In this document: piece by piece, positions 1 through 64,000 of the stretch | Layout of the letters: every line of letters starts with the position of its first letter | Numbering within the stretch: position 1 is the stretch's first letter | Origin: Beverwykella pulmonaria | Taxonomy: Eukaryota > Ascomycota > Dothideomycetes > Pleosporales > Melanommataceae | Assembly (NCBI GenBank): GCA_001599595.1 | Contig: BCHH01000001.1 | Location: forward strand, 4,965,818-5,029,817 | Direction of reading: 5' to 3' | DNA: 64,000 nucleotides | The notes under the pieces: generated by a model | Database searches by the model: none | What the model saw: the letters and a program-made list of their open reading frames with translations, nothing else | What the model was told of the DNA's origin: nothing | Translations under genes and position numbers: made by a program

Positions 1-456
1 GTGGTGAAGATGCTTCAGTATGCGCGGAAGTACTTCAAAACGCCCACCATGGCGCAACTAGGGCCCGTGGAACTGCTTCCAGGCCCTAGTGTTTCAACTG
101 ACACAGAGATAGCCGCTGCGCTCAAGGACATGCTCCTGCAGCCTTCTTTCTTCCACCCATGCTGCACGGCAGCAATGATGCCTCGCGACAAAGGAGGGGT
201 CGTGGGTACGGACTTGCTTGTCTACGGCGTCAAAAATTTGAGCATCGTGGACGCGAGTATCATGCCCCTCATTCCAGGAACGCATCTGTGCGAAACGGTG
301 TATGCGATTGCAGAAAAGGTAAGAGCATTGCTGATGGAGATTATCCGAAACTTTATTTTGTGATATGCAAGCTGTCACGCAGATTTTGGCTAACTTGGTA
401 TGCAGGCTGCGGATATTATCAAGGCACGTTCGCACCACAGGGTATTAGGCACGTGA
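1..456 (+). CDS. GMC oxidoreductase, C-terminal part (gene runs off the left edge)
   Basis: This is the end of an FAD-dependent glucose-methanol-choline oxidoreductase; the FAD-binding N-terminus lies outside the window. The frame is open from base 1 to 318. An 87-bp intron (GTAAGA..GCAG, 319-405) follows, then a 16-codon last exon with stop at 454-456. The signature of the GMC C-terminal domain is clear: HPCCTAAM, with the His in the usual catalytic position, then GGVVGTDLLVYGV, NLSIVDASIMP and a TVYAIAEKAADII tail that is only formed once the intron is removed. Family members oxidise alcohols, sugars or choline; the substrate cannot be told from this part. Confident on family and exon join, not on substrate. 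Confidence 0.85.
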
Positions 457-1319
457 TTCTGGCCCGTGCGGAGGAGTTGCCAAGGAGGATTCGGATGGGC
501 CCGAACAAATCGTCATTTAGGCTGTTTTTCAGTATTCAATCACTTGCGGGAATAATTTCTGAATACCCGGTAGTACGGAACATGAGCGGGGTAATGTCGT
601 TTGTACATTGGAAGAGGCTAGAATAAGATACGTCTAATTTATAAGCGGATTCCTAACAACAATAGGTACCAAAGTCCTTCACCATTCTTCCACCATGCTA
701 AAAACACTACGGCAAGAAACACGTTTATATTTAGACACTTAGCAACGCGGGCTTTGAACAGAAGGAGATCTCTTAGGAGCTATCCAGAGGTTTACGTCGC
801 AGGGCAGGCAATTATTATGGCAAGTAGTGGGCATACAAAAGTGGTAATATATGTAATTTTGTACGTAATTTTGAACAGAATAAGCATTTATTCGTTATCT
901 AAAAACCGTCTGAACAAGCGAGTCCTAAGATTTAATCTAACCGAACTGATGTTCGCCAATCAGTACCTTGGATTGTCATTCGCAATGCGGGAATAAGTCC
1001 TGGGAGGCCTATCTCCCGATGCCGCGCAATCACACATTATGCAGAAAATGTGTAAGAATAAGGTTTTCGGCTGCAAGTATCCTCCATGGCGTAAGCTGTT
1101 TTAGGTTCCCAGATTCGGTTCCTGACTCCGAACTATTTCACCCTGGAGTTCATAATCATGTGCGTCCCAGGTCCCAGGATTCTGGTTTCTTACTTATAAC
1201 AGCAAACGAAGTTCTTGACCAGATATCTGCGTCTCTCGGCATTGCTTGTTATGTTTCCCCACTATTGACTATTGACCCTACAGTGGACGAGGGCATTGAT
1301 GAATGTTTGAGGGTCGAGA
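457..1319. other. Intergenic, no gene recognised
   Basis: About 860 bp, AT-rich around 740-960, between the GMC gene and the SAT4-family gene. Short frames are present but carry no recognisable domain. It should hold the promoter of the downstream gene. Confidence 0.5.
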
Positions 1320-2772
1320 ATGTCGATACCTGACATTACAGAGCTTCTTTTACGTAGACAGGAGGGGAGTCAAACACTGACACTGGTACGTCATTGCCTC
1401 TCTTCCGCTAGAGAGTACGTCCCCTTCCCCCCCAACACACACAAGACTGACAATGATGGTTCCAGCAGGCCGGCCAGGCCCCACCTAACCGCTTTCCCCA
1501 AATACATGGATTCATCGGCGGGTTCTTGCCGCTTGCTACCATTGCTGTGACCCTCCGACTTATATCGCGATGCAAATTCTCTTACATCGGAAAAGACGAC
1601 ATATGTATTGTGATCGCGTACTTCTTGTTTATCGGGCTGATTGTGGCAACGGTGTTTGCAACTAAATATGGGCTGGGGATACACATCTGGGATGTTGATT
1701 ACCCAAAGACCGGCATCAGCATGCAGAAGGTAAGGCTCGGTCTTCAGCCTGGCAGCTGATGGAGCTGACAGCTACAGTGTGGCTTCACTTCGCAAATCCT
1801 ATATCCGGCGAGTCTAGGCTTCACAAAACTTAGTATCCTGTTGTTCCTTTCCCGAGTCATACCATCTACTAGCCGGTGGAAGAAACGCATATGGGCAATT
1901 GCAACATTCGTGGTGTGCCAGGAAACCGCGTTTACCATCACACTCTTCTTGCAATGCCGACCGACGCCGTATTATTGGGACAAGTCGTTGAAGGGGACGT
2001 GTATAAATCAACCCGCTTTCTACTACGTTGATGCCTCGGTAAACATATCCACAGATCTGATGATTCTATCTCTTCCCTGGTTGATCTTCTCCAGTGAGTG
2101 ATCAACCCGCAGAATTTTGAGAGATTCCAGAGGCGCTGAGCATTGACGGAAGAACAGGTCTCCAAGTTCCGAGGAGGAAGAAGTACGTACTGTTGGCAAT
2201 CTGTTCTGTTGGGTGCTTGTGAGAAGTTTCTATCCGCGATGGTAAACTACTCCCTGACGTTTCCTAGTACCCTTGTCACAAGTATAGTCCGCTTGCCGTT
2301 CTTGCATGATCTCAATCAATCATCCGATCCAACGTGTACGTATCTCCTTTCACCTCATGTCATCTCTTCAACAGAATGCTGAAGCCAAGACGTAGGGGGC
2401 GTAACGGATATAGCAACATGGTCCATCGCCGAACTTGGTTCTGCCATCACCACCTCCTGCATTCCAACGACGCGCCCGCTTATCTCGTGGATCTTCCCCA
2501 AGTTCCGACTCACGTCTTCCGGACCATCTCAGGATGAATTAGAAGCGAACCCAACGAATGCGTACGCGCTTGCTTCAATAGGCGGAGGGAAACTAGGGGA
2601 TTTGAAATCGTATACTGAGATTCATGCAGGGAAAGATGGAATCAGAGAGGAGAATAGTGACAGTGAAGAGTACATTCTTAATAGCGATGGGAGGGTAATT
2701 AGGCAGAAGGTGCAGAAGAATGTTAGAAGCGAGATCATGACAATAGATGGGAGGGGGAAGGTCGGGGTTTAA
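1320..2772 (+). CDS. SAT4/rhodopsin-domain family integral membrane protein
   Basis: Predicted 383 residues from six exons: 1320-1385, 1466-1729, 1778-2093, 2158-2218, 2268-2335 and 2396-2772. All five joins preserve frame. The third exon could start at 1772 instead of 1778, which adds two residues. The product has the layout of the fungal SAT4-type family: a short N-terminus, then hydrophobic segments with the hallmark IGKDDICIVIAY after the first loop, GFTKLSILLFLSRV in the third or fourth helix, a Cys-containing loop (QCRPTPYYWD), LMILSLPWLIFS, the basic VPRRKK stretch, and TDIATWSIAELGSA in the last helix. The hydrophilic tail of about 110 residues is probably cytosolic. Roles are mostly unknown; some relatives sit in secondary-metabolite clusters, but none is visible here. 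Confidence 0.8.
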
Positions 2773-2940
2773 GAGGATTTGTTGTGCTCGGCTTGATTGA
2801 TAAAAATCCTAATGAGAGATGTTATGAATGCACGTTGGAGCAGCAACCTAGGAATGAAAGGAAATAAAATGAATAACATAGGAAGCACCTATAAAAGGTT
2901 TAATACCAGAAATTATCATCTGAGTAATAATACTATTATA

Positions 2941-3967
2941 GCGTACTCCACAAGCGAGTGAGCGTGTTAAGGCCGGGGATCCTGTCCTGCGCTAGGCGAT
3001 GGTGTACCGGTCAAACGCTCACCAATCGCCGATGGAAGCCTCTCGCAACCGCCATTCGCACCATTATCCTCTACAAACACCAATATGCCACCAACCACTT
3101 CTTCGTCAGCAAGATCGAATCATTCACCACTCAGAGCACCCTTTGGGCCGCAGGGTGGCGGCGGAGAAATCGGGGTACGCACCTCTACGCATATGCCGCC
3201 AATCATAAGTTCGACCAAGTGCCTCGCAAATCGATATACAGTCATGGGAAATATGATGATGTAGGTTCGAAATGATGGCCTCAATACTCAACCAGCCGGT
3301 GGTGGGCGCCCGTTGCCTACCGTAAGAAACGGAGGGACAGGATTATCGTATCAGCCTACAAATATCGGCCCAGGCAGAGGTACACTAATGTAGCACAGAA
3401 CCAGAACATGCCTTCTAGAAATATACCCACGCCTACTGTCACCACCACTTTAGCCGCAGAACGTCTGCAAGTTCGAGATGGCTTACCTTCGGTCGCTCTA
3501 GGCCCTCAAAGCACGAACCTGTCTCGCACTGTCGCCACCACCAATACTTCCATTAATAACAACGACAAGAGTCACCTCAAGAACAACGTGCGCAACGGAA
3601 GAAACGCAATGACAGTGAGTAAGCGCCCTAGAACTGGTGCAAGTACGGTTTCCTCATCCCGGCGCCACCACACCCGTTGTCAATGACGACGAAGACGGAT
3701 ACCAAGATATCTCTCAAGTACGCACTCCTCCTGGCCGTCAACCTTCTACCCGTAAACGCTCACCCTACACGCGGCTACTTCCTCCCCACTTCAGGCGTCG
3801 CTAGCAAACCGGACTACGCGGTACTGCATTCCACCACAGCTTCAGGTGAAGCAAATGGGAAGGAGTACGTCGAGTCGATGCAAGTCTATGTTATTGGAGA
3901 GATTTCGGAACTGGAGTGTGACAGAAGGGCAGGTAGAGTGTTCAAGGTGACGATTGAGGGGGAGTAG
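2941..3967 (+). other. Unresolved low-complexity coding-like region, possibly a degraded gene
   Basis: Several short overlapping frames read as Ser/Thr/Pro/Gln-rich protein, switching frame at about 3260, 3400 and 3620. One runs from an ATG at 3408 and passes into a possible GTGAGT donor at 3616; another covers 3677-3967 with a more ordered end. No domain was recognised. It may be a disordered fungal protein with unplaced introns or a broken gene. I cannot give a model I trust. Confidence 0.25.
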
Positions 3968-4282
3968 AGGAAGATACGGAGATGGGCGTCCAGGAGAGTG
4001 CGTGACGCGAGTGAGACGTGAAAGGGATATTTCGAATACCTCTTCCTTCGTCTTTGCATCCTAAAATATACTACGTAATTGTTATAGTTATGATATTGAC
4101 ACTATACTTTGTGACGAATATGTAGCGCACAACTGTGATTGAATAACAGCCACAAGCAGAGACTGTTTTCGGAAACGCGATATGAAAACGCCCCACAAAG
4201 CTATTGTATTCCCCAACACCATTTTTTGTCCTAAACCTTCTTATACAACACCTGGAAAGTGGCTCTGTTGCCATGCTCGTAT
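3968..4282. other. Intergenic, convergent 3' region
   Basis: About 315 bp between the unresolved region and the stop of the minus-strand adenylyltransferase-like gene. AT-rich near 4050-4130; nothing else seen. Confidence 0.5.
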
Positions 4283-5624
4283 TCATATAAGCTCTCCTTT
4301 CATGTTCAAACATGAGATCGACCCCCTTCGTTTCGAACACGATTCCTTGCTAGAAGGATCTTCCTTTAAAGTCTTCTTCAAAAAAATCAAGTCGTCTTGC
4401 GTTATAGGAGTTGAACAAATCCGTTTCCAGTTGGAATTTTCCCAGTCCTTGCGCGGACGCCACTTTTCGTCCAGCCCAAGAATGGCCATCAGTACGTTAG
4501 GACTAATAACCAGATCCTTAACTTTGTCGAAGAATTCCTCTTTTGAGCATTCGGCGAAGATCTGGCGTATCGAGGTTGAGCTGATGAGAGTACGGTTTTC
4601 GTCTTGGGGGTACTTTCGTCCGCTTGGCATGAATATGAGGAAGTTTTCGCTGTACTCCTCTCTATCGTATGCTTCGCACACCCAAAAGCTTCCGCCGCCT
4701 TCATGGCATCGTCGTAGAATATGCTTGGTCTCGCCTCCGAAGCACTCGAGATCTAGAAATGACACTTAAGTCTGTCCCTAAAATCGAAGACAAGAGGAAG
4801 TATTTACCATCGATCCGCTCTATCTGGGCATACTGAGAGTACACCTTCTTGAACTTCTGGCAAGGCCAGCAGGACTTTTGACGCAACCAGCAAAGTTCTC
4901 GTGAATCTGAGTTCCCTCGACCGGGCAAGATCTCTCTCCAACATCCAAAGCCTGGTAGCGCCCTCGGAGTGCTTCCAGCTCCCGAGAAGAAGTCCGCAGG
5001 CCTGGTGATGTCGCATGCGATGAGACTGCCGTGGCCCCAGCCTCTTATACTAGAGCCGTTTGCCTTTGTGAGATGATCCGAGCCGCCTAGAGCAACGAAT
5101 TCGATCCGATAACCGTCATCCCAGGCAAGATCACGGAGGCGGTTGATGAACCCGCTAACTCGATATCGATCGCCTGGGAAAACCCAACTCCAACGTCCGA
5201 GCAGACTATCTTGCCAAAGTTGCGTGCTCTGTTCTCTCGTCAACTTGAAAGCCTTATCGCCCTCTCCAGCATACTTCTTGCTACTGCTTCCACCCACAGG
5301 TACGATCATGGCGGCCATCGTTTTCGAGTCGGTGTTGAAGTACGCATGGCAGAGTAGCTCTCGGTGCGCTCGATGGGGCGGGTTGAAGCACCCGGCAAAG
5401 ATGATAATGCGGTTCGGGCGGTCCTTGTATAGAGTTGGTGGTGTGAAGTGCGATTCTTGACTGAATATTCGAGTGGACCTTCTGCCATCGGTGTACCGCT
5501 TGAAGGGCCGCTCGTATAAGTCACCTCCAGCTAACAGGATATATTCCTCGAGAGCTGCAGAGCTAAGGCCCTCACTTTTGCCGGTAGGTGTGCTGGTGAA
5601 CTCGATATCGCTGGAGTCCATCAT
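4283..5624 (-). CDS. Nicotinamide mononucleotide adenylyltransferase-like protein
   Basis: Predicted 432 residues from two exons (5624-4808 and 4764-4283) with a 43-bp intron (GTAAAT..TTAAG). The nucleotidyltransferase fold of the HxGH type is indicated by GCFNPPHRAHRELL (residues about 77-90; the GxFxPxHxxH phosphate-binding loop) and by ISSTSIRQIF in the second exon, the counterpart of the ISSTxxR motif of NMN/NaMN adenylyltransferases. Between them is a long insert with ALGGSDHL and WREILPGRGNS. The length exceeds canonical NMNATs (about 280-400), as in a group of fungal paralogues whose substrate is not established. Likely cytosolic or nuclear. The family call rests on both motifs; NMN as substrate is inference. 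Confidence 0.75.
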
Positions 5625-6993
5625 GTCCTGTGATTAAGCGTTAGCAAAGTACTCGCAGTGATTCTCGCGCACTGCGATGCGTAAGATACTAGAGAAGTAA
5701 ACAAATCATGATGTGTTTTGGAATAGACAAACCTTTTGGTCCAAGTCTCTTCACTTGGTGGTGGCGTTTTCTACCAACACGCCGTCGGGCGCTTTCACTC
5801 CACAAACCACTGTGTGAAATAGCATTTGTCCGCACACGTGAGGACGTTAAATAATCCTGTACCATGGTTGGTACCTAGCCACGGGACAGTAATTGGTCAC
5901 TGCCTGGAGACATTATGTAAGCCCGGCACGCTACAAGTCATATGGATATACCACTAACTATTCAATCCGCTGCACCATATGAGAACACACCAGATACACC
6001 ATCATACCCCCTCATCACAGTCGATCTTACACATGATCAACATACACTTTGACCTCACAATGCGTCTTGTTATTCGCCATGAGGTATCCATGGTGTACTT
6101 GTAGTTTCTAGCGTGCTGTATATGCCTCGCGCTGCACATTGCTACCATGGTTTTGAGTCTGCGTAAAAATGGAAAAGATTAAAGAGAGTACCGAAATCAT
6201 CCATTTAAGAAACAAAGCAGAGGTTGAAATATGTGGCCAATCAAAAAGGAAACTGGGGTTTGCCATATCACGTGATTCAAACCCTTCCCCCGATCACAAG
6301 AGGTCCCCATGAGCGGGTTTGCGGTAGCTCACGCTACAAACCCGCTTATGAGGGCCTCTTGTGCTAGTATTAAATCCCCACGGATTGCCCCCTGCAGATC
6401 GGATCGCTGGTGCGTTTTGCTTAGCGAGATGTCAATCTGAAACTTCGCAGGAAAGGGGCCTGTGCCAGTTAACTGCACCGGACCTCGTCCTCCAGATCGT
6501 ACAGCCACCATTAAGTCTAAGAGCCATGTCGTTCCTATTGCCCAGTTGCAGGCCTCGCACACCTCGATTGAAGCTGAGCCCTCCAAACCTTGCGCGGCAA
6601 TCACGACGCGCCAACACATCGTATTTCCCACTTCGGGCTCAACCTAACCGCCATGTCTCGGACGCCAAGGGCTCCAAGACTGCCCGTAGATTCAATCCAG
6701 CGTGCCGTCACATCGTACCGGGTACGATTGGATTCGTTTGCCGGCACAGCTGTCATCTCCTTGTCGGTGCTCCCTTGGCAGTCTCTTATTACCTTCAACA
6801 GGACGCGCCACATAGAGTCAATTGGAGTCTAGAACGAGAATCAGGACATGGGACAGATCAAGGCACGCGACAGCTGAGAGATATGAGGGCGGGCTGCCGC
6901 TGAGGTTGGCGGTGGTTTTTTTTTTTTTTCGCTCGCTCACATCTTTTCCTTCACGGTTTCTCCACATTCTCTTCAACTGCTTATATTTACGCG
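5625..6993. other. Intergenic, divergent promoter region
   Basis: About 1.37 kb between the divergent adenylyltransferase-like and bestrophin genes. It holds a 66-bp foldback repeat at 6296-6361 and a poly(T) run at about 6916-6929, some 65 bp before the bestrophin start. CACGTG occurs at about 6269. No gene recognised. Confidence 0.5.
6296..6361. repeat. Imperfect inverted repeat (foldback)
   Basis: The left arm (6296-6325) starts ACAAGAGGTCCCCATGAGCG. The right arm (6333-6361) is its near-complement, containing AAACCCGCTTATG and ending CCTCTTGT. Stems pair over about 28 bp with a few transition mismatches, leaving a very short loop. In RNA the mismatches would be G-U pairs. It could be a cruciform-forming promoter element or the remnant of a miniature transposon; no target-site duplication is obvious. 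Confidence 0.7.
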
Positions 6994-8524
6994 ATGGCGG
7001 AAAAAGTACAGCCCGCAGCGAGCGTGTCCAACGGCCACAATGCTCCGGCACCAGCCCAGCAAGTCAAGAGGGCGAAGACGGAGGTGGACGACGACACCGA
7101 TCTCGACGACTACTTTGTACGCGTCTCTCAATTGTCTAATTACTCCGTAACCTCAATGGAAGCAATGCTTTCTAACTGAACCTCAGGTTGGACCCCGTGA
7201 TCTCGACCACCACTCCAAATGGCCCGTCTTCCTGCAACTGCACGGCAGCATCACGCCAGAGATGGTGCTGCCTCTCTTATTCGTCGCTGGCTGGTCAACC
7301 TTAATCACATGCATTTCCAAATTTGTGCATGACCGTCAGTCTATATCTTTCCCTAACGTCCATTGACCACCCCCCAGCTCACACGTTTCACGCAGTCGGC
7401 ATCAACCAGCTCCTCCTCACAGTCCTCGGTTTCGTCGTCGGTCTGGCGCTCAGCTTCCGCAGCTCCACGGCATATGAACGATATGGTGAAGGCCGCAAAT
7501 ACTGGGCGCAGCTGACTCTCGCATCACAAAATTTGGCAAGACTCATCTGGATCCATGCCGACGAGCGCGAGGGCGAGTTTAACAAGAAAGATCTGCTTGC
7601 CAAGATCAGCTGCCTGAATCTCATTGTCGCCTTCTCTGTTGCGCTCAAGCACAAGCTGCGATTCGAGCCGTACACCCATTATGATGACATCAAGCATCTC
7701 GTTGGCCACCTCGACACATACGCAAAGGCCGCTGATCAGCCGGATGCCAACAAGAAGCAATCCATCTGGAAGACCACCGGCCAGTTCCTCGGACTGCCCA
7801 TGGCTGAGTCCAACCCCCGGAAATATATCAAGAGGTCGCACAAGCCACTTGGAAACCTGCCCCTAGAGATCTTGAACCATCTGTCTGCGTACATGAAGAC
7901 TATCTACAACAACGGCACTTTCAGTGTCTCAATTTATCAAACGCAGTCCCTGAACGCGATTTCCACCATGAATGATGTGCTCACCGGCACGGATCGTATC
8001 CTCAACACCCCACTACCCATTGCCTACTCGATTGCCATTTCCCAGATCACTTGGGTGTACATCCTTCTCCTTCCCTTCCAGCTCTTCAAGTCCCTAGGCT
8101 GGGTGACGGTGCGTTTTCTCCAATCCCCAGCCCTTGCTCAACCCATGCTAATTTCAGCCCCTAGATCCCCGCCTCCATGTTCGCAGCCTACATCATTCTA
8201 GGTATCGCCCTCATTGGCCGCGAAATTGAAAATCCTTTCGGCGACGACGTCAATGATCTCCCCCTGGACGCTTTCTGCCTCCAAATCCAGCGCGACATCG
8301 ACATCATCCTCTCCAAGCCGGCTCCTAAGCTCGATGACTTCATTTTGAACGATCATAATATGTTGTTGCACCCGCTGAGCCATATGGGAGCTACGGGATG
8401 GGAGGGAAAGAGCGTGGACCAGATTCGAGAGGTGTTGAGGGCAAAGCCAGATTTGGCAATTCGCCAGGATGAGAGTGTGCATGTCAAGGCGGTCCAGGCG
8501 AGCGTCGGGGAAAGTGCGGTATGA
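6994..8524 (+). CDS. Bestrophin-family (UPF0187) anion channel
   Basis: Predicted 453 residues from four exons: 6994-7116, 7187-7334, 7378-8108, 8165-8524. The introns are 70, 43 and 56 bp with good GT..AG ends. The protein matches the fungal/bacterial bestrophin family: an acidic N-terminal region, GPRDLDHHSKWPVFLQLHGS before the first hydrophobic segment, then INQLLLTVLGFVVGLALSFRSSTAYERYGEGRKYW across the pore-lining region, a cytosolic helical part, ITWVYILLLPFQL, and AAYIILGIALIGREIENPFGDDVNDLP near the end, the family hallmark. Members form pentameric anion channels, in fungi probably in the plasma or organelle membrane. The start is the ATG closest after the poly(T) promoter tract. Complete, no damage seen. 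Confidence 0.88.
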
Positions 8525-8785
8525 TGGTTAGAGGCCCGGGGGGGGGTGAAGGGATGATATACCTGAGGGAGGAACAGGGGCGGTAGGATAATTGTAATCA
8601 TATTCATTATACTTTTTGCGAATTGGCCATGGTGATATGATTGTTATACACGGGAGAAGCACTTATACCAGAATTGTGAACTTTTTTCCACTAAGACAGC
8701 TGTTGTATTTGCGCCGTCCATGGGCCTTGTCTGTATATTTCTGTCAACCGCCATCCCTAGGGTTCGAGTCAAGGGGAACAAAACC

Positions 8786-10290
8786 CTAGTGCGCGTACAT
8801 TCCCCCTGCCCGTTCTCCTAGCACTTCAAGCAATCTCTCCAAATCCCACTCCCCCTCCCACCCTTGCCCCAAGAACCCCATCCCCCCAAGCAATTCCAGG
8901 GCCTGATCCGCCCACTCCTCGGCCATCTCCTTATCCCTAGCCTGCAAATTCATCCGCGCCAGATTCGCATATTGATCTGTTAGCAACGAAGTCAGGTCCT
9001 CGTCTTTCATGTGCTGCGCAATTTGTTCGGCGTGCTTGATGGCGGCGTTCCATTTTCCGGCGCGCCAGAGCTCTTGGATGTGCTGTTCTGCGCCCGCGAT
9101 GGCCTCGCGGCGGGCATCAGATGCGGATTTTTCGGTCGGAGGGAGCGAGCATAAGGAGCAGGTACATGTGAAGCCCCAGCGCTTAAGGCCTTCGACGCGC
9201 TCGGCGGAGGGAAGACCGAGGAGGAGATCTGAGGTCGAGTTAGTGCTGCAGACGGGGAAGGCAAAAGAAGGAGACGTATATGGACTAGGGGAGGGGGGAA
9301 AGGAGAAACGCACAAGAAATGGTTATTTCCTCTCCGGGCTGAATGTCACGGAACGCTTTGATGGCTATGGAGATGCCGGCTTGGGAGAAGAGAACGAACG
9401 CGCTGGGTTTCTGTTAGCGGATACAACCTTTGAGGTTGGTCCGGAAGCTTCTTTAGCAGACTGACTTACTTAGGGTTACAGGCGTGGTTGATCCGCTACA
9501 CAGTCTTTCGTTAGCACACCCCTTCTCCCATCTCACCCCTTGCTCGCCCCAAACTTACAGAAACAAGCGGAAACAAACCCCTGAAACTCTCCCCCGCAAC
9601 AGTGGTCCCAAATGCATTCGTAACCATAACATCCTCTTCCGCTTTTCCCGTCCTATCTTCCGTCTCGCCCTCTTCATCTCGTCCACCACTGTGTTTCCCG
9701 CTCAACCCCATCACCGACTCCGGCCTCTTCAGTCTCTTCACCGCCTCCCTCAATACCTCCAGATTCTCGCTCTGACCCAACTTCTTCTCGATTGACAAGT
9801 CTGTGACTACACTCGCCTGGTCTACCATGAACGTCTCATATTGCTTTATCAGCCGCGTGGCGACAACACCCTTCCCCTTCCCAGGGATGTCATCGACAAT
9901 CTCGTATGGCGGCGCGTTGTAGTACAGATGCTCGGCCTGATCCTGTGTCAAGAAGTGACTGAGCGGATCTTCATCCAAATACTCCGCAGCTTTGGCAGCA
10001 ACTTTGGGTGTTGTGACGAGAGAGATTCCGTTTGCGCCCGTAGTGTTGGACGTGTACACGCAGTATTTCGGGGTTGAAATGGTGCAGTAGGGTTTGTGGC
10101 TCCATGGCGTGTGCGGGTTGTATTTGGGAGGAGAAGAAGCCGAGGCAAAGTGCTGGTGCTCTGGGGCGAGGAGCAGCTCGTCGATGGAGACGGAGCCGAT
10201 GGCTGCGATGGTGGGGCGGAGGGATGAAGTTATGATTAGGAAGGAGATGGGGAGGGAGAAATGGAGAGGAAGGGGGTTGGAGGAAGGCAT
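8786..10290 (-). CDS. SET-domain protein (SMYD-like layout)
   Basis: Predicted 436 residues from four exons: 10290-9559, 9495-9470, 9402-9310, 9245-8786. The second exon is only 26 bp and encodes RINHACNPN, the core SET motif. The third gives AFVLFSQAGISIAIKAFRDIQPGEEITIS, the fourth a post-SET-like WGFTCTCSLC with clustered cysteines. SET begins near residue 125 (YEIVDDIPGKGKGVVAT), and a helical repeat-like tail follows. The SET fold transfers methyl groups from S-adenosylmethionine to lysines. Unusually, the N-terminus is hydrophobic (SLPISFLIITSS) and looks like a signal peptide, as in a class of fungal SET proteins of unknown target. The third donor (GTTTCT at 9309) is weak and was chosen because it alone keeps frame. 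Confidence 0.78.
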
Positions 10291-10986
10291 GATGTAAATT
10301 GCATCCAGAGAGCTTCACCACGACGTGGAGTGGTGATGAGAAGACACTGATTTACTAACAACTGTGCGATGCAAGGTGTGGTGATGTTGTTTGTTCGTGG
10401 AGTGCATCGTGTCATCGTGCATGCACATTACCCGGAGATTAATAGCAATGCTTTAGACTAAATAAAAAAATGTTGCTGGAGATAATTTTGAAAAAGTCGT
10501 TTTCGCGAGGCCGACGAATAAGATGCGCAGGAGATCCGCCACGCTTAGAGACAACAGGTGTCGAAAGTGAGTGCCGAAAAACGGTATTTGATGCCATCTG
10601 GCCTTTGATACATGTGCAACCAAGGGTAGAAATATCCAGGAGGTCATCCTGTTAGACACCACAGGACGTAGTGAAACGTCCTGTACATTGACTGAGGACG
10701 CAAAACTGCTAACCAAGTGCTTGCTGAGTGGTAACATACCGCAGCAGTGGGAGTATATATCAGAAAGCTCGACCAAGCGAGCAGGACTTGGTGCGGAAAG
10801 TACTTTTGCATAGTATGCGTATCATTTTGCGTATGATTCTGGGAAATACCTTTGGCCTCGTTTTGGTCGCCTGGAACCCAATTCCGTCTCCTGAAGCCGA
10901 GGAACCCACGATGGGCAAGAATACCACGCACGACCCTCTCCCCTCGATACATCTAACCTGCACACGGTCAACCCCAGCCCCTTACC
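10291..10986. other. Intergenic
   Basis: About 700 bp upstream of the SET gene and downstream of the RidA-family gene. Contains only short unconvincing frames. Confidence 0.5.
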
Positions 10987-11700
10987 TCACAGCTTAGCCG
11001 TCTCACCGTTGAACGCAATGCACTCGATTTCCACGGGTACACCCTTGGGCAATTGCTTGACGGCGACACAGCTCCTTGCGGGCTTGTGGGCAAAGAACTG
11101 CTCGTACACGCCGTTCATCTCCGCAAAGTTGGCCATGTCGTCGAGGAAGACATTGACCTTGACCACGCGCGTGATGTCGGACCCGGCTTCCTTGAGGATG
11201 GCGATGATGTTGTTGCAGCACGAGGCGGTTTTGTCGGCGATGCTGCCCTCGATCAGGTTGCCGGCCTTGTCGGCGGGGATCTGGCCAGAGACGTAGATTT
11301 GGGCGCCTGCGATGATGGCTTGGGTCTGGCGCCATCCGCGTTAGTCCTTTCCCCCCGAACGTGCATAGCTCGGGTGGGCGACAGAGGGGGGAGAGTGTGC
11401 TCTGCTTCCAGAGCAGACCAGCCATGGTGCAAAGTGAGGACGTACGTAGGGTCCGGCAGCTACACGACAACTCAAATCAGCATTCCATCACTGCCCACAC
11501 GCCACCAACAGCGAGGCCTGCTTACGGGGACACGCATCAGCAGTGAAGACCTTCTTGATGTCAGACATGTTGCACGACTGCGAGAGCGGGGCGAACCGTA
11601 AGCGAGGTCGGAAATGGGGCCCGTGGTGAGGGAAGGTGAGGCGTGGGATCGGAGACGCGAGGTGTGAGAGAGGACGCAGCAATTGGGGTGTGCGGTGCAT
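10987..11700 (-). CDS. RidA/YER057c/UK114-family enamine deaminase
   Basis: Three exons: 11700-11526, 11459-11446 (14 bp) and 11325-10987. The RidA core starts at MSDIKKVF (ATG at 11568) and continues with PAGPYTQAIIAGAQIYVSGQIP, CCNNIIAILKEAGSD, VVKVNVFLDDMANFAEMNGVYEQFF, ARSCVAVKQLPKGVPVEIECIA, the full small-trimer fold, 131 residues. The family hydrolyses reactive enamine/imine intermediates made by PLP enzymes such as threonine dehydratase; yeast has mitochondrial Mmf1 and cytosolic Hmf1. The frame stays open upstream to an ATG at 11700, adding 44 residues rich in Arg, Pro, His and Ser with no acidic residue, which looks like a mitochondrial presequence. Initiation at 11700 would give a 175-residue mitochondrial form and at 11568 a cytosolic one. 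Dual use is inference. Confidence 0.85.
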
Positions 11701-12283
11701 GGACGGGCGGAGAGAGAGAGAAGGCAGTAGAGGAACGACAACGTGCCCGTGGTATGAGTATTCGCACAGCTAACGTAACGGCCGGCGTGCCGGGCTGCTT
11801 ACTGGCGAGCTCTCGCAAGGGCTGTGTGGCTGCGTCAGGGTCCTGGTGGTGTGGGTGTTAGGTCGAGAAGGGAAGGTGGGGGCGCCGACCGCGGAGCTGA
11901 GGGCTGGGGGCCCGGGGCGGCGCCTGATTGGCGCAAGGGTGGGCGGACGGCGGGGCAGCGACGAAAAAAGTTTGCGACCGTGTCAGAAAACAAAAAAGGT
12001 GACACTTTGATTCATTCAATCACAGCACGCCGCCGCCCGTAGTCTATAGTATATTCCGAATTTGCCACGTAGATTGCATGGGATGGAACAGAAAAGCCAG
12101 AACGCAGAGATGTGCCGTGATGAAAGCAAAACAGCGCTCGCGGATGTGGAGCATTATGCCGCGAGCGCGAGGGAACAACCAATGCGCCTTTTCCATGCAA
12201 ACGTGCGTCTATGGGGGGTGTGGGTATGGGATATGTTTTGTGGTATGTTTTGTGCAATGTTTTGTGGGGGTATAGCGAGCCGG
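11701..12283. other. Intergenic, GC-rich
   Basis: About 580 bp between the RidA-family gene's upstream start and the APRT stop; promoter region of the RidA-family gene. No gene seen. Confidence 0.5.
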
Positions 12284-13051
12284 CTATTTCTCCTGGCTCG
12301 AGAGGAGTGTGTAGACGGGCGCGTCGAGCTTGTCGCGCCCCTTGAGGAAGTCGAGCTCCAGCATGAAGACGTAGCCGACGAGCGTCGCGCCCAGCCCCTT
12401 GACGAGGGAGCCTGCGGCCGCTGCTGAACCGCCTGCGTGGTGTGGGTCAGTGACGCTGTCGACGGCCGTGGCCATGGTGGCCCGCGCGGACGTACCAGTA
12501 GCAATAATGTCGTCCACCACCAGCACCCGCTGTCCGCGCTTCACCGCATCGCTCTGCATCTGGAAGAAATCCGTGCCATACTCCTTCTCGTAGCCCGCCG
12601 TGCTGCAAGGCCCTGGGAGCTTTCCTTGCTTGCGGACGGGAACGAAGCCGGCGCCGAGCCGCAGTGCCAGACTGGGTCCAAAGAGGAACCCGCGCGCGTC
12701 GAGGCCGACCACGACGTCGGGCTTCTCGTCGAACTGCAGGACGTGCAGCTCCAGCGCCCGGATGAGGGCCGCGTGCAGCGCGGGGTCGGCGAAGATGGGC
12801 AGGATGTCTTCGAAGAGGATGCCTGGCGACGGGAAGTCGGGGAACTGGCGGAGAGCGCCCTTCAGCCTTATCTTAAGACGGGCGAGTTCGGCGGCGGAGG
12901 AGGCACCGGCGGCGGAGAGTCTTCCTTGGGAGGCATCGGACGTGAGCGTCGGGTCTGGATGGGAGTGGGGTGGGTGGCCAGCCGTGGCTGCAAGGTCGGC
13001 GTGTGGGGGGGAGGTCGGGAGCGAGGGCGTCGTGGTAGGGAAATGGGACAT
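12284..13051 (-). CDS. APT1: Adenine phosphoribosyltransferase
   Basis: Predicted 234 residues from exons 13051-12496 and 12432-12284. The 63-bp intron (12433-12495) is a multiple of three with no stop, so retained-intron reading would add 21 residues inside the PRPP loop; splicing restores VLVVDDIIATGGSAAAAGSL, the 13-residue PRPP-binding motif of type I phosphoribosyltransferases. Other landmarks are FPDFPSPGILFEDILPIF, VVGLDARGFLFG and VPVRKQGKLPG. The enzyme salvages adenine to AMP with PRPP in the cytosol. The first roughly 55 residues are a Pro/Ser/Thr/His-rich extension not found in yeast Apt1 (187 aa); no alternative in-frame ATG lies between it and the core. It sits 1.3 kb from the fused AIR synthase gene, on the same strand. 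Confidence 0.9.
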   Translation of the reverse strand: MSHFPTTTPSLPTSPPHADLAATAGHPPHSHPDPTLTSDASQGRLSAAGASSAAELARLKIRLKGALRQFPDFPSPGILFEDILPIFADPALHAALIRALELHVLQFDEKPDVVVGLDARGFLFGPSLALRLGAGFVPVRKQGKLPGPCSTAGYEKEYGTDFFQMQSDAVKRGQRVLVVDDIIATGTSARATMATAVDSVTDPHHAGGSAAAAGSLVKGLGATLVGYVFMLELDFLKGRDKLDAPVYTLLSSQEK

Positions 13052-13454
13052 GGTGGAGAAGAGAAGGGAGGGAGGAGGGCGGGCCTTTGAAGAAAACCGA
13101 CGCGCCTTGACCGCGACGCAAAACGCAGTCAGAGTGTGGAAGAAAACGGTCCGTCGTCCTGAACCGTGGGATGCAAATTATTACCATGGCGCGCCGCCGC
13201 ACCGCTGCTAGCCTCGAACAGCGACCGATCCATGCCCTCGATGCGAATTATCCAGCGACTTGCCCGCCCCCGACAGCACACATACTACTACCAGTGGTAC
13301 ACAGTAGCATACCTGCGGGCCTCAGCGCGCCCCCGATGCTAGACTTCCTAGTCCTGGCGACTCAGCCATCTCACCCCCTCGAGCGTGCTACTGCTGCCCT
13401 GTCCGTCCTGCCGAGCGATAAGCCCGTTCACTCGCCGTGGGCAGTCTTGCTCTG

Positions 13455-13488
<34 letters not shown>
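13455..13488. repeat. CTGC tetranucleotide microsatellite
   Basis: Roughly eight and a half uninterrupted copies of CTGC, followed by diverged units (CTGT, CTAC). Non-coding position upstream of APRT. Confidence 0.9.
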
Positions 13489-13491
<3 letters not shown>

Positions 13492-13813
13492 TACCTGTCA
13501 CAGCCAACCCACAACCGCTCCACTCCACCGCCAAACCAGATACTCTTCACATGTGGCTCCCAACAAAACGCCGCCAACGGCTGATATTGCGAGCAATCCA
13601 CCGCGCCTGGGAATGGTCTTTCGATTCGCCGTGACCCAATCTATTATTAATATCCTGCAACCTTGCCTGTTGCTTGCGGTGAGCGGATGAATCATGGCTC
13701 GCTCCCGCAGTCCATTGTTCCGCGCTCCAGAAACTCGAGCAGTTACAGTTGCGCTTGTTACATATGCTGATAATGATATGAGACCTCTCTTTCTCCACAA
13801 AAAGCACGCCACT

Positions 13814-13840
13814 CTGCAGCCGCCTGCAGCCGCCTGCAGC
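13814..13840. repeat. 10-bp tandem repeat
   Basis: Unit CTGCAGCCGC repeated nearly three times, in non-coding sequence. Confidence 0.85.
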
Positions 13841-14361
13841 CACACATGTCTTCCAGCCCACGCCATCCACTGGTCCTGTGGCCCAGAAGCCTTGGGCCTT
13901 TCTAGTCGCAGCCATAATCATAAGCATCTCACCACGCCATAGATCCATTGGGCAGTCCAAGGCAGCAGTTTGCGGACAAACACCGTAGCGTATTGCTCGA
14001 TAGGGCTTAGAAAGAGAGAGTCTATGAAGAGCTACAGCCCACCACGGCCTGATCGAAGCGAACCCCATGGAGTCTGAGCGCATTTGGGCATTGTACCTCT
14101 GTGTATAGATTGCCCATAGGAGCCGTCAACGGGACAGCCCTCTTTTTACTTTGGTCGACTTTTCCGCTCTCCGTTCACGGTCCGAGTCGACCCTAGGTAC
14201 CCACACACTCCGAGCATATCCACCAGGGCAGCTGCCAGCTGTCATGCATCGCGATATCTGCCCGATTCATCGTCATCGTCCGATGGCCCAATCGCGTGAA
14301 GCGAACCGTTACGCCTATACAGCTCGCCTTTTCCAAGCAACATAAGCCAAAGCAGCCGCCC

Positions 14362-16503
14362 TCACCTCCAGACCTCCATGTTTCGTATTGTGCAGTCGTC
14401 ACCCGTGTTCTTGACCAAAGATCCCACTGTGAACACCTTCTCTCCATATTCTTGGAGAATCTCCGTAGTACGCCTAACGTTGTTGGCATCGACCACTAGC
14501 ACCATGCCAAGCCCGGTGTTCCATGTTCGAGAAAACTCAATGTCATCGATGCGGCCCGCTTCCTTGAGCCATTTGAATACTTCTGGTACAGGCCACGAGT
14601 TCGCGTCGAGATTGGCTGCTAATGTTTTCGGCAACATGCGAGGTATGTTTTCGAGCAGGCCCCCACCAGTGATGTGGGACATGCCTTTGATGAGGCCTTT
14701 CCGGACGGTAGCTAGCAGCGGCTTCACGTATATCCTCGTTGGCACCAGAAGACTGGCACCCACTGTCTCGTCCGGGCTCCATGGAGCGGCGTCGTGGAAC
14801 GACAGTCCCTTTGTCTCGATGATTTTGCGGACGAGGGAGAAACCATTAGAGTGGACCCCACTTGATGCCAGGCCCAAGAGAACATCCCCCTCAACCATTC
14901 CCGCTTTATCAGGTAATATCGCTGCCCCTCTCTTTACCGCCCCGACTGCGCAACCTCCTGCGTCGTACTCGCCTGCCTTGTATAGGCCAGGCATTTCCGC
15001 TGTCTCTCCGCCCACGAGTGCCGTGTTGGCCAGTACGCAGCCTTCGGCAACACCTTGAACAAACGCCACCGTCTCCTCTACATTCAGGTTGCTGCAGGCG
15101 TAGTAATCGAGGAACATCAAAGGCTCGGCGCCTTGAACGACGAGATCGTTGACATTCATGGCAACAAGATCGATGCCGACGGTGTCGTGTTTCCCCATCT
15201 CAAATGCAATCTTGACCTTGGTCCCGATGCCGTCGATCGCGCCAACCAGGATCGGCGACTCTGTGTAGCCCGCGGCTTGCAAATCGAGAAGACCACCGAA
15301 TCCCCCAATCTCGGCATCCGCACCAGGCCGTTTTGTTCTGGCGACGATCTTCTTGATTCGCTGAACTAGTTCGTTCCCTGCGTCGATACTAACCCCGGCA
15401 GACGCGTATGTGAGGCCTTCTCCTTGGTGTGACGGTTGGGAGGGGGCCGCCGAGTGCCGAGTGACAGTCGTTCCCTCCTCAGCGGGTTGGAGCAACTTCC
15501 AATCACACGTGATGCCCTCCTTCTTGAACTCCTGCAGGAGATGTTCTGCTATCGAATCGAAGTTATCCGTTGCTAGCGCTAGAATGGTAGGACCGGCGCC
15601 CGACAGGCAAATGCCGAGCAGGCCAGGGTGTGACTGTGGGGTGACGGATTGTAGGATCTCCGTGAGACCAGGGATAAGCCCTCGTCGGTATGGCTGGTGA
15701 AGCTTGTCCTGCATCGCTGTGTATATGTTGTCTGGGTCCGGAGGAGATGCGCCAAGAGCGTGGGTTAACAGAGCCAGTCGTTGCATGTTGAAGATGGCGT
15801 CCTGCCTGGCGTAGGCTGCCGGCAGCACCTCGCGAGCTTTTGCAGTCGATACCTCGAATTGGGGTATGATGCACACACATTTGATTTCTGGCGCCCACTT
15901 GAATTTCAGGTAGTGGCCAATGTTGAGTGGTGGCTCCGGTGGTTGTAGACCAGTATCCACTCCTCCAGCAGGCTCTGGCAGGACTTCGCTGCGAGGAATT
16001 TCCAGTCGCCCTGCGTCTTCAGGTGACAGTTCGTTCAAATAGGTGCCAACGAAGCCGCCATACAGAGCCGCGGCGACATTGTCCGGATGGCGCTCTTCCA
16101 TGAGACAGTAATCGAGCATTCGTGCCTTGGAGAGATTCAGGTTGCCGACCTCATTCGCGAGGTTGACGCCAGCGACAATGGCGGCACCCGAAGACCCCAG
16201 TCCGCGCCCTAGGGGGATAGGGTTCTTGATGTGGACGTGCGTTTCGAGCGGGAAGGCGCGGACGCCGTGGCATCGGAGGACGTATACGGCGGTTCGGGTG
16301 ATGAGGTTGTCTTCGGCGACAAGGGGCACCGACTCTGAATTGACGCCCTCGTAGGTGATGCGGCAATTGAGCGAGTGTGTCGACGACTCCTGCTTGGTGA
16401 CGGTGACGGCGATCTCGAGATAGAGGTTGAGGGCGAGGCCAATGACATCAAAGCCGGGGCCGATATTGGCGGACGAGCAGGGGACCTTGATGAGGGTAGC
16501 CAT
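14362..16503 (-). CDS. Homoserine kinase fused to phosphoribosylformylglycinamidine cyclo-ligase (AIR synthase)
   Basis: A single intronless frame of 713 codons encodes two complete enzymes. Residues 1-341 are homoserine kinase (GHMP family, threonine pathway): KVPCSSANIGPGFDVIGLAL at the N-terminus, the ATP loop PLGRGLGSSGAA at 97-108, EERHPDNVAAALYGGF at 137-151 and the C-terminal LSGAGPTILAL at 300-310. A hydrophilic linker (342-363) leads into residues 364-713, a full-length PurM (about 350 residues, as in bacteria): YASAGVSIDAGN, GADAEIGGFGG, DGIGTK, NDLVVQGAEPLMFLDYYA, GGETAEMPG, LASSGVHSNGFSLVRKI, HITGGGLLENIPR. PurM closes FGAM to AIR in purine synthesis and in fungi is normally joined to GAR synthetase. 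The kinase start at 16503 fits the family; the frame stays open 78 codons further upstream. Confidence 0.93.
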   Translation of the reverse strand: MATLIKVPCSSANIGPGFDVIGLALNLYLEIAVTVTKQESSTHSLNCRITYEGVNSESVPLVAEDNLITRTAVYVLRCHGVRAFPLETHVHIKNPIPLGRGLGSSGAAIVAGVNLANEVGNLNLSKARMLDYCLMEERHPDNVAAALYGGFVGTYLNELSPEDAGRLEIPRSEVLPEPAGGVDTGLQPPEPPLNIGHYLKFKWAPEIKCVCIIPQFEVSTAKAREVLPAAYARQDAIFNMQRLALLTHALGASPPDPDNIYTAMQDKLHQPYRRGLIPGLTEILQSVTPQSHPGLLGICLSGAGPTILALATDNFDSIAEHLLQEFKKEGITCDWKLLQPAEEGTTVTRHSAAPSQPSHQGEGLTYASAGVSIDAGNELVQRIKKIVARTKRPGADAEIGGFGGLLDLQAAGYTESPILVGAIDGIGTKVKIAFEMGKHDTVGIDLVAMNVNDLVVQGAEPLMFLDYYACSNLNVEETVAFVQGVAEGCVLANTALVGGETAEMPGLYKAGEYDAGGCAVGAVKRGAAILPDKAGMVEGDVLLGLASSGVHSNGFSLVRKIIETKGLSFHDAAPWSPDETVGASLLVPTRIYVKPLLATVRKGLIKGMSHITGGGLLENIPRMLPKTLAANLDANSWPVPEVFKWLKEAGRIDDIEFSRTWNTGLGMVLVVDANNVRRTTEILQEYGEKVFTVGSLVKNTGDDCTIRNMEVWR

Positions 16504-17290
16504 GGCGGAGGGTGTGGTATGCGCCCTGAGACGTGCTGCGAACGGCAGAGGACGCTGATTTATGGTGTTGAGGCTGCGCGGAAAAAGTCTGGTGGGCGGG
16601 CAATGTGGATCAAAATTCATCCCACGTCGGTCCCAGCAAGCTCCGATAGCGGGGAAGAGGGGAGTGGTCTGAGCATCGCCGCGGTTGCACCTCCCTTCCC
16701 CGAGCTGTGGCTTTGTCAATGTGCAATTCACTTCCACTGCTCTTCATCTTCGCCTCCCATGGCTGGTGGTAAAAGATGGCGCATGTGCTATCTGGTACGC
16801 AATAGGCTATCATAGGTCAAGTCAGCGGGCACGTGGTGGGGTCAAGACGGTTGCCTCGGCCGTTGACTGCACCAGCACCGCCACGCCGCCACAACCAAAT
16901 CTGCGCTCTGCTTGACGTGGCAGACGCTGTGCAACTCGTCCCTCACGCAACAACCACTCAAGCGTGCAGCGGACAGCCTTGAACGGGCTTGAGAGAACAC
17001 GTGCCTAGGCATAAAAGGCAGAATCCGCCCCAGTTCCTGCACTGCTATCGGCTAGGCAGCCGGGCACTCAACACCCTTCGCCTTGACTCACGAATCGCCG
17101 TAGCGAACCAGGCAACGAGCTGTTTGCCTACATAAGTAGCTTCCGTCCAGGTAAGCAACTTCGGACGTCACCTCTCTTTGCCCTATTCTCTCTTTCGTCC
17201 ATTTGCGTCTGACCCAAGTCCGTCCACCTGTCTCACCTTGTCTGTTGCAGTCAACAATCCCCCGCCTCACAAATACTCACTCGTTTGCTC
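16504..17290. other. Divergent promoter region
   Basis: About 790 bp between the divergent kinase-cyclase fusion and the AAA ATPase gene. A possible 5'-UTR acceptor (TTGCAG) lies at about 17245-17250. No separate gene recognised. Confidence 0.5.
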
Positions 17291-19573
17291 ATGGATCACA
17301 TACAATTAAGGCCAAGAGGGGGACTCCACAGGTTCAACAACAGAAGAATGCCTCCCCCGATCGCCCCGGTCTCGTCTGGTTCTTCATCCGAAGACGAGCA
17401 GGTGCCCGTGACCAACGGCGTCAAGCGCGTCGTCACGAACGGCGTGGCCAAGAAAGACGATGAGCCTGTAGAGCGCTGCGACCCCGGAATGAAGAGCGGG
17501 CTGAAAAACCTTTACTCGGGCAAAGAAGATAGAAAGGGGAGGTATCAATGGCAGGACACCATTCCCGAGGACATCGGCGACCCGGCGGAGAATGATGAAA
17601 CCGCAAAGTGGGCTCTGGTCGTGAGGAACGTCAAGGTCTACAACGATCCCCGGAGAGTGCTTGCCATACATTCCATCGTCATCCAAAGCCCCCTTCTTAA
17701 GAAGCTATTGAAGAATGTCGTGAAAAACTATCCGGGGGTTGCAGTTGGCCTCAATCACTTGGAATTCTCCGGCAAATTTGAGCCTCTCATTCATCGATGG
17801 ACGGAACTACAGGAAGCCATCAAGGCGCTTGGTGACGAAACTGAGGATGACCGCACGACAAAGGCCCACGCCGATTTGCTGCAGGACATTCTTATCAAGG
17901 AATTCAAGACCCTAATCGACACATCCCAGGACATGAAGTCCAAGCGGGTCATGACCTACGAGCATCTGTGGACCCTGTTCCAACCCGGTACTATCGTCTT
18001 CGCTCGGCAGGACGGACAGGAGACAGCCTTGACCCTCACAGAAACAAAGTATGGCGTAGACGTCAACGGAAACCCATGCTTTTGGCTCATGTGCAAATTT
18101 GTGGACTGGGATGGTGCAAAGTTTGGCACCAGCAAGCTGAATCTCTCCATCCCCTTGTACACCGGTACACGGCACATCACTCAACTCCGGGTGTTCCCGC
18201 TCGAGTATCACAGCGACGCACAGGCACTACGAGCCCGATTGATTGAGCGGGGTGCCAAGACAGAGTCGCTCGCTGGGCCCAACTACAAAGCCTATCACGG
18301 TATCGGATGGCGGTTGAACTCCTATGGGACAAAAGATAAACACAACGTCAAGGGAAGAGTAAGTACTCCCATCAAAGCGCTCTTGCCAAGCGTTTCAATA
18401 CAAGTATCGGTGTAGCTAATGTTTTCTAGATCGTCATCGACACGTATGGATGGAACCGTTTCAACCCAACCTTTGCCGTATATACCGCCCCACTGGCCCA
18501 AAAGGACCCCGTGCAGAATACAGGGGAGGGTAGCGGTGACGAGGGTGGCGAAGAAGACGCATACGACGAGGGTGGCGACGATAGCGGAATGCCTCTTGAC
18601 GGCCACTTTGCGTACGAAGAAGATGCCGCCAAGCATGCTCCACTCACCACTGAACAAAAGCTCACGTGCTCTCCACTTCTTCGTGGATACAGCCTGAAGA
18701 ACAAGATATGGTTGAACTTTTTTGTCAACTGTGTCACGGAGATTGAGTGGCAAAAAGATGCCTTTGATCGACTGGTCCTTCCCAAAAACCAGAAAGAGCT
18801 CATCCTTGGGTTCACAGAATCTCAAAGAAAATATCGAGAGGCATTCGACGATGTGATTGAGGGCAAAGGCCGAGGCATGATCATTTTGCTGTGTGGTCCG
18901 CCTGGTGTCGGGAAAACGCTCACTGCCGAATCAGTAGCAGAGGAAATGAAAGTTCCGCTGTACATGATGAGTGCTGGCGATCTGGGCCTTGATCCGCGTC
19001 GTGTAGAGGCCAAGCTACAAGACATTCTTGAAATGTGCACACGCTGGAATGCGGTCCTTCTTTTAGATGAGGCCGACGTTTTCTTGGAGCAACGTTCATT
19101 GCACGAGCTTGAGCGAAACAAGCTGGTCAGTATATTCTTGAGAGTCCTGGAATATTACGAAGGTAAGGAAACCCAACCCCTGAACTCAGTTCGATCTTTG
19201 TGCTCACCTCATAGGTACTATGTTCCTCACCACCAACCGCGTGCAAACATTCGATCCAGCGTTTCAATCGCGCATACACATTTCGCTCGACTACCAAGAG
19301 CTGTCAATCAAGTCACGGAAGACGGTGTGGACAAATTTCCTCAACTCTTCAGCACAAGAGCACACGATTACCGAGGGTGAGCTGAATGATCTCGCACGGA
19401 TGAACATGAATGGTCGCCAGATCAAGAATATCTTGAAGATTGCGAGACTGCTTGCGTCGCGCAAGGAGGAGAAGTTGAGCTATGAATCCATCATCACGAC
19501 CTTGGAGATTACGCAACATCTCCACAACGAGACGCAGTTCTCGGAGAGAACAAGGGGAACCATCTACCAATAG
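17291..19573 (+). CDS. AAA+ ATPase of the fungal DUF7025-type family
   Basis: Predicted 719 residues from exons 17291-18358, 18430-19162 and 19215-19573. The N-terminal half is the conserved but uncharacterised part found in front of many fungal AAA ATPases (VVRNVKVYNDPRRVLAIHSIVIQSP; LWTLFQPGTIVFARQDG; CKFVDWDGAKFG). After an acidic Gly/Asp/Glu stretch comes one AAA module: Walker A GPPGVGKT at about 512-519, Walker B LLLDEADVF at about 566-574, then TMFLTTNRVQTFDPAFQSRIH with the sensor-1 Asn and arginine finger formed across the last intron. The lid continues with RMNMNGRQIKNILKIARLLA. Related to Bcs1/CDC48-type folds; function unknown. An alternative start at 17348 (MPPPIAP) would trim 19 residues. 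Confidence 0.88.
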
Positions 19574-20346
19574 ACGGTTTTCACTTTCGGGGTCACTACA
19601 AGGAGTCTGGGTGCGCATAGTATATTGTATGGAACCTTGTTGCTGCCTGGGCATGGGCTTTCTATCGAGCACAGCGAGGGAGACAGGGGCTCCTTTTGCT
19701 TCTTGCTGCATGCGTCGAAAGGCCTCAGGTTGGGAGATGGGGGTGGGAAGCGGTGTGCGTTTGTGCTGTGCGTTTTCTTCACCAACTAATGGGGTTGTCT
19801 CTGTCTCTTCTTTGTCATATAAGTTCCCTTGGTGCCGGTGCTTCTTGCATTAGACTTTACGAATTGAAACCACAATTGATAATCGAGCTCTGGTGCGTAA
19901 CACCAGATGCAAAGGTCTATTAGACCTCTTTGCGGTAAGTGCTGTCCTATTTAAAGGCCTTGCACACTTATCTCACCTGGCAGCTTGATCCAGGGGCGCC
20001 TCTGCACACAGTAATCAGATATAATATCACGTGATTTTCACGTGAAGACATCCGCTGTTACATTGTCCAAAAATTGAGCGTGCCCGCAATTTCGGAATAT
20101 TCCGTTGCACGACGATCAATAATTCTCACACCATGGCAAGTGAAATCCTGGCTGCGATCACCGTTAGCAATGGTGCCGGTGCCGGTGCCGGGCGATCTAG
20201 TTTGCTGCCCCGCTTGAAAGGTCGCAATTAACTTCCAGCCCTTGCATCTTGGTACGTCCATCCTTCGTCATATCGTGTCTAATCTATTGAGCACAGTCCT
20301 TAGAGAACTCGAGCGGATAAATAGGTTGTGCCTAGCCGCCGAAAGT
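19574..20346. other. Intergenic
   Basis: About 770 bp. Contains close CACGTG sites (ATCACGTGATTTTCACGTGAAG near 20027-20046) and a short triplicated GGTGCC at about 20173-20190. Promoter of the glycosidase-like gene. Confidence 0.5.
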
Positions 20347-22286
20347 ATGCATTGGTCTCTCTTCTATCTCGTCCCTGGATCGACGGTCGTCATGATTGCT
20401 GCTGTGCTGCTTCAACTGCTTTGGGGGCTGGGTGTGAGAAGTGAGCCGCCGTTTAATAATCCTCCTGGTGTCCAGATATGGTGTGGGAAGGCCTATCGTG
20501 CAACTGTATGTCTATTTCTCTCCCATAATAACCAAATAGTCAATTGATGCACGCGCTTCAAGAAGCAGGAGACATTGCTGATTTCGACATGCAGGATCCG
20601 TCTTTCGATCCTGGAGGCCAAATCTCACCGCCAGAAGAAATTGACAAAATACAAAAGCTCGACTTACGCATGCACCCACGATACAATTTCTTTCTCAGCT
20701 CCGAAACCACAGGGTCATTCATCTTCTCCACCCTCGTGTCTACTGCTACGCACGGTCTACCTTTCAGGAACCAGACCTACTATAGCAATGATCCTAAAAC
20801 AGCAAAACCACTCACAGAATTATCGGTGGAAATCAGGAATAGCGGCACCAATATCGTTATCGTGAAAGAGGTGTGGATACCGGTCAATGCGACAGAGTTC
20901 GAAGTGCCATTCGATTTGAGTTTGCTAGAAGTGAAGACGGGCTTTCTATCAAGTGTGTCGGTAATTGCGAATTCTCCTGATGCAGTTCAAACGTTCTACT
21001 CGGATACTTTCGTCACTGTTCTCCCGGATCGCAACGATACAGGCAGTGTGGCACGCATTGATGCACTCTACGGTGGGATTGAAGTAAAATCTTCGTTGTT
21101 GACGAACAATGCTTGGAAACCCGTCTTCCCGTATTCCTTCTATACGTCATGGGACTGGATAGCTAGCACCATTAACAACGCTTCCGCACCCAAGAACCTC
21201 TCCACATTTCGAGACCTCGGATACAATCTCATCCACCCCGTTCCGCCTGGTGGTGACGATCCGTTCAACCACACCGTGTTTGAACAGTTCCTTAGGATCT
21301 GCGATGATCTGGAATTATACGTCATGTATGATATGCGACACACTTACCAAAACGCTTCCAGCATCACGGACCAACTCTCTCATCTGCAAAATCACCCATC
21401 CCTACTACTTTACTACACAGCTGACGAGCCAGACGGGTGGTGCGACCCGCTCAATGCGACTCTCACTTCCTACAAGCACATCAAGAGTATTGACCCATAT
21501 CACCCTGTTAGCCTAGTACTCAACTGCGCAAACTTCTACTTCGAATCTTATACATCCGGCGCAGACATCATCCTCGAAGATACGTACCCTATCGCAGTCA
21601 ACACATCTTTCAGCACCGTATATCACACTCCATGCAACGCTACATACGGCGACTGTGGCTGCGACAACTGCCATTTCAATGATGCTGCGTTCCCGCCAGA
21701 ATATACACACAATGCGTTTTTAGACATCATTGATCGCACGGAGAATATGTATTTGTATCAAGAGTGGGTGGCGAGCCGGCCAGCGAAGAAACCTATTTGG
21801 GGCGTCCCGCAGGCTTTTTGGGATAATGGGAGTTTCTGGGATAGATGGCCGAGCGCGAAGGAGGAGGCGGTTATGGGAGTGTTGAGGATTAATCATGGGG
21901 CGAAGGGAGTAGTGGCGTGGATTTATCCGACGAGCGTAGAGGTTGAGGAGGTGACTTCTTCCCTTGCGAAAATTTTGGGGAGCGAGCAAGTCGTGAGGTT
22001 TACACTGGGTAGCAAGCGGATTGCCGGGCTGGCGGTTAGTGGCGGGGATGGGTTGATAGATGTTGCGGCTTGGGTGAGGGATAGAGAACTGCTGGTCAGT
22101 GTGGTTTATCAGGGGTATGCGGGTGTGAGTGGAATAACAGAGATCGCACTTCCGAAGGAGGTAGAAGTTGAAGTTGAGACGTTGTGGGGGAGTGGAGGCT
22201 GGGAAGTTCGTGACCGAAAAATATTAGTAAAGCAAGGGCTAGAGGCGTTGGAGATTGGGATTTTGAAGTTGAAGATTGTAATGTAA
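20347..22286 (+). CDS. Membrane-anchored glycoside-hydrolase-like protein (TIM-barrel type)
   Basis: Predicted 616 residues from exons 20347-20505 and 20595-22286; the 89-bp intron joins WCGKAYRAT to DPSFDPGGQI, as expected for this family. Residues about 10-28 are a hydrophobic signal anchor (STVVMIAAVLLQLLWGL), so the bulk is probably extracytoplasmic, in keeping with many Asn-X-Ser/Thr sites. The central part reads as a barrel: FYTSWDWIAST, DLGYNLIHPVPPGG, LELYVMYDMRH, LLLYYTADEPDGW (a plausible catalytic acid in ADEPD), DIILEDTYPI, KPIWGVPQAFWDNGSFWDRWPS and GAKGVVAWIYPT; a beta-rich C-terminal domain follows. The family occurs widely in ascomycetes without an assigned substrate. The in-frame ATG at 20242 would add 35 residues ahead of the anchor. 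Confidence 0.75.
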
Positions 22287-22587
22287 TGGTAATGTCCTTT
22301 TTGGAGGTTAAAAATTCTCGCATAAAACTAGTAATTCTGCATATCAATCCTACTTAACTCTATTGGCATGATTCACGTTTACACAGAAATACTTCCCTAA
22401 TTTGTAGTAGCTTGCCTTTGTTTCAATCGCGCACATAGTTGGTAAGATTTGGGGTACAAACAAGGCCTATGCTGCAATGAACCGCATACCAACTACAGAC
22501 CAACTACAGACCCCCAATCAACTCCTCAACCTATCTCGACCCAAAGTCATTTTCCCCTTAACTAGACGCCCCTACGATCGAATTCTG
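22287..22587. other. Intergenic
   Basis: About 300 bp between the glycosidase-like gene and the ABC-domain relic. An in-frame TGA just before 22588 closes the relic upstream. No trace of the transporter's membrane domain. Confidence 0.4.
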
Positions 22588-23347
22588 AGACGTCCATTTC
22601 CACTATCCATCACGTTCCACCGTACCTGTTCTCCGCGGAGTTTCACTCTCCATTGCCCGCGGCTCCCACGTGGGCATTGTTGTTCCCAGTGGCTGCGGCA
22701 AATCTACCGTGATTACCCTACTCAAACGCTTCTATGGTTTGTATTCCAACGCTACTCACAAGAAACTCCACGACTCTGGCGAGATTCTTGTTTACGACCG
22801 ACTAATCAGGGAATGGGACATCACGAAGCTGCGGAAATTGATGGGGTTTGTAGAGCAAGATACGACGTTGTATCATGGTACTATTCGGTATAACATCCTC
22901 ATGGGAATCGACGAAAGTGGGTACACTAATGAACAAGAATTGAAGGTTATGATGGAAACTGCTTGCAAAGAAGCAAATATCCATTCCTTCATCACATCCC
23001 TTCTCGAGGGCTACACGATCGACATTGGCGGATTGGGCATCGCATTATCTGGCAGGCAGCGCCAACGCATAGCCCTTGCTCGCTGTCTCATTCGAAACCT
23101 GGATATTCTGCTTCTTGATGAGGCAATGAGTGCTTTAGATACCGAGAGTGAGAAGAGCGTTAGGGAGGCGTTGAAGCAGGCAAGAAGGGAGAGGGAGGGG
23201 CTAACGGTGGTTAGTGTGACGCATCAGGTGGAGACTATGAGGGATGCAAAGAGGATTTTTGTCGTAGATAAGGGAGAAATTGTAGAAGAGGGGTCATGGG
23301 GAGGAGCTTATAAGGGAACGGGGGAGGCTGTGGGCCATGGTTGTTGA
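22588..23347 (+). pseudogene. Solitary nucleotide-binding domain of an MDR/ABCB-type ABC transporter (relic)
   Basis: An open frame of about 250 codons reads as one ABC ATPase domain: DVHFHYPSRSTVPVLRGVSL before the P-loop, GIVVPSGCGKST (Walker A), a Q-loop (GFVEQDTTLYHGTIRYNI), LSGRQRQRIALARCLI in place of the usual LSGGQ signature, LDILLLDEAMSALD (Walker B and D-loop) and VVSVTHQ (H-loop). This is the C-terminal NBD of a full-length MDR-type pump, but no membrane-spanning segment lies upstream, the frame is closed by TGA immediately before 22588, and the signature glycine is replaced by Arg. Best explained as the remaining 3' end of a lost transporter. A short independent ATPase is possible but unlikely. 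Confidence 0.75.
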
Positions 23348-23871
23348 GGAGGAGGTTAAGGGTGGAGATTATTCATGAGTGCATGTTTGTTATATGGGGG
23401 TCTTTCTAAAGGATCTTTCTTAAGTAATAAATTCCCACAAATGGACTTGATCTTTCATCACCCTCTACAGACATCGCCACACCGACAAGCGAAATGCCTG
23501 CTACATTCTCCCAAGGCATCTTGCTTGTACTGTGCATAGTGTCACCATCTCCACATTTTACTCATGTAGAAGAATCCGCCACAGCTCAAACCGATCATTG
23601 GTTGTCATAGGACGGTGCCTTCCACGGGTGCACGGGTCTCATAGCCCTATATAGCCTTCCGTAGATAGCACCACTGCCCCATAGTTACTACATTGCGCTA
23701 CTGATCATCTCCACATTCTCACATTGGTTGGCGGTTAGCGAGGCTAGCCTGTGTAGTCCGGGAGGGCTTTGCTTCACAGTGTAGCTTTCATATATCTTCG
23801 CTAGCCTTTCAGCGTCGCCCATCAGTGGTCTAACGTTACGATGAACAACCTAATCAAGTCTCCGGCCCATC
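23348..23871. other. Intergenic, convergent
   Basis: About 520 bp between two convergent 3' ends. Nothing recognised. Confidence 0.5.
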
Positions 23872-25728
23872 TCATCGAATCAGAAAAGTCGCTTCGCCTA
23901 AATCTCCATTATCAACGCAGTGCGTCAAGACCTTCCAGTCCATCAAGCCAGGTACATGAACCCCTCCAATCAGTCTGTAGCGACTATTCCTAGGCCTCAA
24001 GATGAACGGCATATGACACCCGTAAAGACAGACTATTTCATCACCGGGCTGAGCATTCGCGAAACAGATGCCGGCGATACCTGATCGAGTTGTGACCACG
24101 CTCGTACTTGCACAGGCGGTGAATATCTGCGTCAGCTTCTGATCAATGATTGTCAAAATTGACATGTCTCCGAGCTCTGGTCGAGTCCTTTGGAACTCAC
24201 TAGACTCGAAATCAGTCAAAGCACCGTCGGCTTGATGATAAGCAGCTATTGCGTCCCAACAGGATTCGATCTCGGCTTCTTCCATGTCGTATTTCTCGCT
24301 GAATCGAATGTTGCCAAAGAATAGTTGACTGATGTGGGTATGCTTAGAAGCTTCGATAATCTGAAGTGGTGGACCATTGGTTTGAACAGGCGAGGACTGG
24401 CTACTGAATTGTACCTTCTGTCCCCAGCTCAGTACACGCTTCAATACGTTGCCCGTCCCTCCTGGCATAGTGTGAGTACGATTGATAGTATCTAGAAAGA
24501 CGCCTTGTACCCTCAAGACCTCTCGGTCGTCCGATCTAGACACCTCCTTAAACTCTCCGAAGCATTCAGCCGACGCCAGAAAGAAGCCCGTACATTCGGC
24601 GACATCTTTCTGAGTAGAGAAGTCTGGCATCCATGATGGCCGCTCCTCGGAAGCATTATTGAAAGAGCACGCCAGGAAAATTTGAAATGCTCTTGCTCCA
24701 GCAACCTCGATCAACAATTCGTAGAAGTCGCGATACGTCTCCCAATATGATCGATGATAGTTGACATCGATCCTTTCGCTTTCTTTCCTCGCAACCAGTG
24801 CGAGGAATCCGTATATGTAATCCTGTGCAACGCTCGCTTGACGCCCAAGACCGAGTGCAAAGCAATCCGCTAAAGGAATGCTAGAGGTTTCTTGGAACCA
24901 AATACGGAGAACTGGCAATGCACTAATGGCCTGGAAAATCTGTAAGGTCTCATTTTGACTTGCGCCCCCATTAAGTTCGTCGCGCAACTTCTCGATCTCG
25001 TCATGATGCGGATGAGATTCCCGTGTGGCTAGATGCAAGTCGCCACCAGTTTCGATGTACAAATCATGGAACTTGGTGAAGAAGAGCTCCCAAGAGAAAG
25101 TTTTGAAGCCGCAATAGAAGACTGGGTTTTTCTTCGGCAGAACGCATTCTTGAACAGTCCACACCCTCCGCCACCATGACCTCGTTGCGACAACTTGGAA
25201 TAGAGTTCTGATTGAGTCTATTTGATCGATATACGTCCTATGGGCGTTCTGAAAGTCGCCGGTGTCCGCTTCAGGCCTAGTGGGAATCCCGCCTTCTTGT
25301 ACGAAGTGCACAAGCTCATCGGTGGTAGGATCGGCCTCCCCAAGCCAGATAATAACGTCTTCTGCTTCCGAATAAAGCGTGCCCGTGAGTTTAACTTGGC
25401 TATTTCTCTCGTCAACATCAGCCTGATTGATGCACACTGCATCCACCCATAGTATCTGATCGCGATCAACCTTGCGGATATATTGTAAGGCTAGAGCGAG
25501 GTTTTTGGTGACGGAGACATGTATTCCATTAATGTATATTGGCAGACGGTGGCTCGGATCGCCCCAGACATAGGATAACGCGGTGTAGCTTGGGCGATCG
25601 ATAAAGCTCACTGTAGCCAAGTCGCAACTGACAACTTCCGCAAATTCGCCACGTCTCAAGGTCAGAGTGCGGATCTCGTGTCGTTCAGGACAAAGCTGAT
25701 ATTCATAGAGGGATATCGACGTAAGCAT
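23872..25728 (-). CDS. HET (heterokaryon incompatibility) domain protein
   Basis: Single-exon frame of 618 residues. The HET domain occupies about residues 45-200: PSYTALSYVWGDP (48-58), IYINGIHVSVTKNLALAL, ILWVDAVCINQADVDERNSQV (92-112), YSEAEDVIIWLGEAD, and RSWWRRVWTVQECVL. The rest is the usual helical fungal extension, with FALGLGRQASVAQDYIYGFLALV and, near the C-terminus, GDEIVCLYGCHMPFILRP followed by YRLIGGVHVPGLMDW. HET proteins trigger regulated cell death after fusion of unlike hyphae, often downstream of an NLR. The gene is intact. It stands about 25 kb from the NACHT-ankyrin gene and no direct link can be shown. Confidence 0.92.
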   Translation of the reverse strand: MLTSISLYEYQLCPERHEIRTLTLRRGEFAEVVSCDLATVSFIDRPSYTALSYVWGDPSHRLPIYINGIHVSVTKNLALALQYIRKVDRDQILWVDAVCINQADVDERNSQVKLTGTLYSEAEDVIIWLGEADPTTDELVHFVQEGGIPTRPEADTGDFQNAHRTYIDQIDSIRTLFQVVATRSWWRRVWTVQECVLPKKNPVFYCGFKTFSWELFFTKFHDLYIETGGDLHLATRESHPHHDEIEKLRDELNGGASQNETLQIFQAISALPVLRIWFQETSSIPLADCFALGLGRQASVAQDYIYGFLALVARKESERIDVNYHRSYWETYRDFYELLIEVAGARAFQIFLACSFNNASEERPSWMPDFSTQKDVAECTGFFLASAECFGEFKEVSRSDDREVLRVQGVFLDTINRTHTMPGGTGNVLKRVLSWGQKVQFSSQSSPVQTNGPPLQIIEASKHTHISQLFFGNIRFSEKYDMEEAEIESCWDAIAAYHQADGALTDFESSEFQRTRPELGDMSILTIIDQKLTQIFTACASTSVVTTRSGIAGICFANAQPGDEIVCLYGCHMPFILRPRNSRYRLIGGVHVPGLMDWKVLTHCVDNGDLGEATFLIR

Positions 25729-25879
25729 GCTGTATGGACAACACTGTTTCTATAAGTCGAAAAGTTGTGAGAAAACGAGAGTGTATGACACAAGGCTGGA
25801 TGTTGAGAGTGTGAGGAAGGAGGCTATCCTCAAATTGTCTTAGATCTGATCTTTTGAGCCACCCAATTCCTCCCAACCT

Positions 25880-26145
25880 CCACTCTCCTCGTCCACCACA
25901 CTCCCCCTCATCGAGCGCGATCTCAGCCAGCTCCACGACACCGCCAAGGCCCGCCTGCTCGCCAAACTCGCCCACATCTCTGCGCGCAACTTCCCCACCG
26001 GCCGCCACCCCGCATAATCAACTTATACGAGCGCCTGAACCCGCTACGCATCCCGAGCCTCCCGAACAACATACAGCTGTGGTTCATGCTCGCGAACTTC
26101 AGCCAATTTGTGGCTACGGGGTTCAAGGGCAGTATTTTTCAGTGA
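25880..26145 (+). pseudogene. Broken ORF beside the transposon insertion
   Basis: Two frames read as one protein if a single-base shift near 26017 is allowed. The first gives LPLIERDLSQLHDTAKARLLAKLAHISARNFPTG, the second INLYERLNPLRIPSLPNNIQLWF and FVATGFKGSIF before a TGA at about 26143. The TA target of the adjacent element is 25 bp further on. Family not recognised. It may be the left remnant of a gene decayed before or after insertion. No continuation is visible right of the element. Confidence 0.4.
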
Positions 26146-26169
26146 GCAGCATGCTTATAAAGTACGTTA

Positions 26170-26217
26170 ACGTACTTCACAAGCGAGGTGTCCACACAAG
26201 CGAAGTGTCCACCCCAC
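26170..26217 (+). repeat. Left terminal inverted repeat of the 1.4-kb element
   Basis: 48 bp starting ACGTACTTCACAAGCG, matching the right repeat except at two transition positions. It contains two 17-bp direct units of the form CACAAGCGA(G/A)GTGTCCA in tandem, a likely double transposase-binding site. Confidence 0.9.
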
Positions 26218-27546
26218 CAGCTCTCACCACCTCCACAACAACGTAATTCAACAACGCATTGGAATACTATTAATATAGCTGATATTTACAATTAAGTAGT
26301 GTCTATAGTATCTTTCTTGCATGCATGTGAGTTTTTCCTAGGCTCTGTGCAGCCGCTACAGCGAATTACAGCCTGTTGACCAGCACCTGATTGCTCTGTA
26401 TCTTGACACCTTTTGTGCTCTAGTTGCTGCTTAGCGTTAATTTGAGCAGCTATTTCTGCCCTATTCCCTACTATTAAGTTCCCTTGCTTCTAGATCTGCT
26501 TTTTTTTATGCTCCCTACGCTTTGTAGCAAGCTTATTAGCCTCTTAAAGGGCAGAGACCTAATTGCGCAATAAGACTATTAAATGCGTTGTTGCCTTTGT
26601 GCCCCTAGTAGGCCTATTACGCAACTAGAAAATTGATAAAGGTAAAGAATTCTAATGTCTTTNAATCCTCTCACAGACTAGAGTTGACTAAGTGTCTAGC
26701 TTGCAAGCGTTGCTAGGTGTTTGAGACTCCTAGAGAGGTTCTAGTAGTGCTAGTAGTAATTGCGTACAAACTACCACATCAAGTTGTAAAAGTACTGTAT
26801 CTAGATTAAATGGAATTAAGCCAGCACCTTAAAAGCTTGCTTAAATGTTGTCTGCAGTAAGTGCCCGCATAAAGGCTGCCTTAAAGGCAGGTAAGAACTT
26901 AAGCTTGGTAACATAGTTAATTATTAGCTATATGTTGCACAGCGTTAAGGGTAGGCGGAAATCCCTGTAAAGCCAGGTCTAGTATATGCCTAACAATCAC
27001 CTCCTCTTCTAGCTTGGTGAGCTTCTTTNAATTAGGCTTACAATTAGATTGTGCAGCAATACTGGCGCGTCGTTTGCGGAGGGTTAATTAAGAGACATTA
27101 AATGTTGAGGCAGCGCGTCGCTTAGATGCATTTTGGGCCTAGTTAATAGATAAGGTTGTCAGATTGTAGCACTATTTCGGCTACGAGAATAATATGGTCA
27201 CGTTGTGAGATCAAAGAATGATGATTATTGATGAATTGATTGATTGATTGTTCTTGGTTTCTCGGGTCGCTGGGGTTTTGGCCCCTCGCTAACCCACATG
27301 CGCCTTGCCCTATTTGGTTGGTCCCTTTCAGGCCCATATGAGCGCATTTCGTCCAATACCACGACTAATACCCGTCCATCCGATACTTTGTCTACTTGGG
27401 GGTTATGGAAATACTATTTCCTAAACCCCCATATAGCCCTTACATCTGACAAAGGTATTAAGGATTATATCTGCTTTATTTCAGGGCAATCGAGTAGTAG
27501 TTGGTTGAGCTATAGTAGTTGATAGGTGACGCGCTGCAAAAAGTTA

Positions 27547-27594
27547 GTGGGGTGGACACCTCGCTTGTGTGGACACTTCGCTTGTGAAGTACGT
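27547..27594 (-). repeat. Right terminal inverted repeat of the 1.4-kb element
   Basis: 48 bp, ending CTTGTGAAGTACGT before the TA duplication. Same tandem 17-bp units as on the left, with the two variant bases exchanged between the units. Confidence 0.9.
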
Positions 27595-27672
27595 TACATA
27601 AAAATACAAACAGATAGTAGTTTGTAGGAACACGAAAAAAGTATGCTACCCATACTACTACCTTAATCAAGC

Positions 27673-29141
27673 TCAATAGTCTGGCACAGGCCCATCCCAA
27701 GCCCAATCCTCATTGTAGTTAACAATCTTCTCTCCGCAGCGCTCGAACTTTGCAGAGGATGGTGGACTTTGGATACTCGATCTCTTAGTATCCACATTAG
27801 GTCGATGTGGTAGTTCCATCTCCTTCTCCTCACCAGCCGAAACACATGTAAACCGATGGCTTCTTATCCTCGCCCGGTCATTTCTCGATGTCCAATTCCC
27901 GAGATGCTCAAGACACGTGCCGCAAGCCCAGCCAGGTCCGTCAGAGCTCTGAACGAACGGCCAGCTCCAAGACTGGGGTACCTTTTCCTCTTTGCCATTA
28001 ACTTTCCAGTTGTGCCTTTTTTGAAGGTGTTCCAACATTTTGTAGCTTCGAGGATACTTGTATGGACAGCTGTGATTCTTCCCTTTTTTGCAAGAGGATG
28101 TGCATGCGGTGGGGCATAGAAGGCATGTAATGAGGATCCTATCCGGGTTGAGATCGCAGCCTTTTTCGTGACGGTCGCGATCACCTGGCCTGCCAAAATC
28201 GTATCCACCACAACCGAACTTGCATTGAATAGACACCTGAGGTACTTGGTCGGGCTGTGTTATCTGCGGCTGTGACTGCGTGCGTGCCATTGTAGGACTG
28301 TTCAGCGACATGGGGATTGCTGTGGCCAGGGGTGATGGCGCGGCCCTAATTCCTATTGATGAGATGCCGGAGGTTGCGCTGTCGTAACTATCCGAGCTCG
28401 AACCTGACCAGCGAATGTTAGAGACGTTGGATCCGGTTGTGTTCATGGAACTTTCGGAGCTGGAAGAAAATAGAGATGCTCGATTCAACATTGCTTGCTG
28501 GGTTAAATTGAGTTTGCGATTTTGGGAAAGGTCACGCAACGTTGGGTATCGAACATCTCGATTGGGGTGGACTTGATTAGGGACCCATATGGTATTTATT
28601 GATTGCCCCTCAGAAACGACAGAGGAGAGCGGCGGGTTGGGGTTTTGAACAATTGCTTGAAACCCGGGATTTGAATGTTCAGCATCCTCTCGAGAAGATA
28701 GAAAGGTGATATTGCGTTGCGTAGTTGAGTGTTGATCTCGATAATCAGGCATATGGCAGTCTTGGGACGCTTGTGGTTGGTGGGCGCGATTGATATCGCC
28801 CTCTGTGCTTGGAACGGCTCGGTCATGGGGATATCCTTGATTGAAAGAAGGATTCGACGCAGTAGTACTATCGAAGGGAGCTATGCACTATTAGCCCGAA
28901 ATTACATTGGGTGGTACAAAAATTGACGCTTACCGGACTTCAGCTGCGACACTAAAAGGCGCGCCTCCAGACTATGCAAGATTCCTAGTTGCTCTTCTGG
29001 TGAAAAGTGTGCGAATACCGAAAACATCCGGTCCCACACAAACTTTGCAGAAATGTTTGACTGCGCGGAAGATGGCGGGGTGTATAATATATCGACGTCC
29101 ATGGTATCAGGCAAATACCTTCTGGTGGGGTACGCAGTCAT
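27673..29141 (-). CDS. Cysteine/histidine-rich putative zinc-binding protein
   Basis: Predicted 471 residues from exons 29141-28934 and 28880-27673 (53-bp intron, GTAAGC..CATAG). The N-terminal 70 residues form a helical segment (FSPEEQLGILHSLEARLLVSQLKS). A long Ser/Asn/Thr/Pro-rich disordered part follows. From about residue 260 comes a Cys/His-rich module: CKFGCGGYDFGRPGDRDRHEKGC, then CLLCPTACTSSC, HSCPYKYPRSYKMLEHLQKRH and WACGTCLEHLGNW, which resembles divergent C2H2-type zinc fingers. Such fungal proteins are usually presumed nuclear regulators. The stop lies only 75 bp from the transposon TA site; the gene itself is intact. Exact family and targets unknown. Confidence 0.72.
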
Positions 29142-31911
29142 AGTGATGGGTGAACAGGAAAGACACCTATTTATTTTCTTTGCAAAACTTCTGAGCGAGG
29201 CGTTCCTTATCAAATAAATATCATTGCGTGGTTGCAAAACATGAGGGCGGCCTCAATAGTGGAAGCATGTTGGAAGTCGAGGGCGAGTTTCATTGAGCAA
29301 ACAGTGCCTTTTATGTAGTGACACTCATGTGTGTCGCAGAAGTTGAGGGCAAGTCTACATTGAGTACTCTGCTCATGTGCCCGAATGCGGCAGGTTGCAG
29401 CCTATTCCTAAGCATAGCATGGTCATTTTAATTTTGCGACTATCAGACATCTTCTGACCGAAGCCGCGCTTATGTGACAAGGAATTCCTGGTACGCAAGG
29501 TGGCTGCAAGCCGGACACCAGGGCATAGACCACGGCATAGACACTCACTTAAAGAAGAGAAATCGCGGAAGGACGAGTCTCGGGTTCCAGAAGAACCAAA
29601 ATCCATCATCCTAGGTCTCATCAGAAACCATCTGTTGCTTGTTAGCGTACATTCCTTAGACAGAGAAAAGTCGGGCCGGTGAGTACGAGTTGGGAGAGGG
29701 CAATCAAGGAGAGATGAGGGCGAGGCGGTTCTGCAAACATATAGTCCGCCGGGTGTTGAGGGTTCCGGGGCGAAGGCATGAAGTCGCTACTGAAAAAGGA
29801 TGTCAAACAGCTTTGAGACTGTGGTCGTGCGAAGGGGTTGCGCGGTTCCAGCCGAGGCATCGCGACAATCATTGTTCAATTCCACGGCAAGAGGAACAAG
29901 TGCCATATCCCATGGATTCAGAAAGCTTGGGAGAAGTGTGCGTGGTGGGAAAGGGAAGTTGGTGAGGATGTGCTATGCACGGTCCCTAGCTTTTCCTATT
30001 GCAGGCTCTCACATTAGGCCAATTAGAGCGCGATCTTTACAACTATTGCGCCGTAGCGGAGAGCTCTTCCCAAAATAGGGTTTGCAGGAGGGTGTCTTGT
30101 TCAAACCCTATTGGATGGTGGCTCCTAGTTCGAATACACAGTTTCATGAAGTATGACTAAGGGTCTCAGAGGGGATAAAAACTGACACCAAGACCGAAAC
30201 ACTGAAGGAATAGGACCACAGAACATTTTTCTTTCTTGAATACATATAACGAAACAGTAACGAACTCCTACCAAAAACATATCTTACTTCTTGTTCAGTG
30301 CATTGCTGCCTCGAACATTGTACCCTCCTATTTTTATTTTCCACCATTTACTCCACCCCACTACATCCGCACCTATGAAGCTATTATCATTATGTTATCT
30401 AAAACAACCCCGAATAACTACAGAGAAGACTAAATTACTGGTGTTGTCGCCTCAAATGAAGCTCCGGCGCAGATGTCGCAATCGACAGCTTGCCACGAGC
30501 TTAACCTTGCACCTAGGCAATTAACGGGCAATGTGAGGGTAATACTAGTAGGGAAAAGAGTAAAGAGATAGCAAGAGAAAAGATGAATCCCTAAGGATAC
30601 TTAGGGGATTGGAAGAGACCATATATGTAATGACATATGGTGTGTCACGTCGGATGATGAGTAAGCACACAGCTTGATAGGCTTCTACGGGGCCTCCCAC
30701 AGAGGTCCATCAGGAAACAGAATTATCCCTCAAAATTCTATATAATGACTACTAATAACTAGCGCTTCTATGGTATCCATTTAGCTGTGAGGGTGTCATT
30801 CCGTCTCTATGTTACCATCTCGATCACTTTGGATTCTTGGTTCCACGCTTCTTGACACCAACGACCCGGTTCGCAATTCGGATAACTTTGGGTTATAGGA
30901 TATGTCCCTCACTCTGTGGTGGTAAAAGGAATAATTTAGAAATATGGTGGCGATCTGGATAGCGTGCTGACTTTTAGAAGACCGGCGGATGTTCCCGTTC
31001 CAGGCATTGTCTTGTCTGGCACCCTAGTTCATGGCCTTTTTGATAAGATTATCATGGAATGTAACTTATGGTATGATAGTGAGCATATAAACATGTAAAG
31101 TTTTGATTGCGCGAGGAGTATCGGCGAAACATGCAGACAGCTATTTGGTCGCAACCGCTCTTGTAGATTTCGAGCGCTCCCGGCGGGAGCAGTCATAAAT
31201 GTGAGCATTTAGGAAAAAGATACAAACTAAGTGGTTTCGGTACATTCTCTGGGATGGTTGACCACCAGTTTATTCTCTTATCTCTGGCCTCCGTCTTTTC
31301 CGGAGCGAAATGAGCAAAGCTCCCCATACTAACTAGCTGGAACAGCAACTAGAACACCATGATTGTAACCAGAGAGTCATCGTGTCCTACAGATGAAAAT
31401 TTTGAGACAAATGTTATTGAATAATTTTTTGTAGCAGGGAAGAACTTGATTTTGATGAAGGAGAGTTTGAACACTGTTTATTTATATAGCACGAACGCTG
31501 AGCTAACCAAATCCACTCGGCGGGTTTTGGGTCGCCGATTTTATCATCCCCCTGTTTATATATCCAAGAGTCGCGCAACTACGAGAAGTGTAGATAGGAA
31601 GTACGAAATATTAACTGTGACGCTGTTCATGTGCACTCAAATTTTCAAGTTTAGCCCCATGGTATATATATAAAGACGCCCAGAAAAATATAAAGGAGTG
31701 ACATGGACCTAAAAAACAACAAATCTCCATCCACTACGAAAGACAAGGTCGTTGTGAACAATTCTGCCCAGTCTTTGGGCTAGGAAGTCCTGTAGATCTT
31801 GAAGCCAAATCAAGCCAAATGACAAAGAAAGGTTCCTCTACTACCGCAATCGCTGGTTCACTATCTTTCAGCCACGTACCTAAGTACAACATAGGTGGTG
31901 AGAATCCTACC
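29142..31911. other. Gene-poor stretch
   Basis: About 2.8 kb with no convincing gene on either strand. A small hairpin (AATAGGGTTTG at 30074-30084 against CAAACCCTATT at 30101-30111) is present. Frames around 29640-29970 are short and lack domains. AT content rises after 30400. The 3' flank of the secreted crystallin-like gene is at the right end. Confidence 0.5.
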
Positions 31912-32673
31912 CTATCTCCAGCAAATGAAGCTCGTGATTTGGTCATCCTTCCAGCTTCTGAGGTCAGGCACATAAGCGCCACCTGACCACAAGAAGTCAC
32001 CAGCGCAATTTCCATCCCTATAATACGTTAATTCGGTCCTCAAATTAAATCGAGTTGAGTTTATATGCTTACACGTAGAAGTTGCATCCAGCACCAGGAG
32101 GGACAGACAAACTCGAAATCTGGTCATCCCAACCATTACCGAGGTTAACTTTGGTATATTAGACATGGTATTTCTAATGAACAGGAATATGGAAACATAC
32201 GGCAGGCTTGTTCTTTACTCATGTTAGCTTCTGTCCTCTCTGCTAATGTAGTTTGAAACTTACCATTCACCCAGAACGTTTCGTGCCTTCCTCCTTGATT
32301 CGGATCTAACTCAAAAATTAGGAATAGACTTTGACCGACTGAATTATTCATACCAGCCCAGACGTCCACTCCAACACTTCGTTTGTGCAGGGACGTGGCG
32401 TCTCCTCTCTTTACCTCGTTATCCGCCTCAATGATCGGGTTCCGAGCAACAAGTTTCCCTTCTGCGTCGAAAGCGTGCGTCGTGGCTCCGTCTTGGGCTG
32501 GAATTCTATGTTAGTCAATGGGCTAATTGGTTGCGAGGAAACAACGAACGGCCCGGAAAAAATGGCAAAGTGTCCAACTCGACTACGTTGACAGAGTATT
32601 CTGCAGTAGGAAGACCAGAGATAGCGGCCATAAGCGCGGCGGTTGAAAGAGACAAAGTGTAGACGAACTTCAT
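31912..32673 (-). CDS. Small secreted beta/gamma-crystallin-like protein with Kex2-type propeptide
   Basis: Predicted 183-residue precursor from five exons: 32673-32550, 32497-32264, 32212-32201 (12-bp microexon), 32148-32073 and 32017-31912. Residues 1-24 are a signal peptide (LSLSTAALMAAISGLPTA). A propeptide ends in dibasic KR twice (NEVKRGDATSLHKR), a processing pattern for Kex2. The mature part has VGVDVWAGMNNSVGQSLFLIFEL, CLNLGNGWDDQISSLSVPPGAGCNFYVDGNCAGDFL and a final DDQITSFICW, the layout of a beta/gamma-crystallin-like fold (paired DDQIxS motifs, Cys pairs). The microexon supplies the fourth cysteine; skipping it leaves an odd number. Branch sites (GACTAAC, GCTAAC) support the introns. 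Secreted crystallin-like proteins include killer-type and effector-type molecules; the function here is unknown. Confidence 0.72.
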
Positions 32674-34788
32674 GATGAAATGCTGGTGGCTTCTTTGAAG
32701 TAAAGATATTTGATTGAGTGTGCTTTTATGAGATATAAACGTCTTATCGAGTGCGATAAATGGAAGCCTACAATCACCAAACCCCTCTTATATATGTATT
32801 TTCAACCCAAGGATTTGTATATTCTAATAACCCCGAGTAGCAATCAATTTTCACATGGCCATCTTTGCAGAAAATCTAGAACAGTCAGAAGGGGCCGAGT
32901 ATGCTCTTTAACCCAAACGTGGCTGGGGAGTTCCCTCAACCCCAGGCTGCCTAACGCTTTGAAGGATTTGTCTGCTCACACCTACAAAATTTTTAACTTC
33001 GGAAAACAACACGCTAGAGAATAAATGCCGCTGTGTGGGCTACTCTGTCGGCAAAATCAAAGCTTAGTTTTTACATTGGAAATTCCTTTTTGGTAGAAGT
33101 GTTTGGTAACCCGAAAATCTCACTTGGCAACACAAAACTATGCGGTAAAGGCTGGGTGCAAGGCCTCCCGCCTAGAACACAACGACTCCGCCATGCGCAG
33201 CACAAAGTGCACCCAATATGTCGGAATTGAGGATTATCGTGAAACAATTCTGGAATACGCCGGGTTTTCCTAGTAGCAGTGCTTAGCTAACGGGGCCTTT
33301 GAAATCTTCTAGCCCAGCCCCGTACATTTCTCTCCTAGGCATTTCTGAAAACGGACTATAGTTCTAAGATTCTACCTTCCTTTAAACGTGGAAATTGTTT
33401 CCTGAAAACAGCGATACTTTAGCACCTTTGTTACATTTGTTAAGGGCCTGAATTCATGTCAGGATCAATTCAATCAAAGTGGCACATTACAAAACACCCA
33501 TTGTGAGTCAGGCCCACCAGTAATATTTTATCAAGGTGGCAATAAAGAGTGTAATCGGATCACCGTGGGATGAAGGAGCGATGACAAGCTGTTAAAACAT
33601 TATCTTTGCAGCTTGTTGAGAGGGTGTTCAGGTTGCGCATTAATCTGAGGCCATCTTTTGGTCAGAGTTGTCTCATCGTGAACGAACAGCAGTGGTGTGA
33701 TTGAAAGCCTAGTAAATAAACGTGAAGCAAATAAAATCTGACCTATGGAGAATATAAGCAGAGATATCTGGTTCAGGTTTAAGAGGGAGTTAGGTGGAAG
33801 TATACAAACTCAGGTCCATGGAGGAAGAATCAGGGATGCCGTAATTAGCGATCAACATGAGCAGGCCACGAGATAGATCGAAAAGTTGAAGGACGTTGGA
33901 AGGGTAGTCGCCCAGTATGATGTTGTCCGTGTCGTGCTGCGTTGGGCTAACGCGGGATTTCTATTTCTATATCTTGGGGAAGCACAACACACTCTCTCAA
34001 ACGCTACACTAGAGCGGGTTCGGAGCAGTCTACCACCCTGGTTTTACCAAGAAGAATATTAATACTTCAGAAATGAATGATATCCCAACTCACAAAAGAG
34101 AGCCTAGAGCATCGACCAAAATGAAACAAACTTGCACGATGGCTTTCATACTTGATGTTTACGGATACACAAGCTTGGTTCCTGCCATTAGGGCAAAGAC
34201 TTCAAGCGAAGGCGAGAAATATCAAAACTAGTGCTTGCCCTGATAGTTATATGATTGAGTGATGAACAAACCTGTCACATAGGCAGATTGGAGAAGCATG
34301 TTTCGACATTCGTACCTCTGCTTCGGTATTTTGCTCCTAAGATGCTAGCTATAAATTTATATAAAGATCTCACGATGGATAATGCAGCGAGGGCATAGAA
34401 GAGGAACTCGCTGAACCCGTGAGTAAAATGAAACGTGCCTACAAATAAGGGAAATTGACTTTTGTTGAATTTCTCCAACAACATGTATACAGGGCTGTTT
34501 GTCTAGGCTACACGGCCCTTCCATGAACAAGTGACTAGCGCGAGCCACCGCACATATGAAATTTGTATGGAAAACTAAAGATATGGATGGAAGACACACG
34601 GATAGCGCTAGTCACCTTGTCATGGGAGGGCGGTGTAGCGCCTTCTCGCTTACGTCCCCGCTAACGTTGAACCCACGAACTTTTATCCTGCAATTACTCA
34701 CGCTTTACCCCTTCTGTTTCAGCCTCGACACAGTTCAATCAATCGTAGCCCTGGACTATCCATCAAAATCTTAAGCAGCAAGACAAAG
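32674..34788. other. Gene-poor stretch
   Basis: About 2.1 kb with only short frames on both strands and no recognised domain. Includes promoters of the divergent crystallin-like and phosphohexomutase genes. Confidence 0.5.
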
Positions 34789-36504
34789 ATGAGCATACCT
34801 GCTGCTGCTACAGATGCGCTTCGCTCTCACCTTGCCTACACACCGCAGCCACTGAAATTCGGCACAAGCGGCCGACGCGGCGAGGTCGTCCATTTGACGC
34901 AGCTAGAAATCTACACCAACGTCCTGGCCGAGATCCGTTACCTCCAATCGCTCCCGCAATCCGAAGGTGGTATTCAGGCTGGCGACGACTTCTATTTTGC
35001 ACACGACCTCCGCCCTAGCTCCACCAAACTTGTCGAAAATGGCCGCGGTGGCCTCTGTCAAGCCGTCCAACAGGCCTTGAAGAATGCCGGCATGCACCCC
35101 ATCAACTTAGGCGCCATTCCCACACCTGCTTTGACGTACTGGGCCCTCAAGCACGGAAAAGGTAGTATCATGGTCACGGGCAGCCACATACCCTTTGATC
35201 GCAATGGCTACAAACTCAACACCTCCAAAGGCGAGCTCATGAAGAAGGACGAACAGCCCATCAACGACAAGGTTGCTCTTACTCGCGAAGAACTTCTCTC
35301 ACAGCCCTACGCCGAGTCTATCTTTGACGGACAAGGCGTCTTTCGCAGCGCACAACCCGAGCTTGTTCCTGCGACAGATCAAGGCAGATCGGCCTATATC
35401 CGGCGCTACCTGGACTTTTTTAAGGGCGAAACCCTCCAGGGCATGAAGCTCCTGGCATACCAACACTCGGCCGTTGGTCGTGATCTCCTAGTTGAGATAT
35501 TCGAAGCACTTGGCGCTGGGGTCACGCCTGCCGGCCGCAGCGACACTTTTGTACCTATCGATACCGAAGCCATTGACCAGGCCCAGCTCGATACAGTCCA
35601 AGATCTTGTGAGCAGGACCGGCCAGAGATTCGATGCTATAATTTCCACTGATGGCGATAGCGATCGTCCGCTTATTCTTGCCCCCGAAGGCGACAAGCTC
35701 CGCTTTTTCAGCGGCGACCTTTTGGGTATCATCGTTGCTGAGTTTCTGGGCATCGATGCCGCCGTCGTTCCGATCAGCACCAATGATGCTATAGATCGCG
35801 GGTCTCTATCCTCTGTCACCGAACCCAAGACAAAGATCGGCAGCCCCTACGTGATCGCTGGCATGGAGCGCGCCGTCTCCAAAGGGCGTCGCCGCGTCTG
35901 TGGGTGGGAAGCCAATGGTGGTTTTCTCACGAGCTGTGACATCGAGCGCAACGGCAACGTGCTCACGGCGCTTCCCACGCGCGACGCTTTCCTTCCTCTG
36001 CTCTGCGCCCTGTTCGCGGCGTACAATAGCAAAACCACACTGCCAGAACTCTTCGCTACACTGCCCCACCGTTTCAGCCGCGCTGCGTTGCTTCGGAATT
36101 TCCCTCGTGCAACGAGCTTGAAGATTATGGAGCGATTTTCACCCCCTGAAGTCATCATCCAGGACGTCTGCTATCAACCGGACTACATCATCGCTCGCAG
36201 TTCTGATCACACTACGCTCCATCTCAACGAGTCTTCTGCTAAAAGACTTGATCTGGTTCGGCAGGAGCTTCAAAGCGTATTTTCTGCCGAATCCGGTTTT
36301 GCCCCGGTCTCCCGGATTCTCTACACGGATGGAGTTCGCATCATATTTTCTGATGGTGATGTTGCTCACTTCCGCCCCTCCGGTAACGCTGACGAGCTCC
36401 GTATCTACTCTGTCGCTGACACGCAAGAGCGTGCCGACTCGATCGCCAGCCAGGGAATCGCGGAACCGCATGGCCTCCTAAGGCGCTTAGAACATATGGT
36501 TTAA
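34789..36504 (+). CDS. Phosphohexomutase (phosphoglucomutase/phosphomannomutase family), bacterial-like
   Basis: Intronless, 571 residues, with all four catalytic elements of the alpha-D-phosphohexomutase family. These are the phosphoserine loop TGSHIPFDRNG with Ser at about 132, the metal loop DGDSDRP at 288-294, the sugar-binding loop GWEANGGF at 372-379, and the phosphate loop RPSGNADELRIY near the C-terminus. The opening LKFGTSGRRGEV and HDLRPSS fit the active-site cleft. The GSHIP form of the serine loop and the overall arrangement resemble bacterial PMM/PGM proteins more than yeast Sec53 (a HAD enzyme) or Pgm1/2 (TASHNPGG). The enzyme should interconvert 1- and 6-phosphates of glucose or mannose. 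Together with lack of introns this suggests acquisition from bacteria, which is inference. Complete and undamaged. Confidence 0.88.
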   Translation: MSIPAAATDALRSHLAYTPQPLKFGTSGRRGEVVHLTQLEIYTNVLAEIRYLQSLPQSEGGIQAGDDFYFAHDLRPSSTKLVENGRGGLCQAVQQALKNAGMHPINLGAIPTPALTYWALKHGKGSIMVTGSHIPFDRNGYKLNTSKGELMKKDEQPINDKVALTREELLSQPYAESIFDGQGVFRSAQPELVPATDQGRSAYIRRYLDFFKGETLQGMKLLAYQHSAVGRDLLVEIFEALGAGVTPAGRSDTFVPIDTEAIDQAQLDTVQDLVSRTGQRFDAIISTDGDSDRPLILAPEGDKLRFFSGDLLGIIVAEFLGIDAAVVPISTNDAIDRGSLSSVTEPKTKIGSPYVIAGMERAVSKGRRRVCGWEANGGFLTSCDIERNGNVLTALPTRDAFLPLLCALFAAYNSKTTLPELFATLPHRFSRAALLRNFPRATSLKIMERFSPPEVIIQDVCYQPDYIIARSSDHTTLHLNESSAKRLDLVRQELQSVFSAESGFAPVSRILYTDGVRIIFSDGDVAHFRPSGNADELRIYSVADTQERADSIASQGIAEPHGLLRRLEHMV

Positions 36505-37223
36505 ATTCCAAGGAGCGATTCGAAACCAGCACCTTTCTCTGTCCCTTTTGGGTGAAGGAAAGAAACTGCCAAAAACAAACCATGCGGACAAAAACACTAA
36601 GGAGACTATTTCATGTCAGGAAGCCTAAGAAATATTTTGTGGTATACTGTGCAATGGCAAAGAAGGTCATAGCCCATTACAGCAATCAATACCTATCTAA
36701 CTCTGTTAATACGTTTCACTGTTTACTACTCAGCTCTTTTGAGAACTTCACAGACTTACAGCTCAGATGCTATTTTCCAGTGCATCATAGACTGATTCTT
36801 CCTGTCACACTATGGAGACATGATTGCTGCATGTTTTACTGTTGCCTGCTTACATTGTCACGTTTGTGGTGCGGCGATGAACGTTGACACGGATGCCCGT
36901 GTCGAAATGAACTGGCCAATCACGCGTCACCTTCTGCAAGACCGTTACAATCTGCCGATGCACAATCCTAACGGTTACAGGGAAGGCGAGCTTATTCGGA
37001 TTTAGATTCACTGATCGAATACCTAAGCTAACTCCCACTCGTCACTGCATGCCCCACCCCGCCTTGCTCTTCTGCAAACGCATTAGTCCCAAAACAGTAG
37101 TCCTAAGGCGCGATACCAGCAGGAACGTCGATAAATTCAGCCTCGATGTCCAGGGCGGTGCATGTTGAGGTTACTAGGCCAGACCCGGTCCTTGCTATTT
37201 AAGCAGTCCTATATATCCATATA
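36505..37223. other. Intergenic, convergent
   Basis: About 720 bp between two convergent 3' ends; nothing recognised. Confidence 0.5.
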
Positions 37224-37969
37224 CTAAGGCTTAGGCTGTGCCGGCCTCTTCATCCACCAGAACCACTGCTTACGTCGTGCATCAAACTTTTCCGGGACAG
37301 GACACTCGTACTTGCCAAGAACTACAAAACCTTCCTGGGCATAGAGTCCCCGGCCATAGTCCCCCGCCTCAACAACAGCCTAGTCAAGTCAGCTTTGGGG
37401 CCGCGATGGATTAGATGGGACGGCTCACCTCGACGCCGAGACGGTCTGCTGCAGCAGTCCCCCACTTGACAAGCATCCTTCCAGTGCCCTGGCGTTGATA
37501 TGCCGGGTCAACAATAAGCATGTCAAGCACTAGAAGCCACAGTGAGCGCGCGACGGGCCGTAGGCTGGGCAGATCCTTTACCTGCCAAGTTCCCCCCGGA
37601 GTCCCTGATGTCCTGGAACCTAGGAACAAGGTAGCCGTCAAACAGGTAGCGTGCGAAATCCTTCTCCTCCTCATCCTTCTAATAGTCGCCAGCGAGCTCG
37701 GGCTTGGGCGGCACCACGCCATCGTATAGGTTCCATTTCCCGCCTGCAACCATCTCGTTCTTGTCGTTGACAACCTTCAGGAAGGTAGTGTTATGATCAG
37801 CTCTCATGGTGGCTAGCATGCGCTCAGCACCGGCCGCGCGCCCAGCAGGGGTGGTGTGGCCGGGGAACACGGCGTCGATGTACTCGTGGTCGTTCTTGAA
37901 CGCCAGAGAGACGAGCTCGAAGAAGCGAGGCATGTCCGCCTCAGTACACTTTTCGACCTTGAACGCCAT
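37224..37969 (-). pseudogene. GNAT-family N-acetyltransferase with a single in-frame stop
   Basis: Exons 37969-37582, 37529-37429 and 37379-37224 give 214 residues of a GNAT acetyltransferase: MAFKVEKCTEADMPRFFELV at the start, GGKWNLYDG, then LDMLIVDPAYQRQGTGRMLVKWG (the acetyl-CoA pyrophosphate loop, Q/RxxGxG/A) and AVVEAGDYGRGLYAQEGFVVLGKYE at the end. Codon 97 is TAG (37679-37681), in ELAGDY-stop-KDEEEKD, where a Trp is likely. The rest of the frame and both introns are intact, so inactivation is recent or the stop is a sequence error. A 39-bp intron removing it (GTGGTG..TTAG) is formally possible but very short. Substrate unknown. Confidence 0.78.
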
Positions 37970-38532
37970 AACTGCGGTGACGGACGCGTGTCGGTAATTC
38001 GGGTGGAGTTGACGCGAAGAATGGGTGCGGAGGAGGAGGGTTTGGAGAGAAGCCCGGTTGATCAAGCAGGTACTGGGCTTTGACGGCTGGACTTCGAAGC
38101 AAATATCTGGCGGAGAGGTCCAATGAGATTCCCTGTTCATATCAGTCGAGGCACAGTCGATGCAACCCCAACTGGTGGCTGCTGCATTGAAACGCCCTTC
38201 ATTTTGTTATCACGGCCGTGCCGCTGGCGTGCGTCGTCCGGACTGGAGTCTTGAATCTCGTGTGCGTTCTCTCTGGGGGGGAACAATTTGTGAGGATCGG
38301 CTGCGCGGGTTGATTGGCTATCCTTGGCCGGCCTGTATGGGCCACGGCGGGCCCGCTGTTGTGGAATTGCTGGATTCGGCTCGAAAGATGCGGCTTTCTC
38401 GAAGCGCGTGTGGCCAAACTCGGACACGTGCGTGGGCCAACATGGCAGACGCAAAGGAAGCGAAGGTACCTCAAGGAGCGCATGCCGGCGCGGTGCAACC
38501 AACTATCGGATCGTCTTTTGCCCATGGTTTCT
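37970..38532. other. Upstream region of the GNAT gene
   Basis: About 560 bp, GC-rich; frames here do not match the permease fragment to the right. No gene recognised. Confidence 0.45.
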
Positions 38533-38985
38533 TGAAGCCCCCGTTCCAGCCCGGGTACCTCACTCCCAATCTATACCATCTGCCTGTCCGTCTTCATCAG
38601 TCTTCTCCTGGGTCTCATCAACATTAATTCTTCGACCGCCTTTAATGCCATGACGTCGCTTTGCATCGCCGCCTTCTATTCCTGCTACGTTGTCTCTGCT
38701 AGCGTGTTATTGCATGCACGGTTGACGACGCCAACGGGCAAGTTGCGGTACGGCCCGTTCCACATGGGGCGTACTGGCGTTCCCATCATCATTCTCTCCC
38801 TCATCTATAGCGTGATTGGTATATTCTTTTCATTTTGGCCCCATGTGCCAAATCCGGAGCCATTGTCTATGAACTGGTCCATTGCTGTCTTCAGGGGAGC
38901 GCTATTATTCAGCGCCGGTTATTGGGCTGCCTATGGGAGGAAGATTCATACGGGCCCATTGATTGAGATCGATCCTATAGATTAA
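38533..38985 (+). pseudogene. C-terminal fragment of an amino-acid/choline permease (APC superfamily)
   Basis: About 150 codons encode the last four membrane segments of a fungal GABA/choline-type permease: YTICLSVFISLLLGLININSSTAFNAMTSLCIAAFYSCYVVSASVLLHARL, then the conserved LRYGPFHMGRTGVPIIILSLIYSVIGIFFSFWP and the ending YGRKIHTGPLIEID. An in-frame TGA lies just upstream and the eight or so expected earlier helices are absent from the preceding sequence. A 3' truncation relic. The remaining frame has no stop, so truncation is either recent or the fragment moved as a unit. Confidence 0.8.
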
Positions 38986-39665
38986 AGCAAGGCTACACTA
39001 TCTCGCTATTCAACCACGCCTCGTCTTGTATATTAAACCCAAGGTCTTTAGTTATAATCTTGATTAGATTGCAATCGCAATTTGTTTAAGAGGATCTACC
39101 TAGCTTTGTGAAACTGCAATTAGTGTGTTATTTTATTGGCTTTCTGAAAGGCTGCATTTATATATTTAATAGAAATATAGGGTTTACGATAGTGGTAAAG
39201 GTTTACAGCTACAAGGCCTGAAGTAATTTATACTATAGTCTTGCGCTAAAAACCTCATCATTGTCTTGATGCATTTCAAATCACTTGGAGTACTTCATCC
39301 TACCTGCAATTGTTTCCAAACTCTCGGAACTTTTGTCTGCTATGAAATTCGGGCAAAGTAGACCTCCGTATTACTGAAATCACTATCCTGCCGATGGAGA
39401 CAAATCTAAACTCGTTTATGCCGCTAAATACATCAGGGGTATCATGACAACTTACTATCACGGTATATCACGTGAATATCACGTGCACTATATGATCTTG
39501 GATATCACGTGTACTTTACGCTTAGTCACATGTCTCGATTAGTCATGGCTGGATATATATACTCGTCGATTTCCATAGCTTCTAAATCAACTCAGTCCCT
39601 GATTTATCTCGTCCATATTACGTGACCGCGCACTCCGATACTTACAAATGAATCGTATAAACCGC
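38986..39665. other. Intergenic, AT-rich, convergent
   Basis: About 680 bp, AT-rich from 39000 to 39260. Holds three CACGTG hexamers at 39469-39511. No gene. Confidence 0.5.
39469..39511. promoter_or_regulatory. Cluster of three CACGTG (E-box) motifs
   Basis: CACGTG at 39469-39474, 39480-39485 and 39506-39511, each within a TATCACGTG context. The site lies between two converging 3' ends, so it is not an obvious promoter. Binding by a bHLH factor is inference. Confidence 0.4.
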
Positions 39666-40448
39666 CTACCAAATCATTCCCAGCCCGACAAAAACACCCA
39701 ACCCCAATATCACCACGTCTCTCTTAACCTCAATCCCCGTAGTAGTACTACTCCCCACCCGCTTAAGCGTAATCGTTTCGTGGGGCGCACCCGCCGTCGG
39801 CGTTACTCCCAAATCGGTAAACATCGCTATCTCAAAAATATCAGTTCCACTCATTACCCATCAAAACATCTTCCACTTACGCGGAATCGGACCCGTAGTC
39901 ACTGCCGGCGTAAAAACCTTACCCAGATTCTCCCATCCCGCCGTAATGAAAACATCCTGAGTACTCATCGGAAAAAGCGGCCCGGGATTAGGACCCCATT
40001 GTGGTGGTTTTTCCGAGACCTTGGGAACGTCTGCCGTTTTCGTACCGCGTTCATAACAATATACAGCGATCGAAGATTGTCCGTTCAAGTCTTTGCCTGC
40101 CAGTGTTGAAACGCCGCAATCTGTGCTTATGAATTTGCCGTTGGGTAAGGGACGGGTGATGTGTACTACGTTCTCGGCCTGGAAGAACGTTTGACTCGTG
40201 GTCCCGAACTCGGAGGTTTGGCAGGGATCCGCGGCGGTGCCTGTGCCTATAATAGTCGCGGGTAGAACGCAGGTTACTGCGTACGAGGTGCCGTCTAGTT
40301 CGCGCGACAGGATCGAGGCATAGTATGTCGCGCTGCCTCTATATGGCGGAACGAGGTTTCTGACGGACTGGATTCGGGTCGTCTGAGGGCTCCAAGATAT
40401 GGCCTGGATTGAGGGCACGAGTAGGGCGATGAGGGTTATGAGAAGCAT
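39666..40448 (-). CDS. Secreted or surface-anchored protein of unknown function
   Basis: Predicted 242 residues from exons 40448-39881 and 39826-39666, joined by a 54-bp intron (GTAAGT..GATAG). Without splicing the frame ends after KWKMF. Residues 1-16 are a signal peptide (LLITLIALLVPSIQA). The body has few Cys and reads WSPQTTRIQ, SATYYASILSRELDGTSYAVTC, FISTDCGVSTLAGKDLNGQSSIAVYCYERG. The last 20 residues are hydrophobic (VVILGLGVFVGLGMIW) after a basic KRD, consistent with a GPI-anchor signal or a terminal transmembrane helix. I do not recognise the family. Confidence 0.65.
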
Positions 40449-41237
40449 CGTCGAGAGATCATGAAAATTCGAGAAAGGGCGAAAATGGAAAGATGAGAAA
40501 TTTCAAATGGAACCTTATACGGAGTTAAAATGAAAAGGAACAGAGAAGGTAATATTAGGTATCAAGAGGAGAGATCGGGAATTAAGTGATTTTAAAACGT
40601 CACGCCTTGAAGAGGCGCCGCAGGGCGTTAGCCGGCTCACCTAATAACACCGTAATCCGTACCCAAAACTTGCCAACCTGGAAAGCAGACTTTGCGCGTA
40701 CAAATTCAGAATTTCTAAAGAGGCATTTACAAAAGACTCTGAACTATTTTGGTGGCCAGGAATTTCGTTCAAAGCACCATAACGTGGATCTCGTGGATAC
40801 AACCAACTCAGCCTCAAAGACTTGTAATTTAGGCCCCCAGCTCCTAGTTGTGAGGCTCAGTTCCGTGCGCGAAAAATCGAAGCTAATCACTGTGAATTGT
40901 ACACAGTCCCATAGAGTCCGAAGTAGGGAAATGATTCGATTGATTGACGATGAATGAAAGTGATGACGCGGGATGGACTTGCGGACGACTAGTTCTCTGC
41001 TAAGGCTGAATTAGACAAGGGAAGAGAGGTAATTCAAGCGACCATTCCAAACTCATTTCAATTGATGCTCAAGGGGTGGTCTCTCGCATCCTGTACATAC
41101 CAAACAAGTTACTCAATCCTAACCTTCGTACCAACTACAATCCATTCACCATTAGCTCAAACTGTTCTCTAGCAATTGGCGTAGATTACTAATCGAAGTT
41201 AGTACACAGATCAAAATATAGAACGGAGGGAACGTAC
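40449..41237. other. Intergenic
   Basis: About 790 bp. A 123-codon plus-strand frame (40586-40957) is open but has no domain or plausible start context and was not called. Confidence 0.4.
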
Positions 41238-41901
41238 CGTTAATGTAGAGAACGAAAGAGTCTGCGTTATTAAGAGCCTGGCTGGCAGAAAGAGTGGTGG
41301 CAGCAGCGTATCCGTAACCTCAGTCGTCGGTTCCCGGGCTAAAGACAGCAGGCGCGTGAGTCTCCTCATGTATAACTCATGTAGAACAGTGGTGGCTTGG
41401 TCCTAGGCGTGGCAAGAAGAGGTAAGAGCGGGAAGTGCGCTAAAGAAGAAGGGGCAGTAGGTGATGAAGTTAGCCGCGGGGACAGTGTAGGCGAGAGCGT
41501 TGGAAGAGCAGCCCTGCGTTTAGTTAATAAATAGAACTATTGCTGCCAATTCCCAGGTTCGCAAGACTTAAGCCATAGGTATCGTTGCAGTTGGTCGAAG
41601 TTTTGCTGCCAGATCGTCCACAATCAGAGGCAACAGCCTTTAGACGTGCAGAAACAGTGCTCTTAGTAAAGGAAGAAGTCGAATTGAAGTAGGTGGTGGG
41701 CTTAGTGCCTGCAGAGGTTGCAGAAGCGGCAGAATTAGCCAACTTAGCGCAGTTGGAGAGAGCAGTGCGAACGGGCGTCAACTTGGAGCCGGTGCAGCTG
41801 GAGTCCCCAACGGTGCGCTTGGCCAGAGCCTTCTCAACAGTAGCAGCAACGGCACCATCGATTGACATTGTGAGCTTGTTGGACGCATGGAATGCTACCA
41901 T
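41238..41901 (-). pseudogene. Deuterolysin-type metalloprotease (M35), degraded and 5'-truncated
   Basis: The minus strand encodes the C-terminal catalytic half of an M35 zinc protease. Readable parts are LAKRTVGDSSCTGSKLTPVRTALSNCAKLA, YFNSTSSFTKSTVSARLKAVASDCG, then after a degenerate intron CSSNALAYTVPAANFITYCPFF, LPALTSSCHA-stop-DQATTVLHE and, in another frame, HAPAVFSPGTDD-stop-GYGYAAATTLSASQALNNADSFVLYING. Damage: TAG after CHA (a Gln is expected), a frame change inside the HExxH zinc site, TGA after GTDD, and loss of the GT donor near 41560. The beta-rich N-terminal half and signal peptide are not found upstream. M35 enzymes are secreted proteases (deuterolysin, penicillolysin). Confidence 0.82.
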
Positions 41902-42712
41902 ACGGGGTCCCTGATTGTGACGTTGCTACGGTTGCATAGGATGGCCGGCAGCACATGAATCACCTAGCCGCAACACCCTCTAGGAAGTTGGTCCTAGCCT
42001 GACAGTCCACCATCGACGATACATAAGAGCTATCTACTGCTAACTAGGTCATGTACTACTATTATCTTCTTTGAAAAATGAATTACAACCTTTCTATCGG
42101 ATATATCGTGTGCCTCTCTAGCGGAGTAGCGCTAGGCATCTGGCTTCTAATTCAGGACTTTCGAACGCAGACCCGCTGGAGGAGGGTAGTCGCCATCTTC
42201 TTTAATGTTGCTCAGATCACCTTAGCCGTGCTTGATATAGTAGCACTAGTAGTCATCGTACTCCACCTTTCTCGTAAGTTAGATTAGTTAAACCTAGCAA
42301 TTGCATGCACCCTCCGGTCTATTGTCTGCACAAATGTAAGCCCCTTTAAGACCTATTAGTTTTAGTACACTGATCTATAAATGGCTGAATACACAGATTT
42401 TAAATGCAGTTTTGTTTTTATTTGTACTACTAGTCCAATTCTCTCGACGTGGTTTTCCTGCTGGCGACTATAACAACGCCGAAACTCAGGACGTTATCCC
42501 TTAACCCAAACCTATTTAAATTTTCTAACATTCTTTATTACAACAAATATAGTTGCAGCACTCTATGAACTATCTGGAGTGGTTTTACCTTTTCTTCAAC
42601 AACCAAAAATGTTAGATAATCGCCTGCACCAGGGCATCTACCTTGTATATCACATATCATACGTTACACACATTTGCAGAAGCATCGTCTTTACAGTGTT
42701 TATCTTATCCAT
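41902..42712. other. Intergenic with one small candidate ORF
   Basis: About 810 bp, AT-rich; the only notable frame is the 69-codon one at 42078. Confidence 0.4.
42078..42287 (+). CDS. Small hydrophobic ORF, possible two-helix membrane peptide
   Basis: 69 codons starting ATG after an A-rich leader (GAAAAATG). Two hydrophobic stretches, SIGYIVCLSSGVALGIWLLI and ITLAVLDIVALVVIVLHL, flank a basic loop (RTQTRWRRV), a plausible membrane hairpin. No homologous family recognised and it may be chance. Confidence 0.3.
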   Translation: MNYNLSIGYIVCLSSGVALGIWLLIQDFRTQTRWRRVVAIFFNVAQITLAVLDIVALVVIVLHLSRKLD

Positions 42713-43893
42713 TTAAATTATGCCATGGTAGAATATGCTGAAACCATCCAACTCCCGCATAATGTGAACTGGATCTTCCCCTTCTTTCCATAATGTTATC
42801 TCGAGCTCTTCGATTTCCTCCATAGTCATGTCCTCCACCCCCACATTTAAGTTCCCCATGTAAGCATACTCATACATGACTGGAAAATCTGGAGCATGCT
42901 TCTCACGAATATTTCTATCACTGTCTTCTACACCATGAAATCTCTGACGATACCTCCGCATTATATTCAGACCTAGCGGTGCACTATCCTCCATGAAATG
43001 CCGGTCCGGGGTTTCCCATTTTGGGTGCAGCTTTGGCAGATTGATAGCAACATCCAAGTTTAAATTATTGCTTAGAGGCGTCAGTGGAAACAAGACAGCG
43101 CGTTCATTGACCACGGACCACGAGCGTGGCTCGTCATGATCAAGCCATATCCAAAGCTTCCTTAATTTGGCCAAGTGGTTAATGGCGGGACGTAAGCCTG
43201 TCCATTCAGAGATGGAATGATGCATTGACGATAATTCAGAGCTAGTAGAAGTACCAGCATGCTCGAGCGCCTCGTAAGCGGACAGAGGGAGCCGCAGGCT
43301 AATGTGCAGCTCTTTGAGGTCCGGCAGCATGAGAGTCCAGAGGGTGGAAGTGGGAATTGGCCTAGAACTGAGAACGCCAAATTATGGAGCTAAGACCCTG
43401 AGTGTATTGAGATCATTAATGTGACACGCGGTGATCTCAGCCATCATAACTGCTACATCGATGAACCTGCACAGTGATGTTAGCAAAGTAGCTACACTGG
43501 CATTTCACCACTTGCTTACATTCTCTTACACACAAGAAGCAGCGTCCTCGTAGCAAAATTATAATCTGTCCCGCAACCCTGATTTAGCGCTTCCTCTTCA
43601 CACCGCCAGTGCTCGCCCCAAGAAGACCTTAAACGGTGCGTGTATATACGATCCGCATGGGGTGTCATGTGGAGTTGTCCTATATTTGATCGCCGGCAGA
43701 CACAGCTGGGATGGGCATCTCCGTCGCGTTGCACGCATGCCGATACTTGAACTCCCTTCTCATGGAGGAAAAGGTGAATTTGGCTGGGAATGAGGTGCAC
43801 ATAGATTGCACGACGGATCTCGGCTGGTACGACGAAGAGTTTGGTTTCGAGTTGGGCTTTAATAGATATATCAATGTTGAGTCTTGTTGACAT
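42713..43893 (-). pseudogene. Uncharacterised fungal protein (DUF7730/F-box-like layout) with one internal stop
   Basis: Exons 43893-43520 and 43466-42713 would give 375 residues. The N-terminus, with LFVVPAEIRRAIYVHLIPSQIHLFLHEKG, is typical of fungal proteins that open with an F-box-like LPxEIRxxIY element. After the intron the frame runs FIDVAVMMAEITACHINDLNTLRVLAP-stop-FGVLSSRPIPTSTLWTLMLPDLKELHISLRL and stays open to the end. The TAA (43382-43384) sits where Gln is likely (CAA to TAA). The tail is acidic (MTMEEIEELEITLWKEGEDP). The gene begins only 257 bp from the pogo/Fot1 element. Function unknown; nonsense, sequencing error or a missed intron remain possible. Confidence 0.6.
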
Positions 43894-44149
43894 GATAAAT
43901 TGTTGGTGTTCAGAGAGGAGTGACCTCTAGTGCAGTGGAGATGAGTTAAAGTGGGTGATTTGAAATGACCACGAGGGCGGTTCTTACCGTAAAGGCTGTT
44001 GCTGAGCCACGAAAATAGACAAACGAGCTGCTGTGCCGTAGCACCGCCACAATCCGCGCAACAAGAAGGTAGAAGTGGCCACCTGTGACTGCGCAAGCTG
44101 GATCGTGTTGATTCAACTTGTGCATACCTTTTCGGCTAATTAGTGGTTA

Positions 44150-44196
44150 CCGTGCTGAATCAGCTGACGCTCAGACCCACCTGACGCTCGATTTTC
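44150..44196 (+). repeat. Left terminal inverted repeat of the 2.1-kb element
   Basis: 47 bp beginning CCGTGCTGAATCAGCTGACG after the TA duplication. Differs from the right repeat at one transition (CCTGACG against CCTAACG). Confidence 0.92.
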
Positions 44197-46227
44197 TGAT
44201 ATTTGCACCCACGACTTTTGAAGCTGTACAGCTCTATTTATATGATAAATCTATGCAATTTTTTGTGGTAGGAATTAAAAAGGCTTATATATTTGATTGG
44301 TAATAATAAATCAATTGCGATAGCGCTNAGGGAGATTAATTTGCCTCATGCGCCGCGACCTAGCCGGTGCAGAGACTGCACCTACCGTTGGCAATAAATC
44401 CACATCTGTATCCTTGCTATCCTCAGAATCAATTTAAAGAGGTGTAATAGCCTTCTGCTTGCCTTTCTTAGCCTGTTTGAGGTCGTTTTTTAGTTGTTGC
44501 TCTGCTTGACGGGCGATCTTTGCCTCCTCTTTTTAAGCTGCCTTGACCNGCTGCTCCTGCAGTCGCACTTCCTTTGCAGCAGCCCTCATACGCTTCCTCT
44601 CCTTAAGCATACAAGCCTTTTTAGCCTTCTAGGTCTCCTTGCGCTTAATCTCATCCTCTTTTTGGAGTTGCAGAACCTTCTCTTCTTCCTCTTTTTGCGC
44701 TTTTTGCTCAAGTGCTAGCTAAACTTTAGATAGTGACCAAAAGGTAGCTCCTCTATGATAGTTAGCAGGTGCATTGAGCATCAGCGGCTTGCCACGCTGC
44801 CAGCACTTCCTCTTATTAATAAGAGCGTCTTTTAGCCGCTCATTTTCATGCTAGAGAAGATTAATACGCACTAAAGATAAGTGCAGTGCTTGGCTTAGCT
44901 GTTGTGCTTGCACATTATGGATATTGGTTACTACCTTGTGCAGAAGCCTCTCAATCTTACGCCAATCTGAAGCACTTAACACTGACGTACTACTCTTACT
45001 TAAAGAAGGCCTCTCTTGCTCCTCTATACTAAAGCGCTTAAGCACTTTGTTAGGATTAAATGGCGACAGACTAGTTACTTGAAAGGCCTTAAGGATAGTT
45101 TTAGACTTAAAGGATGTTGTATAGGCCTTGTAGAACATGCGGAAGAAGTCTCGCTTTGTAATAGAAGACAGTCCTTAGCATTTATTTATAAAATCTGCAA
45201 GCTCTGCTGTGTAGGCTGATAATAGAGGCTTAAACATGCAGACGTTGAGAGGTTGAAGCGTATAAGTTGAATAAGGTGGATAGATGGCTAGTAGTATCTT
45301 GTTGTTGTTACAGTATTTAATAAACTCCATTGTGACGTGCGATCCATGCCTATCTAGGATAAGAAGTCAATATAATTGTTAGGCCTTTGCATTTGTCTCG
45401 CAATTAAACACCTCCTTAAGCTATGCTAGTCCTATCTTGTTGTTTGTCCATCCACTAGGTAATAAGGTAAAGAAGGCCTTGTGCTTTGAAGAATTAAAAT
45501 CTTGCAGCTACGTGTCTTAAATGTTGCCAGAGACTGCCTAATAAATTAGTGCAGGAGTAAGAGCAGTCCCGTCAGCGCATATACATGCAATTGTTGTAAT
45601 CCACTCACAATTGCTATCCTGTATAATCTGCTTGATTCCACCCTCTTCATATCAACATTGTGAGAACACCCGCTTCATTCTAGACAGCACCCCAATTAGG
45701 AAGCCCTTCTCATCCATATTGTATGTATGCTGAGGCTCTATACTGTATTGCTCTATTTTGGCGCGCAAGAGCTCAAAGTATAGAGAGTATTTGAAGGCTG
45801 AATCAGCTCGTTTTCGTGAGGCATCAATGCCGGTTGTCCATCGCGATAGGAGGTCGATTTTTTGTCGGTTGATAAAGCGCGACACCCAGGTTTTGCCAGC
45901 CTCTCTGCCAGCTATTTCTGACGCGAAATTTCAAATCATTTCTCTGGAAGGAGGTAGGCCTCTTGCGCAAAGACTATCAATATACAATACTAGCTCTTTT
46001 TCTTGTGCAGTGCTAAGCAATCGTTCATTTTCGCATTTCTCAGCGCGGGTACCCTGCACCCCCCGGTGACGGCGCGACAGCGTATTACGCTCAACACCGT
46101 ACTCTTTGGCAATTTTTGTGTAATTAGGTTTTTCTCCAGGCTTCAGCGATTTCAATGACTCTAGGGCGAGCTCGATTGGATCCATATTGAGTGTTCTATG
46201 TGTTGTTGAAGTGTGGAGCGATATGAC

Positions 46228-46274
46228 GAAAATCGAGCGTTAGGTGGGTCTGAGCGTCAGCTGATTCAGCACGG
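46228..46274 (-). repeat. Right terminal inverted repeat of the 2.1-kb element
   Basis: 47 bp ending TCAGCTGATTCAGCACGG before the TA duplication; complement of the left end. Confidence 0.92.
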
Positions 46275-47192
46275 TAAGTGTGTCGGAACAAAATGTGAAT
46301 GCACTTTGCTCCTGCATTAATTAGCATATATAATTACGCTTTCCAACAAAGTGCTGTGCCGTAGCGAAAAGCTAGTTTGTCTGAATTTACCTCAGGTGGA
46401 GGCTCGACGCTTAGATGCATGGCGTCAGGAGGGGGTTCAACTCTGGTAACTAAAAAAAAATAACAATCCGTCCTAGTGTTGATAGGGATCTTACAGCTAG
46501 CTGCATAGTGGTGCGAGCACTAGTCGGCAAGGCATAAGACAGTTGTACGGTGTACACAGCGTACGGGGATAGTAGGGTGGGCAACAGGTTTCTGGTTATT
46601 GCTCTGCTAGTCTATGTACGAACGCGAGCGATATTTAAGGAGGCGCGCTCGTGCACGGGCATCACGTGGTATAACCACGTGATCCTATACCGGGCTAGAC
46701 ATACTTTACGCCGTATCGCTCCTGCGTACGGACACCTAGCATATTTACTAGACCGAAAGTCTGAAATTTTGTGGAGTACCCTCTCGATAACCTCTCCGCT
46801 TCCGTATCAAGACTTTATTTCAAGTCTTTTTCGTTCCACAAGCTATGCACTCCCTTTTCGCTCTACTTGCAGCGTTGTAGTTCACGTTTGAAGCGGAGAG
46901 AGTGATTGTTGTTGTATTGATTCTACGGAGGAGCTATCGAAGAAATACCTAGAGCCTTACCAGAAACGACAGGAGCCTGCTAAGGTAGTGATAACAAATA
47001 TGGAAGTGAGTCATATGAGCAAGCATCGAGGAGGCTCATCATGTGACCCACAGGTCGACAAACCATGCAATAGAAATGGATTTGCTTAAGAGGCAGGAGT
47101 AAGCATTGAAACTTAACTAAATACAATAACGTTCTATCTTGGTTGTCCAGGTTTGACCATTCTCTTAAACCCCAGAAGATATTTTGCCCGCT
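46275..47192. other. Intergenic
   Basis: About 920 bp right of the transposon. Contains a perfect CACGTG-centred palindrome at 46661-46683. No gene recognised. Confidence 0.5.
46661..46683. promoter_or_regulatory. Perfect palindrome with two CACGTG cores
   Basis: ATCACGTGGT and its exact complement ACCACGTGAT separated by ATA (23 bp in total). Typical of a dimeric bHLH or bZIP operator; the bound factor is unknown and there is no adjacent gene on the right strand within 500 bp. Confidence 0.5.
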
Positions 47193-48923
47193 TTATACAT
47201 GAGTTGATGTAATTGACTTGGATAAAAAACGATTCTTCTTGTGTCCACCTCGAGCACCGTCACCACTCATTGACATACTTCGATTTGGCCTGCTACGCGG
47301 GCGGATTAAAGCTTGTTTTTCAAATGGGGTATGCGAGGCAGCCTTGCGAACTTCTTGCGTCGCGACGCGAAACTGAGCCTTCTGTAGAACAGTGCCAGCT
47401 GTTATCGGCCTCGGTTCGCTTCCCATAAGATAAATCTGCGGAAATATAACAAAGAGCTCATCGTCCAGAGCATCGGCAGTGACTGGTGACACAAGTCGCT
47501 CGCTTTCTCTGCCATTCGCAACCTTTACTTCGAAATTGTGCCAGTGAAGCTCGGTATCAGGATTATAGAAGAAGGTGGGTTCAAGCTTTTGCTTACTGTG
47601 CTGAACGGACCGCCAAGTCTCTTGTACTTGAACCAAGAAGTCTCCCAGATCTTTTTCGAACGGAACAATAGCGTCATGAGTGAGGAAAGCATTTACGTCG
47701 GCATCCTCAAACAAATCTTCTACAACCCATTCAATCCTATCCTTTCCGCTTGACTCTTGTTCTTCTGGGAACATTGATAGGAGTGTGCCTCGAGCAAACC
47801 TCTCTTTCTTCTGATCGACAGTCGCTTCACGACGGAGAAGCTCTCGGAATCCACTTTGTTCACTTAATATATACGTAGGTTGGAAGATATATTTGTCAAT
47901 CAACCTCGCAAGGATCCCAAGAACCGTTACAACGCGCATCTCCTTTGCAATATCCGAATTGGATTGGGGCAGCGGTATTTGGTGTTTGAAAATGACAGTA
48001 TCGCGCAATTTGTCCCAGTCGTTCTACGAGCGCAGGCGGGGTCAGTAATTAATATTTAACAGGGTCTATGAAAGCATACCTGGAGCATCTTGTCTGGCAA
48101 ATCTTGTCCGAAGGACCTCCTCACCAACCCAGTGGCAGAACTCCACAACCCTTTCAGCTCTTTAGCCCTATAGCCGCAGTGTAAGCTATTAGGACGACGG
48201 CACGTCTTGTGCTACTTACATATCTTCCACATTAACGTCATTGAGAGGTACAGAAAGCTTGAGCACCTCCTCTAGTCGCCCCTTTGTTACAGTGGATTCT
48301 TCCCGGAGCTTTTCAATATCAACTCTGTTCTTATTTGACAAATCTTCTAGCTCCTTCGCCAAACTCTGTGATCTGTTCAACTTTTCTGAATAGCTATTTA
48401 TATTCGCTTGAGCTTTCTGCAGCTGCTTTCTTAAGTTTGTGATTTCTAGCTCTTTTTCTTTCAGTTTAGTGATCTTTGCGCCACACTTCGTTTCCAGTTC
48501 ACGACCTTTTTTCTTGATATCCTCCAGTTCTCCCTGGAATGCTGTAATCGCGGTGTTTTTTTTTTGAAGATCTTTCTGCAGTCCTTCCGTTGTACTTTGA
48601 AGCGCAGCGTTTTCGCCTCTCCATGTCTCATACGCAAGGTTGTAGGTCTTCAATTGTTGTTGATCGAAGGCAGTGTGCCTTTCCTTTTCAGTAGTCAACT
48701 GCACAGTAAGTTCGTTGATTCGATTATCTTTGTCTCTGATATCTTTCTCCAGTTGTGGGATCGTGTCGATTAAATGTGATAGAACGGTGAACCCTTTCGC
48801 CGAGGCAAACGAAGTTATCGCGTCCTTAAGATGTTTGGCTATGCTGAGGGAATCGGACAACGAAGTAATGCCATTGGCGGCTGAATTAGCTCCGATAGGA
48901 GTTTGCTCTTCTTTCGTAGCCAT
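47193..48923 (-). CDS. Coiled-coil protein of unknown function
   Basis: Predicted 540 residues from exons 48923-48220, 48167-48080 and 48023-47193. Residues about 55-225 are a long coiled coil with heptad-like Leu/Glu/Lys (LEKDIRDKDNRINELTVQLTTEKE; GRELETKCGAKITKLKEKELEITNLRKQLQ). The C-terminal half is globular: LKGLWSSATGLVRRSFGQDLP, WDKLRDTVIFKHQIPLPQSNSDIAKEMRVV, LLSMFPEEQ, VVEDLFEDADVNAFLTHDA and a basic end (RPRSRPNRSMSM, GGHKKNRFLSK). No named domain recognised. It is the next gene downstream of the NACHT-ankyrin receptor, on the same strand, with a retroelement relic between. Intact frame and good introns argue for an active gene. Confidence 0.75.
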
Positions 48924-49689
48924 TTTTCTTTCTGTTAAGGCGGGGGTGTCTAGACCCGAAGTTTATTAAAATAGAAGACACTGAACAGTTATCTGAGCTT
49001 TGTCATAGTACGGTGCGAACTGCTCAAAAGTAACTAGCGAGATCTGCTCTTTTCTCTAAAGTTACCAATGCCTTCTTTCATGTCTCCATAACCTCCATGC
49101 GGTATTAAAATGTGACTCTTATTTTCATAGGAGAGAGGCGCACTGATGCCTCGATGATGCGGGGTAGTTGCTGTAACTGGCCCTCTTTTCCTGTTGTGAA
49201 CACCTCCATATTGATTGACATTGAGACTTGTTTATTTACAGCTGATCGAACCAAACGATGCGAAGAGAATAGTGAGAATACTAACGGGTCTCTCCTCGTG
49301 CATGCATACCTTAGCACGAACCTATGCAGATAATCTAAACGGCCAGAGGGTGGAACAACAGTCATAACTCAATTTTCAATGTGGCGTCCTGGTGAGCATC
49401 GAAATCTTGATTTTGATTTGTGTTTGCCAGCGCCTTCAGTACTTCTTGCATGTGGGAGCTGTGTCCTGTTTGAACTAACTGCGGCCGCTAAAGCGGCCCA
49501 GTAACCACATGCATGGATTATCATTTCGATTGGTGTAATTACACGCCATTATTGTCGGCCGCGTAGTGCAATGACTCGGAAGAAACGTGGTGGATGGTTA
49601 TTGGTCTACATTACAATAGCCCATGTGTTCACCGCTGAGGGGTACCATTTAATCCACCATTGTTTCCAGTTTGTGAGTCATTTTTTTGT
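48924..49689. other. Intergenic
   Basis: About 770 bp. A GCGGCCGCTAAAGCGGCC inverted repeat is at about 49482-49499. No gene recognised. Confidence 0.45.
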
Positions 49690-50110
49690 CTCGTGTACAG
49701 TCGCTAGCGAAATCATCTTTGCAAGATTTCGCGGCCGTGAACGTCGCAGAAGATCGCGGTTGGTTTAAGACCTACATGCCTTTCACTTCCACACGCGAGA
49801 ATTTGCCAGTCCTAGGAATAGGCACCGTTGATATTCCCATCAAACACTTGCCTAGAATGTTAAATATATCTTAGCGAGGTTTTGAACGTGCCTGGTGTCT
49901 TTCGCAACGTCATTGGCGATTCGATTATGTTTTCCGACGGCCACGGTGTAGAAACCTCCCTTCAGCCCGAATTCTAGAGGAACTATCAAAGACAGTAAGT
50001 GGAAGAGCAAAGTATATTTTGACCCCAACAGCACAATCTTTGCTGTGTAAGTGAGAGGTCAGAAATCGGGTTTGCAGTAGAACCTCCTAGCCAATTCGAC
50101 CAAACTGCTT
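49690..50110 (+). pseudogene. Relic of a Copia-type retroelement polyprotein (protease region)
   Basis: Three frames in succession resemble the fungal retropepsin-like stretch that reads VAEDRGWFKTYMPFTSTRENLPVLGIGTVDIPIK, then after a shift and stop VLNVPGVFRNVIGD, followed by KVYFDPNSTIF and RGQKSGL with further stops. The order (D-hx-SWF-type opening, GIGTV-x-PV, VLxVPG-x-x-N-IG) fits this group. No LTRs or reverse transcriptase were found nearby. Likely an old solo fragment, though domesticated copies of this region also occur in ascomycetes. Confidence 0.5.
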
Positions 50111-50541
50111 GTAAGGAAGACAAAAGTTAAGAAGGTCGGTATACGGCCCCAGAGCTTGGAGATATTGCTATAACGTATATTATATATGAATACTCCAATA
50201 TCTAAAACCTATTAGCTTTTTATTAAGTACATAGGAGATATTCTGCCGCACAATATTGATTTTTAGGAATACTTTGAGACGCACGGCTTGTTTGTATTGT
50301 TGGATAACATGAATTTTGCAACGAACCATTTCGTGTAATGTGGTACTTCATTGATTAAAAAATGATCTATGAACAATGAAGGGAGAAAGGGCGTAGTAGT
50401 TGCAGAGGTGGATGTGACGAAAAGTTGAGCTGACAGGAGATAGATGAGAAAGGTTACCAACTATCAAAACAATGAATGATGTAAGAGTGGAGTAGTTTCA
50501 TATCCCAAAAGAATACAACAACCACACCCAGTTCTTCCCTA
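50111..50541. other. Intergenic, AT-rich
   Basis: About 430 bp 3' of the NACHT-ankyrin gene; nothing recognised. Confidence 0.5.
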
Positions 50542-53500
50542 CTACTCTACTTCCACAGCACCATGCTTTAACAACAGTTTCACGCCACGATACAGTCCCT
50601 TCTTCCTTGCCGCCTTGATCGGGCTGCCGAACTTCCCACCCACCACATTTGGATCCGCGCGCTTCTCCAAAAGAATCTCCACAAACTTCACATGATGGTA
50701 CGCCGCCGCTTGCAACGCCGTACCATACTTCCCTCCTTCCATATTTACATCCGCACCTTTCTCCAACAGCAACTCAACTACTGCAGTGTTGTCTTCCGAA
50801 GTTCGGATCATGGTAGAGTCGCAGCAGGCGGCTTGGAGCGAGTTTCCATATTTACCCCCTGTAGCATTGACTTCAGCGCTGTGTTCGAGGAGCAATTTGA
50901 CGATTGCTGTTTCTCCTGATTTTGCGGCCGCTTGGAGAGGGCTGTCAAAGCGGCCGGTATGCGTGTTTACTTTGGCGCCGCGTTCCAGGAGAAGCTTGAC
51001 ATGTCGAATGACGCCCTTCTTGCAGGCAGCTTGGAGAGGTGAGCCGTAGTAACCACCTTCGATGTTAATGTCAGCACCAGCCTCTAAAAGAAGACGGATA
51101 CATTCATCGGAAACTTCGACTATAGCTGCTTGTAGCGCAGTGCAGTGTTCGCCTCCCGTAGCATTAACATCGGCGCCTTCGTCGATCAACAGCTTCGTCA
51201 TCGTGGTTCGTTGGTGTCTCGTAGCAGATTGAAGAGCAGTTCCACATGTTCCTCCTACTGCGTTGATGTCGGCGCCAAGTTCGAGAAGCAGTTTTGCTAC
51301 CTTAATGTTTCCGGCCTCAGCAGCCTTGCTGAGGGGATTGTAGAAATATCGTTGGCCGATAGAATCTTTGTCTTCGGGGCGTTCCTGGTCGAAAGCGTCT
51401 AAATCGCAACCCATGCCCGCCAGTCGTCTGATCAGATCAAGTTGGCCAGGTTTGCCATACCCGCAAGCGCCGATCAGTGCATTGACGTGCAATCCTTGTA
51501 AGTTGGGATCTGCCCCACGATCCAGCAGCCAATTCGCCATTTCGTAGTAATTTTGATGGATAGCGGCCTGTAATGCGTTTCCATAATACCCCTGTTGGCC
51601 ATTAATGTTGGCGCCATGGTCGTAAAGAAGATGTAAGAGGTCTTCGTCGCCCTTTAAAGCGGCGCGGGTAAATGCGGTGTCCCCGAAGCCAGCTTTGAGG
51701 TTCACGTCGGCACCCCTTTCCAGAAGCTCTATAACCACCTCTTTTGCTCCCTTATCAACAGCTGCTTGTATCGCCGTACCATACCGACTAGGAGTTTGGA
51801 GATTCACATCCGCACCAGCGTCAAACAACCTGTGCATCAACATCGGCCTCTCATTGCAAATGCAGCTCTCCAAGGCTGAACCAGGATCCCACCGAGAGAC
51901 GTTAGAATCCACGTAATTCGGGTCCGCACCGTTTTTGATCAGCAGCTCAAGGTGTTCTGCATGGTCACACTCAACTGCTGCAGATAAAGCATGCCCCCCA
52001 TACTGCTTCACATCAACTCCCTTCGCGATAAGAAATTCAAGCATGGCTAAGCCAGAGATCCTAGCAGCTTTATATAAGGCTAATTTGCACGATTCGCTCG
52101 CAATATCCATTTCAAGACCATTATCGAGTAATAATTGCACAATGACCGGGTTCCCGGAGTTAACGGCTATTTCAAGCACGGAGTCGTACTTGTCGGCAGA
52201 GACATTGAGGTTGGATAGTTCAGCCGACAAACTTGCTCCATATTTGAATAGCAGTCGAATAATGTTCTCGTGACCTAGTGCAAGAGCCGCTCGAAGGGCA
52301 GATCCGTGCTCACCACCCATAATGTTTGGGTTGGCGCCATTCTGGAGCAGGATGCGAACGATATCGTCTTTGCCTTCGTGAGTGTTTGCTGCCGCTTGCA
52401 GCGCCGTGCAGTACTTCCCGCCCACTGCGTCAACTTCGGCCCCATGATTGAGAAGTAACTGGAGGATTTCTTGATTTTTAGTGGCAGCTGCTGCTTGAAG
52501 AGCATGTCCATACTCTCCACATGCTGGGGTGTTGACAATAGCTCTGTGGTCCAACAGCAAGCGGACTTTACCAATTTCCCCCTTGATACAAGCAGCTTGA
52601 AGGGCAGTTCCGTACTCTCCTTCAATCGCATTGACGTCTGCACCCGCATCAATCAACCAGCCTACAGCTGCCTCAGAGCTTTGGAAAACGGCGAATTGAA
52701 GTACATTTGCATACTTTTTGTGTTCGGCATTCGGATTAGCACCTCTATCCAGGAGAATCTTGGCCAAGTACTCTTTCGTATGCCAGTCCAAGGCTTCATT
52801 CAACGCCTCGTCGCCAAATTGCGCACCAAGCTCAAGCAGACGATCCGCAGCCGCCATGTTTCCCCCAAAGATGGCCTGGTCCACCGGAAACATCTGGGTG
52901 CTGCCTCGGCAGTTGACGTTGGCACCACTGTCCAGCATCAGCTGAAAAGCTGCAGGCTGCAGGGATTGGATTGAGGCCTTGAGAGGTGTGCCGTAAGTCC
53001 CACCTTTTCCATTCACATCTGCGCCTTTGTCGATCAGAAGTCTCATAATATTCAAGTCGGCCCTCTCCGCAGCACAGTGAAGGGCGGTCTTCGACGCGTC
53101 TGGGACGTTAATATCCGCACCAGCATCTAGAATTAATTTGACCGAATCTACACTACAGCTTTTGGTAGCAGCAATCAAGGGCGAGAAGTAGCTACCCGGG
53201 GATGCATTCACGTTCGCACCATTCCGAACGAGCACAGCTACAGCATCGTCATTTCCCTTCTGCGCAGCCAAAAACAACGGAGTGCCGTATATTTGGACTT
53301 TGATCTCAGTTGGATGTCCGGCATCGATGAGAGCCTGGATAACCTCCGGCCTTCCATGTTTAGCGGCAAGATGAAGAGCAGTGCCATGCTCACCGGCCTG
53401 GGCATTCACGTCGGCACCAGCTTCGAGGAGTAGCTTCACTATCTGCAAGTTTCCTCCTATTGCAGCTGCGTGCAAGGGTCGATCGTACTTCCCACAATAT

Positions 53501-55816
53501 GGAGTGTTGGGATCTGCACCCTCCACTAGTAACATCTTTGCGATTTGGAAGTGTCCCTCCCCAGCAGCCGCGCAAAGTGCTGGCCCTAGCTTTTCCTTTT
53601 TTGCGTCAGGTTCAGCGTTTTCTTCTTCGCTCAGCCATTGCGCAATGTCCAAAAGGCCGTAATGAGACGCGTAGTAAAGGGGAGTCTCAAAGTCTTGTTT
53701 GCTACGCTTGATGTTGAAGCCATAAGCAAGCGTCTTTTCTTCGCCGTGAGGCCGCCACAAAGCGGAAGCTGGGTCATAGATGTTTAGAAAATTCATGAGG
53801 CTGGCGGTTTCATCTGGATCGAAAAGGCGGATAAGAAGCTCTTGGATTGTAGCCGCATTTTCTGTGGCTACTGCAGCCATGTGGGTTGTCCAGTGCAGCG
53901 CAGAGTACCCGAGCATAGGAAACGCATCATGATCAATACTACTGGCTCTTTTCCCACCATTGAAGTCCAGAAGATATATCAAGCACAACTCGGTGATCTG
54001 TCTTTGAGCGATTGACTGGTCGAATTGAAGGCTCGACGCCATCGCTCTTTGACCTCGGTCAGATAGGATAAACTCCTTTACCGAAAAATGAGCGAACTGG
54101 AGAATCTTAACTTCGGGCCGCGAGCTTGAGAACGAGTGTCCTCTTTCCTTTCGCAAAGCAAAGCCAGAATCTGAACCCAAATCCACTAGTGATACGAGAC
54201 TAGAACAAAGATCGAGGATATCGTAACAATCGGGAAAACGATCTTCTGTGTCAAATTCTAGGTTTTTGATATTGACTGCGGTGGCTTCTGCGACCTCTTG
54301 GATAGTCATCGGTCTAAGTGAGAATGCTAGCAGCATCAAAATGGTGCGCAACTCTCGTTCGTATTCGGGGTTCAATCTTTGGAATATTCTTTCGTAGGTG
54401 CTATCCAGAGTTCTTGGTAAATCTGAGAGTTTCTGCTTTATCGTTGCGAGCTTAGGTTTCAGACAAGTTCGCAAAGACTCCAGCTGGCAAAAAGCCCATT
54501 GGAACCTGCATAAATCAGTATTCTTCGTCACAGGGGCGACAACAAACATACATTCCGTCGGCCTTTCCTGTAAGGTCTTCCACAACTGCAGTTTGCACGT
54601 TTTCTGGCCATTTTTTCATCCGCAAGTCGTTGCTCATATACCCTAAGACGTATGAACGGATGTCATCCTGAACTCCAGGTCCTGCTACCTCCAACGCGGA
54701 GTCCGCAAGTGACTCCATTGCGCTACGAATGTCTGTCTCTGGGCGACTGGTGATGAAAATACTGGGACGCTTGGTTGCGGAGTCTTTCAAGTCCATAAAA
54801 ATGTCGAAGAACGCCGCGCGTTCCCGGTCTCCCTCCTCTTCTCTGCATTCATCTAGTGCATCGATGATGATATATGTCTTCGACACTATGTTAATCAATC
54901 CTTTCAGCGCCCCTAAAAGCTCGGCTGTGCTCAGACTCCTCCCCTTGCATGCGTCATACAACGATGTGATCAACTCAGGCATGTCATTGATTTGGACGCA
55001 CAGCTGCTGTAAGAGAGACTTTAGACAGCTTGCTAAGGTTTGCTTGCCGAGGTCGTTGAAGTCGAAGTAGAAATAGGCGACGTGGAAGCCAGGTTGTGGC
55101 CCATACTCGGACGAAAGGTCATCCACAACCGTGGAACTCAAAATCGTCTTTCCTGCGCCAGGAATACCCCAGAGCCACATTACGTTGCCATCTGACTCTT
55201 TCCACGACCGGAATTTTTGTGACTGAAGTAGCCAATTGCCAGTGTCTTTCTCATGCTTCCTGCGAGCAGTGTTGTAGTTCGTCGAAGGATCAGCTCCGCT
55301 TAACCAGTTCAAAATGCGAGTGCGTTTTTCCTGGGCCTTTATTTCTTCCATTCTATCAATAGACTCTTTTGCTGATTGAGCATTCAGTTCATCGGAAACG
55401 GTATGGCCTACCGCCAAAGCAAGGAGGATTGTTCCTTTTTGGTCGCTCAGCCGCTGCAGGATCTCTTGAATCTTTGCCTGTTCGAGGGGCCATAGAAGTT
55501 TTCTTCGAGCGCTAGACGCCTGCGTAAGGGCTCTTAGCCTTTTCTGCAAATCTTCTAGGACCCGTGAACAGCTTTTCAGTGGCCCGTTTGGACTCGCAAG
55601 CGATATCAATAATGCACGGCGTTCGCTATTTTCCTCTGTCGCCAGTAGACTGAGATGCTTCAGGATACCTTCGAGTCCGCTGACATCATTGATGACTTTC
55701 TGGAGTTCGCTCGCTGCACTCTGTGCTTTGCTGATGTATTCGTAGCACCCCGTAAGTACAACTCCGCTGAACTGGATGAGTTGTAGGACCGTCGCTGCCG
55801 CCGCAAGCTCGGCCAT
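50542..55816 (-). CDS. NACHT-ankyrin receptor (fungal NLR)
   Basis: Predicted 1742 residues from exons 55816-54552 and 54505-50542 with a 46-bp intron. Residues 1-160 are a helical N-terminal domain starting MAELAAAATVLQLIQFSG, of the kind fungal NLRs carry as signalling part. NACHT follows: P-loop GIPGAGKT at 217-224, Walker B IIIDALDEC at 316-324, FITSRPETD at 355-363. Helical/winged-helix sequence leads to an array of roughly thirty ankyrin repeats from about residue 695 to the end, many with the form GGxYGTALQAAA..G...I..LLLxxGADVN. Fungal NLRs detect non-self ligands through the repeats and trigger cell death or defence. The alternative upstream ATG (55843) adds nine residues. Frame intact over 5.2 kb. 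Confidence 0.92.
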
Positions 55817-57372
55817 GGTGATGTAGCGACAGGCTAAAGTCAATCGTATGGCAAGCCGTCTTCTATCCTACCATTCCGCGATTGGGGGCACAGAACCATT
55901 GAAATAAGCACTGCGAGGCGCCTTGTTCAGCTTTAATTTCAACTAAGTCCAAATACGAGATGGAAGCTTGCATGGACAGCGAATACGAGGCCGTTGCCTC
56001 ACCGAACCAGTAAGATAGCATTCAGCCTTTACGGTCATTGGGTAGCCACACGGAAGCGGGAGAGGAATCAACCCGCGTTCAGGCATTTCTGACCAAAGTT
56101 TCACGTGTGCCCTAGCCTCCCAGGTTTTAATGTTATGGATGTAGTATACCGCGCCCAACTCCTCCTCACCCCGACGAACGAAGTAACCTCTCTCCCTCCG
56201 TTTTGGCTATGCAACCATTAATGCTGTAGAGATAGGACGTAAGCACAGCAGACCATATCTGCTTTCTCAAGGCGAACGACTTAGGGACGTTGCAGGCCGC
56301 CCCTAATCAATGTCGTTCTCTAATGTGGTAACCTGCCATCTTCATTGTTCTGTGGCTTCTACTCGTTAATGAGAACATATTCCAAGGGTGCACCCCGCAC
56401 TTGTACAGATATCAATGGCAGGCGGCATATGGCCCAACATTACATCCGTCACAAACACGGACTTTGCTTTACATAACAACGCCCGCAGCCGTGTATAAAG
56501 TGTTATCGGAACTGTATTCAACATCCCTATCAATTTCTCTAAGCTTTGGTTCTTACAACCCCATACAATTCCGGGATAATCGGATTGAACTGTACTTATC
56601 GACAGAAAAAAAGGCATTGGAGAGAGTGATCACTATTTCTAATTCACTTAGATACCACGGAACCCATTCCTGTTTATATAGTGTGAGCCTTGGAACACGC
56701 CTTTGCCCGTTGAACAGCCTCTACATTGCATAGTTCACTGGGAAACGTCCATCATGTTCGTGATGTATTTTGCGGTCGTACTTTTGGTGTCTCTTGTCAG
56801 AGCAGCGTCCGCTTCACCGGGCTCGTTGACCCATACGGAAATCGCACAGCTATTTGGTCTTCATGAAACGCTAGTTGACATCCCTTCCCTCTCCTGGAGC
56901 AAAATTGAATGCATAGAGTTGTCCATGCGCATCTCACTGGTCTTTGGTTACAATGTCTAGAAGGTCGGATCGGGCCGTTTCAACGTCATTGCATATTTCG
57001 AACAAGGCTGAAGAGCCGGGACGGCGCACTTGGCCCGGGCCGCCGTGCGCACGCCCAGAAGGCCGGAAAAGCTTCGCTCTTAAATTAGTGTTAATTAGCA
57101 ACGTCGCAAATTAAAAAAACTCGACGCGTTACTCATCGCATCTGCGCATCTGCGCCTTGCGAACCCTACATGTGCTACTCTATGGCCAATTGAACTCGGC
57201 GGACTGTAGTTCAGATGCGCCTGCTGCAGCTCGCTCCACCTAGCGCCGACGTCATGCTTCCGCCGGACGCGATGTGCTCCCCGCAGCTTCTCGAAGCCGG
57301 GAAACAGGGCGCTCAGCATCAAGAACCAGCGCAGTCGTCCTATTCAGCAGTCATCATTAGGCATCGAAGCGC
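55817..57372. other. Intergenic between divergent genes
   Basis: About 1.55 kb. It includes the NLR promoter, a possible short secreted ORF at 56754 and the 5' side of the malic enzyme gene. No further gene recognised. Confidence 0.45.
56754..56960 (+). CDS. Possible small secreted peptide
   Basis: 68 codons. The first 22 look like a signal peptide (FVMYFAVVLLVSLVRAASA) with a likely cut after ASA. The remainder is a neutral, mildly hydrophobic 46-residue peptide with one Cys (LTHTEIAQLFGLHETLV). No family recognised; it could be chance or the first exon of a longer gene. Confidence 0.3.
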   Translation: MFVMYFAVVLLVSLVRAASASPGSLTHTEIAQLFGLHETLVDIPSLSWSKIECIELSMRISLVFGYNV

Positions 57373-59627
57373 ATGCCTTTGCAACTTAGACCCTCTATAA
57401 CACAGCGAAAGCCCCCAGCGCTCGTGCCTCGGAGTTTCCTCGCGTCGCACTCCGCTCACATCCACCAACCTCGCGTCGTCAATATGTCCTCCTCCAGCTC
57501 CAAGGAACACAAAAACCCCAGGTTCGGGCATCTGCCCTTGTCTACCTCTGGGCCGCTCGAAACAAGCCTGACAGTACGACACTCTCCCCGCTGCCTCTCC
57601 AAACTCGCGCCCATCACTGATCATCGCGATCCAGGGCAATGCACTCCTCCGAAGTCCATACTTCAACAAGGGCTCAGCCTTCACCAAAGAAGAGCGCGAG
57701 ACCTTCAAACTACATGGCCTCGTGCCCCAAAACGTCCAGACGCTCGATGAGCAGGTCAAGCGCGCCTATGCTCAGTACAGCTCCCGCCCGAATGATCTGG
57801 CCAAGAACACTTTCATGACGAGCATGAAGGAGCAGAATGAGGTCTTATACTACAGAGTATGAAATCCGAAGTCCAACCTCTCCATGAGCATGGGCGTGGC
57901 TGACAGCATTGCGCGCCTGCAGCTCATCTTCGACCATCTGAAAGAGATGTTCTCCGTCATATACACCCCAACTGAAGGCGATGCCATCCAGAACTATTCA
58001 AGTCTCTTCAGGAGACCTGAGGGCTGCTTCTTAAACATCGAGGATATAGATCGCGTAGAAGACAACATTGACCAGTGGGGAAACCCCGAAGACATCGACC
58101 TTATTGTGGTTAGCGACGGAGAGCAGATCCTGGGCATTGGAGACCAGGGGGTCGGAGCTATTCTCATCAGCATTGCCAAGCTTGTCATCTATACCTTGTG
58201 TGCCGGCATTCACCCTTCGCGAACATTACCTGTGGTACTTGACTGCGGCACTAACGTGAGCAATCCAATGTTTTCGCCACCTATCAGCATTCCAAGCTGA
58301 CATATCTTAGAACAAGGATCACCTCAATGACGAGCTGTATCTCGGGTTGAGGCAACCCCGTGCCCGCGGCGAAAAGTACGACAAGTTTGTCTCGACATTT
58401 GTGGATGCATGCAGGAAACGATACCCCAAGGCTTACCTGCATTTCGAGGACTTTGGTATTAGCAATGCAAGGCGAATCCTCGACAAGTACCAGCCAGAGA
58501 TTGCTTGCTTTAACGATGACGTCCAGGGGACTGGGTGTGTTACCCTAGCAGCTGTAATGGCTGCATTCAAGGTCAATGGCGTGAAATGGGATGAGGCAAG
58601 GTTTGTAATGTTTGGTGCCGGAACTGCTGGTACGGGCATTGCAGACCAGGTCAAGGACGCCATCGCAACCGAAACCGGGAAGTCCAAAGAAGAGGCTGGT
58701 CGGCAGATTTGGTAGGGTTCTCGATCACGTAACTTTCCTCCTGCTAACGCCACACAGGTGTGTTGATAAGCCTGGCCTCTTGTTGAAGACGAAAGAAAAG
58801 GAACTGACCCCAGCGCAAGTTGAGTATGCTCGTGAAGGTACCGAATGGGAAGGCAAAAACCATAAAGACTTGCTCTCCGTAGTCAAGGAAGTCAAGCCAC
58901 ATGTCCTCATCGGAACCTCAACTGTACCTGGTGCATTCACGCAGGAAGTTGTGCAAGAAATGGCGAAGCATGTGGAACGTCCGGTCATCTTTCCGCTATC
59001 AAATCCGACTCGTCTACACGAAGCGAAACCACAAGATCTTTTCGACTGGACTAAGGGTAAATGTCTGGTAGCGACCGGCTCACCCTTCCCGCCTGTCAGA
59101 TATGAGGGAGAAGAACACGAAATTTGTAAGTCAAATTTTTATAGACCGCGGCTATGTGATCCTGCAACTTTCTCTTGTACCATCTGGTGTGCTAATGCCA
59201 AGGATGATTAGCTGAATGCAACAATTCCGTCACATTCCCTGGCATTGGCCTTGGTGCTGTCCTCAGTCGCACCCGACTTCTGCCTCCATCTCTGATTGTC
59301 GCTGCGGTCAAGGCCCTCGCTTCGACTGCACCTGTCGTCAAAGGTACAGGAGCTGGTCTGTTGCCCGATGTCACCGACGTCCGGGAAATCAGCGTCCAGA
59401 TTGCGAAGAATGTCATCCGGCAAGCCAAGGAGGAAGGCCTCGCTCAGGAAAAGAACATTCCAACAAATGATGCCGACTTGGAAGAGTGGATCCGCGAGCA
59501 GATGTGGGATGCGCGATACAGACCACTAAAGCTCGTGAATGAAGAGGGCGCGACAGCGCATGCAAGAGGAGAAGCTGGAATTGCGTCCCACAGAAGGGTA
59601 GGAAGTTTTAGCAAAGTCTTCAAGTGA
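57373..59627 (+). CDS. MAE1: NAD(P)-dependent malic enzyme, mitochondrial type
   Basis: Predicted 646 residues from six exons: 57373-57573, 57635-57856, 57923-58255, 58311-58711, 58758-59125 and 59212-59627. The first 37 residues ([20 protein letters not shown] onwards) are basic and lack acidic residues, a mitochondrial presequence; the enzyme body starts near [15 protein letters not shown]. Landmarks: [89 protein letters not shown] (metal and nucleotide region), [23 protein letters not shown] and FPLSNPT. The enzyme oxidatively decarboxylates malate to pyruvate and CO2 in the mitochondrial matrix, linking the TCA cycle with pyruvate metabolism. The second intron removes an in-frame TGA. An ATG at 57484 would give a cytosolic form of 609 residues. 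Confidence 0.9.
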
Positions 59628-60344
59628 TGAAGTCCAGTGCCATGATTCGGGGTTGACACGTTCACAATAGATTTTCTTTGTTATCGAAGAAATAACCATT
59701 TCCCAATTCAGCTCCTTTGTCCGATCTTGTCTCATACTCTTTGATGATGCTAAAACTGGTACTCTCTACTTGCTATCAGAAATTCTTGTCGATATAGTTT
59801 CTCACCAAGTCGCATCTGTTGAAAGAATCCAAACCTCACCATTCCAGGGCAGACGTAGGTTCAATATGACAATTCTTAGACATGTATGGGATCCTAGTTG
59901 GGAAACGATGTGCGAAGGTAGAGCAACTATCTGTGTGAATGTCATTCTGGAAACCCTGAAAAGACACTACTGGCAGTTTAAGCCTCGAGAACTAAAGAGA
60001 AATGCGGCTACTCCCACCATGATAATGATTTTGAGTTAGTCAGTTAATGCGACCACGATACAACTTGAAGCCTGCAGAGGCAGACCTTAATTTACGTTAT
60101 TAGTTTGGAACAAATGATTATATTATAGCCAAAATTTAACGTGATACAAGACCCGATCTGTCATCTGACCCGGTTTCAGCGAAAAGGAACCCGTGCAGGT
60201 TTATCCATTCCCAATTTTCCATACTATAGGCTCACGTAGTGCACTCCCTGCTATTGAAGGGTGGAGCACAAGCATTCATGCAATTTTAATAGCCGAGAGA
60301 ACTTTTTCCGTTGGATGAAGGGCTTCAGATATTTTGTGTCCGTA
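59628..60344. other. Intergenic
   Basis: About 720 bp, convergent with the cysteine-rich peptide gene. A 89-codon frame (59770-60039) has no domain. Nothing else seen. Confidence 0.45.
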
Positions 60345-60665
60345 TTAACAAGTGTAAGGAATGCCACAAGCTCTCTAATTAATGAATGGCGTTAGCTTTG
60401 TCTTTAGGGGAGTGAGAATATTATTTTTCTGACAGACATTACTTACACACCAGTAACCACAATTACCAGAACAACACTGTTTGTCCAATAACCAAATCAG
60501 CTTTGTTGCTAGAGTAGCAAAGCCATTACTTACACCAAAAGATGCACAAGAGGGAGGAAGACAATCCGCAGACTCTGGTGAAGAGACACTCATCTCTTCG
60601 TTTGCAGCTGGCATTGCCAGTACGAATCCGGCGGTTAGGGCAAATAGGAGGTAGGAGAAATGCAT
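60345..60665 (-). CDS. Small secreted eight-cysteine peptide (knottin-like)
   Basis: Three exons (60665-60534, 60476-60447, 60374-60345) give a 63-residue precursor. Residues 1-20 are a signal peptide (YLLFALTAGFVLAMPA) followed by a short acidic spacer. The mature end has CLPPSC, then CC directly formed at the first exon join, GNC, YWC, AC and a terminal YTC: eight cysteines in the C-x4-C-x4-CC-x3-C-x3-C spacing of cystine-knot or small antimicrobial peptides. Both introns (57 and 72 bp) start GTAAGT; the second has GCTAAC and ends TTAATTAG. Unspliced reading gives 96 residues with seven cysteines. Role (effector, antimicrobial) is inference. Confidence 0.65.
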
Positions 60666-61349
60666 GTTGATAGATGAGGCTAGTCTCTAGTTGATCAAGT
60701 TCGTCGAATGAGGATACTGATTTGTACTTGAAGGCAAGGATCTTGTGATGGGGAACTTCGACAGATAGGTATTTGGACCTTCCATCCACCCTTCTTATAT
60801 AGATTGACAGCCAGCGGGCTGACTCGCGATGGGGGCAAGGGGGGTGGTGTGGATATCCGGTGACGCTCCCATGGCTGCTGCTCGCCCAATCGGACTCCAA
60901 GGATAGTTATGATTAGCTGCAACTGTCGATCCTATTAACTTTCTTTCAATCTGCATCAGTCAATGTTATTGAGTATAAGGTAATGCAAGCTGTGGAACGC
61001 AAACCTTGGGCCGCCAGTGTAAATGTCTGCAAGGATTGCCAAATACCAAGATATAAGGCCCTTTTTCGACTGCGTCACTTAGGTAATTCACCGGTCAGCG
61101 AAAGAGGTTAGATTCTAAGTCGATGGCGACCAGCCAACCGTCGTAGCATAGTCCCACTATGTGGGACAATTGAATGGCCTAATAGAGATGTGAGTGACGA
61201 GTCACTCAATCAACGGCTTCAGAAGTCAGCTGCATTCAATAGTCAGCGTAACGTTTCCGTCTTCAGCCGAGATGTTAGACCTGTTTACCTTTAAGTTTAA
61301 GGATAAACGATCTACACGCTGCATAGCCTTGATATTTACCACCTGCGCT
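60666..61349. other. Intergenic
   Basis: About 680 bp, the promoter of the peptide gene and left flank of the Crypton-like relic. Contains a TCACTC-rich stretch near 61186-61210. No gene. Confidence 0.45.
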
Positions 61350-62720
61350 GTCAAGCAGAATTAACATAGCTAGCTGGAGACAATAAGGACTCTGCAATAC
61401 AGGAAGCTCTTATCTAAATGCTTAGTGGCCTAGCTTTCTACCTACTCTACTGCTGGGACCTAGGAGAGGAGCCTTCCCTGACTTTAGCTGGCGCTTAGCC
61501 TGGTACGGCACGTGGCTTATTAAGGCAAGAACTACTAGCAGCAGTATAGCACCGCTCTACTACAATTCATAGCGTGACTAAGTTCTAATGACCTTCTAAT
61601 ATGCAGGTATTTTCTAAGCTAAAAAGCCCCACCTACCTTGTAGCACAGGCGCAAAGCTGGTAGAGCTGAAGGGGGTGAGTGAGGACTAGATCTGTCGCGC
61701 AGGGAGGTGGAACTAGGAGCAGATAGTTGGTTGCTACCTAAACTCACTACTATGCATATTTATGAAGACTATAGCCAGCCACCTCCTCAGATGGACTGCT
61801 TTGAGATCGTACGCGTAGCTGTATTACCGCTAGATGCGCTCCTCTCCCTTATCTAGCTTAAGCTAGGTGCATGGAAGGACCACTTTAACCTGCAGGCTAG
61901 CTAGGTTAACAATCTTGCCACAGTAGGCCTAACAAACCTACTATTCTACCTTAGAGAGGTTGTGCTCTAGGACTTAGTAATTCTGTAACGGGGATTCCCT
62001 GGCCACCCTGTGTGGAATCACCCTGTGTTCTAGCATAAGGACTATGCAACATTTACACAGAAGGTTAAGGCATTACTATATGCAGAGGCAGCACTAAGCG
62101 GGCTGTTAGCCCTATACTAGGCAATCCTCTTGCTAGCAGATTACCCACAGGTTCTAGATACGCGGAATGATTAAAGGGCCAAGGAGCTCAATGGCTCTAT
62201 CAAGAACCTGCTTGAGCTTCAACTGCTCACCTCTGGCAGCCTGGTATTTAGGCTAGAGGTACCTTAGATAGCTGGTCACCCACCGTCGCGATTGCTATCA
62301 AATATCGCCTATAGCAGCTACGCCTTTGCTCAGGCCATACCACTCGCATGCACGCTTACCCCTCTGCCAGCAGCACTTTAGTGCGATTAGCAGCATCTGC
62401 TGCTAGAGCCACCACCAAAGTATTGCATGTGCTGTGGTGCGAGGACAGTAGAGGATCTCTAGCGCGAATCGACAGTAGGCCTGTAAGGCTGGCCTTCTAT
62501 TAGTGAGCTAGATAGACGATGGGGTAGCAGGTGGAGGACAGGCCGCCAGAGTAAGTTGCAATGGTACTATCCACGCCTTAAAACTATCGAAGAGATCAGG
62601 CGTATAGCCCTGGCGCAGAGAAGAAGTGAGGGGGAAGCCATGGGGCAGGTGAGCCACCGCAGCAGTAGTAGAGGTGCTCACTAGACTAACTTCGCAAGCA
62701 CCTTAGGTCTGCTCAGAAGA
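61350..62720 (+). pseudogene. RIP-destroyed Crypton-like element with GCR1_C DNA-binding domain
   Basis: The plus strand reads as a long protein interrupted by more than twenty stops, mostly TAG where CAG is expected. Recognisable segments: LPLDALLSLI-stop-LKLGAWKDHF (about 61830-61890), LLFYLREVVL-stop-D, RGFPGHPVWNHPVF-stop-HKDYATF (61990-62060), LLADYPQVLDTRND, IKNLLELQLLTSGSLVFRLE (about 62190-62260), and WGSRWRTGRQSKLQWYYPRLKTIEEIRRIALAQRRSE (62520-62640), the GCR1_C DNA-binding end found in fungal Crypton-type tyrosine-recombinase elements. The recombinase part is not readable. Ends and target repeats could not be fixed, so boundaries are approximate. Confidence 0.62.
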
Positions 62721-64000
62721 AGGGTAGTAGAAATTAGGGCAGAACCTCCTACATAGTCTTTGTATTAAATGTATACTTTCTAGATGGTGATTACGTACCT
62801 AGTAGCTCTAATTTTACACAGCACCTTAGCAGCGCCTTAGTAGCCTAGTAGCTCCTAGAGTTTAAAAAACCAAGTTATTTCTGCTTGTGGCGGCGTTGAT
62901 ATACCTTATGGGGGGTTGGACAATGAATAGTTGACAAGGGGCTTTTTTTTGAAGTAAACGGTTACCGGTAGCTTGTCTGGGTGGTTCGCTTATCAAATAC
63001 GTTATATGCGATTTTATTATTCGCGAAACCAAGGAGGTTAATTTAATGCATCTAGAAAAGCGTTTAGCAATTTATGATCAGACGATCGCGTGAAAATAGT
63101 CATATTATGGTGGCATGTCGTGTTAGGTGGCTCTGGAAGACAATTTATCATCACCTTTTGATGGCCCGATCATTGCCCGTAGCAGATTTAATTTTACACA
63201 TCTGAGATTCGTATCTCGACCAAAGTAGTATCTTCGATTAATTCGCTAGATACTGTGCTCAAAATTCAGATGAGGGACAGGTTCGTGTTAACAAATTAAG
63301 GCCTTATAAGGGACAATCTTTTGCGCATAGCAACTAACACATGTCTCCCTAAGCGGTACTTAAACCTTACTCCAAATAAATGCAATTCTTATCACCATAC
63401 TTGAAGTAAACAGATAGTTCTCGCATTATGCATCTCGTGTAATTGGCATGTTTAGCCTTCACTTCTAGGAAGGACAGGAATTGCCACAAGAACAATGCCT
63501 GGTGATCGCCGATTTGATTCGGATGAGCTGGAGCACGTGACCGAGGAAATCGTTGTGAAACAAAGTTTACGACAGTAACTCTATGTCCGTAGACTTTTGA
63601 CTCCGTTTTTGGAGGGTTTTTTTCGCCGCATTTGGAGTCACTTGCCAAGTTCACCCCCTGCAACTCCGTCAGCTTTTCCTCAGCTTTTCTTGCCTAGTTC
63701 TTTTCATGCCTCCTAAAATTCATAGCAACTGAACGAGCCCAAAAAATGGACCCACATCCATCCCTGTCGGTATATTATCAATGCTTCCTAAAAAGTGTCG
63801 CGCTCAAGGAGGCGCTAGACCGCATGGAAGCTCACCACCAAGCCGATATGGAGGCTTTGCGCTAATAATCCAGTGGTGATAGTGATCGCTTGCGCACCCG
63901 AGTATAGGTACCTTCGAGATACCCACTAAAATATCAAAGTTGATTAGCTAATAATTATAGTATGGTAGCATGACGAAGGTTCATGAGCGAAAGTGAGAGG
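62721..64000. other. Right end, gene-poor
   Basis: About 1.3 kb, AT-rich between 62940 and 63400. A 98-codon minus frame (63367-63663) and a 38-codon plus frame (63746-63862, with KEALDRMEAHHQADMEAL) are open but unsupported. May be further repeat debris. Confidence 0.4.

What the first reader, a model, noticed from the sequence alone, without database searches (positions are those of the whole stretch)
14362..16503. Homoserine kinase and AIR synthase (PurM) fused in one intronless protein
Two complete enzymes from different pathways share one frame: homoserine kinase (threonine, residues 1-341) and PurM (purines, 364-713), joined by a 22-residue hydrophilic linker encoded at about 15414-15480. 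Both keep their catalytic motifs and there is no stop, start or splice signal at the junction. In fungi PurM is normally fused to GAR synthetase (Ade5,7), and homoserine kinase stands alone. I know of no described Thr1-PurM enzyme. The fusion could co-regulate purine and threonine synthesis or mark a PurM split from Ade5,7. Adenine salvage (APRT) lies 1.3 kb away on the same strand.
Basis: partly seen in the sequence, partly recalled or inferred. Interest (0 to 1): 0.88.

Follow-up and report, generated by a model that had tools for sequence, protein, structure and literature searches.

The report
AIR synthase moved onto homoserine kinase
In this fungus, and apparently in much of its large class (Dothideomycetes), a purine-making enzyme has left its usual partner protein and become the tail of a threonine-making enzyme, a natural two-in-one protein for which no description was found.

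Summary
One open frame on the minus strand (14362-16503) encodes homoserine kinase (residues 1-349) joined to AIR synthase/PurM (364-713). It is not an assembly error: 224 of the 225 distinct relatives listed carry both enzymes in one chain; the exception is a 336-residue fragment on a 1.7-kb contig. All 19 named holders looked up are Dothideomycetes, in eight orders. Searches of this genome found no second PurM and no second homoserine kinase. Its only GAR synthetase found is a separate 429-residue protein on another contig, ending where the PurM half of fungal Ade5,7 would begin. The closest 120 bifunctional GAR synthetase-PurM proteins are at most 68% identical, and all 33 genera named among them lie outside Dothideomycetes. 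In a tree the fused PurM forms one clade beside fungal Ade5,7 PurM, far from bacteria. Best reading: in an ancestor of these Dothideomycetes the PurM half of Ade5,7 was relocated to the 3' end of THR1, leaving GAR synthetase alone. Both halves keep their motifs and are probably active. Whether the link couples the two pathways is untested.

The parts
14362..16503 (-). THR1-PurM fusion gene: one intronless open frame of 713 codons plus stop
   Evidence: same length and both domains in relatives; ATG at 16503 chosen because relatives in alignment A1 begin there, although the frame stays open to 16737
15457..16503 (-). homoserine kinase (ThrB/Thr1) part, residues 1-349
   Evidence: TIGR00191 348.5 bits; GHMP kinase Pfam domains; alignment to solved homoserine kinases
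   Evidence: lies between the two model matches; 12-25 residues between flanking motifs in the 191 of 226 fusions where both motifs were found
14365..15414 (-). AIR synthase (PurM) part, residues 364-713
   Evidence: TIGR00878 412.3 bits; AIRS and AIRS_C; solved AIR synthases; tree with Ade5,7 PurM
12284..13051 (-). neighbour, not part of the fusion: adenine phosphoribosyltransferase (salvage)
   Evidence: PF00156; NF002636 183.9 bits over its cut-off 125, TIGR01090 185.6 bits just under its cut-off 185.85

Best explanation
A bifunctional enzyme. Its N-terminal half phosphorylates homoserine (threonine pathway) and its C-terminal half closes FGAM to AIR (fifth step of purine synthesis). It arose once, in an ancestor of the sampled Dothideomycetes: the PurM half of the bifunctional Ade5,7 (GAR synthetase-AIR synthase) was copied or moved to the 3' end of the homoserine kinase gene, the break falling in the short Ade5,7 linker, and GAR synthetase remained as a separate protein. 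Shown here: the single frame, the two families, the spread, the lack of a second copy found in this genome, the stand-alone GAR synthetase, the tree. Inferred: that both halves are active, that the path was relocation from Ade5,7 rather than independent loss and gain, and that the immediate effect is equal co-production of one threonine and one purine enzyme from the THR1 promoter. I think it more likely that the fusion was kept because PurM gained a working promoter and neither half was harmed (a nearly neutral capture) than because the reactions are metabolically coupled.
For: Frame and domains. Only one PurM and one homoserine kinase found: one match; the fusion plus two AIRS_C matches in one 1372-residue frame, which I take from family knowledge to be FGAM synthase. 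Only one GAR synthetase found, on C14, 429 aa with an inferred 82-bp intron, ending RKDIAGRALKR-stop (TIGR00877 533 bits); no PurM or HSK remnant beside it (best E 2.8 in 8 kb) and no GAR synthetase remnant near the fusion (best E 0.97). Bifunctional proteins have RKDIAHRAFK...EALTYASAGV in one chain, so the gap between the two separate proteins falls in that linker and the fusion keeps the E-[AG]-L-T-Y-A start. Fused PurM is 60-67% identical to 120 Ade5,7 PurMs and 45.5-51.0% to the 10 bacterial ones fetched. One fusion clade, 99/93 and 100/98 support, in a fungal group apart from bacteria with 100/100 and 100/99. Motifs kept in 221-226 of 226 proteins. Rest of both pathways present: PurK homologue over cut-off, PurF, PurN and threonine synthase homologues as exon pieces under cut-off.
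Against: No enzyme, transcript or protein data. The branching of the fusion clade inside Ade5,7 is weak (85/72, unresolved), so the tree alone does not prove descent from a bifunctional ancestor; that step rests on outgroups being bifunctional. Eurotiomycetes, Lecanoromycetes and Arthoniomycetes were not sampled by any listed hit, so the boundary is open. No stand-alone fungal homoserine kinase was retrieved, so the ancestry of that half was not tested.
Confidence: 0.85

Rival explanations
1. Metabolic coupling: the fusion is kept because threonine and purine synthesis gain from being tied, for instance because threonine is a source of glycine (used by GAR synthetase) and of one-carbon units, or because both enzymes join one assembly in starved cells.
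For: The fusion persists over eight orders without a listed intact protein in which the two are apart. A review lists yeast Thr1 and Ade5,7 each among proteins that form foci in stationary phase (passages of PMC6874960). APRT is adjacent here and, by a run-on gene model, in Bipolaris maydis (P0100).
Against: Another review says the yeast PurDM protein did not form clusters in a systematic screen (passage of PMC10912719). The two reactions share no metabolite. The linker is the least conserved stretch in length and sequence. The one Gcn4-like TGACTCA site near the gene (17084, 581 bp upstream) is not enriched: 4 in the window against 9.3 expected.
Confidence: 0.2
2. PurM was lost from Ade5,7 and replaced by a PurM from a bacterium, which then joined homoserine kinase.
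For: Bacterial PurM is a single-domain protein, so a transfer would need no fission.
Against: Identity is 60-67% to fungal Ade5,7 PurM and at most 51% to the nearest bacterial ones found by one scan of bacterial and archaeal genomes; the tree groups the fusion with fungi at full support.
Confidence: 0.02
3. The fusion is a mis-assembly or a wrongly joined gene model of two neighbouring genes.
For: Run-on gene models do occur here: P0100 joins the fusion to APRT.
Against: In this window it is raw DNA, one frame without intron, stop or donor-like site at the junction, and 224 of 225 listed relatives from many sources have the same join.
Confidence: 0.01
4. One half is a non-catalytic passenger, with the fusion acting as a single enzyme.
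For: No activity has been measured.
Against: No other homoserine kinase or PurM was found in the genome; family motifs are kept in 221-226 of 226 fusions, the misses including truncated sequences; residues aligned to those I recall as homoserine-site residues in the M. jannaschii enzyme (N13, D19, E137, H139, R224, R273) are invariant in 31 fusions.
Confidence: 0.03

Closest known systems
Ade5,7 (fungal bifunctional GAR synthetase-AIR synthase) and animal trifunctional GART
   Same: Carries an AIR synthase half of the same lineage, at the C-terminal side of another enzyme, joined by a short linker; the E-[AG]-L-T-Y-A segment at the start of PurM is kept.
   Different: The N-terminal partner is homoserine kinase, not GAR synthetase; GAR synthetase is a separate protein on another contig.
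Stand-alone homoserine kinase (ThrB/Thr1, GHMP kinase family)
   Same: TIGR00191 equivalog over cut-off, kinase motif and aligned substrate-site residues.
   Different: Carries a complete 350-residue AIR synthase at its C-terminus.
Stand-alone bacterial PurM
   Same: TIGR00878 equivalog; 45.5-51.0% identical to the 10 bacterial proteins fetched.
   Different: Not free-standing, and of fungal Ade5,7 lineage.
Other reported fungal metabolic fusions, e.g. spermidine synthase-saccharopine reductase of Basidiomycetes (PMC10051792, seen only in the listing)
   Same: Two enzymes of different pathways joined in one clade of fungi and separate in another.
   Different: Different enzymes; here one half was also taken out of an older fusion.

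Membership tests
Homoserine kinase (ThrB) | Match to the equivalog model over cut-off | tested here: met
   TIGR00191 348.5 bits, cut-off 168.25
Homoserine kinase (ThrB) | GHMP ATP-binding motif and conserved substrate-site residues | tested here: met
   GRGLGSS and HPDN in 226 of 226, QD.xHQPYR in 222 of 226; N13, D19, E137, H139, R224, R273 invariant in 31 fusions; residue roles recalled
Homoserine kinase (ThrB) | ATP-dependent phosphorylation of homoserine | not testable with these tools
   needs an assay or complementation of a yeast thr1 mutant
AIR synthase (PurM) | Match to the equivalog-domain model over cut-off and PurM motifs | tested here: met
   TIGR00878 412.3 bits, cut-off 236.35; five motifs each in 221-225 of 226 fusions
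AIR synthase (PurM) | FGAM to AIR cyclisation | not testable with these tools
   needs an assay or complementation
Ade5,7 (GAR synthetase-AIR synthase) | GAR synthetase and AIR synthase in one chain | tested here: not met
   the only GAR synthetase found is on C14 and the only PurM found is on C1 in the window; so not a member, although its PurM half is of that lineage
Ade5,7 (GAR synthetase-AIR synthase) | PurM half of fungal Ade5,7 lineage | tested here: met
   60.1-67.3% identity to 120 Ade5,7; groups with them apart from bacteria; nested versus sister position not resolved

The most novel reading that the evidence does not exclude
The fusion is a selected metabolic coupler, kept since an early Dothideomycete ancestor: tying AIR synthase to homoserine kinase sets purine output by threonine and glycine supply, through shared expression and perhaps a joint assembly of two enzyme families whose solved relatives I recall as homodimers, and it replaced the older GAR synthetase-AIR synthase coupling found in animals and most fungi.
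Probability: 0.2. Interest if true: 0.82.

Novelty: new variant of a known kind. Interest (0 to 1): 0.62.

Why it matters
The joining of GAR synthetase to AIR synthase is old (yeast, animals) and is often read as favouring purine flux. Here a class of fungi seems to have undone it and given AIR synthase to an enzyme of another pathway, so the value of the old fusion, and of fusing unrelated enzymes, can be tested directly by swapping architectures in yeast. The join is a clean, rare genomic mark that may define Dothideomycetes. Databases name these proteins for one half only ('homoserine kinase' or 'PurM-like'), which can hide an essential step in pathway models.

Tried and rejected
Bacterial origin of the fused PurM was tested with one scan of bacterial and archaeal genomes and two trees, and set aside. 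Remnants of PurM or HSK beside the GAR synthetase, and of GAR synthetase beside the fusion, were sought and not found. A regulatory link by Gcn4/CPC1-like sites was checked and is unremarkable. An AlphaFold model from 31 fusions was poor (mean pLDDT 67.0, pTM 0.48), so nothing is concluded about the linker or domain packing and no fold search was run; the second structure job was not used. One search, made with the first 404 residues of a Delphinella fusion so that lengths of about 222-707 aa were admitted, was meant to bring up stand-alone homoserine kinases; its 120 listed rows show fusions and one contig-end fragment, so the ancestry of that half stays untested. Leonard and Richards 2012 on fungal gene fusions (recalled) is not held, so I cannot say whether its lists contain this fusion. 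Nothing was found in ten answered paper searches; the single paper is about maize downy mildew and was seen in the listing only.

Full report
WHAT IS THERE. The window's 14362-16503, on the minus strand, is one open frame of 713 codons from ATG to stop. The first 349 residues match the homoserine kinase equivalog model TIGR00191 (residues 5-349, 348.5 bits against a cut-off of 168.25) and residues 364-698 match the AIR synthase model TIGR00878 (412.3 bits against 236.35); Pfam agrees. By sequence the closest solved chains are bacterial homoserine kinases for the first half and AIR synthases, including a chain named AIR synthase (7lvp) and the human one (2v9y), for the second. The junction holds no stop, no Met in residues 330-435 and no donor-like word.

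NOT AN ARTEFACT. A search of about 5.8 billion proteins found 5242 relatives; the 120 listed run from 90% to 69% identity and all 120 carry both domain families. A second search, with the first 404 residues of the Delphinella fusion, listed 105 further distinct proteins; together 224 of 225 hold both halves by the PurM motif check, the exception being P0322, 336 residues on a 1706-base contig. Sixteen of these 225 are shorter than 680 residues. Family motifs are kept in 221 to 226 of 226 proteins, the window's own included; the misses include truncated sequences such as P0254, P0307 and P0322, and also some long ones (for instance P0096 and P0314) in which a motif is altered or absent.

WHO HAS IT. 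I looked up 19 of the organisms named. All 19 are Dothideomycetes: Aulographales, Mycosphaerellales, Myriangiales, Dothideales, Botryosphaeriales, Mytilinidiales, Pleosporales, Gloniales, and Peltaster, unplaced. The other names in those lists were not looked up. One row, P0321, is labelled Quercus suber, a plant; I take it for fungal contamination but did not test that. The nearest named relative of the window's protein is that of Pleomassaria siparia (88%), so the window is probably from Pleosporales.

WHERE IS ADE5,7? In this 45.6-Mb genome the fusion protein finds one match only. The AIRS_C family finds the fusion and two places in one 1372-residue frame on C12, which I take to be FGAM synthase. 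The homoserine kinase model finds the fusion alone. GAR synthetase models find one place, on C14. I read that gene as two exons with an 82-base intron, 429 residues, ending RKDIAGRALKR-stop; it matches TIGR00877 over residues 6-427 at 533 bits. Eight kilobases around it hold no PurM or homoserine kinase remnant (best E 2.8), and window 10001-22000 holds no GAR synthetase remnant (best E 0.97). These searches read six frames without introns, so they could miss a gene cut into very short exons.

WHAT OTHERS HAVE. A query made by joining that GAR synthetase to the window's PurM half, the order used by yeast Ade5,7, listed 120 of 7992 scored proteins, all bifunctional, at 63-68% identity. I looked up all 33 genera named there: none is in Dothideomycetes. 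They fall in Leotiomycetes, Sordariomycetes, Lichinomycetes, Coniocybomycetes, Sareomycetes, Candelariomycetes, Xylonomycetes, Geoglossomycetes and Pezizomycetes, with two unplaced. Yeast and the rice blast fungus have Ade5,7 (passages of PMC9502316). Eurotiomycetes, Lecanoromycetes and Arthoniomycetes are named in none of the three lists, which is no evidence either way.

ORIGIN OF THE PURM HALF. It is 60.1-67.3% identical to the PurM of the 120 bifunctional proteins and 45.5-51.0% to the ten bacterial PurMs that one scan returned. In a tree of 18 of 121 fusions, 26 of 120 Ade5,7 and 9 of 10 bacteria, the fusions form one clade (99/93) in a fungal group separated from bacteria at 100/100, with the Pezizomycetes Ade5,7 outside (85/72). 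With human, 7lvp and a further bacterial PurM chain (9jzw) added, and L011 left out, the fusions are again one clade (100/98) in a Pezizomycotina group (100/99), but the order of branches inside that group is not resolved. So common descent with fungal Ade5,7 is firm; nesting inside it is not. The junctions fit relocation: Ade5,7 reads RKDIAHRAFK-(short linker)-EALTYASAGV, with 9-13 residues between motifs in 101 of the 102 of 120 proteins where both motifs were found (20 in one); our GAR synthetase stops at RKDIAGRALKR, and the fusion resumes at E-[AG]-L-T-Y-A after a linker of 12-25 residues between motifs (191 of 226 scored).

HOW IT WORKS. Shown: both families, one chain, and no second copy found. 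Inferred: both halves are active, because each pathway has homologues of its other steps here (PurK over cut-off; PurF, PurN and threonine synthase as exon pieces below the bacterial cut-offs) and no other enzyme for these two steps was found. The certain consequence of one frame is equal synthesis of the two enzymes. My first choice for why it persists is promoter capture with little cost; coupling of threonine, glycine and purine supply is the bolder reading. Literature on assemblies is mixed: one review lists yeast Thr1 and Ade5,7 among proteins that form stationary-phase foci (passages of PMC6874960), another says the yeast PurDM protein did not cluster in a screen (passage of PMC10912719). 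A Gcn4-like site 581 bases upstream is not notable (4 in the window, 9.3 expected).

NOVELTY. Ten answered full-text searches of open-licence papers listed no paper whose title or abstract describes a homoserine kinase-AIR synthase fusion; I did not read the listed papers in full, and subscription papers, including the 2012 survey of fungal gene fusions that I recall, could not be seen. Public records show the joined domains but name one half. I file it as a new variant of a known kind, the multifunctional biosynthetic enzyme, made unusual by taking one half out of an older, conserved fusion.

Noticed in passing
12284-13051 and P0100 (Bipolaris maydis): APRT sits 3' of the fusion on the same strand here; a Bipolaris maydis gene model runs from the fusion into an APRT with loss of the PurM end, which suggests the same neighbourhood in another Pleosporales family.
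   Followed up: partly
P0321: A fusion protein is labelled Quercus suber (cork oak), probably fungal contamination of a plant record.
   Followed up: no
17285-19573: Upstream and divergent from the fusion lies a plus-strand gene with a DUF7025 domain and an AAA ATPase domain in consecutive open frames, probably one gene with introns.
   Followed up: no
20544-22286: A 580-residue plus-strand open frame with no Pfam match at E 0.001.
   Followed up: no
P0002-P0121: Where sources name the fusion they use one half only: 'homoserine kinase', 'PurM-like', 'AIR synthase', or, for P0105, 'Bifunctional purine biosynthetic protein ADE1'.
   Followed up: no
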